Positions 1 through 64,000 of a DNA stretch of 64,000 nt are shown here, one piece after another. Position 1 is the stretch's first letter; each line of letters starts with the position of its first letter. The notes under the pieces are model-generated. The model ran no database searches. It was not told the origin of the DNA and saw only the letters and a program-made list of their open reading frames with translations. The stretch is from the NCBI GenBank assembly GCA_019359445.1, contig JAHHHJ010000006.1, positions 124,001-188,000 of the forward strand, read 5' to 3'. A program made the position numbers and the translations under genes. Origin of the DNA: Kastovskya adunca ATA6-11-RM4 (GTDB taxonomy: Bacteria > Cyanobacteriota > Cyanobacteriia > Cyanobacteriales > Coleofasciculaceae).

Positions 1-1
1 G

Positions 2-541
2 TGGAAAGCCTGGGCAAGCGTTGAATCTCCGGAACGATTAACCAAAATTGGAAAGCGACAGGCGGAACTCCTTCAGGAGCAAGAATGGGCAAATATTATG
101 TCCCCAGAACAACTAGCTGAACTTGAAAAGCAGCAGGAACTCCTTCAGGAGGAAGAAGGGGCGAATACTATATCCCCAGAGCAATTAGCTGAAATTGAAA
201 AGCTAAAGAAACTCCTTCAAGAGCAAGAATGGGCGAATATTATGTCCTCAGAACAACTAGCTGAAATTGAAAAGCGACAGCAACAGCTTCAGGAGAAAGA
301 AGCAATGCTTGCCCAACTGAGCGAGCAATTGTCAAGCCAAGTACCGGGACTAAAGCCGCTAGAAGTAGGCAGTTTAGATATGGAAACTGTGGTTAAACAA
401 TGTAATGAGGCTCTAGAGAAAGCAAAGAATGTGGAGACTGAAACACTTGCTAGCCAATGCCTTGAGACTCTCTTTGAGGTAGAACAGATTAAAGGAGAGA
501 TTTTGCAGTTGCAACTCTCACAATACTTAAACTCTTTGTAA
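2..541 (+). CDS. Coiled-coil repeat protein, 3' end only
   Basis: The frame is open to the left edge of the window, so the 5' end is missing; an ATG at 98 lies in the middle of the repeat array and is probably not the start. About 179 residues are visible. They begin with four tandem units of 24-25 residues (roughly 72 bp each), of the type SPEQLAEIEKxQxLLQEQEW, ending at about base 310. The heptad-like, Glu/Gln/Leu-rich pattern predicts a long coiled coil. A non-repetitive tail follows, with two Cys-containing segments (KQCNEAL and ASQCLETL). I recognise no family and propose no function. The tail stops 15 bases before the convergent acetyltransferase gene. Confidence 0.6.
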   Translation, partial: WKAWASVESPERLTKIGKRQAELLQEQEWANIMSPEQLAELEKQQELLQEEEGANTISPEQLAEIEKLKKLLQEQEWANIMSSEQLAEIEKRQQQLQEKEAMLAQLSEQLSSQVPGLKPLEVGSLDMETVVKQCNEALEKAKNVETETLASQCLETLFEVEQIKGEILQLQLSQYLNSL

Positions 542-555
542 AAGTATTAACACTC

Positions 556-1074
556 TCATAAGTAAAGTGAAGCAGTGGCATCGTTAACTTTCACCATGAG
601 TGTCATCGGATCAATAGGTGAAGCAGTAAAACCACACTTCTTATAAAACTGCTTCGCATCTTCCGAGATGGCATGTACGAGAATTGCCCGTATCCCTGCA
701 ATCTCAGCAGCTTGCAGAGTGCGAAGAATTGCATCTCGCAGCAGAGCACGCCCGATACCTTTACCTTGCCAGTGGCGATCAACCGCCAGTCGTCCAATAA
801 TCATAACTGGGATCGGATCGGGCATATTACGGCGAACTCGACCTGTTGCAGCAGTTTGTGCCACTGCTCCATTGGCAAGACAGTAGTAAGCGACGACTAT
901 TTCACCAACGCAGAGAACATAAGTGCGTGAAGCTCCTTCTAACTCATTTTTCAGAGCACGGCGCTTCAGCCAGTCATCTAGCTGACTGTTACCTGAGTCA
1001 AAGCTTTCACTTCGATGTGACGAATTCAGTTTTTCAGGCGGACATAGCTTGTCTTGATCTCGATCTAATCCCAC
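556..1074 (-). CDS. GNAT acetyltransferase toxin, TacT-like
   Basis: A 172-residue GCN5-type N-acetyltransferase. The acetyl-CoA loop is visible as QGKGIGRALL at about residue 102, preceded by the beta-strand IIGRLAVDRHWQ and followed by a C-terminal segment with AKQFYKKCGF, as in the family. The N-terminal F-D-S-G-N-x-x-L-D-D-W-L segment is typical of TacT/AtaT-type toxins, which acetylate the amino group of charged aminoacyl-tRNA. The start is GTG, and the reading frame overlaps the end of the upstream DUF1778-type antitoxin by 10 bases, so translation is probably coupled. Toxin function is inferred from family and pairing; the acceptor tRNA cannot be read from sequence. Confidence 0.85.
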   Translation of the reverse strand: MGLDRDQDKLCPPEKLNSSHRSESFDSGNSQLDDWLKRRALKNELEGASRTYVLCVGEIVVAYYCLANGAVAQTAATGRVRRNMPDPIPVMIIGRLAVDRHWQGKGIGRALLRDAILRTLQAAEIAGIRAILVHAISEDAKQFYKKCGFTASPIDPMTLMVKVNDATASLYL

Positions 1075-1361
1075 GGAGACTTGGTTGTCAGCAACGTGTG
1101 TAGTTTCTCATCTCGCGTAGGTGGTGCATCCAGCAACGCCACAAATTGCTTAAATTTAACTTCATCTAACCCAAAGAAACTTCGATCTAGAAGAACGTCT
1201 TGAGCCTTCTGATAAGCTGACTCAAGCATAAACTCTGAGCGGCTCTTGCCCTGCACTTCAGCCGCATGATCAATTAGATCGCGTTGATTTTTCTTAGCTC
1301 GGATGTTGATTGTGACATCGCGGGTTTGGCTAGCTGACCCTTCACCGGCTGAGGCAGACAT
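1065..1361 (-). CDS. DUF1778/TacA-like antitoxin
   Basis: A ribbon-helix-helix antitoxin of the DUF1778 type, expected to bind and neutralise the acetyltransferase encoded just downstream and to repress the pair. Visible signs are the N-terminal strand TRDVTINIRAKKNQRDLIDH followed by helices with GKSRSEFMLESA, and a C-terminal toxin-wrapping tail with LDRSFFGLDEVKFKQF. I chose the ATG at 1361, giving 98 residues, because a GAGGGG ribosome-binding site lies just upstream; the frame stays open for 24 more codons that look non-coding. The end overlaps the GTG start of the toxin by 10 bases, the usual antitoxin-first arrangement. Confidence 0.85.
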   Translation of the reverse strand: MSASAGEGSASQTRDVTINIRAKKNQRDLIDHAAEVQGKSRSEFMLESAYQKAQDVLLDRSFFGLDEVKFKQFVALLDAPPTRDEKLHTLLTTKSPWD

Positions 1362-1513
1362 AACGCTTACCCCCTCTAAGAGGGACAAAGATACTACATC
1401 TTTACCTACAGCAGTATTAAAGCTACTGACCATAGGAGACTCTTCTAATTTAAAAGCTTTGTATACACAATGTCAACACATTTCTGTGATTTTTTGACCG
1501 TGGCTACAGTTAA

Positions 1514-1735
1514 ACAAACCATCCCAAGGAGATGGGCAAAGCTGAAATCGAAGCATTTCTCACACATCTAGCCGTCGAGGGTCAGGTTTCGGCTTCGACA
1601 CAAAATCAAGCTCTCAGTGCCTTGCTGTTTCTCTATCGGGAAGTACTTAATCTTGATATGGCAGGCATTGACACCGTTCGAGCGAAATGACCTCAGTATG
1701 TGCCAACCGTGTTGACCAAGTAGGAGGCGATCAGC
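1514..1735 (+). pseudogene. Integron-type tyrosine integrase fragment, copy 1
   Basis: Translating from 1514 gives NHPKEMGKAEIEAFLTHL followed by ASTQNQALSALLFLYREVL, which I recognise as the N-terminal core-binding (SAM-like) part of integron-type tyrosine integrases. The frame then meets TGA at 1688 and TAG at 1721, where relatives have Arg (RAKR) and Gln (LTKQE), but continues with recognisable sequence (PQYVPTVLTK). The catalytic domain is absent. This is a decayed fragment, not a gene. A second, closely related piece lies at 2306-2445, so the sequence was duplicated or two ends of one locus were scattered by rearrangement. Confidence 0.8.
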
Positions 1736-1756
1736 CAACCCAGAGTGCGCTCTGCA

Positions 1757-1858
1757 AGCCAACGCCTTGCATGATAACGACTCAAATCAGCGAAGGCAGT
1801 TAACCTCGAACTCAGCACTAGCGGTTTTCAACCGCCCGTTGCATTTGAATTGTTAGCC
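1757..1858 (-). other. attC-like integron recombination site
   Basis: Read on the minus strand, the 102-base segment starts GGCTAACAATTCAAATGCAA and ends CAAGGCGTTGGCT. The ends resemble the R'' (RYYYAAC) and R' (GTTRRRY) boxes of attC sites and pair with each other through GGCTAAC/GTTGGCT, allowing G-U pairs. An inner TTCAAAT/ATTTGAG pairing also exists. The R'' box forms the last codons of brnA, as is common when a cassette ORF runs into its attC. Each box deviates from consensus at one position, so activity is uncertain. The identification rests on my comparison with remembered attC and VCR sequences. Confidence 0.55.
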
Positions 1859-2160
1859 TGCTGGATGAGGCTCACTTTGCTTGCTGACGCTGGATGAGCT
1901 TTGTGTGCCTCAGCATAAATTCTCAGCGCCACAGACAGCTGTTGTTCAGCGCTCTCTCCTTGTGCCTGAAACCAAGCAAGTGTATCGGGATCGACTAAAA
2001 CTGATACTTTTATTGGTGACTTTGGCATTCGCAATTGCGCTTTGGCAAAAAACTCCTCTGACAGTGGCGGAATATCAGAGGTGTCAATATCTTCATCGCT
2101 CATCGCGTCGATCCTAGCCCAATCGGTTCTGGAGGTATTGTTCATAGCGTCTGCGTTCAT
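1828..2160 (-). CDS. brnA: BrnA-type antitoxin
   Basis: A 110-residue BrnA-family antitoxin. The motif set TDWARIDAMSDEDIDTSDIPPL, then EEFFAKAQLRMPKSP and VSVLVDPDTLAWFQAQGE, then ALRIYAEAH, is characteristic. BrnA proteins are DNA-binding antitoxins that neutralise the BrnT ribonuclease and autorepress the operon. The ATG at 2160 has an AAAGG ribosome-binding site about nine bases upstream and lies inside the 3' end of brnT, the normal overlap. The last eleven residues are read from the attC-like site. Because the accompanying brnT lacks its 5' part, this antitoxin is probably an orphan left from a cassette. Confidence 0.85.
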   Translation of the reverse strand: MNADAMNNTSRTDWARIDAMSDEDIDTSDIPPLSEEFFAKAQLRMPKSPIKVSVLVDPDTLAWFQAQGESAEQQLSVALRIYAEAHKAHPASASKVSLIQQANNSNATGG

Positions 2161-2305
2161 GAGTCAGTGCCTTTCGTAGGGAGATGATACGGACTATTTC
2201 CTCTTCAAGCTCGGTGTACACAACGACTACAACCCGCCCACTTAGTAAACCGATGCCAATCCATCGATCTTCACCATAATCTTCCCGATCATCAAATTCG
2301 ACAAG
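2114..2305 (-). pseudogene. brnT: brnT toxin, 3' fragment
   Basis: Residues encoded here (from FDDREDYGEDRWIGIGLL through VVVVVYTE to ISLRKALTHERRRYEQ) match the C-terminal half of BrnT ribonucleases. Upstream of about base 2305 the frame runs on to 2428, but that extension is the antisense of an integrase fragment and is not BrnT sequence. The N-terminal half of the toxin, with its usual start and first catalytic residues, is therefore missing, and the frame begins at a TTG. A toxic product seems unlikely. The intact brnA overlaps its 3' end. Confidence 0.75.
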
Positions 2306-2445
2306 CAGCTGTTTCTCTATCGTGAAGTACTCAATCTCGACAGGGCAGGCATTGAAGCCGTTCGAGCGAAACGAACTCAGTATGTGCCAACTGTGTTGAC
2401 CAAGCAGGAGGCGATCGCCGCGATCCAACAGTGTGACGGTATTAG
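2306..2445 (+). pseudogene. Integron-type tyrosine integrase fragment, copy 2
   Basis: Translation gives LFLYREVLNLDRAGIEAVRA followed by KRTQYVPTVLTKQEAIAAIQQ, the region joining the core-binding and catalytic domains of integron-type integrases. It has no internal stop, unlike copy 1, but both ends are missing: homology starts abruptly at the brnT junction and ends in unrelated sequence near 2445. The two copies are alike over about 130 bases. The fragment faces away from the brnT/brnA/attC-like unit, as intI does relative to its cassettes. That fits a collapsed integron but does not prove it. Confidence 0.75.
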
Positions 2446-2619
2446 GATTTGGAGCCTAGAGGATATAAATCAGCGATCGCAACTGAATATCGCCTGATAT
2501 TTCGGAGGCTGTAAAGATGTCAACCCATGGTTTAGAGGCATTCGTTGTGTCTTCTTGCCGGACTTCTTTCACCTAACCGACCTCAGAGGAGAGGAATCAT
2601 CCTCTACGCACCTCTGCGT

Positions 2620-3711
2620 TTAAAAAAAATTCCCTAGAGTCTTTGTCAGTAAAGCTTCTAGTTGTTCAGCTCGATGGGCGTAGGTGTGTTCAGCTAATAC
2701 CCGCTTACGAGCAGCTTCACCGATCATCTGTGCCTTCTCTGGTGTTAGTTGGCGCAGGTGTTCTGCTACGTCATGACCATTTTCGGCAACCAAAATTTCG
2801 CGCTCTGGCTCAAGGAATAAATCAATCCCTTTCCAGACATCCGAAATAATACAAGCCCCAGCCCCGGCGGCTTCAAAGACTCGTGTGGCTGGAGAAAAGC
2901 CGTATCTTGCCATACTTTCGCGGCTGATATTCAACACAGCTTGGGGCGTGCAGTTGAAGGCGTTGTGGTCGCGGGTATAAACATGCCCTAAATATTTAAC
3001 ATTGCTGGGTAATGGCTTATCGTCCCAGCCGTTACCGCCCAGAAGGAATTGCTCCTGTGGTAACTCCGCCGCCGCACGGAGGAAAAATTCTTCCACACGC
3101 GCTTCTCTGTCGGGGAGGCGATTTCCTAAAAAGCCCAGCTTGCACTCAAATTTAGGATCGGGTGCGACGCCGTAGTGAGTCGTTGCATCAAGGGCGTTGT
3201 AGATGGGGACGCACTCACGAGCACCCAAGGCTTTGTAAGCGTTGACGACGGGTTCGCCGCCGCCGTAGGTGAGAATTAAGTCGTAGCGGGGGATCAGGGA
3301 ACGAAAGGAATCAGCAGGGTTATTTTGAACTCGGTCAAGGGTGGCTGGTGCGTCCACATCCCAGAAGACAATCAGGGAGTGAGGTTGTTTAAGTTCTAAA
3401 ACGGCGGATTCTAGAAATTCATCGAAGACACCCACCCCACTTGCTTTCACAATCAAGTCGGCATTCTGGGCATCTTTCAAACAGCCAAGTAGAGCATCCT
3501 TAGAAGCATCGTAGACGACAACCGTTGCCCAGTCTGGATCGGGAAGATCGCGGTGTTTTTGGCGATCGTAAGCATCTGGCTCGTAGAAGGTAACGTGATG
3601 TCCCCGCTCATGTAAGGCTCGAATCATCCCGCGATAATAAGTTGCTGCACCGTTCCAGTAGGCAGAGACAAGGCTAGAACCGAAAAATGCAATATTGAGT
3701 CTATTTGTCAT
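2620..3711 (-). CDS. CgeB-like family glycosyltransferase
   Basis: A 363-residue protein resembling CgeB/DUF3880-type glycosyltransferases, which have two Rossmann-like halves and a GT-B fold. The N-terminal strand LNIAFFGSSLVSAYWNGAAT is followed by a central segment with LILTYGGGEPVVNAY. The C-terminal nucleotide-sugar half has KLGFLGNRLPDREARVEEFF, then RESMARYGFSPATRVFEAAG and GACIISD, the usual acidic donor-binding region. It is soluble, with no membrane segment. It opens the downstream end of a minus-strand cluster of glycosyltransferases, a radical SAM protein and epimerases, so a role in building a cell-surface or stored oligosaccharide is likely. Donor and acceptor are unknown. Confidence 0.8.
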   Translation of the reverse strand: MTNRLNIAFFGSSLVSAYWNGAATYYRGMIRALHERGHHVTFYEPDAYDRQKHRDLPDPDWATVVVYDASKDALLGCLKDAQNADLIVKASGVGVFDEFLESAVLELKQPHSLIVFWDVDAPATLDRVQNNPADSFRSLIPRYDLILTYGGGEPVVNAYKALGARECVPIYNALDATTHYGVAPDPKFECKLGFLGNRLPDREARVEEFFLRAAAELPQEQFLLGGNGWDDKPLPSNVKYLGHVYTRDHNAFNCTPQAVLNISRESMARYGFSPATRVFEAAGAGACIISDVWKGIDLFLEPEREILVAENGHDVAEHLRQLTPEKAQMIGEAARKRVLAEHTYAHRAEQLEALLTKTLGNFF

Positions 3712-3735
3712 CTCAAACTTATTATTCCGCCGTTA

Positions 3736-4101
3736 TCAGTTGAATTCTGATGAGTTTTTTAGTTGCATAATTCGATTTTTCCAGCTTTGATTGCCTTCTA
3801 GGGTAAGAACAATTTTTTTGAAGGGTTCTTCCTGAAGTTCTAAAACTAAATAATCCCGGTCTTTTACGACATACCAAAACTCCCGACCTCTAGGAGTGTA
3901 GTAAGTTCCAGCTTTGATGATGCCAGGAAGGAAGGTTCCAGGGGCACGAATTTCTTGCCAACTGCTGGGAGGTTCATCTGTTGTGATGTTGAGGATATGA
4001 GCTAAGGGAATTTTAAATGGGTTGGTAAAGTTAAAGGCCCAAAACTGCTCAATTTCTTCCCATTCAATTTTTAGAATTTCGTTCTCAATGGTTAGTTTCA
4101 T
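3736..4101 (-). CDS. Conserved hypothetical protein, PH-like beta-strand pattern
   Basis: A 121-residue protein with alternating beta-strand segments (MKLTIENEILKIEWEEIEQF, then GREFWYVVKDRDYLVLELQ and KKIVLTLEG). It contains the phrase APGTFLPGIIKAGTYYTPRG, which resembles small bacterial PH-like domain proteins that read out as WYV-x-LVLELxxEPxxxIVL. There is no signal peptide or membrane helix. It lies between two CgeB-like glycosyltransferase genes on the same strand, 24 bases upstream of the first, so it is probably co-transcribed with that gene. No specific function can be given. Confidence 0.7.
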   Translation of the reverse strand: MKLTIENEILKIEWEEIEQFWAFNFTNPFKIPLAHILNITTDEPPSSWQEIRAPGTFLPGIIKAGTYYTPRGREFWYVVKDRDYLVLELQEEPFKKIVLTLEGNQSWKNRIMQLKNSSEFN

Positions 4102-4151
4102 TGTTTAATTTAATAGTTAGATGGTAAGTGGAGGAAGTAAGTAAGTTTGAC

Positions 4152-4180
4152 GAACCACAGAGGCACAGAGGTCACGGAGG
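4152..4180 (+). repeat. Interspersed repeat copy, intergenic
   Basis: The 27-base core starting GAACCACAGAGGCACAGAGG matches, with one difference, the reverse complement of 5938-5964 inside the GT4 gene. This sequence family is common in cyanobacterial intergenic DNA. Confidence 0.7.
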
Positions 4181-4236
4181 AGGAGAAGAGAGAGTTTTTT
4201 AGCTTATTTTGGATGGTTATAGAAAGAGGGTTGATT

Positions 4237-5364
4237 CTAAAGTTTTGATGATGTCTCGACCGCTTCGGAACCTTCGAGTTCTACATAAATATTTAGCAGT
4301 TCATCAACTCGATGGGCGCAGGTGTGTCGAGAGAGGATGGTTTGGTGTCCGTGCTGGGCTATTTCGTTTCGCATCTGGTCATCTTGAAGTAAGGTATTTA
4401 AATGGCGTTGCATTTCCTCGCCAGTATGAGCAATTAAGAAGTCTTTACCGGGTGTAAATAAGCCTTCAATATCTTCCCACGGCGCGGATATGAGCGGAAT
4501 GCCACAGGCGAGGGCTTCAAAAACGCGGATAGTGGGAATACCGGGGAGGGCTTTGACGTAGGGACAGCGGGGAATGTGGACGGTAACTTTGAATCGTGAG
4601 AATACCTGCGGGACTTCGTAATTCGGCAGCCATCCGGCGTATTCAATTCCAGCGGATGATAGGGAAGCGATCGCCTCTTCTGGATAGCGCACTCCATGCA
4701 CCCGTGCCTTTATCCCCAATGCCTTCACGGGTTCAATTAGAAACTCGTATAATTCAGCGGTGCGTTCCTCATCTCCCCAGTTGCCAATCCAAACTAAGTC
4801 ACCAAGGGATTTTGAGTTTTCCCCCACTTCTGGATGAAAAAGGCGTGTATCTGCGGCTTCGTGCCAAGTCCAAGCCTGTTGCGTCCAGCCTTCGGTGAGA
4901 TAAATATCGCGGATCACATTGCCGTATGCCAAGACGCCATCGTAGTTGGAGAGGTCGTAGGCTGCCATACTAGCCTTATCGCTGACAGAGCGATGATGGG
5001 TATCGTGGAACAGCAGCCGATATCCGCCGACTTTGTGGCGATGTTCTCCGAGGCGTCGAACTAACGTGCGATCGCTCCATTCATGGACAATGACTAAATC
5101 TGCATCATCCAGCACTTGATCAAGATTGAGGGCGTTTAAGTCATAGCGGATACTATCAAGACCTGGATAGGCAGAATAAAATCCTTGAATCGGCTCCTCT
5201 CCATGTTCTGCCAACAGATTTTGCAGACTCCAAGCATCTTTCGGTTCGTATACGCTCACATCATAATGACGCGATCGCAACTCACTCACTACACCCCGCA
5301 AAAAATGAGCATTCCCATGATTCCAGTCAGATAAGAGTGAGTGATAAAACAGTACAATCCGCAT
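4237..5364 (-). CDS. CgeB-like family glycosyltransferase
   Basis: A 375-residue GT-B glycosyltransferase of the same general kind as the gene at 2620-3711 but clearly diverged. It starts MRIVLFYHSLLSDWNHGNAH; a middle strand ADLVIVHEWSDRTLVRRLG is followed by RLLFHDTHHRSVSDK. The C-terminal donor half contains DLVWIGNWGDEERTAELYEF, VHIPRCPYVKALPGIPTIRV and FEALACGIPLISAPW, where F-E-A-L-A-C-G is the acidic motif that contacts the nucleotide sugar. No signal or membrane segment is seen. It is part of the minus-strand sugar cluster. Sugar specificity cannot be inferred. Confidence 0.82.
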   Translation of the reverse strand: MRIVLFYHSLLSDWNHGNAHFLRGVVSELRSRHYDVSVYEPKDAWSLQNLLAEHGEEPIQGFYSAYPGLDSIRYDLNALNLDQVLDDADLVIVHEWSDRTLVRRLGEHRHKVGGYRLLFHDTHHRSVSDKASMAAYDLSNYDGVLAYGNVIRDIYLTEGWTQQAWTWHEAADTRLFHPEVGENSKSLGDLVWIGNWGDEERTAELYEFLIEPVKALGIKARVHGVRYPEEAIASLSSAGIEYAGWLPNYEVPQVFSRFKVTVHIPRCPYVKALPGIPTIRVFEALACGIPLISAPWEDIEGLFTPGKDFLIAHTGEEMQRHLNTLLQDDQMRNEIAQHGHQTILSRHTCAHRVDELLNIYVELEGSEAVETSSKL

Positions 5365-5377
5365 AACTGAATAAAAG

Positions 5378-5433
5378 GATGAAGGATGAAGTGTGAAGGA
5401 TGAAGTATGAAGGATGAAGTATGAAGGATGAAG
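5378..5433 (+). repeat. Heptamer tandem repeat (GATGAAG type)
   Basis: Exactly eight 7-bp units, alternating GATGAAG with TATGAAG or TGTGAAG, lie between two glycosyltransferase genes. A related inverted stretch (CTTCATC) sits at about 5534-5560, at the very 3' end of the next gene. This is a short tandemly repeated repetitive (STRR) element of the kind known from filamentous cyanobacteria. Confidence 0.9.
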
Positions 5434-5541
5434 TTTTATCTAGACTTACGTCGATGAGGCGTGAAAACGTTAATTATCTCGTAGGGGCATTGCCACGCCC
5501 TTAATCCGTGAGTTTTGCATAAGTCCTAACTTTTTCATCCT

Positions 5542-6672
5542 TCATCCTTTACACTTCAGCCTTCTTAAGTCTTGATAAGCATCCAAATAACTAAGTACCA
5601 TCCGCTCAGGCGTAAACTCAAGCGCACGAGTACGGGCACTCTTAGCAAGAGATGTGCGTAGAGAAGAGTCACCCATCAAACTATCAATTGCACTAAAAAG
5701 CGCTTCTCGATCGTCCGGTGGTACAAACAAAGCCGCCTCCCCCCAAATCTCCCGCAAACTGGGAATATCCCCCAACACCAACGCACAGCCCGACAGTGCC
5801 GCCTCCAACACCGATAACCCAAACGGTTCATACCGTGCCGGAAGCGCATAAATCGCCGCCTTAGCATACCACCCCGCCAACTCCTCAGGAGACAACCGCC
5901 CCAAAAACACCGGAGAATCCCCCTCTCCCCCTCCTTCTCCGTGTCCTCTGTGCCTCTGTGGTTCATTACTCCCATACTTCCCCTCCCCCACCAGATAAAT
6001 ACACCAAGACACCTCCGACGCGATCGCCTCCAACGCCGCCACATTCTTTGCCTGATCCCACAACCGCCCCGCCGTCAGGATAAACGGCTTTTTCTCAAGG
6101 GGATAAAACCGATCGCGATCGCCACCATTCGGCACTACTCTCCCCTGGGTGACACCATAATGTTTCTTTAATGCTGCCAACATTGCCGCAGAAGGTGCAA
6201 CCACTAAATCTGCCGCCTGCAACCCTCGCCTTACCTCTTGGCGATATCGCTCCCAACTAGCAGGGGCGGGTTCCCCCTTCACCGCCTCCCACCACGACAG
6301 CACGCAAGAATGCCCTACCATCAAAATAGGCGATCGCCAAGCCAATCCCCCATGAGCATAGCCATTGAGATGCACCACATCAGGCTGGAGGCGTGCTTCC
6401 AACTCCAGCAACCACTCCCCCGCCTTGATGACATCCTCCCAAGGCTCCTCCATCCACTCCAACTTGAAACTACTCTCAAACACCTGTATGGGTGCAAGGC
6501 TTTGCGCTCCTATTTGTTGGCTTACCTGACGCTGTTGGGGCGTTAGAGGTGCGCCCATTGTTGCCAGTGCCACCTCTACCCCCTGTTTTCCCAGCTCCTG
6601 CGCGAGTTCCAAAGCGTAAGTCCAGACACCGCCAATAGTGTCAGCCGTCATCAAAACGCGTTTCACTAACAT
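5542..6672 (-). CDS. GT4 family glycosyltransferase with repeat-derived insertion
   Basis: A GT-B, retaining GT4-type glycosyltransferase of 376 residues. The N-terminal half starts VLMTADTIGGVWTYALELA, with PDVVHLNGYAHGGLAW at 98-113. The C-terminal half has KPFILTAGRLWDQAKN and the E-x7-E donor motif in PARYEPFGLSVLEAALSG at 278-295. I prefer the ATG at 6672, which has GAGGGG nine bases upstream, to a TTG at 6717. Residues about 235-252, between YLVGEGKYG and PVFLGRLSPEEL, are encoded by a dispersed intergenic-type repeat (NEPQRHRGHGE) inserted in frame. The insertion lies in a loop between strands of the donor domain, so the enzyme may remain active. Substrate unknown. Confidence 0.85.
   Translation of the reverse strand: MLVKRVLMTADTIGGVWTYALELAQELGKQGVEVALATMGAPLTPQQRQVSQQIGAQSLAPIQVFESSFKLEWMEEPWEDVIKAGEWLLELEARLQPDVVHLNGYAHGGLAWRSPILMVGHSCVLSWWEAVKGEPAPASWERYRQEVRRGLQAADLVVAPSAAMLAALKKHYGVTQGRVVPNGGDRDRFYPLEKKPFILTAGRLWDQAKNVAALEAIASEVSWCIYLVGEGKYGSNEPQRHRGHGEGGGEGDSPVFLGRLSPEELAGWYAKAAIYALPARYEPFGLSVLEAALSGCALVLGDIPSLREIWGEAALFVPPDDREALFSAIDSLMGDSSLRTSLAKSARTRALEFTPERMVLSYLDAYQDLRRLKCKG
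5938..5964 (-). repeat. Interspersed repeat inside a coding region
   Basis: Reverse complement of the 4152-4180 repeat with 26 of 27 bases identical. It is read in frame within the GT4 gene and encodes NEPQRHRGHGE. Confidence 0.8.
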
Positions 6673-6722
6673 TCGTGGAATCCCCTCATGAATGGAGAGG
6701 GGTTTTAGAGATTGCAACCGAT

Positions 6723-8009
6723 TTATTTTGTAGGCGCGCTAAGTTCCAACTGAGATAAAGGCAAGGGCTGCTCATCTTGAATATCGCTAAATTCTGCATA
6801 AACATCCAAATAGTAAGCATTTGCCCGTTCCCACGCTTCCTCATCTGGGAAACCCCACTTTTTCGTATAGTCAGGAGAGCCAGGGTAAGGAAATAGCGGC
6901 ACAGGTTTATTTGCCCAGACACCAAACTGCTGTAAGTGCTGACGCCAAGCTGCGATCGCTTCTGGATCATCCACTTTCCCCTCTAGCAAATTCGCCTGCA
7001 CAAACGGAACGTGTTTCTTAGCGTGAATCAGTAACTCACTCAGCGCTTCAGTGGAGAGTTTGCAGTTTTTATCTAATAGCTGACGCCCTTGTTCAGAAAT
7101 GCTCTCCACACCTGCCTCAATGGAAACGCAACCCGCACGACCTAATAGTTCCAATAGCGATCGCGTCCACAAATCGATCCGCGTCTGAATCCCAAATTTC
7201 ACCGGACGTTCTACCAAGGCTTCTAGTAGCGAGCGATTGGGCAAGAAAATCTCATCAATAAAGTAGACGTACTCCACACCCTGAGCAATTAAACCGTCCA
7301 GTTCTTCCAAAATTACAGCCAGAGGACGCTTGCGGTAGCTGTTGCGGAAGTTGTCCTTCGCGCAGAATGAGCAATGGTAAGGACAACCGCGAGAGGTTTC
7401 CATCTCCGCACCCGCACCTGTTGGTGCCGCCTCGAAACGATGATGGTGGTGATGATGGCGTTGAATTGTTTCTGCTTGCCAATGCAACGCTGGCAATGCC
7501 GTCATATCAGAAGTATGAGGACTACCCTGGAGACGGGGTTTATCCCCATCCCAGTAACAGATAGAGGAGACATTCTCCCAATTTTCCGTTAATTTAGGCA
7601 AAAATTCCTCGCATTCCCCTAAAACAACCACATCCACACCCAGTTTCTTCAGCGTTGCTTTGGGAGTTGTGGAGCCGTGGGGCCCAACTGCAACCATTGT
7701 GCCGCCGATATTCCGCAGGTCTAGCACGGTTTCTTGGGGAACGCGCAGTTCTGGAGGGGCACAGCGCCAGAATAGATAGCTAGGAGCAGTAGTAACAACA
7801 GTAAAGTCTGGCTTAAAAGCAGCGACTTGGTTTCTGATGTCTTCTGGTGAAAGGTTGTATAACTGCCCATCAACAATTAAAACTTCATGCCCTTGCTGCT
7901 CCAGCAGGGCTTTAGCATAACCGTATTCCAATGGCAGATGGGGTTCTCGACAGCCGAAGTAGATGCTGCCCGTAAATGTCCAGTTGGGATTAATAAGTGC
8001 GTACTTCAT
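6723..8009 (-). CDS. B12-binding domain radical SAM protein
   Basis: A 428-residue radical SAM enzyme with an N-terminal cobalamin-binding-like Rossmann domain (about 1-140: LPLEYGYAKALLEQQGHEVL, VDVVVLGECEEFLPKL). The core (about 200-390) carries the [4Fe-4S] ligands C209-x3-C213-x2-C216 in SRGCPYHCSFCAKDNF. Later motifs include VEYVYFIDEIFLPN and SIEAGVESISEQG. From memory it resembles the TIGR04295 'rhizo-twelve' family, whose neighbours are glycosyltransferases, a glycosidase and epimerases, as here. The reaction is unknown; class B enzymes of this layout often methylate unactivated carbons. Residues 185-190 are a natural six-His run. Its stop is about 50 bases before the GT4 start, suggesting one operon. 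Confidence 0.85.
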   Translation of the reverse strand: MKYALINPNWTFTGSIYFGCREPHLPLEYGYAKALLEQQGHEVLIVDGQLYNLSPEDIRNQVAAFKPDFTVVTTAPSYLFWRCAPPELRVPQETVLDLRNIGGTMVAVGPHGSTTPKATLKKLGVDVVVLGECEEFLPKLTENWENVSSICYWDGDKPRLQGSPHTSDMTALPALHWQAETIQRHHHHHHRFEAAPTGAGAEMETSRGCPYHCSFCAKDNFRNSYRKRPLAVILEELDGLIAQGVEYVYFIDEIFLPNRSLLEALVERPVKFGIQTRIDLWTRSLLELLGRAGCVSIEAGVESISEQGRQLLDKNCKLSTEALSELLIHAKKHVPFVQANLLEGKVDDPEAIAAWRQHLQQFGVWANKPVPLFPYPGSPDYTKKWGFPDEEAWERANAYYLDVYAEFSDIQDEQPLPLSQLELSAPTK

Positions 8010-8084
8010 ATAAATAAATCCAACGTAGTTGTCAGGTAGGCATTGCCCTGAGATGGGGAGCAGGGAAGTGTTTTTATGCCCCGG

Positions 8085-8204
8085 AGATCCCCCTCCCGTC
8101 CCCCTTAAAAAGGGGGAAGCTAGATGTTGCTTCGCCCGCCTTTGATATCACAGGAGACTTTGAGTGAATTCTCCCCCCTTTTTAAGGGGGGCTGGGGGGG
8201 ATCT
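8085..8204 (+). repeat. MITE-like palindromic element, copy 1
   Basis: The ends are inverted repeats, AGATCCCCC at the left and GGGGGGATCT at the right. Inner arms CCCCCTTAAAAAGGGGG and CCCCCCTTTTTAAGGGGGG add further pairing. There is no ORF. The same element type recurs at 10604-10679 and 12841-12917. Confidence 0.75.
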
Positions 8205-8249
8205 GAATTTAACAGGGGAGGAGCGGAAACACGCCCTAACTTCTTACCC

Positions 8250-8361
8250 TTCATACTTCATACTTCATACTTGATACTTCATACTTCATACTTGATACTT
8301 CATACTTCATACTTGATACTTCATACTTCATACTTGATACTTCATACTTGATACTTCATAC
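8250..8361 (+). repeat. Heptamer tandem repeat (TTCATAC/TTGATAC), 16 units
   Basis: Sixteen perfect-length heptamers, ordered as a 21-bp higher-order unit (TTCATAC, TTCATAC, TTGATAC) repeated about five times, followed by a degenerate unit. It runs into the 3' end of the epimerase ORF and encodes that protein's last residues (MKYEVSSMKYQV). Confidence 0.95.
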
Positions 8362-9980
8362 TTCATTACCCCCTTGCTCCTATCCTCTTGCAGCCATTGA
8401 TAAAGTTTCTCGACGCCTTGGCGAATACCAACTTTGGGCGTCCAACCCGTTGCGGCTGCAAACTTACTGAAGTCGGAGACGTAGTAACGCTGGTCTTTTG
8501 GACGCCAGTTGTCGAAATGAACGGTTGGCGTTTTGCCCTGTATCTTGGCGATCGCTTCAATCAATTCCAGTAAGCTAGTGGTGTTTTCTTTGCCGCCGCC
8601 AATGTTAAATGCTTGACCGGAGATTGCCTCTATATTTTCCTGTGCTAGCTCAAAGGCATCAAGCAGGTCTTCAACATAGAGGATGTCTCGGATTTGCATT
8701 CCGTCGCCGTATAAAGTGATTGGCTGCTCTTTGAGGGCGCGAATCAGGAAATGGGCAACCCAACCTTGGTCTTCGGTGCCGAACTGATGGGAACCGTAGA
8801 TGCAACTCATCCGGAAGACGACAGCCGATAAACCAAAGGTATGGGCGTAGTCGAGGACGTACTGATCGGCGGCTCCTTTGGAACAGCCGTAGGGACTTTG
8901 GAAGTTCAAGGGACGATCTTCGCTGATGCCGCAATGACGGATTAGGTCGTCTTCTGGCTCGTAGCGATCGCTTCTCAATCGCAGATGCAGGTTCTCTAAG
9001 CCACCGTAGACTTTGTTGGTGGAGGTGAAAACTAGAGGCGGGGGATTTTTTAGCGATCGCATTTCCTCCAACACGTTCAGCGTCCCTTTGGCATTGACCT
9101 CAAAGTCATGAATTGGGTTGCTCAAACTGGTGGTAACTGCCACTTGCGCGGCAAAATGAAACACCATACCAGCATTTTGAATTGCCCGACGCACCGCAAA
9201 GCGATCGCGCACATCTGCCACTTCAATTTGCACCAAGTCCCCGTGCATCTCCCGCAGCCAGTGCAGATTTTGTTCTACTCCCGGTCGCGAGAGGTTATCC
9301 AAAAGCCGCACAGGTTGCCCCTTACAAGCCAGTCGATGTGCCCGGTTAGTGCCGATAAATCCCGCCCCACCTGTGATCAAAGCGGGGGGAGGAAGGATGA
9401 AGGATGAAGGGTGAAGGATGAAGGATGAAGTATGAATTTGGTTATTGTTGCTCCCCTGCTCCCCTGCTCCTCTGCTCCCCTGCTCCTCTGCTCCCCCGCA
9501 CCCCTGCTCTTCTCTCCTAACGCCTAATTCTCCGATGTCTCGAACTGCCTCTAGTCCTCCTGTATGCCACAAGCGGAACAGCAGTTTTTCTGTGCCATCT
9601 TGCCGCTTGAGTCCCATGTGGTAATGCCGCTCGTCTACATGAAATCCTTCTTGGGAGGGGAGAGCGGCATGGAGGTCGTAGAGGGAGTACCAGTACACTC
9701 GTTCTACAGGGGCAGCGATCGCTTTAACAAATGCCCGCAACTGTCCGTGTTCGTCGTGGCTCCAAGTGGAAAACCCGGTTTCGGTAATCCACAATTGTGC
9801 TTTTAACTCGTACTGCTTTAATACGGCTTGCACTGGCTCTATTTGGGTTGCCCAATGCTGCCAGTCAAATTCCCAGGTGCCGGGGAAGCCATGAATCCCT
9901 ACGGCATCAATGTAGGCTAAGACGCCGCGATCGCATATTAAGCGCAGCCAGTTGGGATCGCTGGGAGCCATTCCTGCCAA
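8328..9980 (-). CDS. Glycosidase fragment fused in frame to NAD-dependent epimerase
   Basis: One open frame with two parts. About 155 residues at the start (IDAVGIHGFPGTWEFDWQHW, LWITETGFSTWSHDEHGQ, RVYWYSLYDLHAA) resemble the C-terminal part of a TIM-barrel beta-xylosidase-like protein, lacking its N-terminal part. A low-complexity linker made of octamer and heptamer repeats follows (bases 9396-9513). The rest is an extended SDR epimerase resembling CDP-paratose 2-epimerase: ALITGGAGFIGTN, then the Y-x3-K active site in SPYGCSKGAADQYV and GYxxxK-type downstream motifs such as YGDGMQIRDILYVEDLLDAF. The epimerase has no start codon of its own, so either the fusion is translated or the gene is dead. 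The C-terminal tail is also repeat-encoded. The frame opens at TTG 9980; an ATG is at 9971. Confidence 0.65.
   Translation of the reverse strand: MAGMAPSDPNWLRLICDRGVLAYIDAVGIHGFPGTWEFDWQHWATQIEPVQAVLKQYELKAQLWITETGFSTWSHDEHGQLRAFVKAIAAPVERVYWYSLYDLHAALPSQEGFHVDERHYHMGLKRQDGTEKLLFRLWHTGGLEAVRDIGELGVRREEQGCGGAEEQGSRGAGEQGSNNNQIHTSSFILHPSSFILPPPALITGGAGFIGTNRAHRLACKGQPVRLLDNLSRPGVEQNLHWLREMHGDLVQIEVADVRDRFAVRRAIQNAGMVFHFAAQVAVTTSLSNPIHDFEVNAKGTLNVLEEMRSLKNPPPLVFTSTNKVYGGLENLHLRLRSDRYEPEDDLIRHCGISEDRPLNFQSPYGCSKGAADQYVLDYAHTFGLSAVVFRMSCIYGSHQFGTEDQGWVAHFLIRALKEQPITLYGDGMQIRDILYVEDLLDAFELAQENIEAISGQAFNIGGGKENTTSLLELIEAIAKIQGKTPTVHFDNWRPKDQRYYVSDFSKFAAATGWTPKVGIRQGVEKLYQWLQEDRSKGVMKYEVSSMKYQV
9396..9430 (+). 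repeat. Heptamer repeat inside the fused ORF
   Basis: Five GATGAAG-type heptamers followed by a degenerate unit. Read on the minus strand they encode the linker residues HTSSFILHPSSFIL just before the epimerase nucleotide-binding motif. Confidence 0.85.
9450..9513 (+). repeat. Octamer tandem repeat (GCTCCCCT type)
   Basis: Eight 8-bp units, mostly GCTCCCCT and GCTCCTCT. They encode the Glu/Gly/Gln-rich linker of the fused ORF. The reverse complement family is at 27121-27184. Confidence 0.85.
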
Positions 9981-9995
9981 CGCTGTCTTTTTACC

Positions 9996-10405
9996 GCGAT
10001 AATCAAGGGAGGATTGTTGTTCAGCAAGCGGGATGCAAAGATTGCCAATACACCTGTGTAGGGATTAGAAAGGGCTTGCCGCGTGCCGTAGGTGTTAAAA
10101 AACCTCAATCCTACCGTGGGAATATCATAGGATTGTCCAATCATCAGGCACATCCGCTCTTGGTCATACTTAGAGAGGGCATACACGGAAGCCAGAGAGG
10201 GCTGCTTGCTCTCCGGTGTCGGAACGGGGGTAAGTACCTCCCCTTTGGCATTGCGAATTTCCCAGTCGCCTGCTTTCAGTTGTGCTGGAGTGCGATCGAG
10301 TCCCGTACACAAGCTGCCATCCGGTGCCTGATAAAGACCTTCGCCATAAATGCTCATGCTAGAGGCAACAACCAATCGCTCTACAGGTTGTTCAAACTGA
10401 ATCAT
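9996..10405 (-). pseudogene. NAD-dependent epimerase/dehydratase, internal fragment
   Basis: The frame encodes a middle piece of an extended SDR epimerase: PVERLVVASSMSIYGEG, then the catalytic SVYALSKYDQERMCLMIG (Y-x3-K) and GLRFFNTYGTRQALSNPYTG. The N-terminal Rossmann motif is absent, since the ORF starts abruptly before this segment. After NNNPPLII the sequence switches to glycosidase sequence in a different frame (junction near 9996-10000), so the C-terminal substrate domain is missing too. Deletion between an upstream epimerase gene and the following glycosidase gene explains both fragments. A protein from this frame would be about 155 residues with a junk tail and very probably inactive. 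Confidence 0.8.
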
Positions 10406-10559
10406 TCCGAAAAAATGACAAAACTCGCATCATCCCTACGGCATACTGGGTTTTCTGCCAGATTAAACTCTGCTGTTCTCTTGCTTGAGCAGGTGTAGGC
10501 AAGCTTACAGAGGTGGGAGAGCGGCTTTTTTGCAGAAGTCCTGCTCTCCTCTTTGCGTC
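10406..10559. other. No gene recognised
   Basis: Sequence between the truncated epimerase and the nested repeat element. I see no convincing ORF or RNA. It may be the scar left where the 5' end of the epimerase was lost. Confidence 0.4.
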
Positions 10560-10725
10560 CTACGGTGTACACACATCTCCTACCAAGCTGTAAAAGGTTG
10601 TCTGATCCCCCTAAATCCCCCTTAAAAAGGGGGACTAAGATTTCTGTCCCCCCCTTTTGAAGGGGGGTTAGGGGGGATCTCCATGAGGTGAAGCCGTCTC
10701 GTCAGACTTATTGTGTACACCGTAG
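10560..10725 (+). repeat. Small element with 14-bp perfect terminal inverted repeats
   Basis: CTACGGTGTACACA at 10560-10573 and its exact reverse complement at 10712-10725 bracket 138 bases with no ORF. The MITE-like copy at 10604-10679 lies inside. The arrangement looks like one miniature element nested in another. Confidence 0.6.
10604..10679 (+). repeat. MITE-like palindromic element, copy 2
   Basis: Ends GATCCCCCT and GGGGGGATC are inverted repeats. Inside are CCCCCTTAAAAAGGGGG and CCCCTTTTGAAGGGG hairpins. It matches copy 3 at 12841 through the shared CCCCCTAAATCC and GGGGGACTAAGA segments. Confidence 0.75.
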
Positions 10726-10929
10726 TCTCCGCGTCGGGGAAGGGTCAATCTGTACCTCAGAGTAAAATCGCTATATACAATACAAAGCAAAAATTACTTA
10801 TTTTGAATAAACAACTCTAGTAAACGGCGATCTATCTTCTGATTGATGCTAATTTGATGAATTTACTTTAATTAAGAATAGTTTGTAGTGAAATAGAATA
10901 CTTTTTGAAGCTGTAAGGTAGAAAATTAC
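10726..10929. other. Intergenic region before a small gene
   Basis: A/T-rich leader of the small gene at 10930. I see no clear -35/-10 pair, repeat or ORF. Confidence 0.4.
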
Positions 10930-11136
10930 ATGGATAAACCACCCTTTCATGACGAAGCCTCTCTCATCGAAGAAGCTGTAAAACTTGGTAAAAAAGCAAT
11001 GGAATCAAAACAGATTCCCAGCTTTGTGGTGCGTTATTTTCCCGATAGCAGCCAGTTTTATATTCCTAATGAAGAGGAAGGGGAGCCTCTAACTCCTGAA
11101 CAGGCATATATGCAGTTAAAAAAACTTACTCAGTAG
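10930..11136 (+). CDS. Small hypothetical protein
   Basis: A 68-residue soluble protein. An ATG start follows an AAGG ribosome-binding site. The N-terminal part is helical (EEAVKLGKKAMESKQI), followed by a strand pair (SFVVRYFPDSSQFYIPN) and the C-terminal helix LTPEQAYMQLKKL. Codon use and composition look like real coding sequence. I do not recognise the family. It stands alone on the plus strand between a repeat element and the convergent pentapeptide gene, so the context gives no hint of its job. Confidence 0.65.
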   Translation: MDKPPFHDEASLIEEAVKLGKKAMESKQIPSFVVRYFPDSSQFYIPNEEEGEPLTPEQAYMQLKKLTQ

Positions 11137-11327
11137 CAATAAAAGAGAAAGCTTTTAAGGATTCAGGCGATCGCTAGTAGCTTAAAACGAGCGAACGGTA
11201 TAGCTACATTGGTGTTGAGAGGTTCTGCCAAATACAAAGTAGTGCCATAGGAAGGGCAAACCAACCCGCTCGGAGTGCGCGATCGCTCCTACAACGGCTT
11301 CAACTCAGCAGCTATTTGCATCGGGTT

Positions 11328-12698
11328 TTACTTGGTTTCCTGCCAATCTTCAATCATTGCGATCACCACGTTGAAGCAGGCATTATCTAGAAACTCCTTC
11401 ATCGCTTCCTTACCACCCGCTTGCAACGCACTGAAAACCCTTTGTCGCCGATCGAGAGGAATCGAAGCGGTGACATAGGCTTTTTGTTCAGCTTCGGTTG
11501 CGGTGGGGTTCTTTTCTTCTAGTTGTTTTAGCAGTCGCTGGATCTCTGCGGCTGCTTCAGCGAGAGTTTGTTTTTGTTCAGGAGCATAATTGTACTGGTG
11601 ATTGATCGCTTGCTGGCGACTGCCACTCTGAGCAGTATCAACGAAGTTGCCTATTTGGGGTTTATCAAAGTAATACTTAGAGTTTTCTTTTTCAGCCATT
11701 GTTTCAATAAATTTCAATAACTTTGTATTTTCTTTGCGCTCACTTTTTAGCTTTCTGCGATAAAACTTTACTTTCTCATCACGGAATTTTAGAAGTTCAT
11801 CTTTAGCTTGAAGTTCAAGTTTATACTCTCGTTTTAGGTACTTCTCCATTTCTACCTTATCAGCATCAGGAGGAACGTTTACTCGGATAACGAAAGCACC
11901 ATCGTTTTTGTTTTCAATCGCTTGGATCGACAACTCCTCGCCGCCGCACTCGACTTGCAGCTTTTGATAGGAAGTGAGAAAGGCTCCCCAGTCAATGCCG
12001 TTGTGGAAAATTAGGTCAACGGTTTCTAAAGCTTTTTGGAATAGCTTGGTGAACTCTCCCGGTGCAAAGTTTCCACTATGGGGACGGCGTTCTTGGTCAA
12101 AAGGCTTCAGATAAACATAGTCGCAAATTACTCCATCAAGCCGTGTAGCGCTGTTAATGTTCCAATCTTTCAGACAGGAGCCAGTGAAAACTGCTTTTTC
12201 AAAATTAGCATCCAGTGCTTGAGCTAATGAAAGAGATGCCCCAATCAGGTTTGCACCAATCAGGTTTGCACCAATCAGGTTTGCATTAATCACGTCTGCC
12301 CGACTGAGGTCTGCCCGACTGAGGTCTGCCTCAATCAGGTTTGCCACAGATAGATCTGCACCACGGAGCTTTGCACCACGGAGCTTTATCTCGCAGAGGT
12401 ATGCCCGCCTGAGGTCTGCCCGACTGAGGTCTGCCCGACTGAGGTCTGCCTCACCGAAGTCTGCCTTAAATAGGTTTGCCCTAGATAGATCTGCATTGAC
12501 AAGGTCTGCCCCAGATAGATCTGCATTGACAAGGTCTGCCCCAGATAGATCTGCATTGACAAGGTTTGCCCCAGATAGATCTGCATTGACAAGGTCTGCC
12601 CCAGATAGGTCTGGTCTTACTTCAGGGTTGTTTTCCCTCCACTGATTCCAAACCTCTACCCCTTGCTTGAGTAAAGCGAGATGTTCCTTATTTGCCAC
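11328..12698 (-). CDS. Pentapeptide repeat protein with conserved C-terminal module
   Basis: A 456-residue protein. Residues about 29-185 are pentapeptide repeats of the A(D/N)LxX type, with near-identical DNA units (NADLSGADLV) at the start, forming a right-handed quadrilateral beta-helix. Then come a linker with LIFHNGIDWGAFLTSYQK, a basic coiled-coil stretch (DEKVKFYRRKLKSERKEN) and a C-terminal module with NYAPEQKQTLAEAAAEIQRL, ending ACFNVVIAMIEDWQ. I recall this last module as the tail of many unrelated cyanobacterial proteins, where it may mediate a shared interaction. There is no signal peptide. The function is unknown; some pentapeptide proteins mimic DNA, but nothing here shows that. 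Confidence 0.85.
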   Translation of the reverse strand: MANKEHLALLKQGVEVWNQWRENNPEVRPDLSGADLVNADLSGANLVNADLSGADLVNADLSGADLVNADLSRANLFKADFGEADLSRADLSRADLRRAYLCEIKLRGAKLRGADLSVANLIEADLSRADLSRADVINANLIGANLIGANLIGASLSLAQALDANFEKAVFTGSCLKDWNINSATRLDGVICDYVYLKPFDQERRPHSGNFAPGEFTKLFQKALETVDLIFHNGIDWGAFLTSYQKLQVECGGEELSIQAIENKNDGAFVIRVNVPPDADKVEMEKYLKREYKLELQAKDELLKFRDEKVKFYRRKLKSERKENTKLLKFIETMAEKENSKYYFDKPQIGNFVDTAQSGSRQQAINHQYNYAPEQKQTLAEAAAEIQRLLKQLEEKNPTATEAEQKAYVTASIPLDRRQRVFSALQAGGKEAMKEFLDNACFNVVIAMIEDWQETK

Positions 12699-12840
12699 TT
12701 AGCGCCAGCCTGTCAGCTTCACTGTTTGCCGCAGCATAGCCTAACGCCTTGTTTACCGACAACAAAGGTTACAGCGTTTTCAGATCCCCGACTTCTTAGA
12801 GGATGTCTGAAAAGTCATAATCGAGACGCTTAGAGGGTGG

Positions 12841-12917
12841 AGATCCCCCTAAATCCACCTTTTGAGGGGGACTAAGACTTGATTCTTTCCCTTTTTCAAC
12901 CCTGGCTGGGGGGGATC
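12841..12917 (+). repeat. MITE-like palindromic element, copy 3
   Basis: Starts AGATCCCCCTAAATCC and ends GGGGGGGATC, with an internal hairpin. A related phrase GATCCCCGACTTCTTAGA lies just upstream at about 12783. It is intergenic, between the pentapeptide gene and the methyltransferase gene. Confidence 0.65.
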
Positions 12918-12947
12918 AAACTAACTATCGGCTTATAGCCTGTGGCG

Positions 12948-13622
12948 TTATTGCAGCAAATTAGCGGGGGGATTTTCCGGGACAACCCAGTAGTAAATGG
13001 TATGCTGACGCGCGGGCCCTTGTACTTGCACCACCTGCTCAGGTTCCCACTCTCCCATATCGAAGTCGTGGGAGACGATGCGGGTGCCGGGTTTGAGTTC
13101 TTGCAGGAGTTTCGGTCGGAGCTTTAAGTTGATATTAGGTAATAGGTAGAGCGTCACTACGGTGGCATCGCTGAGGTCAGTTTCAAACAAGTCTTGTTGT
13201 AAAAACTCAGTGCGATCGCTAACGCCTGCTTGTTGAGCATTTTCTCGACTACGCTGCACGAGTTCGGGATTAATATCTACCCCAGTCCCACGGGTGCCGA
13301 ATTGTTGGGCGGCGGTAATGACTATTCGCCCGTCCCCACTGCCGAGATCGTAGAGCCGATCATCACCGGACACATTGGCGATTTGAAGCATCCGCTCTAC
13401 AACTTCATTCGGCGTTGGTACATAGGGTACATCAGGCGTCCGTGCTGGGGATGGTTGAGTGACCGTGGGCGCGGGTTGTTCAGTGACCGTAGGCGAGGGT
13501 TGTTGAGCTTGGGTTGTTGGTTCAACTTCATTAAACTGTCGTTGCTGGGTGCATCCCGCAACTAAGATGCTACTAACACTCACGCTGGTAATCAGCAATC
13601 CCATCAAGCGGTGCAACTGCAT
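12948..13622 (-). CDS. Lipoprotein-type SAM-dependent methyltransferase
   Basis: A protein of 224 residues. The N terminus is a lipoprotein signal peptide with lipobox LVAG-C24, followed by a Thr/Pro/Gln-rich spacer. Then comes a class I methyltransferase fold: YVPTPNEVVERML, the SAM-binding motif LYDLGSGDGRIVITAAQ, an acidic VDINPELV and a later LYLLPNINLKLRPKLL. I chose the ATG at 13622 because GGAG lies nine bases upstream. A methyltransferase outside the cytoplasm is odd, as SAM is cytoplasmic, so it may face the cytosol or have lost its reaction. The downstream region is the repeat at 12841. Its substrate is unknown. Confidence 0.8.
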   Translation of the reverse strand: MQLHRLMGLLITSVSVSSILVAGCTQQRQFNEVEPTTQAQQPSPTVTEQPAPTVTQPSPARTPDVPYVPTPNEVVERMLQIANVSGDDRLYDLGSGDGRIVITAAQQFGTRGTGVDINPELVQRSRENAQQAGVSDRTEFLQQDLFETDLSDATVVTLYLLPNINLKLRPKLLQELKPGTRIVSHDFDMGEWEPEQVVQVQGPARQHTIYYWVVPENPPANLLQ

Positions 13623-13668
13623 AGCTAGTTTCTCCAAATTTAAGTAAGTTAAGTAACTGACGTTGTGA

Positions 13669-15033
13669 TTAAGACTGCCGACGACGAGTCAAAAACAACA
13701 GCGGTACGCCAGCAATTACCACTGCCACACCAACAAGTGCCCCCACCCCCGTGTAGGCAAGGCTGGAATAGAGGAGGTAAACACAGATGGCACAAAAGAG
13801 AATCGGGGTGAAGGGATAGAAGGGAACTCGGAACGATCGCGTTACTTCTGGCTCCTTGATCCGCAACACGAACAGCGACACTCCTGTCAGCAAGAAAAAG
13901 AACCAAAACACCGGGGCGGTATAGTCCACCATCGTCTCAAAGCCTTTGCGCGTCAGCGTTCCCATCAATACCAGGGCTAAGGCGATCGCTCCTTGAACTA
14001 GTAAGGCATTACTGGGTGTACTGACACGAGGGTGCCAGCGTCCGAGGAAGGAAAAGAGGGAAAAGTCTCTTCCCAAGGCGTAGTTAGTTCTCGCCCCAGT
14101 TAAAATCGTGGCGTTCATCGCCCCTAAGGTAGACACCGCAATCAACAGGCTAATGAACCAAGCACCCGGTTCCCCCAGCAGATTCCGCATCAAGTCAGCA
14201 GCAACGGCTTCTGAGTCTGCCATGTTCGCCAGCCCCAATCCCTGGATGTAAGCGAGGTTGATCAGCAAGTAAATCGCTGTGATTATGCCCAGTCCCCAAA
14301 GTAGCGATCGCGCCATATTACGCCTGACGTTGCGTAACTCGGCAGAGATATAAGCCGCTTCATTCCAGCCACCATAGGACAACAGCACGAAAACCAGGGC
14401 TAACCCCAAACTATTCCCTGGGGCTGTTGGTTCTGCAGGGGCGACAGGGACATCAGGAGTAGCAAAAGCTAAACCCGCGATAATCACCAACAGCAAGCCG
14501 AGGACTTTCGCCGCCGTTAGCCAATTTTGCGTCCACTTCCCCTGCTGAACACCCACTAAGTTTAGTGCCGTCAAAGCGATAACCGCGATCGCCGCATACA
14601 GCGAGGAGGAATAAATCCCCAAGCGAAACAACTGCGATAGATAGTCCCCGAATACAAATGCCAGCAACACAATCGAACCTGTTTGAATCACTGTCATTCG
14701 CGCCCAAGCAAACAGAAAAGCAACACCATCACCATAAGCACGGAGGAAATAAAAATAATTGCCCCCGGCGTGGGGATAGGCTGTCGCCAATTCTGCGTAG
14801 CAAAGAGCGCCGATAAATGACATTCCACCACCCAACAGCCAAGTCAACAGTGCAATTTCAGCACTCGCGGCATTGTTCGCAACTAACGCTGGTGTCTCGA
14901 AAATGCCTGCACCGATGACAATCCCCACAATGATGGCAACGGCATCTACAAATGCCAAAGTTTGTTTCGGGGCTACTTCTTTGGAAGCAACTAAATCACC
15001 GTTTGGTAAGCTGTAGTTTCCACGTTTGCTCAC
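13669..15033 (-). CDS. APC superfamily amino acid permease
   Basis: A 454-residue integral membrane transporter with about 12 hydrophobic helices. Helix 1 carries the APC signature VGIVIGAGIFETPALVANN, with the helix-breaking GxG at the substrate site. Helix 3 has ALCYAELATAYPHAGGNYFY, and helix 6 contains VLLSYGGWNEAAYISAELRN. The closest match by eye is the LAT/SteT-like group, serine/threonine or general amino acid exchangers. The start ATG at 15033 gives a normal length. It is on the same strand as the lipoprotein methyltransferase, 46 bases apart, so they may be co-transcribed, but functional linkage is unclear. Substrate uncertain. Confidence 0.85.
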   Translation of the reverse strand: MSKRGNYSLPNGDLVASKEVAPKQTLAFVDAVAIIVGIVIGAGIFETPALVANNAASAEIALLTWLLGGGMSFIGALCYAELATAYPHAGGNYFYFLRAYGDGVAFLFAWARMTVIQTGSIVLLAFVFGDYLSQLFRLGIYSSSLYAAIAVIALTALNLVGVQQGKWTQNWLTAAKVLGLLLVIIAGLAFATPDVPVAPAEPTAPGNSLGLALVFVLLSYGGWNEAAYISAELRNVRRNMARSLLWGLGIITAIYLLINLAYIQGLGLANMADSEAVAADLMRNLLGEPGAWFISLLIAVSTLGAMNATILTGARTNYALGRDFSLFSFLGRWHPRVSTPSNALLVQGAIALALVLMGTLTRKGFETMVDYTAPVFWFFFLLTGVSLFVLRIKEPEVTRSFRVPFYPFTPILFCAICVYLLYSSLAYTGVGALVGVAVVIAGVPLLFLTRRRQS

Positions 15034-15098
15034 TATGACTCCATCACTGTTAAATTAATTTCCTCAAATTGTGAAGCAATAAAGTTAAGAAAACTACC

Positions 15099-15764
15099 TT
15101 AAAATCCTGCAAACGTGTAACCAATCCCGATTAACAACCCTACCTCTGTTTCATCAATAAAACCAACATTCACGCCAGCCGTTGCTGTTAATTGAGGCGA
15201 TATAGGAACATCTACGCCACCAGAAATTAGTGCGCCAACGGTGTTATCTCTACCTGTTGAAATTGCCACGCCTCCGCCAATATAGGGCGCGATACCAAAG
15301 GGAACTTCTTCCACTCCTTGACTGGGAAAATCGACAGTCAGGGGAATTAAAAACAATGCATCATCACCAATTAAAGCCGCAGGTCGCACGGATAGATTAT
15401 TAGTGAGTCCAATTTTACTAATGACAGTAAAGGCACCTTCGCTTAAGGTTGTATCGCCCCCCAAACCGATATTACCTGCAACTCCGATATAGCTAGGGCC
15501 AGAGCGGGTTGTCCTACCCGGCGTTACATCAACTTGAGCCACTACCGGATTGGTATCGGTATCCAAGGTAGTTTCTTGGACTTCATCCTCTGTTGGTTGA
15601 GGCATCAAAGGCGACGCAGATGTTAAAACTTCCGACTCTACAATTGGTGCCGTAACTGGGGTAAACTCAGCCGTTTCCGCTTGAGCTGACTGCCCGCTAA
15701 ATACTATAGCCAAAGCAGCAACACTGAGTATAGAAGCAGCGCTCCTAAAAAAAATCGCATTCAT
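15099..15764 (-). CDS. Outer-membrane beta-barrel-like exported protein
   Basis: A 221-residue protein with a Sec signal peptide ending SGQSAQAETA at about residue 31. A Pro/Thr/Glu-rich spacer follows, then about 145 residues of alternating amphipathic strands rich in Gly, ending with Phe (LLIGIGYTFAGF), the usual C-terminal residue of outer-membrane barrels. Phrases such as SYIGVAGNIGLGG and GIAPYIGGGVAISTG are typical small-barrel strands. No family name is certain. It lies upstream of the amino acid permease on the same strand, 65 bases away. About 320 bases upstream, up to the divergent YihY gene at 16087, contain an interspersed palindromic repeat at about 16015-16050. Confidence 0.75.
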   Translation of the reverse strand: MNAIFFRSAASILSVAALAIVFSGQSAQAETAEFTPVTAPIVESEVLTSASPLMPQPTEDEVQETTLDTDTNPVVAQVDVTPGRTTRSGPSYIGVAGNIGLGGDTTLSEGAFTVISKIGLTNNLSVRPAALIGDDALFLIPLTVDFPSQGVEEVPFGIAPYIGGGVAISTGRDNTVGALISGGVDVPISPQLTATAGVNVGFIDETEVGLLIGIGYTFAGF

Positions 15765-16086
15765 AGTTGCTCCGGAAGAAATAGTGGTTTAAAAACTAAC
15801 GCGATCGCCAAGTAGGATCAGTGAGTTCTCGATCGAATTATCTCTAGTGTTGGTCGTAAATGTGACGAGAAAGTGACAGCAAAGATTTGGTAACTTACAC
15901 CACATATCAGCGGAGTGTAAGTAGGACTTGTAAATAATCAAAAGTTTGATTTATTCTCGCCTACTGACTTAATACAAGCTCATTGGCTATAAAACTAGAG
16001 GCGAACAGCCCTATGCGCTTCCCGCAGGCTCCGCCAACGCCCCTACCCATTGGGTCTAAAATAATACAGCGTAGGAGACTAGATTG

Positions 16087-16995
16087 ATGAGCATCAAAAA
16101 CATTTGGAGGCTTCTGAAAACCACATTTTCTGAGTGGAGCTTGGATCAAGCCTCGCTGATGGCAGCCGCATTAGCTTATTACACTGTGTTCTCCCTAGCG
16201 CCGCTGTTGATTATTGCGATCGCGATCGCTGGGGCGGTATTTGGAACAAAAGCAGCAGAAGGGGAACTGGTGAGGCAAATTCAAAGCATCGTCGGCTTTG
16301 ATGCGGCTCAATTAATCCAGACAGCCGTTGCTAATGCCGGTCGGCTAGATTCCTCTCAAGATGCCTTTCCTGCGGTGATCAATATCGTTCTCCTGCTGTT
16401 CGGCGCAACTGTCGTTTTTGCTCAACTACAAAATGCCCTCAACAAAATCTGGGAAGTGAAGGCGCAGCCAGAGGGCGCTGTTAAACACTTCCTTCGCAAA
16501 CGCCTTTTATCGTTCTCGATGGTGCTGGTAATCGCGTTTTTACTGCTCGTGTCCCTGGTTATCAGCACGGTGCTAGTAATACTTGGAAATTACTTGAGAG
16601 ACTTAGTACCCGGTTTTACCTACTTGTGGCAAGCCGTTAACGCTCTCGTTTCCTTTGGTATTGTGACGCTGCTGTTTGCCAGCATTTACAAAATTCTGCC
16701 CGATGCCAAAGTTGCCTGGAGCGATGTTGGGGTGGGTGCAGTCATCACCGCCGTATTATTCGAGATTGGGAAGTTAGCGATCGGGTTTTATTTAGGACAG
16801 ACGGGTTTTGGTTCTGCCTATGGAGCCGCTGGCTCTTTAGTGATCCTCCTTACCTGGGTTTTTTATTCCGCTCAGATTTTGTTTTTTGGTGCAGAATTTA
16901 CCCAAGTTTACGCCCGAAGATTTGGTAAACAAATTATTCCGGCTGAACATGCCATACCTGCCCCTAAAACTTACCGTCAGGAATTAGAGCAATAA
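16087..16995 (+). CDS. YihY/BrkB-family inner membrane protein
   Basis: A 302-residue polytopic protein of the YihY (formerly RNase BN, virulence factor BrkB) family. The family signature is plain: ALAYYTVFSLAPLLIIAIAI at about residues 31-50, NKIWEVKAQPEGAVKHFLRK, KILPDAKVAWSDVGVGA, and the helix-8 motif GSAYGAAGSLVILLTWVFYS near 240-260. Six hydrophobic segments are seen. I chose the ATG at 16087 behind AGGAG rather than the TTG three bases earlier. The role of the family is not settled; it is neither a nuclease nor a proven transporter. It is a single gene facing away from the beta-barrel gene. Confidence 0.9.
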   Translation: MSIKNIWRLLKTTFSEWSLDQASLMAAALAYYTVFSLAPLLIIAIAIAGAVFGTKAAEGELVRQIQSIVGFDAAQLIQTAVANAGRLDSSQDAFPAVINIVLLLFGATVVFAQLQNALNKIWEVKAQPEGAVKHFLRKRLLSFSMVLVIAFLLLVSLVISTVLVILGNYLRDLVPGFTYLWQAVNALVSFGIVTLLFASIYKILPDAKVAWSDVGVGAVITAVLFEIGKLAIGFYLGQTGFGSAYGAAGSLVILLTWVFYSAQILFFGAEFTQVYARRFGKQIIPAEHAIPAPKTYRQELEQ

Positions 16996-17002
16996 GCTTT
17001 TC

Positions 17003-17365
17003 CTAAGTACCAGAAAATAAACTAGGAGCTTTGAGAATATTAAATTGCATCAATGCCAAAATCACCAAGGTGTAGGCAGTCGAGGACGCTAAACCCACTA
17101 ATAAATCTTTTTTAAGATTGCGTTCCTTTGGCTGTTCTACAAACATATCCATTGCCCCAAACTGCATCATGAGAATTCCGGCAACATTCGATATCCAGTA
17201 ACCCACGATTGTAAAGGGGATAAGTAGATCTGGAGAGAACCAGCTAAAAATATAACCAAATAAGTAAGCAACTGGAAGATTAAAAAACAGGTCATTCCAC
17301 CAAGACAGGGGTGAAAGCATGTACCCAATAAATAGAAGAAAGCCGCCTCTTAGCTTCTTCAACAT
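17003..17365 (-). CDS. Small membrane protein
   Basis: A 120-residue protein with about three hydrophobic helices (FNLPVAYLFGYIFSWF, LLIPFTIVGYWISNVAGILM, LVGLASSTAYTLVILALMQF) and a cytosolic loop containing EQPKERNLKKD. The start is ATG. It overlaps nothing and ends 8 bases from the 3' end of the convergent YihY gene. I recognise no family. The composition looks normal for the neighbourhood. Confidence 0.7.
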   Translation of the reverse strand: MLKKLRGGFLLFIGYMLSPLSWWNDLFFNLPVAYLFGYIFSWFSPDLLIPFTIVGYWISNVAGILMMQFGAMDMFVEQPKERNLKKDLLVGLASSTAYTLVILALMQFNILKAPSLFSGT

Positions 17366-17420
17366 GAATTTTTATCCTTAACAGCAAGATAATTATAATT
17401 TAAGTAGGCGGAAATAAATA

Positions 17421-17484
17421 AGAGGCTATTTATAAAGTAAATCTAAATCTCGTTGTCTAAATATTTACTTTATAAATGGTCTCT
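17421..17484 (+). repeat. Inverted repeat, 22-bp arms
   Basis: The left arm (17421-17442) starts AGAGGCTATTTATAAAGTAA; the right arm is at 17463-17484 with ATTTACTTTATAAATGGTCT. They are complementary at about 20 of 22 positions, with a 20-base loop. The outer bases of the right arm (ATGGTCTCT) recur inverted at 18036-18044. Confidence 0.7.
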
Positions 17485-17641
17485 TACACAGTCACTTTTG
17501 AACAAACTTGGTCTTGAATTTATACAAAAACAAATTCTTTTACCAGAGTGTTTTTCTCAATATAAATTTTTTCAATTAGATGGAAAGACCCCAGCGTCTA
17601 CAAATAAAATTTTGCCTCCAATATTAAGAAAACAAGAATAA
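17453..17641 (+). CDS. Orphan short ORF, possible gene remnant
   Basis: A 62-codon frame that would start at TTG inside the hairpin loop, with no ribosome-binding site. The product (NKLGLEFIQKQILLPECFSQ, GKTPASTNKILPPILRK) has reasonable composition, and its TAA stop shares one base with the ATG of the next gene (TAATG). This suggests the tail of a formerly longer protein that was coupled to the next gene. The DNA is A/T-rich relative to its neighbours. I cannot name it; a toxin C-terminal tip followed by its immunity gene is one reading, without proof. Confidence 0.35.
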   Translation: MSKYLLYKWSLTQSLLNKLGLEFIQKQILLPECFSQYKFFQLDGKTPASTNKILPPILRKQE

Positions 17642-18033
17642 TGACAATTGTTAAGGGCTATTTCAATGAATTTCATTTTTCCGAGTGTAAAATAGAAATA
17701 ATTGAGTTTATTGGAGAGGATTTGATAGTCAATATCAAATCTGAATTAGAAATTTATCCACCTCATCCATTGTCAGATAAGCATAGTTTTTTAACTCCTT
17801 GTAAGGTTGTGTTCAAAAACGTTAAATATTTACAGCAAACGTTTGATGAGTATGATGAAAAAACAGGAAAATACGAAAAAGAGCAAGAATTTATTAAAGA
17901 GTTCAGTCATGGGCTTAAACCCAATATTGAGTATGAAGAGTATTCTATTGAGGGGTTCTTGCTCAATCCCAAAGGATGGGTAACATTGGATATCATTGCT
18001 GAAGAATTTTATTTTGACAATTTGAAGGATTGA
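17641..18033 (+). CDS. Hypothetical protein, possible immunity-type partner
   Basis: A 130-residue acidic protein with alternating strands (KIEIIEFIGEDLIVNIKSEL, CKVVFKNVKYLQQTFDEYDE, SIEGFLLNPKGWVTLDIIAE). Its ATG overlaps the TAA of the preceding short ORF, so translation is probably coupled. A/T content is higher than in the flanking genes, which suggests transfer. The size, acidity and coupling resemble immunity proteins of polymorphic toxin systems, but no family signature is visible and the supposed toxin is truncated. A plain conserved hypothetical is equally possible. Confidence 0.6.
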   Translation: MTIVKGYFNEFHFSECKIEIIEFIGEDLIVNIKSELEIYPPHPLSDKHSFLTPCKVVFKNVKYLQQTFDEYDEKTGKYEKEQEFIKEFSHGLKPNIEYEEYSIEGFLLNPKGWVTLDIIAEEFYFDNLKD

Positions 18034-18071
18034 TTAGAGACCATAGCAGTCACAAATAGTTTTCGGAGGTG

Positions 18072-18104
18072 AGATCCCCGACTTCTTCAAGAAGTCGGGG
18101 ATCT
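18072..18104 (+). terminator. Perfect 16-bp-arm hairpin
   Basis: AGATCCCCGACTTCTT and its exact complement are separated by one base. No T-run follows, so it may be a dispersed palindrome rather than a true terminator; a related half-copy lies at 12783. It is placed between convergent transcripts. Confidence 0.55.
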
Positions 18105-18193
18105 GAGACGCTAGCATCTCAAAATCCTTTTTAATTGATTTGGGTGAGGGCTAAAACTCTTACTACAAACCTTTAATTATTATGCTGTATCCC

Positions 18194-20914
18194 TTAATTA
18201 AGTGGGTCGAAACGATTGACTAAGGCAGCGACTACAATCATTGGCAAACCCACAAGTACGCAGATCAACCATTGATTTAAGTTCAAGGGTGCTGTCTCAA
18301 AGAGTTCATTCATCAAGCTCCACTGACTGAAGATGATCTGCAAAATTATCGTAGCGACGATACCAACAACAATGGCGGGAGCACCTGCAATTTTATCAAT
18401 TTTGCCTCGGAGCTTAGCGACTGTAGTAATCCCTAATTGACTAATGCTTAATAGATAAAAAATTCTCCCGGCTACTAACGCTTGGATTGCCATGGTGCGG
18501 GCTAAATCGATATTTCCTGTTTCTCTCCTAACCCATTCAAAAACGCCAAAAATTAGAATCCAATTAAAGACCGAAATTGCCAAGATGCGCTTTAATAGGT
18601 TGCCAGAAAGCAAGGGTTGATTGGGGTTACGGGGAGGGCGTTTCATCACCCGTTGTGACTTCGGCTCAAAGGCTAAGGGAACCGTCATGGCAATGGAGTT
18701 CACCATGTTGAGCCAGAGAACTTGTAAAGAGAGAATCGGTAAGGCTCTCGCTAGCAGCACGCTAATTACAATCGTCATCGATTCCCCGCCATTTACGGGC
18801 AGGATAAAGGCGATCGCTTTGAGCAAATTTCGATAAACTGTACGCCCTTCCTCCACCGCCGCTTCAATGGAGGCAAAGTTATCATCGGTCAAAATCATGT
18901 CAGCAGCTTCCTTCGCCACTTCCGTACCTGCGCCCCCCATGGCAATGCCAATATCGGCTTGCTTGAGGGCGGGGGCATCGTTCACCCCATCCCCTGTCAT
19001 CGCCACGACTTCGCCTTTGGATTGCAGGGCTTCCACCAGACGTAGCTTTTGTTCCGGGGCGACGCGAGCAAATACAGAGCCATCTTCTACGGCATTCGCG
19101 AGTTCCTGCTGACTCATTTGGGAAAGGTCTTGTCCCGTAAAGGCGATCGCTTCCCCTTGCCGTTGCAACCCCATCTGAGTAGCGATCGCTCTTGCCGTTA
19201 CTGCATGATCGCCCGTAATCATCTTGACCTGAATCCCTGCGTCTTGGCAGGCTTCTACCGCACTGATTGCTTCTTGGCGGGGGGGATCGATCATCCCTTG
19301 CAATCCCAGGAAAATCAGATCCGCTTCAATATCGGGATGATCGAGAGAATTTTTATCGGCGGCGACATCCTTCTTGGCAAATGCCAGCACCCGTAACCCC
19401 TGCTCTGCCATCGCCTCGGCTTCTTGATGTATTGTCCTTGGCTCAATAGCCGTAAGATTTCCTTCATCTAGCATCTGCCGAGAGCGGGAGAGAATTGCCT
19501 CGACTGAACCCTTAACGTAAATAGTTCGCTGCGAGGAAGATTGAGTGCCTTCATGTAAGGTTGCCATGTACTGGAACTCAGACTCGAAGGGAATCAGATC
19601 GATCCTCGGCATTTCCTCTTCTAAGGAAGGCTGGTTCAATCCCGCTTTGTTGGCAGCCGCAATCAGCGCTCCCTCCGTCGGATCGCCCAAAACCTTCCAT
19701 TGAGCGTCTTTTACTTCTAAGTGGGAGTCATTGCATAACACTCCAGCCATTAGACATTCCTGAAGAACCGGAGCGCGCTCTAGTTGAACGGGCTTTTCAT
19801 CTTGTAAAAGTTCACCCTCCGGGTTGTAGCCTGTCCCTGTAACGCTGTAGTGCTGACCCCCAGCATAAATTCCTTGCACCGTCATCTGGTTTTCTGTCAG
19901 CGTGCCAGTTTTGTCAGAACAAATAACGGTAGCACCGCCTAGAGTCTCGACGGCTGGTAAATTTCGGACAATCGCATGACGCCGCGCCATGCGGGAAACC
20001 CCAATGGCTAGCGTCACGGTGACAACCGCTGGTAAGCCTTCGGGGATTGCACTCACGGCTAAGGCGACAACCGCCTCGAACATGGATATCCAGGTGTTGC
20101 CGTATGCCAAACCCACGGCAAAGGTCAGCGTGGCTACTCCCAGAATGATATAGAGCAATTGGCGACTGAATTTATCAAACTTCCGGGTTAAGGGCGTTGT
20201 TAAGTTGGTTTGCTGTTCCATTAACTGGGAAATCCGCCCAGTTTCTGTCTCCCCACCAATAGCAACAACAATGCCCCTCCCTTGACCAAAAGTGACGAAG
20301 CTGCCAGCATAAGCCATGTTGCGGCGTTCTGCTAAAGGAGCGTCGGGATCGAGGGGTGAGGTGTCTTTTTCAACGGCAACGGATTCACCTGTCAGGGCGG
20401 ATTCATTGACTTGCAAGCTGCGGATATCAACCAGTCGCAGATCCGCTGGCACCTTGTCTCCAGAAGTCAGCAGCACGAGGTCGCCGGGTACTAACTCTGT
20501 AGAAGGAACCTGGACTTTTTGACCATCGCGGCGGATTGTGGCATCAGTTTGGACGGAGGAGGCTAAAGCGGCGATCGCGCTTTCTGCTTTCGCTTCCTGC
20601 ACAAACCCGATAATGGCGTTAATTAGAGTTACACCCCAAATCACCCAAGCATTAACCCACTCTCCCAGTAACGCTTTAATCGCCCCTGCAATTAGCAAGA
20701 TGTACAGTAGCGGTTGATTAAATTGCAGGAGAAATCGCACAATGGGGCTTTTTCCAGGTTTCCCTTTGAGTTCGTTTGCCCCAAAACGCTCTCGTCGCTT
20801 TGTGACTTCAGCGCCTGTCAAACCCTGATCTAGATTGCTGTCCCAATGCTGAGCAACCTCTGCCGTTGATAGATGGTGCCATTGTGATGACTTGAGCTTT
20901 TCTTGTTCTGCCAT
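18194..20914 (-). CDS. P-type ATPase, class II cation pump
   Basis: A 906-residue P2-type ATPase. An N-terminal cation-ATPase domain starts WHHLSTAEVAQHWDSNLDQG. The actuator loop TGES is at 175-178, IPEGLPAVVTVTLAIG around 290-305, the phosphorylation site D334 lies in CSDKTGTLTENQM, and the hinge is MTGDGVNDAPALKQADIGIA. I prefer the ATG at 20914 to a TTG at 20929. Helix 6 reads VLWLNMVNSIAMTVPLAFEP, without the Asp of the SERCA motif (VTDGLPATAL), while helix 5 has NGGES. Calcium transport, the usual annotation, is therefore not assured; another monovalent or divalent cation is possible. It is a single-gene unit. Confidence 0.9.
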   Translation of the reverse strand: MAEQEKLKSSQWHHLSTAEVAQHWDSNLDQGLTGAEVTKRRERFGANELKGKPGKSPIVRFLLQFNQPLLYILLIAGAIKALLGEWVNAWVIWGVTLINAIIGFVQEAKAESAIAALASSVQTDATIRRDGQKVQVPSTELVPGDLVLLTSGDKVPADLRLVDIRSLQVNESALTGESVAVEKDTSPLDPDAPLAERRNMAYAGSFVTFGQGRGIVVAIGGETETGRISQLMEQQTNLTTPLTRKFDKFSRQLLYIILGVATLTFAVGLAYGNTWISMFEAVVALAVSAIPEGLPAVVTVTLAIGVSRMARRHAIVRNLPAVETLGGATVICSDKTGTLTENQMTVQGIYAGGQHYSVTGTGYNPEGELLQDEKPVQLERAPVLQECLMAGVLCNDSHLEVKDAQWKVLGDPTEGALIAAANKAGLNQPSLEEEMPRIDLIPFESEFQYMATLHEGTQSSSQRTIYVKGSVEAILSRSRQMLDEGNLTAIEPRTIHQEAEAMAEQGLRVLAFAKKDVAADKNSLDHPDIEADLIFLGLQGMIDPPRQEAISAVEACQDAGIQVKMITGDHAVTARAIATQMGLQRQGEAIAFTGQDLSQMSQQELANAVEDGSVFARVAPEQKLRLVEALQSKGEVVAMTGDGVNDAPALKQADIGIAMGGAGTEVAKEAADMILTDDNFASIEAAVEEGRTVYRNLLKAIAFILPVNGGESMTIVISVLLARALPILSLQVLWLNMVNSIAMTVPLAFEPKSQRVMKRPPRNPNQPLLSGNLLKRILAISVFNWILIFGVFEWVRRETGNIDLARTMAIQALVAGRIFYLLSISQLGITTVAKLRGKIDKIAGAPAIVVGIVATIILQIIFSQWSLMNELFETAPLNLNQWLICVLVGLPMIVVAALVNRFDPLN

Positions 20915-21259
20915 ATTGTTCGTTCCCAATCACCCGGTCAGGTAAATTTAAGGACTAGCGCTCTGAGATACTGCGGTGAGGCGATCGCTACAAAGCTGCC
21001 CTATTCCTCTACGGTGGAATAGGAATATGACTAAAAAGTGACACTTTGGTCTGACGCTCTCGAACTATTCCCTCGCTCCACTACCCACGAAAATACGTTG
21101 CAAACAAAGTGCGACAGGGGGAATACATGAAGTTATTAGACATTTACTTGCCTAAACAATCAATCTTTTTGTAACTTTGAATACAGAAATATTTTTAAAC
21201 GTTCATTTATTGGGCTTCAGCCTAAGCAAAGGACGGATACGGATCAAGGAGATTGGTTA
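20915..21259. other. Intergenic region with small hairpin
   Basis: This lies between the divergent ATPase gene and the small gene at 21260. A hairpin CCTATTCC/GGAATAGG is at 21000-21023. A 15-codon frame at about 21127 (MKLLDIYLPKQSIFL) follows an AGGGGG box and could be a leader peptide, but nothing else supports it. No promoter is obvious. Confidence 0.4.
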
Positions 21260-21526
21260 ATGAAATTAGATTCCCAAAAACCCAAAGTCAGCGCTAAGTT
21301 GCGCTTGCACCCCCTCCAGTGGGGATTTGAGACTGACCTTAGCCCCTCAAAGCCAGAGTACAAGGCGGATACCTGGGTACAACTGCAAGAACTACCTAGC
21401 CCCTACTGTCAGGACGAAGCACTGCTCCTGTGTCAGGAATCTGAAGATGTGTGGGTGGTCTGGATTCCAGAGCATGGTGAAGCCGTGCTACATACTAGTC
21501 AGTTTCATCTAGCAACAGACTGGTAA
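21260..21526 (+). CDS. Small conserved hypothetical protein
   Basis: An 88-residue soluble protein with an AAGGAG ribosome-binding site just before its ATG. The second half (WVQLQELPSPYCQDEALLLC, DVWVVWIPEHGEAVLH) forms beta-strands with many aromatic residues. I have the impression of a cyanobacterium-specific family, but have no name for it. It faces away from the ATPase and its end lies 66 bases from the convergent four-gene operon, giving no functional hint. Confidence 0.7.
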   Translation: MKLDSQKPKVSAKLRLHPLQWGFETDLSPSKPEYKADTWVQLQELPSPYCQDEALLLCQESEDVWVVWIPEHGEAVLHTSQFHLATDW

Positions 21527-21592
21527 GAGCTTAGTCTGGTTTTTGTTCCCAATCGGGAGATTGAGCTGAATCCTAGCAGGCGATCGCTATCT

Positions 21593-22381
21593 TTACAACG
21601 TCAGCCGCGCTAAAATCCCTTTGGCAATTCTATGCCTCAGTGACTGATGGGAGAGCAAACCCAACAGCATCTGGCGCACTGTCCATCTCCTCATAAATGG
21701 CAGCAACAACAGTAGCAGAGGCTTCAAGACAAGCCGCAAAAGCCAAGAGGCTAGCACAGGTATCAGTAGGGTGATGGGATTAAGAAGTAGGGGCTGAATG
21801 TAAGGAATTGCGGCTAGAACAACAGTTAGCACTGATAGCCCCCAAGATATTCCCTCTAACCAGAAGACGATTCTGAGCCGAAGCTGCTGGAGCAGTTGAG
21901 CGATCAGCCAGTAGTGAGCCGACACCATCTTCTGACAAAACTGGGGACGCTCTAAACAGTCACTCTTGATTTGGTGAATGATGTCGCCATCCAACGACAG
22001 CAAGCTCCGCATGACGGCTTCTTCTAAGACTCCTTGATGATAGTAGGTACAAAACGTCAGCCCAGAGCGGATGCCATTGTCCTGACTGAACAATGTGTGG
22101 TAGCGCAAATCCGCCAGCAGTTGACGCGGAATGTAAGTGGTTTGATTGGTTGCTTGGGCGGATTGAATTTCTGCCAAGCTATTGTTGTCTAAATTGAAGC
22201 GAATGCCGTAAAAGAGCGATCGCGTTTTGCCAATTTTTTCTTGCTCAAGTTGAATATACGGCTCTAGGTTGAAAGCTTGTCCCCGGTAAGCAGGCTGTGG
22301 GCGTAAGGCTTTCGGGAAAGGTCGTGTTCGAGCAGTTATGTGCCGTCCTTTAGTCCGGGCTTTGTTTGATTTTTTACCCAT
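21593..22381 (-). CDS. Shared-domain operon gene D: membrane protein with DGDI module
   Basis: A protein of 262 residues. The N terminus is strongly basic (MGKKSNKARTKGRHITARTR). A soluble part contains the shared module LLSLDGDIIHQIKSDCLERP (DGDI at 131-134, His156). Two or three long hydrophobic helices follow (about 178-230). I chose the ATG at 22381; the frame extends 23 codons upstream into TTAGTTGTTAG-type intergenic repeats. It is the last gene of a four-gene minus-strand operon, 93 bases after gene C. It could anchor the other three products to a membrane. No known family recognised; the function is unknown. Confidence 0.7.
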   Translation of the reverse strand: MGKKSNKARTKGRHITARTRPFPKALRPQPAYRGQAFNLEPYIQLEQEKIGKTRSLFYGIRFNLDNNSLAEIQSAQATNQTTYIPRQLLADLRYHTLFSQDNGIRSGLTFCTYYHQGVLEEAVMRSLLSLDGDIIHQIKSDCLERPQFCQKMVSAHYWLIAQLLQQLRLRIVFWLEGISWGLSVLTVVLAAIPYIQPLLLNPITLLIPVLASWLLRLVLKPLLLLLLPFMRRWTVRQMLLGLLSHQSLRHRIAKGILARLTL

Positions 22382-22474
22382 TTCATGCGACCTATTTGAG
22401 CCGTAGTTAGTTGTTAGTCTTTTGTGGCTAGAAGGGATTTTATCTAACAAATAACAACCAACAACTAATAACTT

Positions 22475-23335
22475 TTATTTGGGCGTTCGACCAGGAAAGA
22501 TATTGATATTAGCACCCCGGTGCAGTGCGGATTGAACTAAACCAACGACAAACTCTAGCAATCCACGCCACTGCCTTTCCCCAGCGATCACACCTTCTTC
22601 GTGGACTTTGAGAATTAAGTCTTTGTGAGGATGGTCAAAGACTTGCTGGCTGTAGCGGTTGATGATGTCGCCATCAAGCTGAATGATAGTTTGAGCATAG
22701 ATCATGTCAGTTTTGACCGACTTTTCAATAAATTCGGGTTTGACAGGGTTGGGTAACTCATATTCCCGTCGTAGAAGAGCTTTGTTGCGGTTATCTAGGG
22801 CGGCTTTAAGTTCGCCAATCTTACGCAAGCTGCGGAGAAAATTACTGTCACTTAGTACCCGATGCACCTGTAAAAGATCTTCTGAATTGGTGGGTGCTAG
22901 AGAATCTGGGAGATGCGTCTGCAACTGTTCCAGCTCGATGCTTGGGTTAATCAGGATGGGGCAATCGGTGGGGGAAATCGTAGGGTCGTAAAGACCGGAA
23001 CTGGGGTCAGTCAGGAGTAGGGTGTACTCTAGTTCTAGATGGCGGCGGAGATCGATATAGCGCTCGCGCAAGGATTCATGTACCTCTTGCTGCTCTAGAT
23101 AGTTGCGGTTAATTTGATAAACATCTCGGTAAGTTTCCCAAGGAATGAACTTTTCCCCGCTGATTTGCTCCACGATCATTGTGTTCACTTCCAATGCCGT
23201 GATGTCAATGAGTACTCCCCCCAAAGACTGCAAAAAATCATCCAACATTCGACTCAACCCCGGAGTCACCTGTCTGCTACTGCTATTAGATAGGGGGGCA
23301 AGTTCTTGGCGATTTTGTCTTCTTGTATTAGCCAT
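22475..23335 (-). CDS. Shared-domain operon gene C: soluble protein with DGDI module
   Basis: A protein of 286 residues, starting at the ATG at 23335 with AGAGG six bases upstream. An N-terminal helix pair (LDDFLQSLGGVLIDITALEV) parallels the start of genes A and B. The middle is helical (RERYIDLRRHLELEYTLLL). The shared module is near the C terminus: TIIQLDGDIINRYSQQVFDH (DGDI at 221-224), then His245 and V-I-A-G at the same spacing as in genes A and B (DGDI-x20-H-x3-V-x-A-G). It starts 18 bases after gene B. No membrane segment. Function unknown. Confidence 0.72.
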   Translation of the reverse strand: MANTRRQNRQELAPLSNSSSRQVTPGLSRMLDDFLQSLGGVLIDITALEVNTMIVEQISGEKFIPWETYRDVYQINRNYLEQQEVHESLRERYIDLRRHLELEYTLLLTDPSSGLYDPTISPTDCPILINPSIELEQLQTHLPDSLAPTNSEDLLQVHRVLSDSNFLRSLRKIGELKAALDNRNKALLRREYELPNPVKPEFIEKSVKTDMIYAQTIIQLDGDIINRYSQQVFDHPHKDLILKVHEEGVIAGERQWRGLLEFVVGLVQSALHRGANINIFPGRTPK

Positions 23336-23353
23336 CGTCAACCTCTAATGTTC

Positions 23354-25282
23354 CTAGTTGTTCTCATTGGGATAGCGATCGGGTGACGGTGAGGGAGGCA
23401 TTCTTTGTTCTTCCTCAGACATTAAAGGGATGGATGGGTCATGGTTCGGGGGGGTTTGCTCTTCTAGCCCATTATCTTGCCAGCTAAACTCCTCACTCTC
23501 TTCCTCAGAAAGTTCCTCCTCCAATCCATCAAACAACATCTCGATGGGGTTATCATACCGAGGCTCGGAGCGATCGCCTGATTCTGTCATTGGCAAGAAG
23601 CGATCCAACTCATCTAAAGGGCTGTCCTTTGTCGGTTCACCCAAGTCATCAACACCTCTATCTTTTGCAGACTCCACTACCGGATAAGGTTCCAGTTCCT
23701 CCACAGAAAAGCTTTCCCAGTCCTCATCTTCATCCAACTCTGGTGTGGAATGATTGAGGGCAGATGACACCCCAAACGGATCGTCATCCGCGTCTATCCC
23801 AAACTCATCCCACTCTTCCTCCGCTTCCAAATCTAGAGAATCGAGGCTCGGAACTGCCTCACTAGGTTGAGCAGGTGCTGGTAATTCTTCCCAATCATCC
23901 CAGTCCTCATCAGCTTCCAAATCTAGAGAATCTAAATTGGGAATGGATGCTTCCGGTGTCATCGATTTAACCTCAGCATCAATCGGCTCTTCCCAGCCCT
24001 CATCGTCAGGGGCGTCTGACGCTTCCTCTTCAGGCAATAACTCCAAATCCTCTAGGGAGAAGATTTCCCAGTCCTGATTATCCTCCTGGTGTGCCGCCGC
24101 GACATCAGGGGATAGTTCCAGTTCCTCTTGCTCTTCCACCATATCTCCCCAATCTTCGTCATCATCCCACTGTGCGGCTGACTCACCCGGTGGGATAACA
24201 GGTAAAGACTCCAGCAAATCTAAAACTGAGTCATCCCAGTTATCTTCCTCCTCTTCCTCTTCCAAATACAATTCATCGGCTATCGGCGCTCCATTTAGGG
24301 TTGGTTCTGCGGGGAAAGCCGTTGGCTGCGTTTCCTCTTCCTCAGTCACCAGAGATTCGACTACAGCTTCTGGTAGCTCGGTTACCAACTCAGCCCTATG
24401 AGCGATCGCCCAATCGTCTTCCTCGCTCGGCGTCTCTTCCGGTGCAGTTATCTCTGTATCTGTAAAAACTGCCACCTCTGGAGCTGGAGAAGAAACATCT
24501 TCCTCCCTAAAGGTTTCTTCTGGGGAAGCCACCTCTGTATCTATAAAGGCTTCCACCTCTGGAGTGGTAGTAGAGAGGTCTTCCTCGCGCGGCGTTTCTT
24601 CCGGTGCGATCGTAATATCCAGTTCTGGATACTCCACCACCGGAGCGCTAGTGAAGACATCGACTTCCCTCCCTGTTTCTTCTGGGGAAACCGGGTTATC
24701 TGTGCGGGTAAAAGATTCAATAACTGGGGCAGTGTCGAAAAAATCTTCCTGACTGAATGACTCTTCCGGAGCTGGAGTTATACCCATCTCAGGGAATGGC
24801 TCAACCACCGGGACAGTACTAAAAGAGTCTTCCGGTGCGGAGGTCGTAGCATCGGTGTCGAGCAACAACTGATCTTGCAGGAATAGCTGATCCGGCTCAA
24901 TAACAGATTCACCAAGACTCTGCTGCCGCATCATCGCTAGCACCCCAAACAGCTTTTCTAAGCTTTTGAGGTTGTTTTGAATCGTTTGACCACCTTTGGC
25001 AACTTGTTCTGTGTGAAACTGGCGCAGCTCTCTGTAGGGCCCGTTGCCAATGAATTGGTCGCCCACCTCGTTTTCAATATCGCCCTCCATCATATTGATG
25101 CGAGTGCGGAGGCGATGACCGGGTTTGGCGTGGTCTGGCTCTCCTGTTTGTGCAGCATCACCATCAATTGAGGCTACCCAGGTGGTAATTTTCAGCTCAA
25201 TGGCTTCGCTCAGTGCTAGCGCCAACGCTTCAGTCAAGTTGCCTGCTTTAAGTTTTTGTTTGAAGTCGTCGCTCGACGCCAT
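23354..25282 (-). CDS. Shared-domain operon gene B: DGDI module plus long acidic Trp-repeat tail
   Basis: A protein of 642 residues. Residues 1-115 are a close paralogue of gene A (ALALSEAIELKITTWV; EGDIENEVGDQFIGNG at 66-81; ELRQFHTEQV with His90). Residues 150-290 are Pro/Glu/Thr-rich repeats (PEETPREED type). Residues 285-605 carry eight or nine short acidic motifs around Trp, such as EDNWDDSVLDLLESLP, DWEIFSLEDLELLP, EADEDWDDWEELP and DEDWESFSVEELEPYP. Such a tail looks disordered and multivalent. The start is ATG 25282 with AGGA about eleven bases upstream. It follows gene A by 74 bases. Likely a scaffold; no family name known to me. Confidence 0.75.
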   Translation of the reverse strand: MASSDDFKQKLKAGNLTEALALALSEAIELKITTWVASIDGDAAQTGEPDHAKPGHRLRTRINMMEGDIENEVGDQFIGNGPYRELRQFHTEQVAKGGQTIQNNLKSLEKLFGVLAMMRQQSLGESVIEPDQLFLQDQLLLDTDATTSAPEDSFSTVPVVEPFPEMGITPAPEESFSQEDFFDTAPVIESFTRTDNPVSPEETGREVDVFTSAPVVEYPELDITIAPEETPREEDLSTTTPEVEAFIDTEVASPEETFREEDVSSPAPEVAVFTDTEITAPEETPSEEDDWAIAHRAELVTELPEAVVESLVTEEEETQPTAFPAEPTLNGAPIADELYLEEEEEEDNWDDSVLDLLESLPVIPPGESAAQWDDDEDWGDMVEEQEELELSPDVAAAHQEDNQDWEIFSLEDLELLPEEEASDAPDDEGWEEPIDAEVKSMTPEASIPNLDSLDLEADEDWDDWEELPAPAQPSEAVPSLDSLDLEAEEEWDEFGIDADDDPFGVSSALNHSTPELDEDEDWESFSVEELEPYPVVESAKDRGVDDLGEPTKDSPLDELDRFLPMTESGDRSEPRYDNPIEMLFDGLEEELSEEESEEFSWQDNGLEEQTPPNHDPSIPLMSEEEQRMPPSPSPDRYPNENN

Positions 25283-25356
25283 GATGCTATTTTTCCTAAA
25301 GGTGGGCGGTGGGCTAGCCAAACAGTAAAAAATTTGCGCTCTAATTCCTGCTAAGT

Positions 25357-25794
25357 TTACGGCAAGTTATCTCGACTAGAAGGCGGAAGGACAGGATTAC
25401 CATCAGTTAGTCGGTGTGATGACCCAGGCATTTGAGCCAGAGTGTTATTTAAAACAATAAATAGCTGTTGCAAGTTTTGCAGGTTTTGCTGAATGATTTG
25501 CCGCCCTGCCAGAACTTGTTGGTTATGGAATTGTCGCAGTTCGGTGTAGGGCCCATTGCCGATAAACTGGCTGCCGACCTCGTTTTCAATATCACCATCT
25601 ATGATGTTCATGCGGGTTCGCATCCGGTAGCCAGGAGCCGGAGAATTGACTGGTTCTGAGCTATCCGTATCTGAGTCTGCGGTGGAAACCCAGGTGGTAA
25701 TTTCTAACTCTACGGCTTCACTTAGCGCCAGGGTTAGAGCCTCTGGAATCTTACCCGATGTGAGTTTCTCTTTAAAGTCGTCGCTGATTGTCAT
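25357..25794 (-). CDS. Shared-domain operon gene A: minimal DGDI-module protein
   Basis: A 145-residue protein that is essentially the module alone: ISDDFKEKLTSGKIPEALTL, ALSEAVELEITTWVS, RTRMNIIDGDIENEVGSQFI (DGDI at 66-69), ELRQFHNQQVLAG with His90 and a closing helix QQNLQNLQQLFIVL. The numbering is identical to gene B over residues 1-115, showing a recent duplication. The ATG at 25794 fits the paralogue start; the frame runs on 25 codons into a decayed insertion sequence. It is the first gene of the operon. Soluble; function unknown. Confidence 0.75.
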   Translation of the reverse strand: MTISDDFKEKLTSGKIPEALTLALSEAVELEITTWVSTADSDTDSSEPVNSPAPGYRMRTRMNIIDGDIENEVGSQFIGNGPYTELRQFHNQQVLAGRQIIQQNLQNLQQLFIVLNNTLAQMPGSSHRLTDGNPVLPPSSRDNLP

Positions 25795-25853
25795 AAGGAG
25801 TCTCTCTTTCAGCCATTCAACTAGCATCAGGGTAGACCGAAGTGCCTTGAATG

Positions 25854-26314
25854 TGACATCCTCGTACACTGAATCAAAGATTACAGCGTAGGCTTCCCCA
25901 CCTCACGATGGAGATTTCTTGGTTATTTCCCTTACGGGTATTTCACCACTTGCCTAGAGCCGCCTTATGGCTTACTCTCCGGCAGACCGATTGCCCAAGC
26001 AGTTTCCGTTCCGCACAGCCCATGCGTACTGATTACCAATCGAAACTTTTGTCGAAAGGAAATAGACCTACATACTGTGAAGTTTTTACCCAACCACAGC
26101 GTCAAGACTATCGCGCTCAACTTTTCTGGTTGGAACCCCCTAACTTCAGTTTTCCAGGTTCAAACTCGTTTATGCCGTTTGCGCTGTTCACCACGTTTCT
26201 AAGACGTGTTCGTTTGAGTCAAGGCAACCGTTAGTTATCCGGTATGTCAACGTTACCACTGATTGAACGTATCGACTTGTTAACTTTGGGGACATCGAGT
26301 CCCCTAAAATTAAC
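25854..26314 (-). mobile_element. Decayed IS200/IS605-type right end
   Basis: Read on the minus strand the segment ends with a hairpin CCATC/GGTGG (25898-25911), then an 11-bp hairpin with TTT loop (25865-25890, arms TACGCTGTAATC and GATTCAGTGTA) and GAGGATGTCA. That order matches tnpB/omega-RNA right ends I know from cyanobacteria. Further inside is a G/C-rich structured stretch and another hairpin GTTAA...GGGGAC (26279-26314). No TnpB or TnpA frame survives. The exact left limit is unknown. Confidence 0.5.
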
Positions 26315-26482
26315 AAGGGGCAGTCCATGTATCCACGCGCGAAATCAGAGATTATGGTGGGGGTATTATCGCTCCCCTTACCCCCTCATTTAGATAACAA
26401 AACTGCACGTAACCTTTACAAATGATTGGAGAGATGGGGAGAGAAGACTAATTAGCGCTAGCGATTAGCCATTGGCGATGAA
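26315..26482. other. No gene recognised
   Basis: Non-coding sequence between the insertion-sequence relic and Maf. It may contain the left part of the same relic. Confidence 0.4.
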
Positions 26483-27085
26483 CTAATGATTTTCTTGCCA
26501 AAAGTCGGTAACTTTGTAGCCTAGCTCGCCGAGCATCTGGCGCAGTAGGGGTAGGCTGAGACCGATGACGTTACTGTGGCAACCTTCGAGTTTTTCCACA
26601 AAAAATCCACCTTTACCTTCTAGGGCGAAGTTGCCAGCGCATTTGAGGGGTTCGCCTGTAGCAACGTAAGCCGCGATCTCTTCGTCACTCACATCGGCAA
26701 AATGCACTTTGGTGATGCCGCAGCGTACTAGAGTTTTATCTTGAGAATGGTCGATGATTGCATGACCTGTGTAGAGACTGCCGATTGTACCGCGCATCTG
26801 CTGCCAACGCGCGATCGCTTCTGCTGTATCCGCAGGTTTACCATAAATCTCTCCCCCCACGCTCAACACGGAATCACAGCCCAAAATCAAGCCCTCGCTA
26901 AATTGCTCTGCCACCGTCTGGGCTTTGTTCAGTGCTAAGGTTTCCACTAACCTCTGAGGATCGCTCAACTGCACTGTTGACTCATCAAAGTCACTGACGC
27001 GAACGACAGGGTCAATTCCCCCCGTTTGTAACAACCGTTTACGAGCAGGAGATGCAGAAGCTAAGACAAAGATAGGAATGGTCAT
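26483..27085 (-). CDS. maf: Maf-family nucleoside triphosphate pyrophosphatase
   Basis: A 200-residue Maf/HAM1-like house-cleaning pyrophosphatase, which hydrolyses non-canonical or modified nucleotides to monophosphates. Family motifs are [14 protein letters not shown] at the start, [20 protein letters not shown], the long strand [48 protein letters not shown] and [12 protein letters not shown] start at the ATG at 27085; the frame continues upstream for 43 codons, but those are Pro/Ser-rich residues read from octamer repeats. Cytosolic. The gene is next to repeat-rich intergenic DNA, with no operon partner. Confidence 0.93.
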
Positions 27086-27120
27086 CTGTCTAAAGTTAGA
27101 ACATTGGCAAGTTGAAGGAA

Positions 27121-27184
27121 GGGAGCCGGGGAGCGGGGGAGCCGGGGAGCAGGGGAACGGGGGAGCGGGGGAGCAGGGGAGCGA
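27121..27184 (+). repeat. Octamer tandem repeat (GGGGAGCC type)
   Basis: Eight 8-bp units, mostly GGGAGCCG, GGGAGCGG and GGGAGCAG, the reverse-complement family of 9450-9513. It lies immediately upstream of maf. Confidence 0.85.
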
Positions 27185-27230
27185 GGGAGAGAAAAATCGA
27201 TGACGATTAGCCATTACTCCAATCGCCTAT

Positions 27231-27279
27231 TTCACCCTTCATACCTCATACTTCATACTTCACCCTTCACCCTTCATAC
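27231..27279 (+). repeat. Heptamer tandem repeat (TTCATAC/TTCACCC)
   Basis: Seven units of TTCATAC, CTCATAC or TTCACCC, the same family as 8250-8361. It is located between maf and the CyanoP-like gene. Confidence 0.85.
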
Positions 27280-27319
27280 TTTCTTCCCTACTCACCGACT
27301 CAGCACTTTGTCTTCCTTG

Positions 27320-27859
27320 CTAGTAAACAGAGAAAGACTTTGCCATTATCTCGAAGGTGTCATGAACTTTGCGCCAGCGTTGGTTGGTGGTAGAGGCGTT
27401 AAGGGTAAAGAGTTTGCCTCGACTGACTGCAACACTGGCGATGTCGTGGCGATTTTGGTTGGGAAGTTTTACCTCGTATTCCAGGAGATAATATTCGTGG
27501 TTGCCGTTGATGTGGGATTGGGCGTTGACGAGTTCCGCTGTTCGGTTGGAATTCGGTGGAGCGATCGCGTTTTTTTGCAATTGGTAGCCGACTTCACTGG
27601 GAGTCCCCAAATCTGCTAAGGTTTGGTTCTCTGGTACAGGACTGATGACTACTGAAACGTTTTCTGTGCGCTCAATGATGTCATGTAAGACAACATCTGG
27701 CCCATCACCTACTTCAACTACTTGCCAGCCGTTCGGGTAGAGAAACTGGTAGCCCTTAGTGCTATCGACATAACTTTTTAAGCCACTGACTCCGGTAGCG
27801 CAACCATGCAGGCTCACGCTCAATACGACCAGCAGTGAGGCAATGATGGTTTTGAGCAT
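27320..27859 (-). CDS. PsbP-like (CyanoP) lipoprotein
   Basis: A 179-residue thylakoid-lumen lipoprotein of the PsbP family, with lipobox SLHGC (Cys20). The PsbP signature is clear: GLKSYVDSTKGYQFLYPNGW, VVEVGDGPDVVLHDIIERTE, NVSVVISPVPENQTLADLG, LVNAQSHINGNHEYYLLEYE and a C-terminal FTLNASTTNQRWRKV. CyanoP assists photosystem II assembly and is a peripheral early-assembly factor. The ATG at 27859 has no strong SD. It is a single gene; 320 bases upstream separate it from the divergent TPR gene. The symbol is left blank because cyanobacterial names vary. Confidence 0.93.
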   Translation of the reverse strand: MLKTIIASLLVVLSVSLHGCATGVSGLKSYVDSTKGYQFLYPNGWQVVEVGDGPDVVLHDIIERTENVSVVISPVPENQTLADLGTPSEVGYQLQKNAIAPPNSNRTAELVNAQSHINGNHEYYLLEYEVKLPNQNRHDIASVAVSRGKLFTLNASTTNQRWRKVHDTFEIMAKSFSVY

Positions 27860-28182
27860 TTCCTTATTCCTTCAATCGCAGCTATTTTAATTGTCCCATC
27901 TTTAGTATCTTCTCCGGACAAAGGAGTGGCATTGAGTAATTAGCAGATGCCGCTTGCTAGTTCGCTAAAAATAGTAACTAAAGGGGGGTCTGTCGTGGAA
28001 TTCAGTAGGATTGAAAGTACAGTTGACAAAAACTGAGTTGCTCTTTCAACGGTCTTAGCTAAACCCTGCCCAGTTGAGAGTGTGGCATATTTACTGAAGA
28101 CACTCTTACTTTTACGCTATAGCATCAAACAGATCAAATGGTTTTAAAGACGCTGTTTGTTTGCTGATGTTGGAGAAACACC
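27860..28182. other. Divergent promoter region
   Basis: This spacer lies between the CyanoP-like gene and the TPR gene and must hold both promoters. I see no ORF, no riboswitch-like fold and no strong repeat. GGAG lies 11 bases before the TPR ATG. Confidence 0.4.
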
Positions 28183-28980
28183 ATGAAAATTACTAATCGA
28201 GCGATCGCACTTTCTGGCTTTGCTGCTGTGTTGCTTGGACTTGCGCCCGGTGTTCGCGCCCAGTCTCCCCTCCGTCCCCAGAAGATTTTAATTGCTCAAG
28301 CGGCGGAGCAACTCACGGCAGTGGAATTGTACAACCAAGGTGTCGATCATATTGATGCTGGCAAGTACACCGAGGCGATCGCTAGCTTTGAGCAGGCACT
28401 AAAAATTAAGGCTAACGATGCGGATACTTTCTACAACCGGGGGTATGCCCATCACGCTTTAAAAGATTATGCCGCCGCTATTGAGGATTACACTCAGGCA
28501 ATTCGACTCAATCCAAATTTTGAGCAAGCCTACAGTAACCGAGGTTATGCTCAGTACGTCTTGAAAAATTACCAAGAAGCGATCGCGGACTCCACTAAAG
28601 CCATTGCGCTCAATCCTGACAATGACACAGCCTACCTCAGCCGGGGGAATGCCTACGATGAACTCAACAATCATCAAGCCGCTTTTGATGATTACGATCA
28701 GGCAATCTTCCTCAACCCTAATAACGGGATGGCTTACTACAACCGAGGGTTAGCTCGTAATCGCCTTGAGCAGCATCAAGCCGCCCTTGACGACTACACC
28801 GAAACCATTCGCTTAGAGCCGGAATTTGCCGAAGCCTTCTACAATCGCGGCGTTACTTACCTTCAGGTCAATGACAATCAAAAGGCGATCGCTGATTTGC
28901 AAAAAGCGGCGGAGATTTTTAAAAAGCAAGACAGGACTGAAGAACACCAGAAGGCGATAGAGATTATTAAAACGCTGTAA
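28183..28980 (+). CDS. Exported tetratricopeptide repeat protein
   Basis: A 265-residue protein with a signal peptide (ALSGFAAVLLGLAPGVRAQ), so periplasmic or lumenal. About six consecutive 34-residue TPR units start near residue 47 (LYNQGVDHIDAGKYTEAIAS), with the standard YxNRGxAxxxLxxxxxAIxDYxxAIxLNP pattern, ending AIADLQKAAEIFKK. TPR stacks bind protein partners; nothing in the sequence tells which. The GGAGAAACACC before the ATG supports the start. It converges on the Psb34 gene and is followed by a terminator-like hairpin. Confidence 0.88.
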   Translation: MKITNRAIALSGFAAVLLGLAPGVRAQSPLRPQKILIAQAAEQLTAVELYNQGVDHIDAGKYTEAIASFEQALKIKANDADTFYNRGYAHHALKDYAAAIEDYTQAIRLNPNFEQAYSNRGYAQYVLKNYQEAIADSTKAIALNPDNDTAYLSRGNAYDELNNHQAAFDDYDQAIFLNPNNGMAYYNRGLARNRLEQHQAALDDYTETIRLEPEFAEAFYNRGVTYLQVNDNQKAIADLQKAAEIFKKQDRTEEHQKAIEIIKTL

Positions 28981-29000
28981 TCGCCACCAGATGCCTAAAA

Positions 29001-29027
29001 CTGCAATACGCTTTTGCTGTATTACAG
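29001..29027. terminator. Convergent terminator-like hairpin
   Basis: CTGCAATACG pairs with TGTATTACAG (one mismatch) around a seven-base loop, between the ends of the TPR and Psb34 genes. No long T-run follows. Confidence 0.5.
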
Positions 29028-29040
29028 GATATCGCCACTG

Positions 29041-29220
29041 TTAGCTGATAGCAGACGCCGAAATAGCCACAAAAACTAAGCCACCCAGTAAAACTAAAGC
29101 CACCATACCGAGCACAATGTAGTTGCGCTGTTGATTCTTGGTTGGTGGCTCTGATGTATAAACTTTTGGCTCTCTGGCAAAGTTATTTAATAATCCGCCT
29201 TCTTCTTCGGTATAGGGCAT
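29041..29220 (-). CDS. psb34: Psb34-type small photosystem II protein (Ssl1498 family)
   Basis: A 59-residue gene, easily missed for its size. The N-terminal soluble part reads EEGGLLNNFAREPKVYTSEP, followed by PTKNQQRNY and one hydrophobic helix (VLGMVALVLLGGLVFVAIS). The LNNFAxEPxVY and QQRxY signature is that of the Ssl1498 light-harvesting-like family, renamed Psb34, a transient subunit of photosystem II assembly intermediates in thylakoids. The ATG at 29220 and TAA at 29041 give the family's normal length. Its 3' end faces the TPR gene, with a hairpin between. Confidence 0.85.
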   Translation of the reverse strand: MPYTEEEGGLLNNFAREPKVYTSEPPTKNQQRNYIVLGMVALVLLGGLVFVAISASAIS

Positions 29221-29364
29221 GAATAATACCTACGTTATTTTCTTATTAAGCTAATTTAACAAAAAATAGTATAAGTACTCTACTTCTTTGGAAATAAATC
29301 TTTACGAAGTTGGAGAGGGTTAGAGGTTCGAGGCATAGTTACCCCTCACCCCTTAACCATTACC

Positions 29365-31395
29365 TCAATTGCCAACGGTGCCTGTGAGGGGAGAACTAGC
29401 AGTTGCGTAGATTTTGATAGGGATGCGACCCGACAGATAAGCCAGACGCCCAGCTTGGGTTGCCATACCCATAGATTGACCCATGGCGACAGGATTTTTT
29501 GCCATAGCGATCGCGCTATTGATCAATAAGGCATCGGCTCCTAGTTCCATCGAGTAAGCGGCTTCACTAGGCGTGCCAATTCCAGCATCAACCACCACCG
29601 GGACATTAGCTTCCTCAATAATGATTTCGATATTGGCAGCATTCTTAATGCCCTGTCCAGAACCAATCGGCGAACCCAAGGGCATCACCGTTACACAACC
29701 CAGCTCTTCTAGGCGCTTGGCTAAGAGGGGATCAGCATTGATGTAGGGCAACACCGCAAACCCTTCCTTAACCAATTGTTCCGCCGCTTCCAAGGTGCCA
29801 ATCGGATCGGGTAGCAGGTATTTCGCGTCAGGAATGACTTCCAACTTGACAAAATTATTGTCTTCTTGCCCTAATAGCTTCGCCATCTCACGTCCTAACC
29901 GTGCCACCCGCACAGCTTCCTCTGCGGTTTTACAGCCAGCAGTATTCGGCAACATCCAAAGTTTTGTCCAATCTAGGGCTTCCGCTAGTCCTTCATGACC
30001 CGCCGCCTTAGTCTGCACGCGACGCACGGCGACGGTGACAATTTGACTGCCACTGGCGGCAATACTTTGCTGCATTTGCTCAAGAGTCTGATACTTACCC
30101 GTACCCGTCATCAAGCGCGAACGAAACTTCCGCCCAGCGATGATTAGCGGGTCAGTTAGTTCAGTTTCAACGGTAGGGGAGTCAAAAGTTGGAGTAGAAA
30201 AAGTTAGTGGCATTGGAGTTGGAGTTGCTTCAGGGGAAGAAAGATGGCGGCTGACAAAAGCCGGATTTTTACCGTTGGAGGCGACACTTCCTTGCTCAGT
30301 TTTATAGAACCGGGAATGGTGAAAATGCTCCAACAAGGGGTCAGGCTTTTGCTGTTCAATTAGGTCACAGATGAGAGTTGCCGTGATGGGAGCTAGTAAA
30401 ATTCCGTTGCGGTAGTGACCTGTCGCAAAAATTAAGTTTTCGCAGGAACCTTGCCCCAAAATGGGCAATTCATCCGGTGTCGCCGGACGAAACCCCCACC
30501 ACATTTCTTGAATCGACCAGTGGCGCAAGTCGGGGTAGAGGCGACTTGCGGATTCGAGCAAGCTTTGAATTCCTGCAGGAGTGTTATGGGGAGTCCAGCC
30601 GACATCCTCACTCGTGGCACCAATAATCAGTCGTCCATCGCGGCGCGGTACCAGATAGGTTTCCGGCGCAAATAGTATCCGCTGCAACGGCAAGCTTTCG
30701 TTGTCACCTTTGGGCATCTGCAACGATAGCATTTGTCCTTTTTTCGGACTCACGGGAATCGGTAACAGTTGCTGCGACCAGGCTCCGGTGGCAAGTATGT
30801 AATGGCGAGCGCGAAATTCACCCACCGCCGTTCTCACTGCCACAACTTGCCGATTTTGCTGCTCAATCGCTTCGACGCTGACGCCTTCAGTGAGGTCTAC
30901 GCCCTGTTCTTGGGCAGCTAGTCTCAGTGCTTTTAAAAGAGCACGATTGTCTACTTGAGCGTCTTCGGGATACCACCATCCGCCAACAACATCCGCCCCC
31001 AAACCGGGTTGATACAGGTGAATTGCCGGAGAATCTAACCATTGCCGAACGCTGTTGTCGTTATCGGCACGATGGCTAGCGGTTAGGGCGGGGGTGTCGT
31101 AGACGGGGGCAAGAATACCACAGGGCCAGTAGCCCGTGGTCATGCCTGTGATTTGTTCGAGCTTGTAGACCCACTCTGGATACAACAAGCGCGACGCACG
31201 GCACAACTCCAGCATGGGACTAGAGGAAATCTCTTCGGCTTGGGGGGCAAGCATCCCAGCAGCAGCATGAGCAGTCGCCGCACTAAAGTCTCGACTGAGA
31301 ACGGTGACTGTTGCACCACGTCGTTTTAATTCAACGGCGATCGCCAAACCGATAACGCCGCCGCCAATAATGAGAATGTCACTGACTGCGTTCAT
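29365..31395 (-). CDS. thiO/thiG: Bifunctional glycine oxidase/thiazole synthase (ThiO-ThiG fusion)
   Basis: A 676-residue fusion typical of cyanobacteria. Residues 1-375 are ThiO, an FAD-dependent glycine oxidase: [34 protein letters not shown] and [14 protein letters not shown] with the C-terminal [13 protein letters not shown]. It oxidises glycine to dehydroglycine (iminoacetate). Residues about 415-676 are Thi[21 protein letters not shown], the Schiff-base Lys in [31 protein letters not shown] and [14 protein letters not shown]. ThiG builds the thiazole phosphate of thiamine from DXP, dehydroglycine and ThiS-thiocarboxylate. Fusion may channel unstable dehydroglycine. I looked for a TPP riboswitch upstream and found none. 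Confidence 0.95.
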
Positions 31396-31414
31396 GTTTT
31401 CTTCTGGCAGGAGA

Positions 31415-31451
31415 CTCCCGTTATAATCCTTGATTTAAGATTTAACGGGAG
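31415..31451 (-). promoter_or_regulatory. Hairpin in the leader of thiO/thiG
   Basis: CTCCCGTTA and TAACGGGAG are perfect 9-bp inverted repeats separated by 19 bases, about 20 bases upstream of the start codon. It could affect translation or be an operator. It lacks the conserved segments of a TPP riboswitch. Confidence 0.4.
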
Positions 31452-31866
31452 AGGAATGCCAGACCGACCTGTAGGTTTGCAATTGGACTTGGATCAAGGC
31501 GGGGTGGTCGCTGAGTCTAGCCGAAGCGTTGAATAAATTTTGGAGATAATCCAGTATTCAACTGTGTTTGTTGGTTTCCCAACTACCCCTCGCGCCTTCT
31601 TAACGCCGATTCCCAACAACTGATTGGGTCAAAGAGTTTGTCCGAGCTTGGGTGCTACCCGGAAGTCTGTAAGCGTCAAGAACTCGTGCGCTATTCAGCT
31701 TGCTTTCCGCTTGAGGTTCAGTGGTTCCTCGCAAGCTCCCGCCAAATCGAAGATTATGACGGGAGAAGCTGACGTTTTAGTAGAGACGTATTATTTCACG
31801 TCTTTACAGTTATTAGTTCCTTTCTTCAAACTAGAAAGCAATAACTAAAAATTCAAGGGGTACTAT
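31452..31866. other. Intergenic region, no gene recognised
   Basis: It contains a 26-codon plus-strand frame at 31456-31536 (MPDRPVGLQLDLDQGGVVAE) behind GAGAGGA, too short to judge. A segment near 31620-31670 translates as DWVKEFVRAWVLPGS and may be a gene scrap. An AGCTTGC/GCAAGCT hairpin lies at about 31700-31740. No RNA gene recognised. Confidence 0.35.
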
Positions 31867-32139
31867 CTACCATAGTGCCTGAATCGGGGCATCGTTGCTT
31901 GTCGGTTGGGGTTGTTCAAAAGAATCGTTAGGCGGTTGTTGATAACCTGTCGCTGGCACAGGTGCCGCTGGTTCTAGTGTTGGTGAGGAGGTTGGTTCTA
32001 TTGTAGGAGAAACCCCTGGCTCTTCTGTTGGGGGGCTTTGACTAACGCTGGAAAAGGGAGAACGCCAGCCAAAGACGGCTCCCACCACTAGACCAACGGC
32101 GATCGCAATCAGTGCTAAATTCAGAAGTTGTTTTGCCAC
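31867..32139 (-). CDS. Small single-pass membrane protein with Pro/Thr-rich tail
   Basis: A 90-residue protein starting at GTG. One N-terminal hydrophobic helix (LALIAIAVGLVVGAVFGW) is followed by a disordered Pro/Ser/Thr/Glu tail (PTIEPTSSPTLEPAAPVPAT) ending NDAPIQALW. The signal-anchor pattern predicts that the tail lies outside the cytoplasm. No family recognised. It is divergent from the alpha/beta hydrolase gene. The start is uncertain, as no strong SD precedes the GTG. Confidence 0.6.
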   Translation of the reverse strand: MAKQLLNLALIAIAVGLVVGAVFGWRSPFSSVSQSPPTEEPGVSPTIEPTSSPTLEPAAPVPATGYQQPPNDSFEQPQPTSNDAPIQALW

Positions 32140-32390
32140 CCTATTTTTCTCTCGGCGATAATGCGGCTGATGTTTACTCTCTGCGGGTGTCTTTTGTCCA
32201 TCCCAGACTATACAATCTTTTGCCGGAGTGCCACCTCAACTCCAGAGCTGTAGCTATTGTCTCTAAAATTGCTATCGTTATTGCTCATTCTTGAGGAGTG
32301 ATTTTGTCTGAATACTGATTCTTGAGAATGACGCCTTGAATCTTCCGAAATAAAGCACGGGTACAACAAAGGACAAGCGATCGCCCTACA

Positions 32391-32617
32391 AATCCCAATT
32401 TTGGACTATTTCCCAGCCCGACTCGCTATAGATGCGCCAAGGACGGCAGGTACTATAAAGTAATTTAAAAATCTTCACAAAACTGCCGTGACTACACAAC
32501 AGCTAATCCCAATTTTGGACTATTTCCCAGCCCGACTCGCTATAGATGCGCCAAGGACGGCAGGTACTATAAAGTAATTTAAAAATCTTCACAAAACTGC
32601 CGTGACTACACAACAGC
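32391..32617 (+). repeat. 113-bp perfect tandem duplication covering a gene start
   Basis: The unit 32391-32503 recurs identically at 32505-32617 (period 114 bp). It starts AATCCCAATTTTGGACTATT and ends GACTACACAACAG, so it carries the leader, the GTG start and the first five codons of the downstream hydrolase gene. Confidence 0.97.
32488..32577 (+). other. Decoy short ORF created by the duplication
   Basis: The upstream duplicate of the hydrolase GTG opens an in-phase 29-residue frame (MTTQQLIPILDYFPARLAID) ending in TAA at 32575-32577, 24 bases before the true start. It has the same initiation context as the real gene and could act as an upstream ORF. Confidence 0.6.
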
Positions 32618-33522
32618 GAACGTTAGCAAACACCTATGACAAGCTTTTCTGGACTTGGAAAGGGTACAAAATCCAATACACCGTCGTCGGTACGGGTAAG
32701 CCGTTAGTGCTGATTCATGGCTTCGGTGCCTCTATCGGACACTGGCGCAACAATATCTTTCCCCTCGCCGCCGCAGGGTATCGCGTATTTGCCATCGACC
32801 TACTAGGCTTTGGTAATTCCGAAAAACCCCCCTTAGACTACAGCCTAGAGTTGTGGCAAGAGCAACTTAAGGATTTCTGGACAGAACACATCCAAGAACC
32901 CGCCGTGTTTGTCGGCAATTCTATCGGTGCTTTGTTGAGCCTGATTGTTGTGACGGAGCATCCTGAAATTGCCGCAGGTGCTGTCTTGATTAATGGTGCT
33001 GGGGGACTGAATCACCGTCCTGAAGAGTTGAACTTTCCCCTAAGCTTAGTGATGAAAGGCTTCACCACGCTTGTCAGTTCCCCAGTGGTCGGCCCTTTTT
33101 TGTTTAATCGCATCCGTCAAAAAAGCCGGATTCGGAATACCCTGCGCCAGGTTTACCGCAATCCAGACGCGATCGCGGATGAATTGGTGGAAATGATTTA
33201 CGCGGCGGCTAATGATGTTGGCGCACAACAAGTATTTGCCTCCGTGCTAACAGCACCCCCAGGCCCGACTCCGGCACAGTTGTTACCGAAGGTGGAGTGT
33301 CCGCTATTGATACTGTGGGGAGAAGAAGACCCTTGGACACCGATCGCAGGAGCGAAAATTTACCAGCAACTTAGCGAACAGCGCCAGGATGTCGAATTTA
33401 CTACAATTCCTGATGCGGGTCATTGCCCCCATGATGAACGACCAGAACTCGTCAATTCACTGATCGCCACCTGGTTGAAGCAGTGGGAGGCGACTGAGGC
33501 GAATCCTGGAGTTTCTAGTTAA
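32602..33522 (+). CDS. Alpha/beta-fold hydrolase
   Basis: A 306-residue alpha/beta hydrolase. The oxyanion-hole segment is LVLIHGFGASIGHWRNN; the nucleophile elbow VGNSIGALLSL carries Ser in G-N-S-I-G. The acid is in LLILWGEEDPWTP and the His in IPDAGHCPHDERPE. The overall sequence resembles the haloalkane dehalogenase/esterase-like proteins common in cyanobacteria and plants (for example pheophytinase-like), but the substrate cannot be told. The start is GTG at 32602, within the second copy of a tandem duplication. Soluble; single gene. Confidence 0.88.
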   Translation: MTTQQRTLANTYDKLFWTWKGYKIQYTVVGTGKPLVLIHGFGASIGHWRNNIFPLAAAGYRVFAIDLLGFGNSEKPPLDYSLELWQEQLKDFWTEHIQEPAVFVGNSIGALLSLIVVTEHPEIAAGAVLINGAGGLNHRPEELNFPLSLVMKGFTTLVSSPVVGPFLFNRIRQKSRIRNTLRQVYRNPDAIADELVEMIYAAANDVGAQQVFASVLTAPPGPTPAQLLPKVECPLLILWGEEDPWTPIAGAKIYQQLSEQRQDVEFTTIPDAGHCPHDERPELVNSLIATWLKQWEATEANPGVSS

Positions 33523-33772
33523 GGGAACACTCAATAAATCAATCGGGTCTAGGCAAGAGTGCGATCGCGCTGCAATTTGCTCTCAGCGTGACGCCAGATC
33601 ACAGGCGTTACTACACAATAAGCTTTTGACCCTGTTATCTGGTCGGTTAATTATGAAAAACAAATCATTGTCTTTTTCTTGAGGAAGTGTTCTATCCTGA
33701 GATAGCTGAAGCCGCAATGTATTTGTGCATCAAGGAAGATTGTCGCTAGGGACGGGAATTGTGACTATCCAA

Positions 33773-35383
33773 ATGAAAAAACCCTTGCACCATGGGTTTC
33801 GGGCAGTTTTAGCAACATTTTGTATTCTGGGGCTGACTGGCGTATCTAGCCCAGAAGCAAAAAGCGAAGAACTAGACCTGAAAATTGGGGTGATGCAGCG
33901 ATTTGGGGATGAGCCGACCGATCAGTTACTGCTAAAAGCAACACCAGGCGATCGCCTCACCGTCCGCTATATGGGCGGCGATATGCAACCCAAAAGCTTG
34001 CAAACCGACAGCATCACAGTAGAAACGGTAATGCAAGCGCTTCCTGCTCCCGTGCTAGAGGAGCGTTTAGTCCTCAGCAGTCACGGAACCTTTGAAACGG
34101 CGGAAGACGATGCCGACCAGTGGCGAAAACAAGGAATCGAAGTCGAGATTGCCCAGCCGGAACGCTGGGAGGTTTGGGCAAAACGGGATGTCTACAGTAC
34201 TCCTTTACTACGACGATTGCTGCTGCAAAGTCTCCAATCTCAAGGCGTTGCAACCGCTCGTCTCGATACTGAAATTGTGCAACAAGTTCCACGGGTGTCC
34301 TTTGTTGTCGATGGCTATCGCTACACCCGCTCTCAGTTAGACATTTCCAGCGACAAAAATCTTGTTCAGGTCAGTACGGGTAAGCAAGACCGTAATCCTC
34401 ATTTGTATCCTGGTAGCCTGCGCCTGCAACAGAACGCCTACGGCACTTATACCTTAGTCAATCAGGTGCCGATTGAAAGCTACCTGCGAGGGGTGATCCC
34501 GCACGAAATTGGCACTGGCGCACCCTATGCCGCTATTGAGGCGCAAACGATTCTTGCCCGTACCTATGCCCTACGAAATGTTCGCCGTTTTGCGGTCGAT
34601 AATTACCAACTTTGTGCCGATACTCACTGCCAAGTTTACAGAGGACTAGGTGATACGCTACCCGCAGCAGATCGGGCGATCGCTGCCACGGCAGGCAAGG
34701 TGCTCACCTATAACAATGAGTTGGTGGATGCCCTCTATTCCTCCACCACAGGCGGCATCACTGCACCCTTTAGCGATGTCTGGAATGGGGCAGAGCGTCC
34801 TTATCTACAAGCAATTATAGATTCCCCCAATGCTGTCTGGAACTTGGCTCAAAAGCCCCTAGGCTCTGAGAAAAACTTCCGCGACTTTATCAACTTAAAG
34901 CAAGGATTTAACGAAACAGGTAGAGATGCTTTCCGCTGGCGCAGACAAGAAACCCTTGAAAAGACTGCCGAGCATTTAAAACTCTATCTCACCCGCACTC
35001 GTCATCCGCTTGCCAATTTCACAAAGATTACGCAAATGCAGGTGATGGAGCGATCGCCTGCCGGACGTGTCCTCAATCTCGCCGTCCAAACCGATAAAGG
35101 GGTTGTCGAACTCACTAAAAACGAAGTCCGTAGCGCTCTGGGCCCTCCCCGTAGCACCCTCTTCTACCTGGAACCCGTCTATGACGCTAATAAAGTCCTC
35201 ACAGGTTATGCCTTTGTGGGTGGAGGCTTCGGACATGGCGTTGGTATGAGCCAATATGGTGCTCACAACTTAGCCAAGCTGGGTTGGACAGGAGCGCAGA
35301 TTATTGACTTTTACTATCCCGGAACCACAATTCAACCGATTAGTGACGCGGTCGTCTTTTGGCGGCAAAATTCTCCTTTTTGA
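33773..35383 (+). CDS. SpoIID/LytB-domain exported protein
   Basis: A protein of 536 residues. A signal peptide starts MKKPLHHGFRAVLATFCILG. The C-terminal half is a SpoIID/LytB domain: VPIESYLRGVIPHEIGTGAP, AIEAQTILARTYALRNVRRF, DTHCQVYRG, VDALYSSTTGGITAPFSDVW and the ending GGFGHGVGMSQYGAHNLAKL. SpoIID proteins are lytic transglycosylases that cleave denuded glycan strands; in cyanobacteria the family acts on the cell wall, with amidases. I chose the ATG at 33773 because it starts at the signal peptide; in-frame GTG (33761) and an earlier start at 33725 are alternatives. Not clearly in an operon. Confidence 0.88.
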   Translation: MKKPLHHGFRAVLATFCILGLTGVSSPEAKSEELDLKIGVMQRFGDEPTDQLLLKATPGDRLTVRYMGGDMQPKSLQTDSITVETVMQALPAPVLEERLVLSSHGTFETAEDDADQWRKQGIEVEIAQPERWEVWAKRDVYSTPLLRRLLLQSLQSQGVATARLDTEIVQQVPRVSFVVDGYRYTRSQLDISSDKNLVQVSTGKQDRNPHLYPGSLRLQQNAYGTYTLVNQVPIESYLRGVIPHEIGTGAPYAAIEAQTILARTYALRNVRRFAVDNYQLCADTHCQVYRGLGDTLPAADRAIAATAGKVLTYNNELVDALYSSTTGGITAPFSDVWNGAERPYLQAIIDSPNAVWNLAQKPLGSEKNFRDFINLKQGFNETGRDAFRWRRQETLEKTAEHLKLYLTRTRHPLANFTKITQMQVMERSPAGRVLNLAVQTDKGVVELTKNEVRSALGPPRSTLFYLEPVYDANKVLTGYAFVGGGFGHGVGMSQYGAHNLAKLGWTGAQIIDFYYPGTTIQPISDAVVFWRQNSPF

Positions 35384-35813
35384 ACCTTAACTGCATAAAA
35401 AGAGATAACTAGGGCTGTGTTAGGCATTATCTACCCAGCCTTTTAATGTCAGTTTAGTGAATGAACAACAAGGCTCTTTTTAATAGATTAGGTAGAAAGA
35501 CAAGACAGCGATCGCTAATTAAATAAGTTTAATTACAGATAACTTTTTAGTGATTTACTATACATTTTCTTGAATCTAAATCGTAATCCGGAAAACTTGA
35601 CAATAACGGTACACTTACTATCAAGGTAAAAAACACAGATTGTTTAATTCCGGAGAATAAGAAAGCGCTCTAATCCAGACTTCTAATCGCAGCAGTAGAG
35701 CAATTTACGGTAAAGAGACAACGTTTATTAGCAATTTATTAACGATTTAGCGTGCTCAAGCAGACGATCGCGAGCTAGCGCGCACTTTGCAACCTACAAA
35801 AAATTAGGAACTC
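35384..35813. other. Intergenic region upstream of signalling module
   Basis: 430 bases with no convincing ORF or RNA. It must contain the promoter of the response-regulator gene, but I cannot place -10/-35 boxes with confidence. Confidence 0.4.
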
Positions 35814-37478
35814 ATGGCTAAACCTGTACTCTTCACAGTGGACGACGACCCAGAAGTGTTGCGGGCAGTTGCCCGTGACTTGCAACGCGAGTACGGAAAC
35901 CGCTTTCGGGTCATCCGTGCGGATTCTGGCACAACCGCCTTGGAAACGCTGGAACAGTTGAAATTACGCAACGACCCCGTAGCGTTGTTTTTAGTCGATC
36001 AGCGGATGCCGCAGATGAGCGGTGTGGAGTTCCTCGAACAGGCACTTCCCCTGTTCCCAAAGGCGAAACGGGCGTTGCTCACCGCCTATGCGGATACTGA
36101 CGCCGCCATCCGCGCCATCAATACCACCCATATCGATTACTACTTGATGAAGCCGTGGGACCCGCCGGAAGAGCGTTTGTACCCGGTACTCAACGATTTA
36201 CTTGATGACTGGCAAGCGAGTTTTCGTTCCCCCTTTGAAGGCATTCGCGTCATTGGCGATCGCTGGTCGCCTTATTCCCATCAAGTCAAAGACTTCCTCG
36301 CCCGCAATCAAATTCCCTACCAGTGGTTAGACATCGAGCAAGAGGTAGAGGCACAACGTTTAGTGAGCTACGCTGATTGCCCAAACCGTAAACTGCCCTT
36401 AGTACTCTTTCCTGATGGTTCCCAGCTCATCCAGCCCACAAATGTGCAAATTGCCGAAAAAATTGGGCTGCGAACCCAGGCAGAAAAACCCTTTTACGAC
36501 CTTGTGATCGTCGGTGGCGGGCCTGCGGGTTTGGCGGCGGCGGTTTATGGGGCATCAGAGGGGTTGCGGACGGTGATGATCGAACGAGAAGCCCCCGGTG
36601 GGCAAGCTGGAACCAGCTCCCGGATTGAAAATTACTTGGGCTTTCCTTCGGGGCTAAGTGGTGGAGATTTGGCGCGTCGTGCTGTCACTCAGGCGAGACG
36701 CTTTGGCGTAGAGATTCTCAGCCCGCAGGAAGTAAAGAACCTCCGCACCGAGGATAATTATCGACTCGTAACGCTGAGTGATGGCAAGGAAATTAGCAGT
36801 CATACTGTGATGCTGGCGCTGGGTGTGTCATGGAAGCGGCTGAACGTGCCAGGGATGGAGCGGCTGACGGGGGCAGGGGTGTACTATGGCGCGGCGCAGA
36901 CGGAAGCGATCGCCTGTAGTGGAGAAGATGTCTACGTTATTGGTGGGGCAAACTCGGCCGGACAGGCGGCGATGTATTTTTCCCAGTATGCCCGCCAGGT
37001 GACGATGTTGGTGCGGGGCGACTCTCTCACCAAGAGCATGTCGCAGTATCTAATTGACCAAATCGAGGCGACGGAAAATATCACCATTCAACTCCATTCC
37101 AGCGTGGTTGAAGCCAAAGGGGAGATGAGCTTAGAAGCGATCGCCATTCAAAATTCCCTCACAGGCGACACGCAAGTCGTCTCCGCCACCTCCCTATTCA
37201 TCTTTATCGGTGCCGTTCCCCATACCGATTGGTTAGACGGTGTGGTATGGCGAGATCAGCGCGGCTTCATCTTAACGGGAGCTGACTTAGCGCCCAATGG
37301 CAGCCGTCCCAAGGGATGGACTTTAGACCGCGACCCTTACTTACTAGAAACTAATGTCCCTGGCGTCTTTGCCGTCGGAGACGTGCGTCACGGTTCAGTC
37401 AAGCGAGTGGCGTCGGGCGTTGGCGAGGGTTCAATTTGCGTTCAGTTTATCCATCAATATCTCAGCAAGGTGTTGTAA
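35814..37478 (+). CDS. Response regulator fused to cysteine-less glutaredoxin- and thioredoxin-reductase-like domains
   Basis: A protein of 554 residues. Receiver domain 1-125: acidic pocket DDD at 10-12, phospho-acceptor D62 (LVDQRMPQ), T90, K113. Residues 143-215 look like a glutaredoxin/thioredoxin fold (IRVIGDRWSPYSHQVKDFLA), but the usual CPYC is SPYS. Residues 227-554 are a TrxB-like FAD/NAD(P)H oxidoreductase: DLVIVGGGPAGLAAAVYGAS, ERLTGAGVYYGAAQTEA, DVYVIGGANSAGQAAMYFSQ and GVFAVGDVRHGSVKRVASGV. The CxxC of TrxB is absent. FAD and NAD(P)H binding looks intact, so it may sense redox state or reduce something other than thioredoxin. The TAA overlaps the ATG of the next gene. Confidence 0.92.
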   Translation: MAKPVLFTVDDDPEVLRAVARDLQREYGNRFRVIRADSGTTALETLEQLKLRNDPVALFLVDQRMPQMSGVEFLEQALPLFPKAKRALLTAYADTDAAIRAINTTHIDYYLMKPWDPPEERLYPVLNDLLDDWQASFRSPFEGIRVIGDRWSPYSHQVKDFLARNQIPYQWLDIEQEVEAQRLVSYADCPNRKLPLVLFPDGSQLIQPTNVQIAEKIGLRTQAEKPFYDLVIVGGGPAGLAAAVYGASEGLRTVMIEREAPGGQAGTSSRIENYLGFPSGLSGGDLARRAVTQARRFGVEILSPQEVKNLRTEDNYRLVTLSDGKEISSHTVMLALGVSWKRLNVPGMERLTGAGVYYGAAQTEAIACSGEDVYVIGGANSAGQAAMYFSQYARQVTMLVRGDSLTKSMSQYLIDQIEATENITIQLHSSVVEAKGEMSLEAIAIQNSLTGDTQVVSATSLFIFIGAVPHTDWLDGVVWRDQRGFILTGADLAPNGSRPKGWTLDRDPYLLETNVPGVFAVGDVRHGSVKRVASGVGEGSICVQFIHQYLSKVL

Positions 37479-38863
37479 TGCTCGACATCGAAACGTTGCG
37501 CCAAGTGCCACTCTTCGCGCAATTACCCGAAACGCAATTGCAGTGGCTAGTAGAACAGGGGAAAGAGGTATGGCGAGAGCCTGGTGAAATTCATCGCGCC
37601 CAAGGAGATCCGGCAGAGCATGTTTTTGTCCTCCTAGAAGGTCAGGTTCGGGTTTATCAGAAGGTGGGCGAACAAGAGGTCGTCCTGGCGACCTACGAAC
37701 CGCCAGACTTGTTTGGCGAGTTGCCCCTTTTGACGGGTGAAGAATACTTCTGGGCAAGCGGACGCGCCGTGACGCGTTCCCGCGTTTTTGAGTTGCCCAA
37801 CGATGCCTTTTGGCGCTTGCTCTCCACTTGTTCTTGCGTGACTACGGCGATTCTCCGCACGATGGCGCAGCGGATGCAAGACGTGCAGACCTTATTTCAG
37901 CAGCGGGAAAAGCTAGCCGCCCTCGGCACCTTAGCCGCAGGTTTGGCGCACGAGATGAATAATCCTGCCGCTGCTGTGACGCGGGGCGCAAGAAACTTGG
38001 AAGAGGTTTTTCAGGAGTTGCCCTGCCTTGCCCTGAAGCTGAATCAGCAGCCTTTGACCCCTGCCCAGTTTGGCTTTATTGCCGACTTACAGCAGGAGGT
38101 GACACAGGCTCTCAACCAGACTCAGCTCGATCCCCTGACGCAAAGCGATCGCGAAGATCAGGTAGCCCAGTGGCTGGAGGCACGCCATGTGAGCGATAGC
38201 TGGAAACTTGCCCCAACCTTAGTAGCCGCCGGACTGGATACTCAGTGGCTGGACGACGTTGTAGAACATATAGAACCCGATTCGCTCTCGCCTGTACTGG
38301 GCTTTTTAACAGCATCGCTAACCGGGGTGGGGTTGTTGAATGAAATTGAGCAAAGTTCTTCGCGCATCTCCCAACTCGTAAAAGCGATTAAAGACTACTC
38401 CTACATGGATCAAGCGCCACTGCAAGAGGTGGACGTGCATGAAGGGTTAGAAAGTACCTTAACGATCTTGAGTCATAAGCTCAAGCAGGGCGTAGTTGTG
38501 ACGCGGGAATACAACGAGAGCTTGCCGCGTATCAGTGCCTACGGTAGCGAACTAAACCAAGTGTGGACCAACTTAATTGATAACGCGATCGCGGCGATGG
38601 AGGGCAAAGGTCAGCTTTGGGTTCGCACTTGGCGCGAGTATGACCATCTGCTAGTGGAAATTGCCGACAACGGGCCAGGTATTCCACCAGAAATCCAGCC
38701 CCGCATTTTTGAACCCTTTTTCACCACCAAAGGCGTAGGGGAAGGCACTGGGTTGGGGTTAGATATGACCTACCGCATTGTCGTTAGCAAGCACAAGGGC
38801 AACATCTGCTTCACCTCCAAACCTGGCGACACCCGCTTTCAAGTTCGATTGCCGATTAATTAA
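37478..38863 (+). CDS. cNMP-domain histidine kinase
   Basis: A 461-residue hybrid sensor kinase. An N-terminal cyclic-nucleotide-binding/CRP-like domain spans about 10-125 ([40 protein letters not shown]). A dimerisation helix with H-box H158 follows ([15 protein letters not shown]). Then come about 180 helical residues and a HATPase: [12 protein letters not shown] (N box), [10 protein letters not shown] and [10 protein letters not shown]. No transmembrane helix, so it is a soluble cytosolic kinase. The ATG overlaps the preceding TAA (TAATG), arguing that its receiver partner is the response-regulator fusion upstream. Whether the sensor binds a nucleotide is not shown by sequence alone. Confidence 0.92.
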
Positions 38864-38916
38864 TCTCCAAAATCGACAAAACCTTTGTCTAATCAACCCT
38901 ATCGGAGGCTTAAAAA

Positions 38917-40098
38917 GTGACCTGGTTACAACCCCCCCGACTGCGAATTGGGGAAGAGAGCGAACAAGAACCGCGCCACGCAACTTGGCTGGAACTGTTT
39001 TATGACTTGGTGTTTGTTGTAGCGGTGTCTCAGCTTGCCCACAACCTCAGCCACGATGTGACGCTATCAGGATTTTTGGGCTTTGTCGCTCTTTTTCTGC
39101 CCATTTGGTGGGCATGGATTGGCACCACCTTATACGCCAATCGCTTTGATAGCGATGACATCGGACATCGGCTGCTGATGGGGATGCAGGTACTTGCCAT
39201 TGCTGCCCTAGCCGTCAACGTCCACAACGGCTTAGGCGAAAGTTCTGCTGGCTTTGCTCTTTCCTATGCGGCTGGGAGAGTGTTGCTGGTGGTTGAATAC
39301 CTGCGTGCAGCAAAGCATATTCCCGTAGCGCGTGGGTTGGCAACATTCTATGCCAAAGGTTTTGCGATCGCGGCAACTCTCTGGTTCATATCAGCCTTTG
39401 TCCCCCTACCGTGGCGATTCATTTTCTGGGCATTGGGGCTAATTGTAGATTTTGCCACACCACTTGCGGCTAGGCGATTGCAGATAGGACTCCTGCCCCA
39501 CCTAGAACACTTACCGGAACGCTTTGGGCTGTTTACGATCATCGTCTTGGGCGAGGCGATTATCGCTGTGGTTGATGGTATTTCCGAAATGCAATGGCAA
39601 CCCTTGTCAGCTCTTGCCGCCATCCTTGGCTTTAGCATCGCCTTTAGCTTGTGGTGGATTTACTTTGAAAATGTTGGTAGTTCCGCCCTGCGACAGGCAG
39701 GGGCAACGGGTCGCCTGTGGGTCTATCAAGTCTGGCTTTACGGGCATCTCCCCTTGGTGATTGGGCTTGCCGCTACGGGAGTGGGAGTAGAACACGTTAT
39801 CGCTAGCGAGCCTGGTGTGGCGCTTCCCACAGCGGAGCGCTGGCTGCTGTGTGGCTCAGTGGCTCTATGTTTGGTGGCTCTATCCCTACTCCACCGCACC
39901 GGGGTGATTCTGCGCTGCAAAGTCCGTTCTAAGTATCGCCTGGGTTCTGCGGCTATTTTGTTGGCGATCGCGATCGCTGGCAAGGGGTTGTTGCCCATTA
40001 CAGTCATCGCCATTGTCGCTGTCATTTCTGCAACTCAAGTCATTCAAGACTTGTATCAAGGTCGTCCTTCCTCGTCACTGGAGAAGCAAAGGATTTAA
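38917..40098 (+). CDS. LtrA-family membrane protein
   Basis: A 393-residue integral membrane protein of the low-temperature-requirement A (LtrA) family, with about ten hydrophobic segments. Signature phrases are ATWLELFYDLVFVVAVSQLA at 22-41, WAWIGTTLYANRFDSDD, LPERFGLFTIIVLGEAIIAV and SLWWIYFENV. The start is GTG at 38917 with CGGAGG eight bases upstream. The family's molecular function is unknown; the original Listeria mutant grew poorly in the cold. It lies between the two paralogous kinases, 53 bases after the first, and may be the membrane partner of this signalling module, which is inference from position. Confidence 0.9.
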   Translation: MTWLQPPRLRIGEESEQEPRHATWLELFYDLVFVVAVSQLAHNLSHDVTLSGFLGFVALFLPIWWAWIGTTLYANRFDSDDIGHRLLMGMQVLAIAALAVNVHNGLGESSAGFALSYAAGRVLLVVEYLRAAKHIPVARGLATFYAKGFAIAATLWFISAFVPLPWRFIFWALGLIVDFATPLAARRLQIGLLPHLEHLPERFGLFTIIVLGEAIIAVVDGISEMQWQPLSALAAILGFSIAFSLWWIYFENVGSSALRQAGATGRLWVYQVWLYGHLPLVIGLAATGVGVEHVIASEPGVALPTAERWLLCGSVALCLVALSLLHRTGVILRCKVRSKYRLGSAAILLAIAIAGKGLLPITVIAIVAVISATQVIQDLYQGRPSSSLEKQRI

Positions 40099-40155
40099 AA
40101 AAAACCAGATCCCTACAGGAGCTTTTTAAATGCCCATATCACTTGAGGTGTTGTA

Positions 40156-41565
40156 ATGCTACACGATCCGAAGCAGGTGACACTGTTTCCCAAATTGCCC
40201 GACGAGGTGTTGCAGGAGATGAAGCACTATGGCACCGAGATCCAGCTAGAGGCAGGTGACGTGCTATTTTCCGAAGGGGATAAGGAGTACAACTTTCACG
40301 TTGTCCTAGAGGGCGAAATTCAGATTACCAAGTTTGTCGGTGGCGAGAAGAGACTGCTAACTATTCATCACCGAGGCGAGTTCATGGGCGAGCTTTCGCT
40401 GCTCACCGGAGCTGGTACAATTGCCAGCGCTCACGCGGCGATTGCGAGTCGCGTGCTGCGGATTGAGAGGGATGCTTTTAAGCGCATCATTGCTGAATGT
40501 TCCCCGCTAGCTGATGTCATCCTTTCAGCGATGGCAGGACGCACTAAAGACGTTGAGGCGCAGTTGCGACAACAGGAGAAGTTAGCGGCACTCGGTAAGC
40601 TGTCAGCGGGTTTGGCGCACGAGTTGAATAACCCCGCCGCCGCCGGACGACGAGCCGCAGGACAGTTGCGCGATCGCCTCCTCAACTCTCAAGCTCTAGC
40701 GTTGCGCCTCAACGCCGAGTGTCTCACAACCGAACAACTAGAAGTGCTGAACAAGATTCAGCATCAAGGGATCGTTTGCGCCACCACTTCCCCCCAACTC
40801 GATCCGCTGACGCGAAGCGATCGAGAAGACGCGATCGCAGATTGGTTGGAAATACACGACGTTAACGAAGGATGGAAATTTGCTCCCACCTTTGTCAATG
40901 CTGGACTAGATACCAAACAACTAGACACCCTTGCCGATTGCCTCGGTGCCGACTCCCTTTCGCCTGCACTGACGTGGCTAGAAGCAACACTGGCTTCCTC
41001 TGGACTGTTAGACGAAATTGAGCAAAGTACCGCCCGCATCTCCCAGTTGGTGAAAGCCGTTAAAGCTTACTCCTACATGGATCAAGCACCACTGCAAGAC
41101 ATCGATATCCATGAAGGAATCGAAAATACCCTCACCATCCTTGCTCATAAGCTCAAAAAAGGCGTCGTTGTCAATCGCCAGTATGATCAGAGCCTACCCC
41201 GCATTTGTGCTTATGGCAGCGAACTCAATCAAGTGTGGACGAATTTGATTGATAATGCGATTGATGCCACTGGTGGTAAGGGGAATATTTGGATACGCAC
41301 CTGGCGGGAAAATAATTGCGTCTTGGTAGAAATTGCTGACAATGGGACGGGTATCCCAACCGAAATTCAGTCCCGCATCTTTGAGCCATTTTTCACCACT
41401 AAAGGGGTGGGTGAAGGTAGTGGATTAGGTTTAGATATTGCTTACCGCATTGTCGTCAAACGGCATCAGGGCGACATTCGTGTTGATTCCCAACCGGGTG
41501 ATACTCGCTTTCGCGTTCATTTACCCATCAAGCAATCCTCGCCCCATAAGGAAGAGAAACCCTAA
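40156..41565 (+). CDS. cNMP-domain histidine kinase, paralogue
   Basis: A 469-residue close paralogue of the kinase at 37478 with the same order: cyclic-nucleotide-binding-like domain (ETQLEAGDVLFSEGD type core at about 25-110, EFMGELSLLTGAGTIAS), H-box H155 (LSAGLAHELNNPAAA), helical spacer, HATPase ([35 protein letters not shown]). Both genes start after the same AGGTGTTGTA-ATG segment, indicating duplication of the whole start region. Soluble. Substrate receiver unknown; it may share the response-regulator fusion with its paralogue or have a distant partner. Confidence 0.92.
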   Translation: MLHDPKQVTLFPKLPDEVLQEMKHYGTEIQLEAGDVLFSEGDKEYNFHVVLEGEIQITKFVGGEKRLLTIHHRGEFMGELSLLTGAGTIASAHAAIASRVLRIERDAFKRIIAECSPLADVILSAMAGRTKDVEAQLRQQEKLAALGKLSAGLAHELNNPAAAGRRAAGQLRDRLLNSQALALRLNAECLTTEQLEVLNKIQHQGIVCATTSPQLDPLTRSDREDAIADWLEIHDVNEGWKFAPTFVNAGLDTKQLDTLADCLGADSLSPALTWLEATLASSGLLDEIEQSTARISQLVKAVKAYSYMDQAPLQDIDIHEGIENTLTILAHKLKKGVVVNRQYDQSLPRICAYGSELNQVWTNLIDNAIDATGGKGNIWIRTWRENNCVLVEIADNGTGIPTEIQSRIFEPFFTTKGVGEGSGLGLDIAYRIVVKRHQGDIRVDSQPGDTRFRVHLPIKQSSPHKEEKP

Positions 41566-41641
41566 AAACTTCTCTCGGTATTACAAAAGACGCGATCGCC
41601 TCTTGCTCAAAAAAATCTATCTTTCTATCATCGATTGAACT

Positions 41642-42034
41642 ATGGATATTCGCTCCGCAAATACAAGACTGTTTGTCTCTGATGTCGAAGCTTGCTTTCA
41701 GTTTTACCGAGATGTAATGGAACTCCCAGTCATGCTCGAAGCCCTCAAAAATGGCTACGCGGAGTTTCAATTCGGAGAGACGACACTCGAACTATATAAC
41801 CGCGAAGAAATGGCACATATGATTGGAACCGCTCATCAGCCATCTTCCGCCGAATGCCAAGATAATGTAGGTTTGGTTGTTATCGTGTCTGACCTGGATA
41901 AGGCACATCAGGAACTCACCCACAAGGGGGTTAAGTTTACGATGGCTCCCTGGAATAATCCTTCCTACGGTCTCAAAACTGCTTATCTTCGCGACCCGGA
42001 TGGAACGTTAATCGGGTTATTTCAGCTTATATAA
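41642..42034 (+). CDS. VOC-family protein
   Basis: A 130-residue vicinal-oxygen-chelate fold protein (glyoxalase/bleomycin resistance/dioxygenase superfamily). Two beta-alpha-beta-beta-beta halves: SANTRLFVSDVEACFQFYRD and VGLVVIVSDLDKAHQELTHK, ending LKTAYLRDPDGTLIGLFQ, with the family's metal-ligand Glu position occupied by Gly-Leu here (LIGLFQL), so metal binding is uncertain. Cytosolic. It comes 76 bases after the second kinase and may be transcribed with it. Substrate unknown. Confidence 0.8.
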   Translation: MDIRSANTRLFVSDVEACFQFYRDVMELPVMLEALKNGYAEFQFGETTLELYNREEMAHMIGTAHQPSSAECQDNVGLVVIVSDLDKAHQELTHKGVKFTMAPWNNPSYGLKTAYLRDPDGTLIGLFQLI

Positions 42035-42341
42035 AGCGATCGCACTCAGATATTTTTAGCTCACACATCCTAGGAGTAATATTTGGCTGTTCGCGCTAGC
42101 CAAAGAGCTTGTTGAAGATGATCATCCCATGATTTCCGCAGGTGTTTGGGCGATCGCCGTGCCGTAAATAGGCTTTTTAGCTAAGGCGATCGCCTTTTGA
42201 ATAGAGACGTTAAATGCAACCTCTACAACGCATTACACATCTCTACAACTGCCCTATTTATCCTTCCTGGGCAAGTCATACTCATAATGAGTATGATTAA
42301 ACTAAGAGATAATACGACCCTGAGGAAGGAAAGAGGGAAGA
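42035..42341. other. Intergenic region with possible gene scrap
   Basis: A plus-strand frame around 42085-42165 reads FALAKELVEDDHPMISAGVW behind AGGAG but has no normal start codon, so it may be the tail of a lost gene. The second half holds the palindrome at 42276-42296. Confidence 0.35.
42276..42296. promoter_or_regulatory. 21-bp perfect palindrome, likely operator
   Basis: TCATACTCAT-A-ATGAGTATGA is a perfect 10-bp inverted repeat around one central base, 46 bases before the next start codon. This size and symmetry fit the operator of a dimeric repressor (ArsR-, MarR- or TetR-type). It would control the VOC and ferredoxin-lactamase genes. No regulator gene is adjacent. Confidence 0.6.
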
Positions 42342-42737
42342 TTGAAATTCAATCGCTTTGAACATCTCAATCTGTCTTGCCGGAATTTAGAGGCAACGAA
42401 AAGGTTTTACCAAAGTGTATTTCCCGATTGGTATGTTCGTGCTGAAGGTCACAACGGGGATAGTCGCTGGATGCATCTAGGCAGCAACCAGTTCTATCTG
42501 GCTCTTAATGATGCACCCGAATTGCAGCGCATCCATGAGATTTACGAAAACATCGGCATTAACCATGTAGGTTTTGCGATCGCTGACGGTGAGGAGATGA
42601 AAGCCTGGTTAGACAAGAACGGCATCGACTATTACACGATGACATCGCCGGAAACGAAGCACCGCATTTATGTCACTGACCCAGATGGTAACGAAGTTGA
42701 GTTGGTGGAATATCAAGAAGATTACCCCTTGAAGTAA
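42342..42737 (+). CDS. VOC-family protein (glyoxalase-like)
   Basis: A 131-residue VOC protein. N-terminal half: FEHLNLSCRNLEATKRFYQS with metal-ligand candidate His5-type position (F-E-H-L). C-terminal half: INHVGFAIADGEEMKAWLDK and a closing IYVTDPDGNEVELVEY, where the last Glu pair is the usual metal site. It starts at TTG behind GAGG, which I accept because the domain begins there. It is followed after 31 bases by the ferredoxin-lactamase gene, with which it likely forms an operon under the 42276 palindrome. The substrate is unknown; detoxification of a reactive carbonyl or antibiotic is plausible from the family. Confidence 0.85.
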   Translation: MKFNRFEHLNLSCRNLEATKRFYQSVFPDWYVRAEGHNGDSRWMHLGSNQFYLALNDAPELQRIHEIYENIGINHVGFAIADGEEMKAWLDKNGIDYYTMTSPETKHRIYVTDPDGNEVELVEYQEDYPLK

Positions 42738-42768
42738 GGCAAAACAACATAATATTTGGAGGTTAAAA

Positions 42769-43641
42769 ATGGCTCATCTTAGTCAACGTCGCTCGGAAAA
42801 TATTAGCGGTGATTTTTTCGTTGATAGTACTTGTATCGATTGCGATACCTGCCGTTGGATGACTCCGGAAGTGTTTTACCGAGAAAACGGACAGTCAGCG
42901 GTACATCATCAGCCTGCTAATGAAGAGGAACGTTTGCGATCGCTGCAAGCTCTTTTAGCTTGTCCTACGGCATCAATTGGGACGGTAGAAAAGCCGAAAG
43001 ATATCAAAGATGCTCAACTGAGTTTTCCGATTCCGATTGCAGAGAATGTTTACCATTGCGGCTATCACGCGGAAAATTCCTTTGGCGCGGCTAGTTATTT
43101 GATTGTGCGACCGGAGGGGAATATTTTAGTGGATTCTCCCCGCTTTACACCGCCCTTGGTGAAGCGAATTGAGGAACTAGGAGGGGTGCGTTACCTTTAT
43201 TTGACTCACAAAGATGATGTGGCAGATCATCAAAAGTATCACGACCACTTTGGGTGCGATCGCATTCTGCACGAAGATGAAATTACGGCAGGGACACGTA
43301 ATGTTGAAATTCAACTCACTGGTACAGAACCTAATCAATTAGCTCCTGATTTGCTAATTATTCCTGTCCCCGGTCACACAAAAGGTCATACCGTTCTTCT
43401 GTACAACAACAAATTCCTCTTTACAGGCGACCATCTCGCTTGGTCAGATGAACTTAACCAACTCATTGCTTTTCGCCGTGTCTGTTGGTACTCTTGGCCA
43501 GAGTTGATTGAGTCTATGGGTCGGTTGGCGAACTACTCTTTTGAGTGGGTACTTCCTGGACACGGACGCCGCCACCACGCCGATACAGAGACAATGCAAC
43601 AACAAATGCAGCAGTGCCTACAGTGGATGCGATCGCGTTAA
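42769..43641 (+). CDS. Ferredoxin fused to metallo-beta-lactamase-fold hydrolase
   Basis: A protein of 290 residues. Residues 1-75 form a small ferredoxin: C22-x2-C25-x2-C28 (STCIDCDTCRW) and a distal C65-P (LLACPTAS), binding one [4Fe-4S] cluster. Residues about 90-285 are an MBL-fold domain: YLTHKDDVADHQKYH (metal site with H147, D149/D150, D153, H154; the first HxH is altered to HxD), LIIPVPGHTKGHTVLLY, LFTGDHLAW and WVLPGHGRRHH. The ATG has a GGAGG box. Iron-sulfur plus MBL suggests a redox-dependent or thiol-related hydrolase. The VOC partner upstream hints at a shared small-molecule substrate. Confidence 0.88.
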   Translation: MAHLSQRRSENISGDFFVDSTCIDCDTCRWMTPEVFYRENGQSAVHHQPANEEERLRSLQALLACPTASIGTVEKPKDIKDAQLSFPIPIAENVYHCGYHAENSFGAASYLIVRPEGNILVDSPRFTPPLVKRIEELGGVRYLYLTHKDDVADHQKYHDHFGCDRILHEDEITAGTRNVEIQLTGTEPNQLAPDLLIIPVPGHTKGHTVLLYNNKFLFTGDHLAWSDELNQLIAFRRVCWYSWPELIESMGRLANYSFEWVLPGHGRRHHADTETMQQQMQQCLQWMRSR

Positions 43642-43652
43642 TCATTTAAACG

Positions 43653-44195
43653 TTAATCTACCACCCCAAATGACTCCCAGAACGCCTGAAATTCCTGCTC
43701 CGCCTTCTGGGAGTTAGCTGCTTTTGCGTCTAATACAGCTTGCGTAATCTCCCCATCTTCAAACTGCTTCTTCGCCAGTTCCCACTCCAGCTTTTTGAGT
43801 TGATAATCTTGCTTCCTCAGGGTTCCTTCCACCGAACCAACCCAGTTAGGAAAACCTAAATTTTGACTCTCCCAATCTGTATTTTCAATGCTGGCGATCG
43901 CTTGCTCTCCCAAAGCCGTTTTGCTCTTTTCCGTCAGGCTTTGAAAATTGCTCAAGGCTCCCTCAACCTGCTTGAGGTTGTTCAGGGAATTGTCTAAGGC
44001 AAACCTTTGGTCAAAGGTATACTCAGCCGGCTCATCAGGATGAACAGATTGCAACGTCAGGGTAGAGGGATTCCCCTCAGCTACAGGTGAATCTGGCGAT
44101 CGCTGATTGGAATTCGCCCGCAGTATACCCGCCCCCATAAAGGGAATCAGCATCAACGCCCCAGTTGCTAAAAGTATTGATACCTTACGTTTCAT
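43653..44195 (-). CDS. Exported hypothetical protein
   Basis: A protein of 180 residues. A signal peptide or anchor (VSILLATGALMLIPFMGAG) is followed by a soluble, mostly helical part: FDQRFALDNSLNNLKQVEGA, NWVGSVEGTLRKQDYQLKK and KAANSQKAEQEFQAFWESFG. I chose the ATG at 44195 with GGAG seven bases upstream; the open frame continues 31 codons further. It lies about 80 bases downstream of the permease gene on the same strand and may be co-transcribed. No family recognised. Confidence 0.7.
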   Translation of the reverse strand: MKRKVSILLATGALMLIPFMGAGILRANSNQRSPDSPVAEGNPSTLTLQSVHPDEPAEYTFDQRFALDNSLNNLKQVEGALSNFQSLTEKSKTALGEQAIASIENTDWESQNLGFPNWVGSVEGTLRKQDYQLKKLEWELAKKQFEDGEITQAVLDAKAANSQKAEQEFQAFWESFGVVD

Positions 44196-44275
44196 GATTA
44201 GTCTCCAAGATAAAACTGACAGTTTGGGCTGTCTGCTACCTTCTTCAACTTTAGCTAAGAGTTTTCCGTGAATTT

Positions 44276-45154
44276 TTAACGACGCCAACGGGGATTAATA
44301 AACTCACTCAATCCCTCTCCTAACAGCGATAGCCCCACCACCATCGAAGTCATTGCCAAACCCGGAAATAATGCCGTCCACCAAATACCAGTTGGTAGGG
44401 CGTCAAGTGCCTGACGTAAGTCTTGTCCCCACTCCGGCGTTTGTTCCGGCAGTCCCAAACCTAAGAATCCCAAGCCGCCTAAGATTAAGATGGCATCCGC
44501 TGCATTGAGAGTAAACAGCACGGGTACGCTTTGAATCACGTTCAGGAACAAGTAGCGAGATAGCACGCGGCTGGTGGGAGCGCCCATCGCTTGTGCGGCT
44601 TCGATGAATAGCTCTGTTTTCACGCTAGTGGTGTGGTTGCGAACGACGCGGTAATACTGCGGGATATAGGAGATACTAAGAGCGATCGCCGCATTAAATA
44701 TCCCTCGCCCCACCACAAACGCCAGCGTCACCGACAGCAACAACCCCGGTAAGGTGTAGATGGTATCCATCAAAAACAACAACACCCGATCCAATTTGCC
44801 GCCGATGTAGCCACTCACCAAACCTAACGGTACACCGATAATCAAACTCAGCGTCGTTGCCAGCACAACCACTTGCAGCGCCGCCTGAGAGGCAAACAGT
44901 GTACGAGAAAAGACATCGTACCCCTGGCGATTCGTACCAAACCAATGCCGCGCTCCTGGCGGCTCATGAATTGGGTTACTCAGAGACTCCAGCGGATTTT
45001 GCAGCCATCCCCACGCCTGAAAGGCAGGAGCAAAAACGGCAATCAAGACAAAAACAACAGTAATCGCCAGTCCCACCATCATCAACTGCATTGAGAGACT
45101 AGGACGCGCCGACAAGCGAAAAAAGCGGAGCGGAGTAAATTTGGTTGTGGTCAT
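44276..45154 (-). CDS. ABC transporter permease, DppC/OppC type
   Basis: A 292-residue inner-membrane permease of the binding-protein-dependent transport family for peptides or nickel. The N-terminal OppC-like region contains HEPPGARHWFGTNRQGYDVF. Six helices follow, with the EAA loop in IEAAQAMGAPTSRVLSRYLF (E-A-A-x3-G). No ATPase, partner permease (DppB) or binding-protein gene is in the window, so it is an orphan whose partners lie elsewhere. The 3' end is followed by a small exported protein gene. Substrate unknown. Confidence 0.9.
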   Translation of the reverse strand: MTTTKFTPLRFFRLSARPSLSMQLMMVGLAITVVFVLIAVFAPAFQAWGWLQNPLESLSNPIHEPPGARHWFGTNRQGYDVFSRTLFASQAALQVVVLATTLSLIIGVPLGLVSGYIGGKLDRVLLFLMDTIYTLPGLLLSVTLAFVVGRGIFNAAIALSISYIPQYYRVVRNHTTSVKTELFIEAAQAMGAPTSRVLSRYLFLNVIQSVPVLFTLNAADAILILGGLGFLGLGLPEQTPEWGQDLRQALDALPTGIWWTALFPGLAMTSMVVGLSLLGEGLSEFINPRWRR

Positions 45155-45405
45155 GGAGAAAGTGTTACCTAAAGGCTATGTCTATGTGGCTAAATAGTAT
45201 GTCTATTTCATAAAATATTGTAAATTTACCATCAAATGGAAGTGCTAGTTTGAACGGAATTAATGCCTCCTGCCTAATTTCCCTATCAAGATACACGTCA
45301 TCTAAGTTATAAACTGGATAGGTTGTCATATAACTTAGCTCAAAAAGATTTTCTTTCTAATGAATGTCTTTATCAGAGATATACCCAAGAGAATTTTTAT
45401 AAGTC

Positions 45406-46986
45406 ATGTATAAATCTGTTCAACTCTTTAAGGCTCCTTTTTTTCTAGCCGCAATAATTATATTTTTTTGTTGGCTTATACTATTAGCTAGTAGTGGGGC
45501 TTTTTTTGATGGTTATCACTTTGCTGATGACCACGAAATTGCTGCTATGTATCATGATTTAAATGCTAATGGATCAAGTCTAATTAATACAATTGTTCAA
45601 TGGGTTAAGTATGATGACTTAGGTGGCAGATTCCGACCCATTTACTATATCCACAGAATTTTGCAAACAAAGCTGTTTGGCTTTAATTTGTTTATCTGGT
45701 CTTTATATAACTTTGCTTTGGCAGTTTTTTCTACGTTTTTATTTTTTATATTTGCTCAACTTCTACATTTTTCTTTTCATATCTCGCTTCTATTTGCCTT
45801 CCTAATTACCTTAGGTTCACAATCTGAAGTTTGGTGGCAATTGGGACCCGCCGAAACTCTAGGCACATTTTTGCTTTCAGTTAGCCTTGTCTTTTTAGTC
45901 CTCAGTGTAAAATCAAGCAATTCCAAATTCAACTGGGAAATTTTGTTCCTTGTTTTTACAGTTTTATTATCACTAACTAAAGAAAGCTTTATTCTCATTC
46001 TACCAGCACTCGCTTTTCTCAAGGTTTGGATTTTTCGGAAAGAGAATAATCTGCCTTGGAAGCAAGCTATTCAAAAAAATATTTTAATCACTACTTTTCT
46101 TTCAATTATTTTTACTTTAGAAATTATCTATATTAAATACTATGTTGGAACTGACTTTGGATACGCTGGCTATGAAGGATTTAATTATCTTAATTTCTCT
46201 CGAACTTTAGATAGTATAAATCAACAACTTTTTATATGGCTTATTCTGGTCGGCTTTATTTTAGTTTTTCTGGAAGCAAGGATAATTAAAAACCATACAT
46301 ATTTTTATATTATTCAAAACCTTTACGAAGTCATAATCTTATTTTCATTAATTTTATTTCCTCAAGTACTACTTTACTCTAAATCAGGAATATCTTATAG
46401 CTACAGATATCTAATTCCCGCTGTTTTTGGCTATGCTATGTTAATTTTATTTTTAGTTAACTTTATCAAACAGAATAAAATTATCCACCTATTATTTTCA
46501 TTAATTATTACTATTAATCTTTGTAGCCAGTTTCACTTAGCTTGGCATAATTCTTATATATTCTCAAAGGCAGGAGAGACTACAACTGCCTTGCTAAATA
46601 CAATAGAGGTAAACACTAAGCCTCTAAGTAAAATATTAATAGTTGCCGATCCCATTAATCATCAACAATGGGCGATTTCTATGAAAAGATATCTTGCTTT
46701 TATTGCCGACAGAAGCAATCTCTATTTAAGCCTTTACAAAAATGGAAGTACAACTTACGATTTTCTTGATCCTGAGACTGTAAAAAGCTTTTATAATTAT
46801 CAAACTTTGAGCAAGATTAAAGATAAGAAAGAAATTGATTGTGTTGTTATTCCTATCGATCTAAATGAGAAATTTTTACAGGACTCAACAGATTGGTTGG
46901 TGATTGATAATTTTAATAGTTATACGTTTCGTGCTTTAACGACTCCCAATAGTTATTTTAAGTTTTCTATTTACTGCAAAAAATAA
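45406..46986 (+). CDS. Polytopic membrane protein, GT-C glycosyltransferase-like
   Basis: A 526-residue, strongly A/T-rich gene. The product has about ten or eleven membrane helices and a small C-terminal soluble part. The first extracytoplasmic loop carries acidic residues (FADDHEIAAMYHD), the usual place of the catalytic Asp in GT-C enzymes that use polyprenyl-phosphate sugars. Downstream are LGSQSEVWWQLGPAETLGTF and SYSYRYLIPAVFGYAMLILF. These resemble the PMT/oligosaccharide-type membrane glycosyltransferases of cyanobacteria, but I cannot place it in a family. The base composition differs sharply from its G/C-richer neighbours, which suggests transfer. Confidence 0.65.
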   Translation: MYKSVQLFKAPFFLAAIIIFFCWLILLASSGAFFDGYHFADDHEIAAMYHDLNANGSSLINTIVQWVKYDDLGGRFRPIYYIHRILQTKLFGFNLFIWSLYNFALAVFSTFLFFIFAQLLHFSFHISLLFAFLITLGSQSEVWWQLGPAETLGTFLLSVSLVFLVLSVKSSNSKFNWEILFLVFTVLLSLTKESFILILPALAFLKVWIFRKENNLPWKQAIQKNILITTFLSIIFTLEIIYIKYYVGTDFGYAGYEGFNYLNFSRTLDSINQQLFIWLILVGFILVFLEARIIKNHTYFYIIQNLYEVIILFSLILFPQVLLYSKSGISYSYRYLIPAVFGYAMLILFLVNFIKQNKIIHLLFSLIITINLCSQFHLAWHNSYIFSKAGETTTALLNTIEVNTKPLSKILIVADPINHQQWAISMKRYLAFIADRSNLYLSLYKNGSTTYDFLDPETVKSFYNYQTLSKIKDKKEIDCVVIPIDLNEKFLQDSTDWLVIDNFNSYTFRALTTPNSYFKFSIYCKK

Positions 46987-47089
46987 CTTAAAATATTGAG
47001 AGGCTCTAAAAAATAAACTGGATGCAACTGAAGAGTTTTCCTTAGTTGCATCCATATAAAGTTAGTCAAGTATTTCTACTAAACCATTA

Positions 47090-48490
47090 TTAGTTAGTGG
47101 CTGAAACCCCTGCTGGCAGATAGCTTTCAATTAGCTTTCGATACTCACTCTTTTGTTTGATCCCTTGAACATGCTGTACTAATTCTTTGTCTTTGAAGAA
47201 CTGTACGGTAGGCGTCCCCGTCACCTGGGCGTTCTCGGCAATCTCTCGCTCTTTGTCAATGTCAATTTCAACAAAGTGAATTTTGCCATCAAACTCATCC
47301 ACCACTTTGTTGAGAATTGGCTTGAGGGTGTGGCAAGGGCCGCAGTTGGGAGAAACATACTTCACCATTATCAGGCGATCGCTTTCATGAAATAGCTTCC
47401 GCAACGCGTAGCCGCCTTCATGACGCGTATGAGCAATATTGAATACTTCTTCTGGTGATGCAGTCGTCTTCTCTTCCGTTAGTTCCGCTTCCGGTGGCGT
47501 TTCTGAAGATGGTTGCTGCTGGTGATACTCAGTAATCAACTGATGAGTAGAAAGCCAACGTTCGGCTAACATTGCTGCCATACAACCTGTACCCGCCGCA
47601 GTAATGGCTTGACGGAACTCATGATCCTGCACATCCCCAGCCGCATAGACGCCTTCGGTGTTCGTTTCTACCGAACCTGGCTTCGTCACAATGTAACCGA
47701 CATCATCTAGTTCTAGCTGTCCCTTAAACAAAGACGTATTCGGTTTGTGACCGATCGCGTAAAACAGCCCCTTAACATGCAGGTCGCTCTCCTCACCTGT
47801 CTGAGTATTGCGAACTCTCACACCAGTCATCCGACCATTCTCACCGAAAACATCGACTGGCTCAGTGTTCCAGTGCACTGTAATTTTCGGGTTATTCAGA
47901 ACGCGGTCTTGCATGGCTTTACTTGCCCGCAGCTCATCCCGTCGGACTAAGAGGTTGATATGGTCGCCATACTTCGTCAGGTAAACCGCTTCCTCCGCTG
48001 CTGAGTCACCACCACCGACTACCGCCAATGGCGCACCGTGGAAAATCGGTGTCGCACCATCACAAATCGCACAAGCCGAAATACCGTGACTCCAAAACTC
48101 ACCTTCGCAAGGCAGCCCCAAGCGTTTCGCCGTCGCCCCCGTAGCAATCACAAGGCTATGAGCTTTAACTTCCCGTTCGTCAGAGCGGACAGTAAAAGGA
48201 CGCTGGCTCAAATCAACGTAGGTAACATCTTCTGTATAGCACTCCGTCCCCCAGCGCTCTGCCTGGGCTTTCATCCGATCCATCAACTGCGGGCCGGTTA
48301 TCCCTTCCGGAAAACCAGGAAAGTTTTCCACCTCGGTAGTGGTCATCAACTGCCCTCCCGGTAGTCCCCCAGCCTGAAAGCCTTCAAACATTACAGGCTT
48401 CAAATTCGCCCGTGCTGCGTAGATAGCAGCAGTATATCCAGCCGGGCCAGAGCCGATAATGACTACATTTTCTACTTGTGGATTAGACAT
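47090..48490 (-). CDS. NTRC: NADPH thioredoxin reductase-thioredoxin fusion (NTRC)
   Basis: A 466-residue fusion. Residues 1-320 are NADPH-dependent thioredoxin reductase: [19 protein letters not shown], the redox pair in [12 protein letters not shown] (CxxC), [20 protein letters not shown] and [21 protein letters not shown] Pro/Glu/Ser linker follows to about 350, then a thioredoxin domain with [16 protein letters not shown] (the usual W replaced by N) and [16 protein letters not shown] reduces 2-Cys peroxiredoxin and regulates chloroplast or cyanobacterial metabolism with NADPH in the dark. Cytosolic. The symbol should not be confused with the nitrogen regulator NtrC. The ATG at 48490 gives full length. 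Confidence 0.97.
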
Positions 48491-48740
48491 ACTATAAATG
48501 AACTCATAACGACTACGCTTAAATTAGTATAGCGGTTTTTGAGCAGATAAGGTAGCCCGTGGGAAGTGTTAGTGTAATCTGGCAGAAAACCCGTCCCTTT
48601 ACTCAGAGGTCAGCAGGTAATTTTCCTGGCGAGTTTAACTTCTGACAGCAAACGGGGAATCCTCAAGGTACAGTTTGCTGTCTGTCAGACCCTTCCCACC
48701 TTAAGCAACTTTAAGCACTTAACAGCAGTAGGTAATCGTT

Positions 48741-50066
48741 ATGGACAAGAAAGACCCAGACTTACTAGAGAAAGTTCGTCAGCAATTTGATTCTGGCCCT
48801 TATCCTAGACAGGCGCTGGAAAAATCTCCTAAAGATAATGTTGACTTTCTCTATATTCATAGTCTGATAACACCCTACTACCTGAGAAACCAAAGATTTA
48901 TAGAAACTGAAGGCAAAGTAATTTTAGATGCTGGATGTGGTAGCGGTTATAAAGCTTTAGCTTTGGCAGAAGCCAATCCAGGAGCCAAAATCGTTGGTAT
49001 TGATTTCTCAGCAGAATCTGTCAAATTAGCCCAAAAACGTCTGCAATATCACAATATCCCCAATGCAGAATTCTACACGCTAGCGATCGAGGAACTTCCT
49101 AGCTTGGGAATGGAATTTGATTACATCAATTGTGATGATGTTCTCTATCTTTTGTCAGATGCGGCTGTGGGCTTGAAGGCAATGAAGTCAGTTTTGAAAC
49201 CAGATGGAATTATTCGTGCCAATCTCCACAGTTACTTGCAACGGTTTCATTACTATCGAGCGCAGAAAGTTTTTAAGATGATGGGTTTAACCGATGAAAA
49301 CCCTCAAGAAATGGAAATAGAACTGGTTCGGGACACGATGAAAGCCTTAAAGGACAATGTTTGGCTCAAGGCGCAAACCTGGAATGCTCGTTTTGAAGAA
49401 GAGGACGAGGCAGTTCTAGCCAATCATCTACTTCAGGGCGACAAAGGCTCAACTATCCCCGAAATGTTTTCTGCTCTTGAGGCGGCAGGGTTAGAATTCA
49501 TCAGCATGGTCAACTGGCGGCAATGGCAACTAATGGATTTGTTCAAAGATCCAGAGGATTTACCTTTGTTCCTTGCAGTAAGTTTGCCAGAAACTTCTAT
49601 AGAAGAGCGGCTGCATCTATGTGAATTGTTATATCCTACCCACCGACTGCTGGACTTTTGGTGCGGGCATCCTAATCAAGCTAAACCTTGGGAGCCTGTT
49701 GCTGAATGGACAAGTTCTGATTGGCAAAAAGCCAAGGTGCACCTGCATCCTCTACTGAAAACCGCAGCAGTGAAAGAAGAACTCGACCTCCGCATCACAC
49801 AACTACACCCGTTTGAAATCAGCAAGCAATTGCCGATCGCTAAACAACAGCTCTCAATAGACAGCACCATTACAGCTTGTCTATTTCCTCCACTATTAGA
49901 GTCGGCGCAGTCGGTGCAGTCATTAGTGCAGCGCTGGCAAAAGTTGCGACCTGTAGATCCTCTAACTCTCGAACGAACAACTGAGGATGAAGCTTTGGCA
50001 ATCCTCCTACAGACACTGACTGGACTGGAAAGTTTCGGTTATGTGCTTTTGGAGTGTCAATCCTGA
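48741..50066 (+). CDS. SAM-dependent methyltransferase
   Basis: A 441-residue class I methyltransferase. The core sits at about 45-170: KVILDAGCGSGYKALALAEA (motif I, DAGCGSG), KIVGIDFSAESVKLAQKRL, EFDYINCDDVLYLLSDAAVG and KPDGIIRANLHSY. A long C-terminal part of about 250 residues with helices (LLYPTHRLLDFWCGHPNQAK) has no name I know and may bind a substrate such as a protein or glycan. It lies 119 bases upstream of a PilA-like pilin on the same strand, so it may methylate a pilus or glycan component. That is inference from position. Confidence 0.85.
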   Translation: MDKKDPDLLEKVRQQFDSGPYPRQALEKSPKDNVDFLYIHSLITPYYLRNQRFIETEGKVILDAGCGSGYKALALAEANPGAKIVGIDFSAESVKLAQKRLQYHNIPNAEFYTLAIEELPSLGMEFDYINCDDVLYLLSDAAVGLKAMKSVLKPDGIIRANLHSYLQRFHYYRAQKVFKMMGLTDENPQEMEIELVRDTMKALKDNVWLKAQTWNARFEEEDEAVLANHLLQGDKGSTIPEMFSALEAAGLEFISMVNWRQWQLMDLFKDPEDLPLFLAVSLPETSIEERLHLCELLYPTHRLLDFWCGHPNQAKPWEPVAEWTSSDWQKAKVHLHPLLKTAAVKEELDLRITQLHPFEISKQLPIAKQQLSIDSTITACLFPPLLESAQSVQSLVQRWQKLRPVDPLTLERTTEDEALAILLQTLTGLESFGYVLLECQS

Positions 50067-50185
50067 GTTACTCAAGATGCCGCAAAAAAAACTTTGGGGT
50101 GGGTGATAGGAAAAAGAGGATTAGTGGGTAAGTTACATCTAGGCGTTATACACCAAGCATCCCAGACCACCAGGAGAGAATTTTT

Positions 50186-50725
50186 ATGAAACTGGACTTT
50201 CAAGCCAAATTTCTACAACACCTGAACCAGAAGAGAAAATCAGACGAAGGTTTCACCCTGATTGAGTTGCTGGTTGTAATCATCATCATCGGTATTCTAG
50301 CTGCTATTGCCTTACCTTCATTGCTCGGTCAAGTCAACAAAGCCAAGCAGTCTGAAGCCAAAAATAATATCGGTGCTTTGAACCGCGCTCAACAGGCTTA
50401 CCAGCTAGAGTACAGTCAGTTTGAGACTGCTCTCACCGCCTTAGGTGTTGGCATAAGAAGCCAAACCGAGAATTACAATTACGACATTTCAGGCGACAAA
50501 GCCATTTCAGTCGTCAACAGAGGAACGGCGCGTAAGGCAGCGCTTAAATCCTATGCAGGGTTAGTGGGTACTGTCACTGGAGATTCTGTAACTGGTGAGG
50601 TGTTGACGGTCGCAGCAGCTTGTGAGTCGCCAACTCCTACTCAAACCGCATACGGCCCTACTCCTAATGGAGCCACAATCGCTTCAGCCACTCCTTGCGA
50701 TACCTGGAAAAATTTGGGCAAGTAA
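50186..50725 (+). CDS. pilA: Type IV pilin, PilA-like
   Basis: A 179-residue type IV pilin. The leader ends in DEG before the prepilin peptidase cut G|FTLIELLVVIIIIGILAAIA, with the invariant Glu5 of the mature chain. The conserved hydrophobic N-terminal helix is followed by a globular head with KAKQSEAKNNIGALNRAQQA, NYDISGDKAI and a C-terminal Cys pair (AACESPTP and ATPCDTWKNLGK) that likely forms the pilin disulfide loop. The long leader (about 21 residues) is basic. The pilin has GVGIRSQTENYN. An AGGAGAGAA box precedes the ATG. It is the probable structural pilin of twitching or phototaxis pili; redundancy with other pilA genes is unknown. Confidence 0.95.
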   Translation: MKLDFQAKFLQHLNQKRKSDEGFTLIELLVVIIIIGILAAIALPSLLGQVNKAKQSEAKNNIGALNRAQQAYQLEYSQFETALTALGVGIRSQTENYNYDISGDKAISVVNRGTARKAALKSYAGLVGTVTGDSVTGEVLTVAAACESPTPTQTAYGPTPNGATIASATPCDTWKNLGK

Positions 50726-50835
50726 GGCAGTAGAGGTTAGTTAAATCTAGTTCAAGCCTTTGCAGGCTGAACTTTTATTAAGAGTGGGTAGTGTAGATAT
50801 AGCACTACTCACTTTGCTTTATTTTGAGGCTTTTT

Positions 50836-53064
50836 ATGAACTCTCAATCCTCAACTACGGTTTTAGAGCAACAGCAGCAAGCTAGAGAGTATCTGCTCCA
50901 AGGAGACTACAGCCAAGCAGCGGTACTCTACGAACAGGTACTCACGGCTGAACCGGATATCAAGTGCCACTACTGGCACTTGGGGTTAGTGTTGTTGTTG
51001 CAGGAGCAAGTGGAAGAAGCGCAGACAACTTGGTTGATGGGAATGCTAGAAGGCGAACCAGAGCAAGTCGAGTTGTGGAACTCGGAACTCGCCCAGGTTC
51101 TGGAAGAAGAGGCGCGTCGGCGAGAAGGGCTTTCTGAAGATTCCGTAGCTTGGGCAATCCGGCAGCAGATTCAGGAAATTTGCCCAAAGGATATCAATAA
51201 TTCTCTACATTTAATTTCGCTGGCAATCAAGCTAGATAGTTGCACAGAAGAGCAGTTGAGCGAGGTAGCCCAAATCCTTCAGGGGGAAAGCTCGCAGGAG
51301 GTAGAAGTTGAGCTACTTATACAAGTATCACAAAGTGTTTTAAATTATGCAGCTCTATATCCATCAGCACTAGAGTTTTTGGAAGCTTGTTTAGCCTATA
51401 TCCACGATGAGCCTCAGGTTGTAGCCTTGCTGAATATCTTGATGCCTGCTGCGATTGAGGTCGGTTATTTCAAAAGGCAGCCGCAAATAGCAGCTCAGTT
51501 TCTGGAATTAGGATTGCGCTTGCGTGAAAATAGCCCAGATTTTTTGAACCATTTAGCTTGTTTTTATCAAAATTCCGATCAATATGACAAAGGTATAGAA
51601 ACAGCTAAATTATTCTATTCCACTGTAGAAGAGTTGCCAGACAAAATTTACGCTAGCAAAACGCTACTCCGGGGCTATATGACTGCGGGTGGATTTTGGG
51701 AAGAAGCTTGTTCAGCTTTTCAGCAACAGCAATCAATGTTGGAATTGCTGCTTGCAGAACAACCGCTGAACCTCTCTCTCTACAGGGTGACACGTTTATT
51801 AAATTCCTTCTTTTTTGCGCCCTATTTTCGGGATCAGCCCCGGAGTAATCGACAAATACAAAATCAAGTTGCTCAACTTTGCCAAACGAATACTGAGCTC
51901 CAGGTGCAGGCTCTAGTAGAACGATATCGTCAGGGACATAAAGCTCGTAAATCCCTTCAAAACAGGAAAAAAGTATTAAAAATTGGTTACTTGTCTCATT
52001 GTCTAAAATCTCATTCTGTAGGCTGGCTGGCGCGATGGCTATTCCAATATCACGATCACGATAAGTTTCAAATTTATGCCTATATGTTTACCAGCTCAAA
52101 TAGCTATGACTCTTTGCAGGAGTGGTACATGGAGCAGGTTCATACCGCCTACCTGTCAACAGATGTCAATACTTTAGCTGAACAAATCTATCAGGATGAA
52201 ATCGATATTCTGATTGATTTGGACAGCATCACTCTCGACGGTACCTGTGAGGTACTGAAGCTAAAACCTGCACCAATCCAGGCAACTTGGCTGGGCTGGG
52301 ATGCTTCAGGACTACCGACTATCGATTACTTTATTGCAGATCCTTTTGTTTTACCGGAGTATGCTCAGGAGTATTACAGTGAAAAGATTTGGCGATTGCC
52401 TCAAACCTTCATCGCTGTAGATGGTTTTGAGGTAGGTATACCTACTTTGCGGCGCGATCAGTTGAACATTGAGAGTGACGCCGTGGTATATCTCAGTGCC
52501 CAGAAAGGCTACAAGCGCCATATAGATACAGTGCGACTGCAAATGAGAATTATTAAGGAAGTACCGAACAGCTACTTCTTGATCAAAGGTTCATCAGATA
52601 CAAAAGCGATTGAAGACTCTTTTACTAGGATTGCAGAAGAAGAGGGTGTAGATAGCAGCCGCCTCAGATTTTTGCCATCGACTCCCTCTGAGGCAATTCA
52701 TCGGGCAAATTTAGGTATTGCTGATGTGGTGTTAGATACCTACCCCTACAACGGCGCAACTACAACTCTCGAAACTCTCTGGATGGGGGTTCCTTTGGTA
52801 ACGCGAGTGGGTGAGCAATTTTCTGCTCGAAACAGCTACACCATGATGCTTAATGCAGGCATCCAAGAAGGCATTGCTTGGAGTGATGAAGAATATGTGG
52901 AGTGGGGCGTTCGCTTGGGCAAGGAGGCTGCGTTGCGGCAACAAATTTCCTGGAAACTGCGACAATCGCGGCAAACCGCCCCTTTGTGGAATGGCAAGCA
53001 GTTTACCCGCGAGATGGAAAATGCTTATGAGCAGATGTGGCAGCGATATATTGATGCTAGTTAG
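50836..53064 (+). CDS. TPR protein with SPINDLY/OGT-like GT41 domain
   Basis: A protein of 742 residues. Residues 1-370 are degenerate TPR-type helical repeats (AREYLLQGDYSQAAVLYEQV). Residues 375-742 are a GT41 (O-GlcNAc transferase/SPINDLY) catalytic region: KIGYLSHCLKSHSVGWLARW, APIQATWLGWDASGLPTIDY, DVVLDTYPYNGATTTLETLW and MGVPLVTRVGEQFSARNSYT. OGT-type enzymes move GlcNAc or fucose to Ser/Thr of proteins. It begins 111 bases after pilA on the same strand, so glycosylation of the pilin is a natural guess. I use the ATG at 50836. Its 3' end overlaps the convergent neighbour by 8 bases. Confidence 0.88.
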   Translation: MNSQSSTTVLEQQQQAREYLLQGDYSQAAVLYEQVLTAEPDIKCHYWHLGLVLLLQEQVEEAQTTWLMGMLEGEPEQVELWNSELAQVLEEEARRREGLSEDSVAWAIRQQIQEICPKDINNSLHLISLAIKLDSCTEEQLSEVAQILQGESSQEVEVELLIQVSQSVLNYAALYPSALEFLEACLAYIHDEPQVVALLNILMPAAIEVGYFKRQPQIAAQFLELGLRLRENSPDFLNHLACFYQNSDQYDKGIETAKLFYSTVEELPDKIYASKTLLRGYMTAGGFWEEACSAFQQQQSMLELLLAEQPLNLSLYRVTRLLNSFFFAPYFRDQPRSNRQIQNQVAQLCQTNTELQVQALVERYRQGHKARKSLQNRKKVLKIGYLSHCLKSHSVGWLARWLFQYHDHDKFQIYAYMFTSSNSYDSLQEWYMEQVHTAYLSTDVNTLAEQIYQDEIDILIDLDSITLDGTCEVLKLKPAPIQATWLGWDASGLPTIDYFIADPFVLPEYAQEYYSEKIWRLPQTFIAVDGFEVGIPTLRRDQLNIESDAVVYLSAQKGYKRHIDTVRLQMRIIKEVPNSYFLIKGSSDTKAIEDSFTRIAEEEGVDSSRLRFLPSTPSEAIHRANLGIADVVLDTYPYNGATTTLETLWMGVPLVTRVGEQFSARNSYTMMLNAGIQEGIAWSDEEYVEWGVRLGKEAALRQQISWKLRQSRQTAPLWNGKQFTREMENAYEQMWQRYIDAS

Positions 53065-54634
53065 TCGGTGTTAGCCTTTCCCGAACAACCTGTTTGTAGA
53101 AGGCTTCAAGACCTGCGATACAGGCTTTGTCGTCAAAGAGATGATCTTGGCTGGCATTAATGCGTTCTGTAATATTACCTCGCCAAGCTGGGTCTAATCC
53201 CAACTTGACTGCAATCTCAATATAGTCCGCTTCATCTTGAGCAATTGTATCCGTCACGCCTAGCAGTTTCAGGAAGCTGTCAGAGTGGCGACCCCGCATG
53301 AACTCCCCTGGGCAAGTGACAATGGGAAGGTTGCACGCGATCGCTTCTAAGCTAGTATTCCCACCCGACCAACTCAGGGTGTCGAGGTATACATCAGAAA
53401 GCAAGTTAATCATTAGATAGTCAAGCCGCTCTGGAATGGTGAGAAACGCGCAGTAGTCCTCGCTCTTGAGACCAACTTGAGCAAAAGCACGGCTTAGGCG
53501 AGGCTGCAGTAAAGTGCCACGCAAAAATATAAACTGTGCTTGGGGAACACGGCGAGCGATCTCAGCAAAGATGTAATCGTATTGCGGCAGGTACTTGAAT
53601 GGCGCTTGGCAACATAAATACAGGACTGCATCATCACTGAGCTGGAAATCTGAGCGAGTTTTTAGGCGTGGGGGGATATAGGGTTTAGGATAGGAAACGC
53701 CAATGTTGGGTAAGCGAATTAGCTCCTCTGAGTAGTGCTCTTGGGCATTTTCCGGTTCCATTAACTCGCTGGACAAAAAGTAATCGATTGTCGGCAAACC
53801 CGATGTAACTGGATGTCCCCAAGCTGTACACTGCACGGGTGCAAGCCGCAGGCTAGCAAGTTGTAGAGTTTGTGCATCCATGCCAATCTCTGGAAAGACA
53901 AGAATATGCAGTTGATCGGCAAGGATTTGTTGGCAAACAGCTTCTAAGTTATGAGGAATGTGGTGAAATACATCACTGTATTCCTGAAATTGTTGCGTGA
54001 TGGGGTCGGGAGTATTTCCGGTATAGTAACAGTAAATTTCAAAATTTTGGCGATCGCAGTATTGGAGCCAACCCGTTAACCAAAGTGTTCCACTATAAGA
54101 GTGCAGATAGGCTGAAACATAGCCAATACGGATCTTATTATTCTCCTTAAGTGAAGGCATTGATAACGGGGTAACCCATTGAGGGTAATTAGCCGCCATA
54201 ATCTTATGCTCTAAGTTTGCATACTGACGTTGCAACTCTACGTCGTTGTGGGCTTGGTAGGGCAGGTAAAAATTTGTGAGGCGACTGATACCTGCTAGTT
54301 TATGCTTTTTCTCTTCAGGCGTTTCCAGGGATGTTTGCTGAATTAAATCTTTTAAACCTTTGATAAATTGCTGACGGTAAAAGCTAATTTCAGCTTGAGT
54401 ATCGTAGACAATCGGTAAGAGTAAGTGTTTGAAAAGCGTAAAGGTGTAATTGTCAGGTTGTAAACTTGATGCTACCTCTGCACAGGCGATCGCTTCTTGA
54501 GTCTGCCCACTCCTTTGCAAAGCGACAATTAATGAGAAATGAAAACTACTCTCGGTGGGATGAACTCTAGCCGCTTCTCGCAGGGTATGCAAAACTTGAT
54601 CGGGCAGACCCAGTTGTTGAAAACACTCGATCAA
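53057..54634 (-). CDS. TPR-GT41 protein, start unclear
   Basis: The frame encodes 525 residues from a TTG at 54634: TPR helices (DQVLHTLREAARVHPTESSF, TQEAIACAEVASSLQPDNY), then a GT41 part: KIRIGYVSAYLHSYSGTLWL, APVQCTAWGHPVTSGLPTID, VYLDTLSWSGGNTSLEAIAC and LPIVTCPGEFMRGRHSDSFL. The same frame stays open upstream to 54751 without an ATG and encodes a perfect first TPR (SDKFFQEGRWQEAIAQYQ). This suggests that the gene lost its own start or is read by frameshift from the upstream gene across a run of nine T's at 54739-54747. Function as for the 50836 gene. Confidence 0.75.
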   Translation of the reverse strand: MIECFQQLGLPDQVLHTLREAARVHPTESSFHFSLIVALQRSGQTQEAIACAEVASSLQPDNYTFTLFKHLLLPIVYDTQAEISFYRQQFIKGLKDLIQQTSLETPEEKKHKLAGISRLTNFYLPYQAHNDVELQRQYANLEHKIMAANYPQWVTPLSMPSLKENNKIRIGYVSAYLHSYSGTLWLTGWLQYCDRQNFEIYCYYTGNTPDPITQQFQEYSDVFHHIPHNLEAVCQQILADQLHILVFPEIGMDAQTLQLASLRLAPVQCTAWGHPVTSGLPTIDYFLSSELMEPENAQEHYSEELIRLPNIGVSYPKPYIPPRLKTRSDFQLSDDAVLYLCCQAPFKYLPQYDYIFAEIARRVPQAQFIFLRGTLLQPRLSRAFAQVGLKSEDYCAFLTIPERLDYLMINLLSDVYLDTLSWSGGNTSLEAIACNLPIVTCPGEFMRGRHSDSFLKLLGVTDTIAQDEADYIEIAVKLGLDPAWRGNITERINASQDHLFDDKACIAGLEAFYKQVVRERLTPTN

Positions 54635-54732
54635 GCGTCCATACAGCTCAACATCTCCAGTTTGAGTTTCGAGGATATGTTGATATTGCGCGATCGCCTC
54701 TTGCCATCTCCCCTCTTGGAAGAACTTATCAC

Positions 54733-57042
54733 TTAGGTAAAAAAAAACTGCTCAGGTTGCTGGCTAAATTTATCTAGCTCGTAGGTAGGAAGATTGTCTA
54801 CATGCGCTTGGGCGATCGCTTCTTGATTTTCCTGCTCTAAACTAATTCGTCCGTGAAGGTGAGGCAAAAGTGCATCCCACTGAATCTCACCGAGTGTTCC
54901 CACCAAGGAAATTTCTACTCCCTCGCTAACATCTAAATCTTCCTGCATCAAAAGATTCATTGCTGCGCCAGACAAAAGCAGGTTTGCATCTTCGTCGGAG
55001 ATGCCACTGGTATCTACTAGCAGAGTGATGTTATTTTTATTGGGATGAGTGGCGATCGCTCTAATTATTTGCTCTAACTCTGTACCTAAAAGCTCTTCTG
55101 ACTGAGACCAATCGGGGAAAATAACTAAATTAATGTCCTTTAGATTTAAAGACAGAAGCGTTGCATCAACTAATACTGAACTAACTGTATTCGCCATTTT
55201 TGACCAAGAAAACTTCTTCGCTTGTTCTAAACCAGCAGCAATTAATGAGTGGCGAACAGCAGGCTTTTGCACTTCACAAAGGGCATTAACCATTCCATCA
55301 ATATCATCGTCATTTACGTATAAAGCGGCTTCTCCTGCCACTTCAGGAATCGAGGCATTGGGACAAGTTATGACAGGGCTACCACAAGCCATTGCCTCAA
55401 GCACAGGTAGTCCAAAACCTTCATACTTCGACGGATAAACCAATGCCACAGCACCGGAATAAGCTGCTCTCAACTCTTCATCGCTGAGTTGTAGCATATA
55501 GACAACACTACCTGATGTATAGGCTCTCCACTCATCGGCTACTAAACCACTACTACCTGTACAAACGAGATCAAAACCATGACTACTATGAAGTTGGGCA
55601 AAAGCCTGTAAAAACAAAATAGTATTTTTATAGCCACCCATACCAACAACCATAAAGTATGGTTTTGAAATACCGTACTTGTTTTTAAAGGTATTAACCT
55701 CTGCAACATTTGTTGGAGAGAAAGTACTTTTAACTCCACAAGGGGCTACTGTTATGGACTCTGGGGATATGTCCGGAAAACACTTTATCAGGTCACGCGC
55801 TGTATTTTCTGAAATTGCCATGTAGGCAGAAGCTTGTGCAATAGCATGATGCTTCTCTCGCCACATAGGATTATTTAAATCCCATCCCAGGAGTTCTGGG
55901 ATCATGTCATACGCCATGAAAACAGAAGGCGTTGTAATGGGAGTTGTGTAGTAAGTGGAGATAAATATGTCTGCGCCTTCTTCATCACAGACTTGCTGCA
56001 ACATTTCACTGTCAGCATCCGTACTGTTGTAGTCATAGGATGCTACAGTCCGATAGCGGATACCAGGGATTTTTGGCACAGTTCCAGCTCGATCAAGTAC
56101 AACAGTATGTTGTGCAAAACCATTTGCAGCCCACTCTTCTAACAATGTTCGCCATAGGCGAGCAATACCAGTTTGATATAGTTGAAAAAATACTCCGTCT
56201 ATAACAACTAAGGTCTTTTTTGTTTTAAACGTTGAATATGTGTTTACAGTAGTTTTTTGGTCAATCTTTGGATCTTGATAAACCAAAGAACTAGAGTTAT
56301 TACCTAAAACTAAAGAAAATTTGTCAGTAACTTTAGTAAGCTCTATGATAGCAATTGCGTTAGCATGTGGCCAGGGCCAATTATATTCAATATCAACTAG
56401 TTGATCGGATTCTGTTTCTTCTAACCAAACTTGATATGGACGGCACTCGCCGGCGCTCTCCAAAACTAACTTTTTCATATACTGTATAGATACTGCTTCC
56501 GGCGGAACTCTATACTTAGTTTCTAATAGTTTTAGATATTCCTGATCAAACTGAATGTACCATTCCCCATCAATAAGCTTTCCAAAAGGAACTGTGATAA
56601 AAGCTTTTCCATTCTTAAACAACAATTGATAAATTTTAGTAATTGCTTTTAAAGGTGCTTCCAAATCACGAACTATAACCTGCTCCCCATAAGCATCTGA
56701 AGGAGCAACTCCTTGTCCTATATGTTCTACAGTAGAGATTGAAACGATAGCATCATACTTCTCATCTGAGGGAAGAGCCATTAAATCTACATTATCTACA
56801 CCTAAATCAACTTCAAATTTATCTACTATGCGCCTTGGTCTAATCCCTAGATACTCACTTAGAGAATTTTCATAGTAACTAAGCACATTACCTACTTCAA
56901 GTATTCTATCCTTCTTAGTCAGATTCGCGAGAAAATCAAAAGCTATTGGAATCTCTACATCTCTCTCACTCCAATTGTTAAACTTAATTTTATTGTAGTA
57001 GAGAAATTTATTTTTAAAAGAAAACCTTTCTTTTTCTTTCAT
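54733..57042 (-). CDS. Methyltransferase-like plus GT4 glycosyltransferase, multi-domain
   Basis: A 769-residue protein from the ATG at 57042 (a TTG five codons upstream is possible). Residues about 25-240 resemble a SAM methyltransferase-like fold (DRILEVGNVLSYYENSLSEY, KYDAIVSISTVEHIGQGV). Residues 280-615 are a GT4 glycosyltransferase: VDGVFFQLYQTGIARLWRTL, KPYFMVVGMGGYKNTILFLQ and the E-x7-E motif in YPSKYEGFGLPVLEAMACGS. The tail (620-765) has NLVIFPDWSQSEELLGTELE, which I recall in multi-GT cyanobacterial proteins. It ends at a run of nine T's, beyond which a TPR-GT41 frame begins without a start codon; the two may form one polypeptide. Confidence 0.85.
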   Translation of the reverse strand: MKEKERFSFKNKFLYYNKIKFNNWSERDVEIPIAFDFLANLTKKDRILEVGNVLSYYENSLSEYLGIRPRRIVDKFEVDLGVDNVDLMALPSDEKYDAIVSISTVEHIGQGVAPSDAYGEQVIVRDLEAPLKAITKIYQLLFKNGKAFITVPFGKLIDGEWYIQFDQEYLKLLETKYRVPPEAVSIQYMKKLVLESAGECRPYQVWLEETESDQLVDIEYNWPWPHANAIAIIELTKVTDKFSLVLGNNSSSLVYQDPKIDQKTTVNTYSTFKTKKTLVVIDGVFFQLYQTGIARLWRTLLEEWAANGFAQHTVVLDRAGTVPKIPGIRYRTVASYDYNSTDADSEMLQQVCDEEGADIFISTYYTTPITTPSVFMAYDMIPELLGWDLNNPMWREKHHAIAQASAYMAISENTARDLIKCFPDISPESITVAPCGVKSTFSPTNVAEVNTFKNKYGISKPYFMVVGMGGYKNTILFLQAFAQLHSSHGFDLVCTGSSGLVADEWRAYTSGSVVYMLQLSDEELRAAYSGAVALVYPSKYEGFGLPVLEAMACGSPVITCPNASIPEVAGEAALYVNDDDIDGMVNALCEVQKPAVRHSLIAAGLEQAKKFSWSKMANTVSSVLVDATLLSLNLKDINLVIFPDWSQSEELLGTELEQIIRAIATHPNKNNITLLVDTSGISDEDANLLLSGAAMNLLMQEDLDVSEGVEISLVGTLGEIQWDALLPHLHGRISLEQENQEAIAQAHVDNLPTYELDKFSQQPEQFFFT

Positions 57043-57072
57043 ACCTTTTTTAGTCAACTATATCTAACATGA

Positions 57073-58398
57073 CTATTTGGACAAAACAGTTTTATAAGCA
57101 GCAATTGTCTCACGAGTACACTTTTCCCAGCTAAAGTTCTGGGCTTGTTCTAGCGATTTCATTGACATAGTCTCTCGTAAAGATGGACTGTTGTAAATTT
57201 TTAACATACTTTGACACAATTCATCACTATCTGTAGGATCAACCATAATTCCTGCATCCCCAACTACTTCAGGAAGAGAGGATGTATTTGAGGTAATCAC
57301 TGGGACACCACACTGCATTGCTTCTAAAGGTGGAAGACCAAATCCTTCATAAAAAGACGGATATACGAATGCCAGGGCATTACTATAAATTGCAGCTAAG
57401 TCCTCATCCGCTACACGTCCTGTAAGGATTATTCGGTTCTTCAGGAAGTTTTGTTTAGAAATTTCTTCCAAAATTTTGTCGTAGTCCCAACCTTTGCTGC
57501 CGACTAATACAAGGTATAGATCTTGTATATTTTGTTCTTGAACTAACCTAGCAAAGCATTGAATGACACGATCGATGTTCTTTCTAGGTTCTAATGTACT
57601 TAAACTCAAAATGTATGGCTCATTAGGAATACCATATTTATTGCGAACAAAGTCAAGCTTTTCAGAAAGTCTACATTGATAGAAAGTTTTTGATGCCGCT
57701 GCCAAGGGAGTAACAAAAACTCTCTCAGGATCAATCGCTAAATAGTTACATAGATCATTTTTAGTCGCATAAGATATACAAATTATCCAATCTTTGCTGA
57801 TGTCTAAACTTTTTAAGGAACGATAAATGATATGATTTTCTATATCCGTTGTTTCTTTTAAACCAAAAAATTGAGGATAAAGAATTGGAATAATATCACA
57901 GATAGTTGAAATTTTGCTGATCTTATTTACTTGCTCCATCTGCTGAGGAATTGGATAGTAGTTGAAGTGAATTATGTCAGCTTCATCTAAAAGACTTCCA
58001 TACATTAACTGAGAATATTTGCTGATTGTAGTTTTAGTCTTGTCTAAAGATTGTTTTAACTCTGCAAGTAAAGACTTGTAATCTGATTGCTTATTAAGTG
58101 AGTCGCTAATTTTTGCGTAAATTTCAAGCATTGCATTTAGCTCACTTAATTTGCCAGAAAAATTTGTCATAAAGTTGGAGTGAGCTAAAGGAACTCCTCT
58201 AAACTGTGGATTTGAGTCTAAGTATTCTAAACAAGCCTTGATAATTTGGAAAGATGGACTACCACAAAAAGTTAAACTACACTCTTCGGAGGTTGCTAAA
58301 CCGTAAGCAACATTTTCGACAACTCTAGCAACGCCCGTTCGAGCAAGAGGATTATGCTGACCTATCCCAAGAACTGATATATCATAAAGAACTTTCAT
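57073..58398 (-). CDS. GT4 family glycosyltransferase
   Basis: A 441-residue GT4 enzyme. The N-terminal half starts MKVLYDISVLGIGQHNPLAR and holds a long helical insert (about 75-135). The C-terminal donor half has YILSLSTLEPRKNIDRVIQC, LVLVGSKGWDYDKILEEI, RIILTGRVADEDLAAIYSNA and the E-x7-E motif YPSFYEGFGLPPLEAMQCGV. GGAAGAG precedes the ATG. It is 30 bases upstream of the methyltransferase-GT4 gene, so these form an operon. Together with the GT41 genes this looks like a locus for protein or surface glycan assembly; the donor is not known. Confidence 0.9.
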   Translation of the reverse strand: MKVLYDISVLGIGQHNPLARTGVARVVENVAYGLATSEECSLTFCGSPSFQIIKACLEYLDSNPQFRGVPLAHSNFMTNFSGKLSELNAMLEIYAKISDSLNKQSDYKSLLAELKQSLDKTKTTISKYSQLMYGSLLDEADIIHFNYYPIPQQMEQVNKISKISTICDIIPILYPQFFGLKETTDIENHIIYRSLKSLDISKDWIICISYATKNDLCNYLAIDPERVFVTPLAAASKTFYQCRLSEKLDFVRNKYGIPNEPYILSLSTLEPRKNIDRVIQCFARLVQEQNIQDLYLVLVGSKGWDYDKILEEISKQNFLKNRIILTGRVADEDLAAIYSNALAFVYPSFYEGFGLPPLEAMQCGVPVITSNTSSLPEVVGDAGIMVDPTDSDELCQSMLKIYNSPSLRETMSMKSLEQAQNFSWEKCTRETIAAYKTVLSK

Positions 58399-58677
58399 AA
58401 ACTCTTCCTAGAACAACAAACCGTTAAATTAATGAATAGGCAATGCTTGTATTGGTTGTTCTTACGTCAATCCAAGCTAATGGCGCGACAAGCTTAAAGT
58501 ACTGGGTAGAAGTAATATCAAATAATCTTTAATTCTAAGATTTGAAGGTTCAGTCAACCTAACAAATTAAACGGGATGCACCACTACATCTATTTCATCA
58601 TTTTAGGCGTGGCACGTCACTATTTTGAGCTAAGTGACAAAATCAGGTAAGTGTAGGTAGGTTGGTTACTCTTTCCC

Positions 58678-59064
58678 TCACTCCTTCTCGCTTACGCCTT
58701 CACTTCCCTCACCCACTTGCTGCTTCACTGCCGCTAACAGCGCTTTGTAACTTTCTTGCTCAGGATTCGTCTCAACGAGCTTCTCTAACGGTGCAACGGC
58801 ACCTTGTAAGTCCCCAATCTCCAATCGCGCCTGTACTAGTCCCTGGAGCGCTGTTTGGTTCTCTGGCTCCCGCTGCAAGACTAGCTCGTATCCTTTTGCC
58901 TGATTTTCTAATTGCGCGATCTGTGGGTTTGCTGCTGTCTCAGTGGCGGTAGAGGTTGGCTGGGCGTTCCCGAAGAGTCCGACAAGCCCAAAGACTGTAG
59001 AGCCAAGGAAGGCAAAGGCTGAAAATAAGATCAGGATTTGCTGGAGCGGTTTTTTTTCAGACAT
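58678..59064 (-). CDS. Membrane-anchored TPR-like small protein
   Basis: A protein of 128 residues with one N-terminal hydrophobic helix (ILILFSAFAFLGSTVFGLVG), then a TPR-like helical pair (LENQAKGYELVLQREPENQT, ALQGLVQARLEIGDLQGAVA) and an acidic tail. The preferred start is the ATG at 59064; the frame is open for 22 codons more but those look non-coding. It is a likely cyanobacterial family anchored in the membrane with the TPR part outside or inside; orientation not clear. Function unknown. The 58399-58677 spacer upstream of the GT4 operon contains no gene I can see. Confidence 0.75.
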   Translation of the reverse strand: MSEKKPLQQILILFSAFAFLGSTVFGLVGLFGNAQPTSTATETAANPQIAQLENQAKGYELVLQREPENQTALQGLVQARLEIGDLQGAVAPLEKLVETNPEQESYKALLAAVKQQVGEGSEGVSEKE

Positions 59065-59210
59065 CGGTTGGTGGGTGGCTGTGTAAGAAAGTAAACACGT
59101 TAGTTGACTCGCTACTCTTAACTTACCCAATCCTTGATCAGATGCGATCGCCCCTCAAAATTTTCTTAACGTTAACGAAGCGCGATCGCATTCTAAAAAA
59201 GGCTAGTCAA

Positions 59211-60524
59211 TTAGAAAATAAACACAAGTCGCAACTGCCACTCTTTTCCCTGGCGAGTTAATTCGATTTGCTGGATGAACTCTCGAAAATAAAATCGACG
59301 CTCTGGTTCTGAGAGATCGAGCCAAAACTGAGGCAGAGAAATCGCTTGGGCAAGTTCTCGCAAATTCACAGGAGGGAGGGCGGCGAGTTGAGTTTGCAGT
59401 TGGGAAATTTCCGTGCGGAGTTTGTAGGTACGTAAGTCTGACGTTTCCGCATCCAGCACGCCAGTGGCTGTCAGCTCGGGTAGCTGGTTAATAATGTCTT
59501 GCTTGCTACTAATTTGGACGGTGAGCGATCGCTTAATTCCATCAATTCCTGGTAGATTCATCTCTGCCACCGCACGGGGTAAATCGATCGTAATGCGCTC
59601 AATTGTCTGTTCCAGGATGGACTCGTAAGGTAGGGCGCGGCATTTAGGACGTTTCGGGCAGTTGAGGGGGCGCAGGTAGAGATATTCGGTATCTGTGCGA
59701 GGTCTGGTGACGCGGGTAACGCCCATCGGAGACTGGCACTCGCCACAAATGACCAAACCCGCTAGAGAACGCGGGGCGCTGGCGGTACGAGGTGGCATAC
59801 TGCGGTTTCGCCGCAGCAGTCGGTCAATTTGTGCCGCTTCTTCCTTGGACATCAGCGGGACATGGGTATCGGAGATGACTTGATTGTTTTGATAGGCAAG
59901 ATTACCCCGATACACGGGATTCGTCAGCCAGCGGCGTCCGGTTGAGACGGAAATTTTTTTGCTGTATTTTTTCTCCAAATACCGCACCGCGCCCCGTAAA
60001 GAGCCATAGAGGATGAATTGTTCAAAGAAATCTTTAACGACAGGGGCGGTACTACGATCGAGAAGGTAACGGTCTTTCCCTCGTCGGTAGCCGTAGGGGG
60101 CTTTTCCTGGCGGTGGCAGGGCTTTGAGGCGATTGCGAGCATGTCCCTGGCGGATGCGGCGGCTGCTAGCTTCTTGCTGCATCTCTTTGAGCAGCTTGAG
60201 CAAACCCACCTGAGTATTGGTATGGGTGAGGGCTGCCGTTAGGGGTGACGAACTGTAGGATTGTTCGGTGGCAACGATTTGGACACCCAGGGCTTCAATT
60301 TGTACGAGGCGATCGCTTACGTCCTCCACAGAGTCACCCAGTTCTTCCAAACGTCGAATTAACAGATACTCCGCCGCTACAGTTTGGCAATCCTCAATCA
60401 ACTGCTGTAGCTGCTGACGCCCGCCCATATCTTGATACACCTGCTCTACTTCCCAACCCCAAATTGACGGCTCGGATGGCGGCTCTAAGAGGGGATCGCT
60501 GTAGAGGTAGGCAATGATTTTCAT
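59211..60524 (-). CDS. Serine recombinase, XisF-like
   Basis: A 437-residue large serine recombinase of the kind typical of cyanobacteria (XisF-like, which excises the fdxN element in Anabaena). The N-terminal domain IIAYLYSDPLLEPPSEPSIW is followed by IRRLEELGDSVEDVSDRLVQ. The recombinase domain spans about 135-270 (APYGYRRGKDRYLLDRST, ISVSTGRRWLTNPVYRGNLA). The zinc-ribbon CxxC pairs are LVICGECQSPMG and LNCPKRPKCRALPYE, and the C-terminal coiled coil is TEISQLQTQLAAL. The nucleophile motif YxRVS appears as AYLYS-DP, and canonical Arg residues are not obvious, so activity is uncertain. No element flanks it here. Confidence 0.85.
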   Translation of the reverse strand: MKIIAYLYSDPLLEPPSEPSIWGWEVEQVYQDMGGRQQLQQLIEDCQTVAAEYLLIRRLEELGDSVEDVSDRLVQIEALGVQIVATEQSYSSSPLTAALTHTNTQVGLLKLLKEMQQEASSRRIRQGHARNRLKALPPPGKAPYGYRRGKDRYLLDRSTAPVVKDFFEQFILYGSLRGAVRYLEKKYSKKISVSTGRRWLTNPVYRGNLAYQNNQVISDTHVPLMSKEEAAQIDRLLRRNRSMPPRTASAPRSLAGLVICGECQSPMGVTRVTRPRTDTEYLYLRPLNCPKRPKCRALPYESILEQTIERITIDLPRAVAEMNLPGIDGIKRSLTVQISSKQDIINQLPELTATGVLDAETSDLRTYKLRTEISQLQTQLAALPPVNLRELAQAISLPQFWLDLSEPERRFYFREFIQQIELTRQGKEWQLRLVFIF

Positions 60525-60565
60525 CGCAGAACCCAGCTACTCAGACGATTCAAAATATATAAGCC

Positions 60566-60745
60566 ATGCTCACGATTGAGAAACCAAAACACATCAGACA
60601 GCCCATATTTCAGCCTGTCTGGGAGAGTTTGAACCATCGCCTGATTGTGCAGTTGAAACGCAGAGGAACGCTCATGTTGGCGCAAAGTTACATAGAGGAG
60701 TTCAGTTGGTTTTCGTTGTATGCGGTTGCTGGGTGTCGCCTTTGA
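60566..60745 (+). CDS. Possible small ORF
   Basis: A 59-codon frame on the plus strand between two minus-strand genes. The product (RQPIFQPVWESLNHRLIVQL, AQSYIEEFSWFSLYAVAGCR) has plausible composition, but there is no SD sequence. It may be a chance frame. No match known. Confidence 0.25.
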   Translation: MLTIEKPKHIRQPIFQPVWESLNHRLIVQLKRRGTLMLAQSYIEEFSWFSLYAVAGCRL

Positions 60746-60760
60746 GTAAGGGATGGAAGA

Positions 60761-61129
60761 TCAACTCGCAGATACCTGAGTCAACTCAACGATATTGCTG
60801 TCAGGGTCTTGGGTAAACAGGGCTGCACGACCAGAAGCACTCATCTGTACGGGACAGTTGTTTGCTAGCAGTTTCTCTTTGGCGGCATCCAGATTCGTTA
60901 CGCCTAGAGCAAAATGGGGATTACGTCCCCACTTTTCATTATGTCGCTCAACTGCAAGACCGGGATGAAGGATTAAGTGTAATTGGAACTGACTGATCTG
61001 ATACCAGGTACCGGGGTACTTCAGAGATCGGTCTATTTTTTCTAACCCCAACACATTGCCATAAAAATTCTCTGATCGTTCTAAGTCAGAAACAAGAATT
61101 GCCGTATGAAGACACTGAGTAATTTCCAT
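60761..61129 (-). CDS. VOC-family protein
   Basis: A 122-residue VOC fold: CLHTAILVSDLERSENFYGN with metal-ligand His (H8), WYQISQFQLHLILHPG with His, NPHFALGVTNLDAAKEKL, and TQDPDSNIVELTQ with the closing Glu. These are the four typical metal positions, so it should bind a divalent metal. This is the glyoxalase/fosfomycin-resistance type. Cytosolic; substrate unknown. Single gene, upstream of a small protein gene on the same strand. Confidence 0.85.
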   Translation of the reverse strand: MEITQCLHTAILVSDLERSENFYGNVLGLEKIDRSLKYPGTWYQISQFQLHLILHPGLAVERHNEKWGRNPHFALGVTNLDAAKEKLLANNCPVQMSASGRAALFTQDPDSNIVELTQVSAS

Positions 61130-61180
61130 AGCAATTGATAAAGAGTACTGTTCAAAATCTGAGTGTGAAAGACAACAGGA

Positions 61181-61573
61181 CTACCCTCCACAGGATCTCA
61201 GTAACCAGCCAATGACGATCCCCAGCCCTCCAAAGCGGACGGCTTGCCAAAATGGTTCTTTCAAGCTTCCCCAAGAAAACAAGCGGCTTTCTAAATTGAG
61301 TTCTATCGTCTCTAATTCGGTTTTAATTCGCTTTAATTCAGCCTTTAATGGCTGTCGCTGACTGATGGGGAGCCGTTGTTCTTTCTTAATTTGTTTTTGA
61401 CGCTGTTGTAGTTCATTCTGCCGTTGCTGATCGCGCTGAATCTGAGCAAAACGTTCTTTCAGGTCAATGAGCGATCGCTCGGCGGCGGCGATCGCCTGTT
61501 CAATGTCGGCTTCATTGAGGTGGGGATCAGAGCTGGTGGCGGATGGCTCTGACGGTTCTTGAGGCGTTTTCAT
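61181..61573 (-). CDS. Small coiled-coil protein with C-terminal hydrophobic end
   Basis: A 130-residue protein. Long helical coiled coil (ERSLIDLKERFAQIQRDQQR, LKAELKRIKTELETIELNL) followed by a short C-terminal segment with GSLKEPFWQAVRFGGLGIVI, GWLLRSCGG. I chose the ATG at 61573; the frame is open for 23 codons upstream, overlapping the divergent neighbour. It looks like a widely conserved cyanobacterial hypothetical protein whose C terminus is likely membrane-embedded. The gene is divergent from 61617. Confidence 0.7.
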   Translation of the reverse strand: MKTPQEPSEPSATSSDPHLNEADIEQAIAAAERSLIDLKERFAQIQRDQQRQNELQQRQKQIKKEQRLPISQRQPLKAELKRIKTELETIELNLESRLFSWGSLKEPFWQAVRFGGLGIVIGWLLRSCGG

Positions 61574-61616
61574 GCAGGCAGAGTACAGTAAAAATAAACC
61601 TACGTGTGCCTTCAGT

Positions 61617-61901
61617 ATGCCTGAATCAACCCAAGTTACCAAAGCTGATGCCTTGAATGCCTTGAGTACTCTGGAACTGGCTCAAGCTCTAGCAGAGCGT
61701 CTGGCGATCGCCCCGAATGATTGGCACCGCTTGAAGTCTAACCGCAAAGCCCGCGCCAGCGAACAAGCTGCCGCCGCCTTGGTATTTCTCTTAAAAGATC
61801 ACTCGGAAGACGCTCTTGCCCGCTTTCAGCAGGCGTCTGGATGGCTAGACCGCTCGATTTCTGCCCCACCTTGTCCAACTCACGGTTCCCGGAGCAACTA
61901 G
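61617..61901 (+). CDS. Small conserved hypothetical protein
   Basis: A 94-residue helical protein: TLELAQALAERLAIAPNDWH, RLKSNRKARASEQAAAALVF and DALARFQQASGWLDRSI. I recognise the pattern as a cyanobacterial conserved family but cannot name its function. The ATG at 61617 fits the conserved start, although the frame extends to 61572. Its last bases overlap the 3' end of the convergent anti-sigma-type gene by 4 bases. It is soluble. Confidence 0.75.
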   Translation: MPESTQVTKADALNALSTLELAQALAERLAIAPNDWHRLKSNRKARASEQAAAALVFLLKDHSEDALARFQQASGWLDRSISAPPCPTHGSRSN

Positions 61902-62338
61902 TGCAGTAAAGGAAGCCGGGAGCGGCTGTTGACGTCTTTACAGAGCCTCAATTCTGTTCCTTGGCAATTCCAGTGAACCTGATCAAAGATATGGCGGAGG
62001 AGACATAATCCTCTGCCATTTTCTGCTTCTTCGTTAGGTAAATCTTCACTTTGACTCTCACAGGGAACGGCAAAACCCGACCCTTCGTCGGAAATAACCC
62101 ACCAGTACTGTTCATCTTTTACCAAAAAATGAACGACTACCGTCTTACATGGGTCTAATTTATTACCGTGTTTTGCTGCATTTACCAACGCTTCTTGCAG
62201 CCCCAATCGCAGTTCAGGATGCCAACGGGGAGGAATTTGTTCTAGCAACAAATCTAGAATTGGACAAAGGTAGAGGGTAGAAGCGAAGCTAATCGTGCCC
62301 CAGTCGCGTCTCACTGGACGCAGTGATATAGCAATCAC
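61898..62338 (-). CDS. Anti-sigma-factor-type ATPase (RsbW-like)
   Basis: A 146-residue HATPase_c_2 domain protein. The N box RLGLQEALVNAAKHGNKLDP is the diagnostic, followed by WWVISDEGSGFAVP (G1 box, D-E-G-S-G-F) and EAENGRGLCLLRHIFDQV (G2). Such kinases phosphorylate anti-sigma-factor antagonists in partner-switching systems that control stress sigma factors. It starts at GTG, with no clear SD. No antagonist or sigma gene is adjacent, so the partners lie elsewhere. Cytosolic. Confidence 0.88.
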   Translation of the reverse strand: MIAISLRPVRRDWGTISFASTLYLCPILDLLLEQIPPRWHPELRLGLQEALVNAAKHGNKLDPCKTVVVHFLVKDEQYWWVISDEGSGFAVPCESQSEDLPNEEAENGRGLCLLRHIFDQVHWNCQGTELRLCKDVNSRSRLPLLH

Positions 62339-62747
62339 TCAAAAACACCTCTAGGTCTTGTTTAGTGGACTTTAAAAACGCGCTCAGCCTCATGGCATAC
62401 CTCGCGATCGCGGCGACTGCACTCTAACATTTGCTACTGAAGCTATACCTGCACCTGAGTTGTTTGCTCAGGAATAGATAAAGCTGATAGCGCTTAGGAC
62501 TAACTCCTATAAAGTGCAATTAATACCGCCTATTTAAACGAGAACTTCATTCGGATTTTGGAGCCTACCTGCACCCTTATTTTATATGTCTGGCCCAAAG
62601 AATGATTGCAAACGTTAATAGATAATAACGAAATGCACTAACTTCTTTAATTTCGAGGCAGCAATGTTCTTCTATTACTAATAAAAGAACCTGTCTCCTC
62701 CATAATACCGAAGTTTCTCCTTAAATACCAGACTACTGTCTCAAACC
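62339..62747. other. Intergenic region, no gene recognised
   Basis: 409 bases without a convincing ORF, tRNA or repeat. It must contain the promoter of the anti-sigma-type gene. Confidence 0.4.
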
Positions 62748-64000
62748 TCAGCGTTGTAAGAAGGCAGCGCATTCAACGTGAGCGGTTTGAGGAAAGAAAT
62801 CAGCGGGTTGGACAAAGGTTAATTGGTAGCCGCCTGATTGACATAACAGCTTGAGATCCCGCGCTAAAGTTGCAGGCTTACAACTTACGTAAACAATCTG
62901 CTTGGGTTGCAGTTGCAGGAGGGTTTCGATCACCGTGCGATCGCATCCCTTACGGGGTGGATCTAGTAAGACCACATCCGGTACGATCCCCAGTTGTGGC
63001 AGCAAGGTTTCCACCGATCCCGTCTTAAAGCTAACATTGGCGATCGCATTACGTTCGGCATTGAGTTGTGCTTGCTCCACAGATGCCGCTTGCACCTCCA
63101 AACCAATCGCCTCTCGTACCCGCTGTGCCAAAGGCAGCGTAAACGTTCCAATGCCACAGTAGGCATCGAATAACACCTCATTACCTTGAAGGGAAAGCTT
63201 CTCTTCAATTACCTTTAACAGCGCCTCTGCTGCTTCCGTATTGACTTGAAAAAACGTCTCTGGCAAAAGCTGGAACTCTAAGCCAGCAAATTCCTCTAGC
63301 AAATAAGGCTCGCCCGCCACACAACGCGTTTCGGAGCCAAAGATGGCATTAGTACGCTCCGAGTTGCAATTGAGGAAGACACCCACCAGTTTTGGGTAGC
63401 GGGACAGCCAAGTTTGCGCTTGGGCTTCAATATCGCCTAAGTTCCAACTTGTGGTCACCAATGTCAGCAGCATCTCACCTGTCCGGCGTCCAATCCGCAG
63501 CGATAGGTGACGCAGCCGTCCCTGGTGACGACGTTCGTCATAGATTGACCATCCCCGTTGCTCAATGTCCTGTTTAATCTCAGCCAACAGCGGGTTCAAT
63601 CGGACATCTTGCACGGGACATTGATTGAGGTTAACGAGCTGGTGGCTGCCTTTTTGGTAATATCCGGCTTGTACCTGACCGCTAGCGGAACGTTTTAGAG
63701 GATAAGTGGCTTTGTTGCGATAGGCAAGAAAATCGTCACCACTTAGGATGGGGGCGACGGGGACGGCGGTAAAGCCACCAATGCGTTCCAACGCTTGCAC
63801 CACTAAATTTTGCTTCGCCACACGTTGATACTCATAATCAACATGTTGCCACTGACAGCCACCGCACTTATCAGCAACGATGCAGTGGGCTCGGATGCGA
63901 TGAGGAGATGGCTCCAGAAGTTGGTGCAGCTTACCTGTAGCATAGTTGGATTTGACATTCAGCAGGCGAACTAAAACGCGATCGCCACTCACCGTATCGG
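62748..64000 (-). CDS. rlmD: 23S rRNA (uracil-5-)-methyltransferase RlmD/RumA type, 5' end cut
   Basis: The visible 417 residues run to the right edge; the frame continues, so the N-terminal TRAM region is only partial. Visible motifs are the [4Fe-4S] cysteines DKCGGCQWQHVDYEYQ with an upstream AHCIVA, DAYCGIGTFTLPLAQRV (SAM motif), VVLLDPPRKGCDRTVIETL with catalytic Cys region, and YVSCKPATLARDLKLLCQSG. RlmD-type enzymes methylate U1939 of 23S rRNA using SAM; cyanobacterial homologues may modify other uridines. Iron-sulfur binding is expected. The 3' end is intact; 409 bases separate it from the next gene. Confidence 0.92.
   Translation of the reverse strand, partial: DTVSGDRVLVRLLNVKSNYATGKLHQLLEPSPHRIRAHCIVADKCGGCQWQHVDYEYQRVAKQNLVVQALERIGGFTAVPVAPILSGDDFLAYRNKATYPLKRSASGQVQAGYYQKGSHQLVNLNQCPVQDVRLNPLLAEIKQDIEQRGWSIYDERRHQGRLRHLSLRIGRRTGEMLLTLVTTSWNLGDIEAQAQTWLSRYPKLVGVFLNCNSERTNAIFGSETRCVAGEPYLLEEFAGLEFQLLPETFFQVNTEAAEALLKVIEEKLSLQGNEVLFDAYCGIGTFTLPLAQRVREAIGLEVQAASVEQAQLNAERNAIANVSFKTGSVETLLPQLGIVPDVVLLDPPRKGCDRTVIETLLQLQPKQIVYVSCKPATLARDLKLLCQSGGYQLTFVQPADFFPQTAHVECAAFLQR

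Follow-up and report, generated by a model that had tools for sequence, protein, structure and literature searches.

The locus studied here raises the question of whether four adjacent genes descend from one module and, if so, whether their products work together. It lies in a 64,000-nucleotide stretch of the Kastovskya adunca ATA6-11-RM4 genome (the window), whose nearest relatives are Coleofasciculaceae. Four close-set genes, which we call A, B, C and D, occupy positions 21593-25794 of the window, all read from the minus strand and separated by short gaps (Table 1). A first-pass annotation had described them as an operon in which A consists of the module alone, B adds a long acidic tail and D adds membrane helices. 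The four genes are real, and both the bare module of A and the acidic tail of B were seen. For D, Kyte-Doolittle analysis points to hydrophobic segments at residues about 194-250 that are probably transmembrane. Translation of D is likelier to start at the ATG at 22381, giving a protein of 262 aa, than at the TTG.

Table 1. Positions of the four genes and of their parts in the window.
Feature	Position	Strand	Description
Gene A	25357..25794	-	145 aa; module alone and short variable C-terminus; present in 16 of 20 relatives
Module in A	25432..25710	-	Predicted beta1 (EITTWV), beta2, Gly67 turn, beta3, long helix with His90
Codon of Gly67 in A	25594-25596	-	
Codon of His90 in A	25525-25527	-	
Gene B	23354..25282	-	ATG start, 642 aa; A-like module, then long acidic tail
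Module in B	24920..25198	-	Residues about 29-121, from beta1 through the long helix
Tail of B	23357..24877	-	Acidic, probably disordered; repeated Trp-acidic motif
Gene C	22475..23335	-	ATG start, 286 aa; module with helical insert between beta1 and beta2
beta1 of C module	23174..23197	-	Residues 47-54, ALEVNTMI region
Helical insert of C	22706..23173	-	Residues 55-210 (AlphaFold2)
Rest of C module	22508..22705	-	Predicted beta2, Gly222 turn, beta3, long helix with His245
Gene D	21593..22450	-	285 aa from TTG; module and hydrophobic segments; net charge +21
Module in D	21881..22060	-	GLTFCTYY, then RSLLSLDGDI (Gly155), then helix with His179; placed from sequence only
Hydrophobic region of D	21701..21871	-	Probable transmembrane, residues about 194-250 (Kyte-Doolittle)
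Basic C-terminal tail of D	21596..21700	-	7 K/R, 0 D/E

We surveyed the motif in 217 relatives, comprising 37 A, 39 B, 24 Nostocales-type A, 61 C and 56 D proteins. The tetrapeptide DGDI, taken at first as the defining motif, did not hold up in this role: relatives read DGDI, DGAI, EGSI, DGNI, DGEV and so on, with positions 1 and 3 variable, and only the Gly of this beta-hairpin turn is essentially fixed. The near-invariant residues are this Gly and a His 23 to 25 residues later, which were kept in 212 and 215, respectively, of 216 aligned relatives. The Gly-to-His spacing claimed for the window proteins was confirmed: the two residues are 23 apart at G67/H90 of both A and B and at G222/H245 of C, and 24 apart at G155/H179 of D. 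Among relatives, 95 of the 96 A/B-type proteins that matched the pattern have a spacing of 23; C proteins mostly have 23 or 25, and D proteins have 24 or 23. The further motif H-x3-V-x-A-G, attributed to A, B and C, occurs in A and C; in B the sequence is H-x3-V-A-K-G. The D proteins share an invariant Gly and His, together with an invariant Trp two positions after the His. The common region extends beyond the motif to a strand upstream of it (ELEITTWV, ALEVNTM or GLTFCTYY). A catalytic or metal-binding role for DGDI was rejected, because the Asp positions are variable and the tetrapeptide forms a predicted hairpin turn.

Structure prediction gave a similar picture of the module. The AlphaFold2 model of A, built on 82 rows, is of moderate confidence (pLDDT 75, pTM 0.58) and contains a helix (16-27), three strands (29-35, 57-63 and 69-73) and a long helix (85-121). 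That of C, built on 47 rows (pLDDT 81.5, pTM 0.66), has a helix (25-44), a strand (47-54), the helical insert, two strands (211-219 and 224-228) and a last helix (238-276). The two models are independent and show the same helix-strand-strand-turn-strand-long-helix order. The turn that precedes strand 3 contains Gly67 in A and Gly222 in C, and the last helix reaches its His (His90 in A, His245 in C) after a few residues, so that the folds predicted around DGDI agree. The position of the Gly in the turn between strands 2 and 3, with the His 23 to 25 residues on near the start of the long helix, is found in sequence in all four proteins and in predicted structure in A and C. The strand and turn region of D can be proposed by analogy of sequence.

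How closely the four are related was addressed by sequence and profile comparisons. The modules of A and B are approximately 55% identical. In the source genome, a search with A matched A and B only, and searches with C and with D each matched one place. In our own profile comparison, the top ungapped 30-column match fell on the module in each of the pairings AB-C, AB-D and C-D. The module score was higher than that of all 7220 windows from 27 unrelated neighbor families (0 of 7220 null windows scored as high); like the profile figures that follow, this is rank evidence and not an exact probability, because related sequences are not independent. HHalign gave P values of 6e-5 for C-D and 0.004 for AB-D. 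For AB-C the P value of 0.05 was no better than that of reversed controls, the best of which reached 0.011.

It may be that A-B and C-D are two unrelated pairs that have the operon alone in common, their likeness reflecting convergence on a common beta-hairpin-plus-helix arrangement. The AB-C value from HHalign fits this explanation, as does the AB profile, which did not rank the sisters first: in the training loci, its top non-self match was an unrelated ORF. Nevertheless, the module was the top diagonal in every pairing, and the first 26 non-self matches of the D profile and the first 14 of the C profile in the same loci were sisters. We also searched 15 loci outside the training set, with 796 ORFs. 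The first nine non-D matches of the D profile were all A, B or C proteins, aligned at the module, and all twelve non-C matches listed for the C profile were A, B or D proteins; on some A proteins the C profile spanned the first strand as well as the turn region. Both profiles thus retrieve A proteins from genomes outside the training set. Moreover, the Gly/His register, the strand order and the upstream strand match in the two independent models, and we consider two unrelated pairs to be a rather unlikely origin of the locus.

Taken by sequence, the homology of A and B is obvious, and the profile and HHalign results make that of C and D firm, that of AB and D moderate, and that of AB and C weak by this means alone. 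The link between A/B and C is suggested mainly by predicted structure and register. The four genes and their common module are real, beyond chance, and homology across all four is likely. In a tree of A and B modules, the two were mostly separate, although many forks lacked resolution and some B rows grouped with A; an early A/B duplication is therefore likely, if not settled.

We then compared the four proteins with known families. Pfam and NCBIfam scans of the four genes and their relatives gave no credible match, PHROGs and PADLOC models gave sub-threshold chance matches alone, with no anti-phage or phage identity, and a PDB sequence search with three alignments found nothing below an E value of 0.1. 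Profile searches thus assigned none of the four to a known family. Foldseek comparisons of A and C with the PDB, and of A with viral models, gave no significant match. No papers were found on the putative corresponding Anabaena PCC 7120 locus tags, which we inferred from synteny, and the genes may already be in public records as hypothetical proteins.

The weak Foldseek matches included proteins of the YbaB/EbfC family (PF02575). The YbaB fold is a helix-three strands-helix arrangement, and A and C are likewise predicted to have a small domain of this kind with a similar strand order. YbaB itself (1pug) ranked first for A and the YbaB-type 1ybx eighth, and 1ybx ranked 19th and 25th for C, with E values of 1.9-5.6 and rmsd of 9-22 Å, which are not significant. 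As YbaB/EbfC proteins form homodimeric tweezers (PMC8581549), the modules could conceivably be nucleoid-type proteins of this fold that pair as tweezer-like dimers binding nucleic acid, with D and B tethering or regulating them. Every sequence test of membership failed, however. PF02575 matched neither the four window proteins nor their relatives, and its single match in the source genome was a separate, housekeeping copy on another contig (C35). HHalign to a cyanobacterial YbaB alignment paired the wrong regions (P 0.04-0.29). In addition, A, B and C are all net acidic, unlike typical DNA-binding proteins. A nucleoid-type role is thus very improbable, and YbaB is a weak fold lead and not a case of membership.

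To describe the distribution of the genes, we collected 65 loci from named genomes. The genes lie on one strand in the order A-B-C-D in 30 of the 65 and in the order A-C-D in 24; the remaining loci are partial, several of them at contig ends. The median intergenic gaps are 103 (A-B), 28 (B-C) and 9.5 (C-D) bases. The A-C-D loci, from Nostoc, Anabaena, a Chroococcidiopsidaceae and kin, belong mostly to Nostocales, and B is dispensable there, as it is absent. In a phylogenetic profile of 386 cyanobacterial genomes, C and D were each detected in 30, the identical set for both, and A was present in every one of these, although such co-occurrence counts are inflated by common ancestry. Eight further genomes gave A-type matches with C and D not detected; most have an A-type gene followed by a second module gene, and this second gene has an acidic, Trp-containing tail in those read. 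Such A-B pairs count in favor of two unrelated pairs in the operon. The absence of B in Nostocales and the lack of detected C and D in some genomes indicate that the composition is flexible, with no single fixed set. For contig scans, the A sequence alone gave no matches, and matches were obtained with an alignment-based scan.

The gene set is split yet kept in Moorena relatives. One of them (G007) has all four genes with D on a separate contig, and in Moorena bouillonii A is about 215 kb from B-C. Two other genomes (G137, contig C94, and G125, contig C62; loci L217 and L221) have D matches off the A-B-C contigs with several in-frame stops, which may point to decay or separation of D in this family.

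The genes around the operon were also inspected. A Maf-type gene (26483-27214, minus strand) and a PsbP-like lipoprotein gene (27320-27859, minus strand) are directly upstream of A. The Maf neighbor was found in 24 of the 65 loci and the PsbP-like one in 16, all outside Nostocales, where acetate kinase is downstream. This linkage is lineage specific and therefore uninformative on function. The Maf-like region is preceded by a short repeated segment rich in Pro, Ser and Cys at the beginning of the Maf ORF, whose start is possibly wrong. An 88-aa ORF on the plus strand (21260-21526) converges on D, and similar ORFs are found in four other loci (e.g., L070 and L103).

The tail of B contains a feature that the first-pass annotation overlooked, namely, a repeated Trp-acidic motif. 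In the window protein it appears as DEDWGDM, DEDWDDWEEL, DNWDDSVLDLLESLP, EEEWDEFG and DEDWESFS. We analyzed 48 B tails of 104 to 1353 residues, with a median of 31% Asp/Glu and a total of 389 Trp (median of 9 per tail). The pattern acidic-W-acidic-hydrophobic occurred 115 times, versus 4.2 times in shuffled tails (maximum of 12). Around the Trp, Asp was enriched 4.4-fold at position -1, Gly 4.6-fold at +1, and Phe/Trp 4- to 5-fold at +3. One B homologue (L036 in G016, 1835-7666, minus strand) is encoded by an open frame of 1944 residues and carries long tandem repeats in the tail; the B of most relatives is far smaller.

B thus has acidic residues on either side of Trp in a tail without known domains, which its composition suggests is disordered. 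Trp-acidic short linear motifs of kinesin-1 light-chain adaptors have the same Asp/Glu-flanked Trp in an acidic tail. A bacterial example is the C-terminal tail of WalK, in which a Trp-acidic motif is needed for response regulator binding (PMC9087282). B differs in carrying about ten copies of its motif per tail, and the likeness is one of motif type only, not homology. A simpler explanation would be that the tail alone serves as an acidic charge or chaperone-like element, buffering ions, polyamines or basic proteins without a specific partner. Its high acidic content and very variable length would suit such a role. In contrast, Trp is frequent and its flanking residues are strongly patterned, and charge alone needs no such pattern, which makes a pure buffer improbable. 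As for charge, D is basic (+21) and B strongly acidic (-153).

The view that one family has expanded inside the operon to give a soluble (A), an acidic-scaffold (B), an insert-bearing (C) and a membrane version (D) is supported by the profile comparison, the same predicted topology of A and C, the kept gene order and the exact co-occurrence of C and D. The assembled complex that was claimed along with it is not supported as stated, and here we infer the assembly. Our preferred reading, to which we give a probability of roughly 0.42, is that four diverged paralogues built on one module co-assemble into a membrane complex with D as its anchor and B as a multivalent scaffold. The modules would pair via the small sheet and the long helix, and the hydrophobic segments of D would fix the assembly to the membrane, with A and C as soluble subunits. 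The probably disordered acidic tail of B would bind a partner repeatedly through its many short Trp-acidic motifs, possibly aided by the basic tail of D, making B a scaffold or a client-gathering arm. A bolder version, in which the module is a new cyanobacteria-specific domain family and the four paralogues form a membrane-tethered hetero-oligomer, with B as the Trp-acidic client-gathering scaffold of an organizing platform of an undescribed kind, seems unlikely to us.

Surprise at such a locus is tempered, as uncharacterized conserved operons are common in cyanobacteria. Membrane-anchored complexes built from paralogues are likewise a familiar kind of system; the protein family itself has no description in the libraries that we searched. 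The four genes nevertheless represent a conserved set, co-inherited among many filamentous cyanobacteria and some unicellular ones, and fall outside all of those libraries. The set offers a clear fold prediction and fixed residues to mutate (Gly, His and Trp), and relatives of Nostoc and Anabaena are possible organisms for genetic tests. Should the complex be confirmed, it would represent a new assembly linked to the membrane and equipped with a multivalent scaffold.
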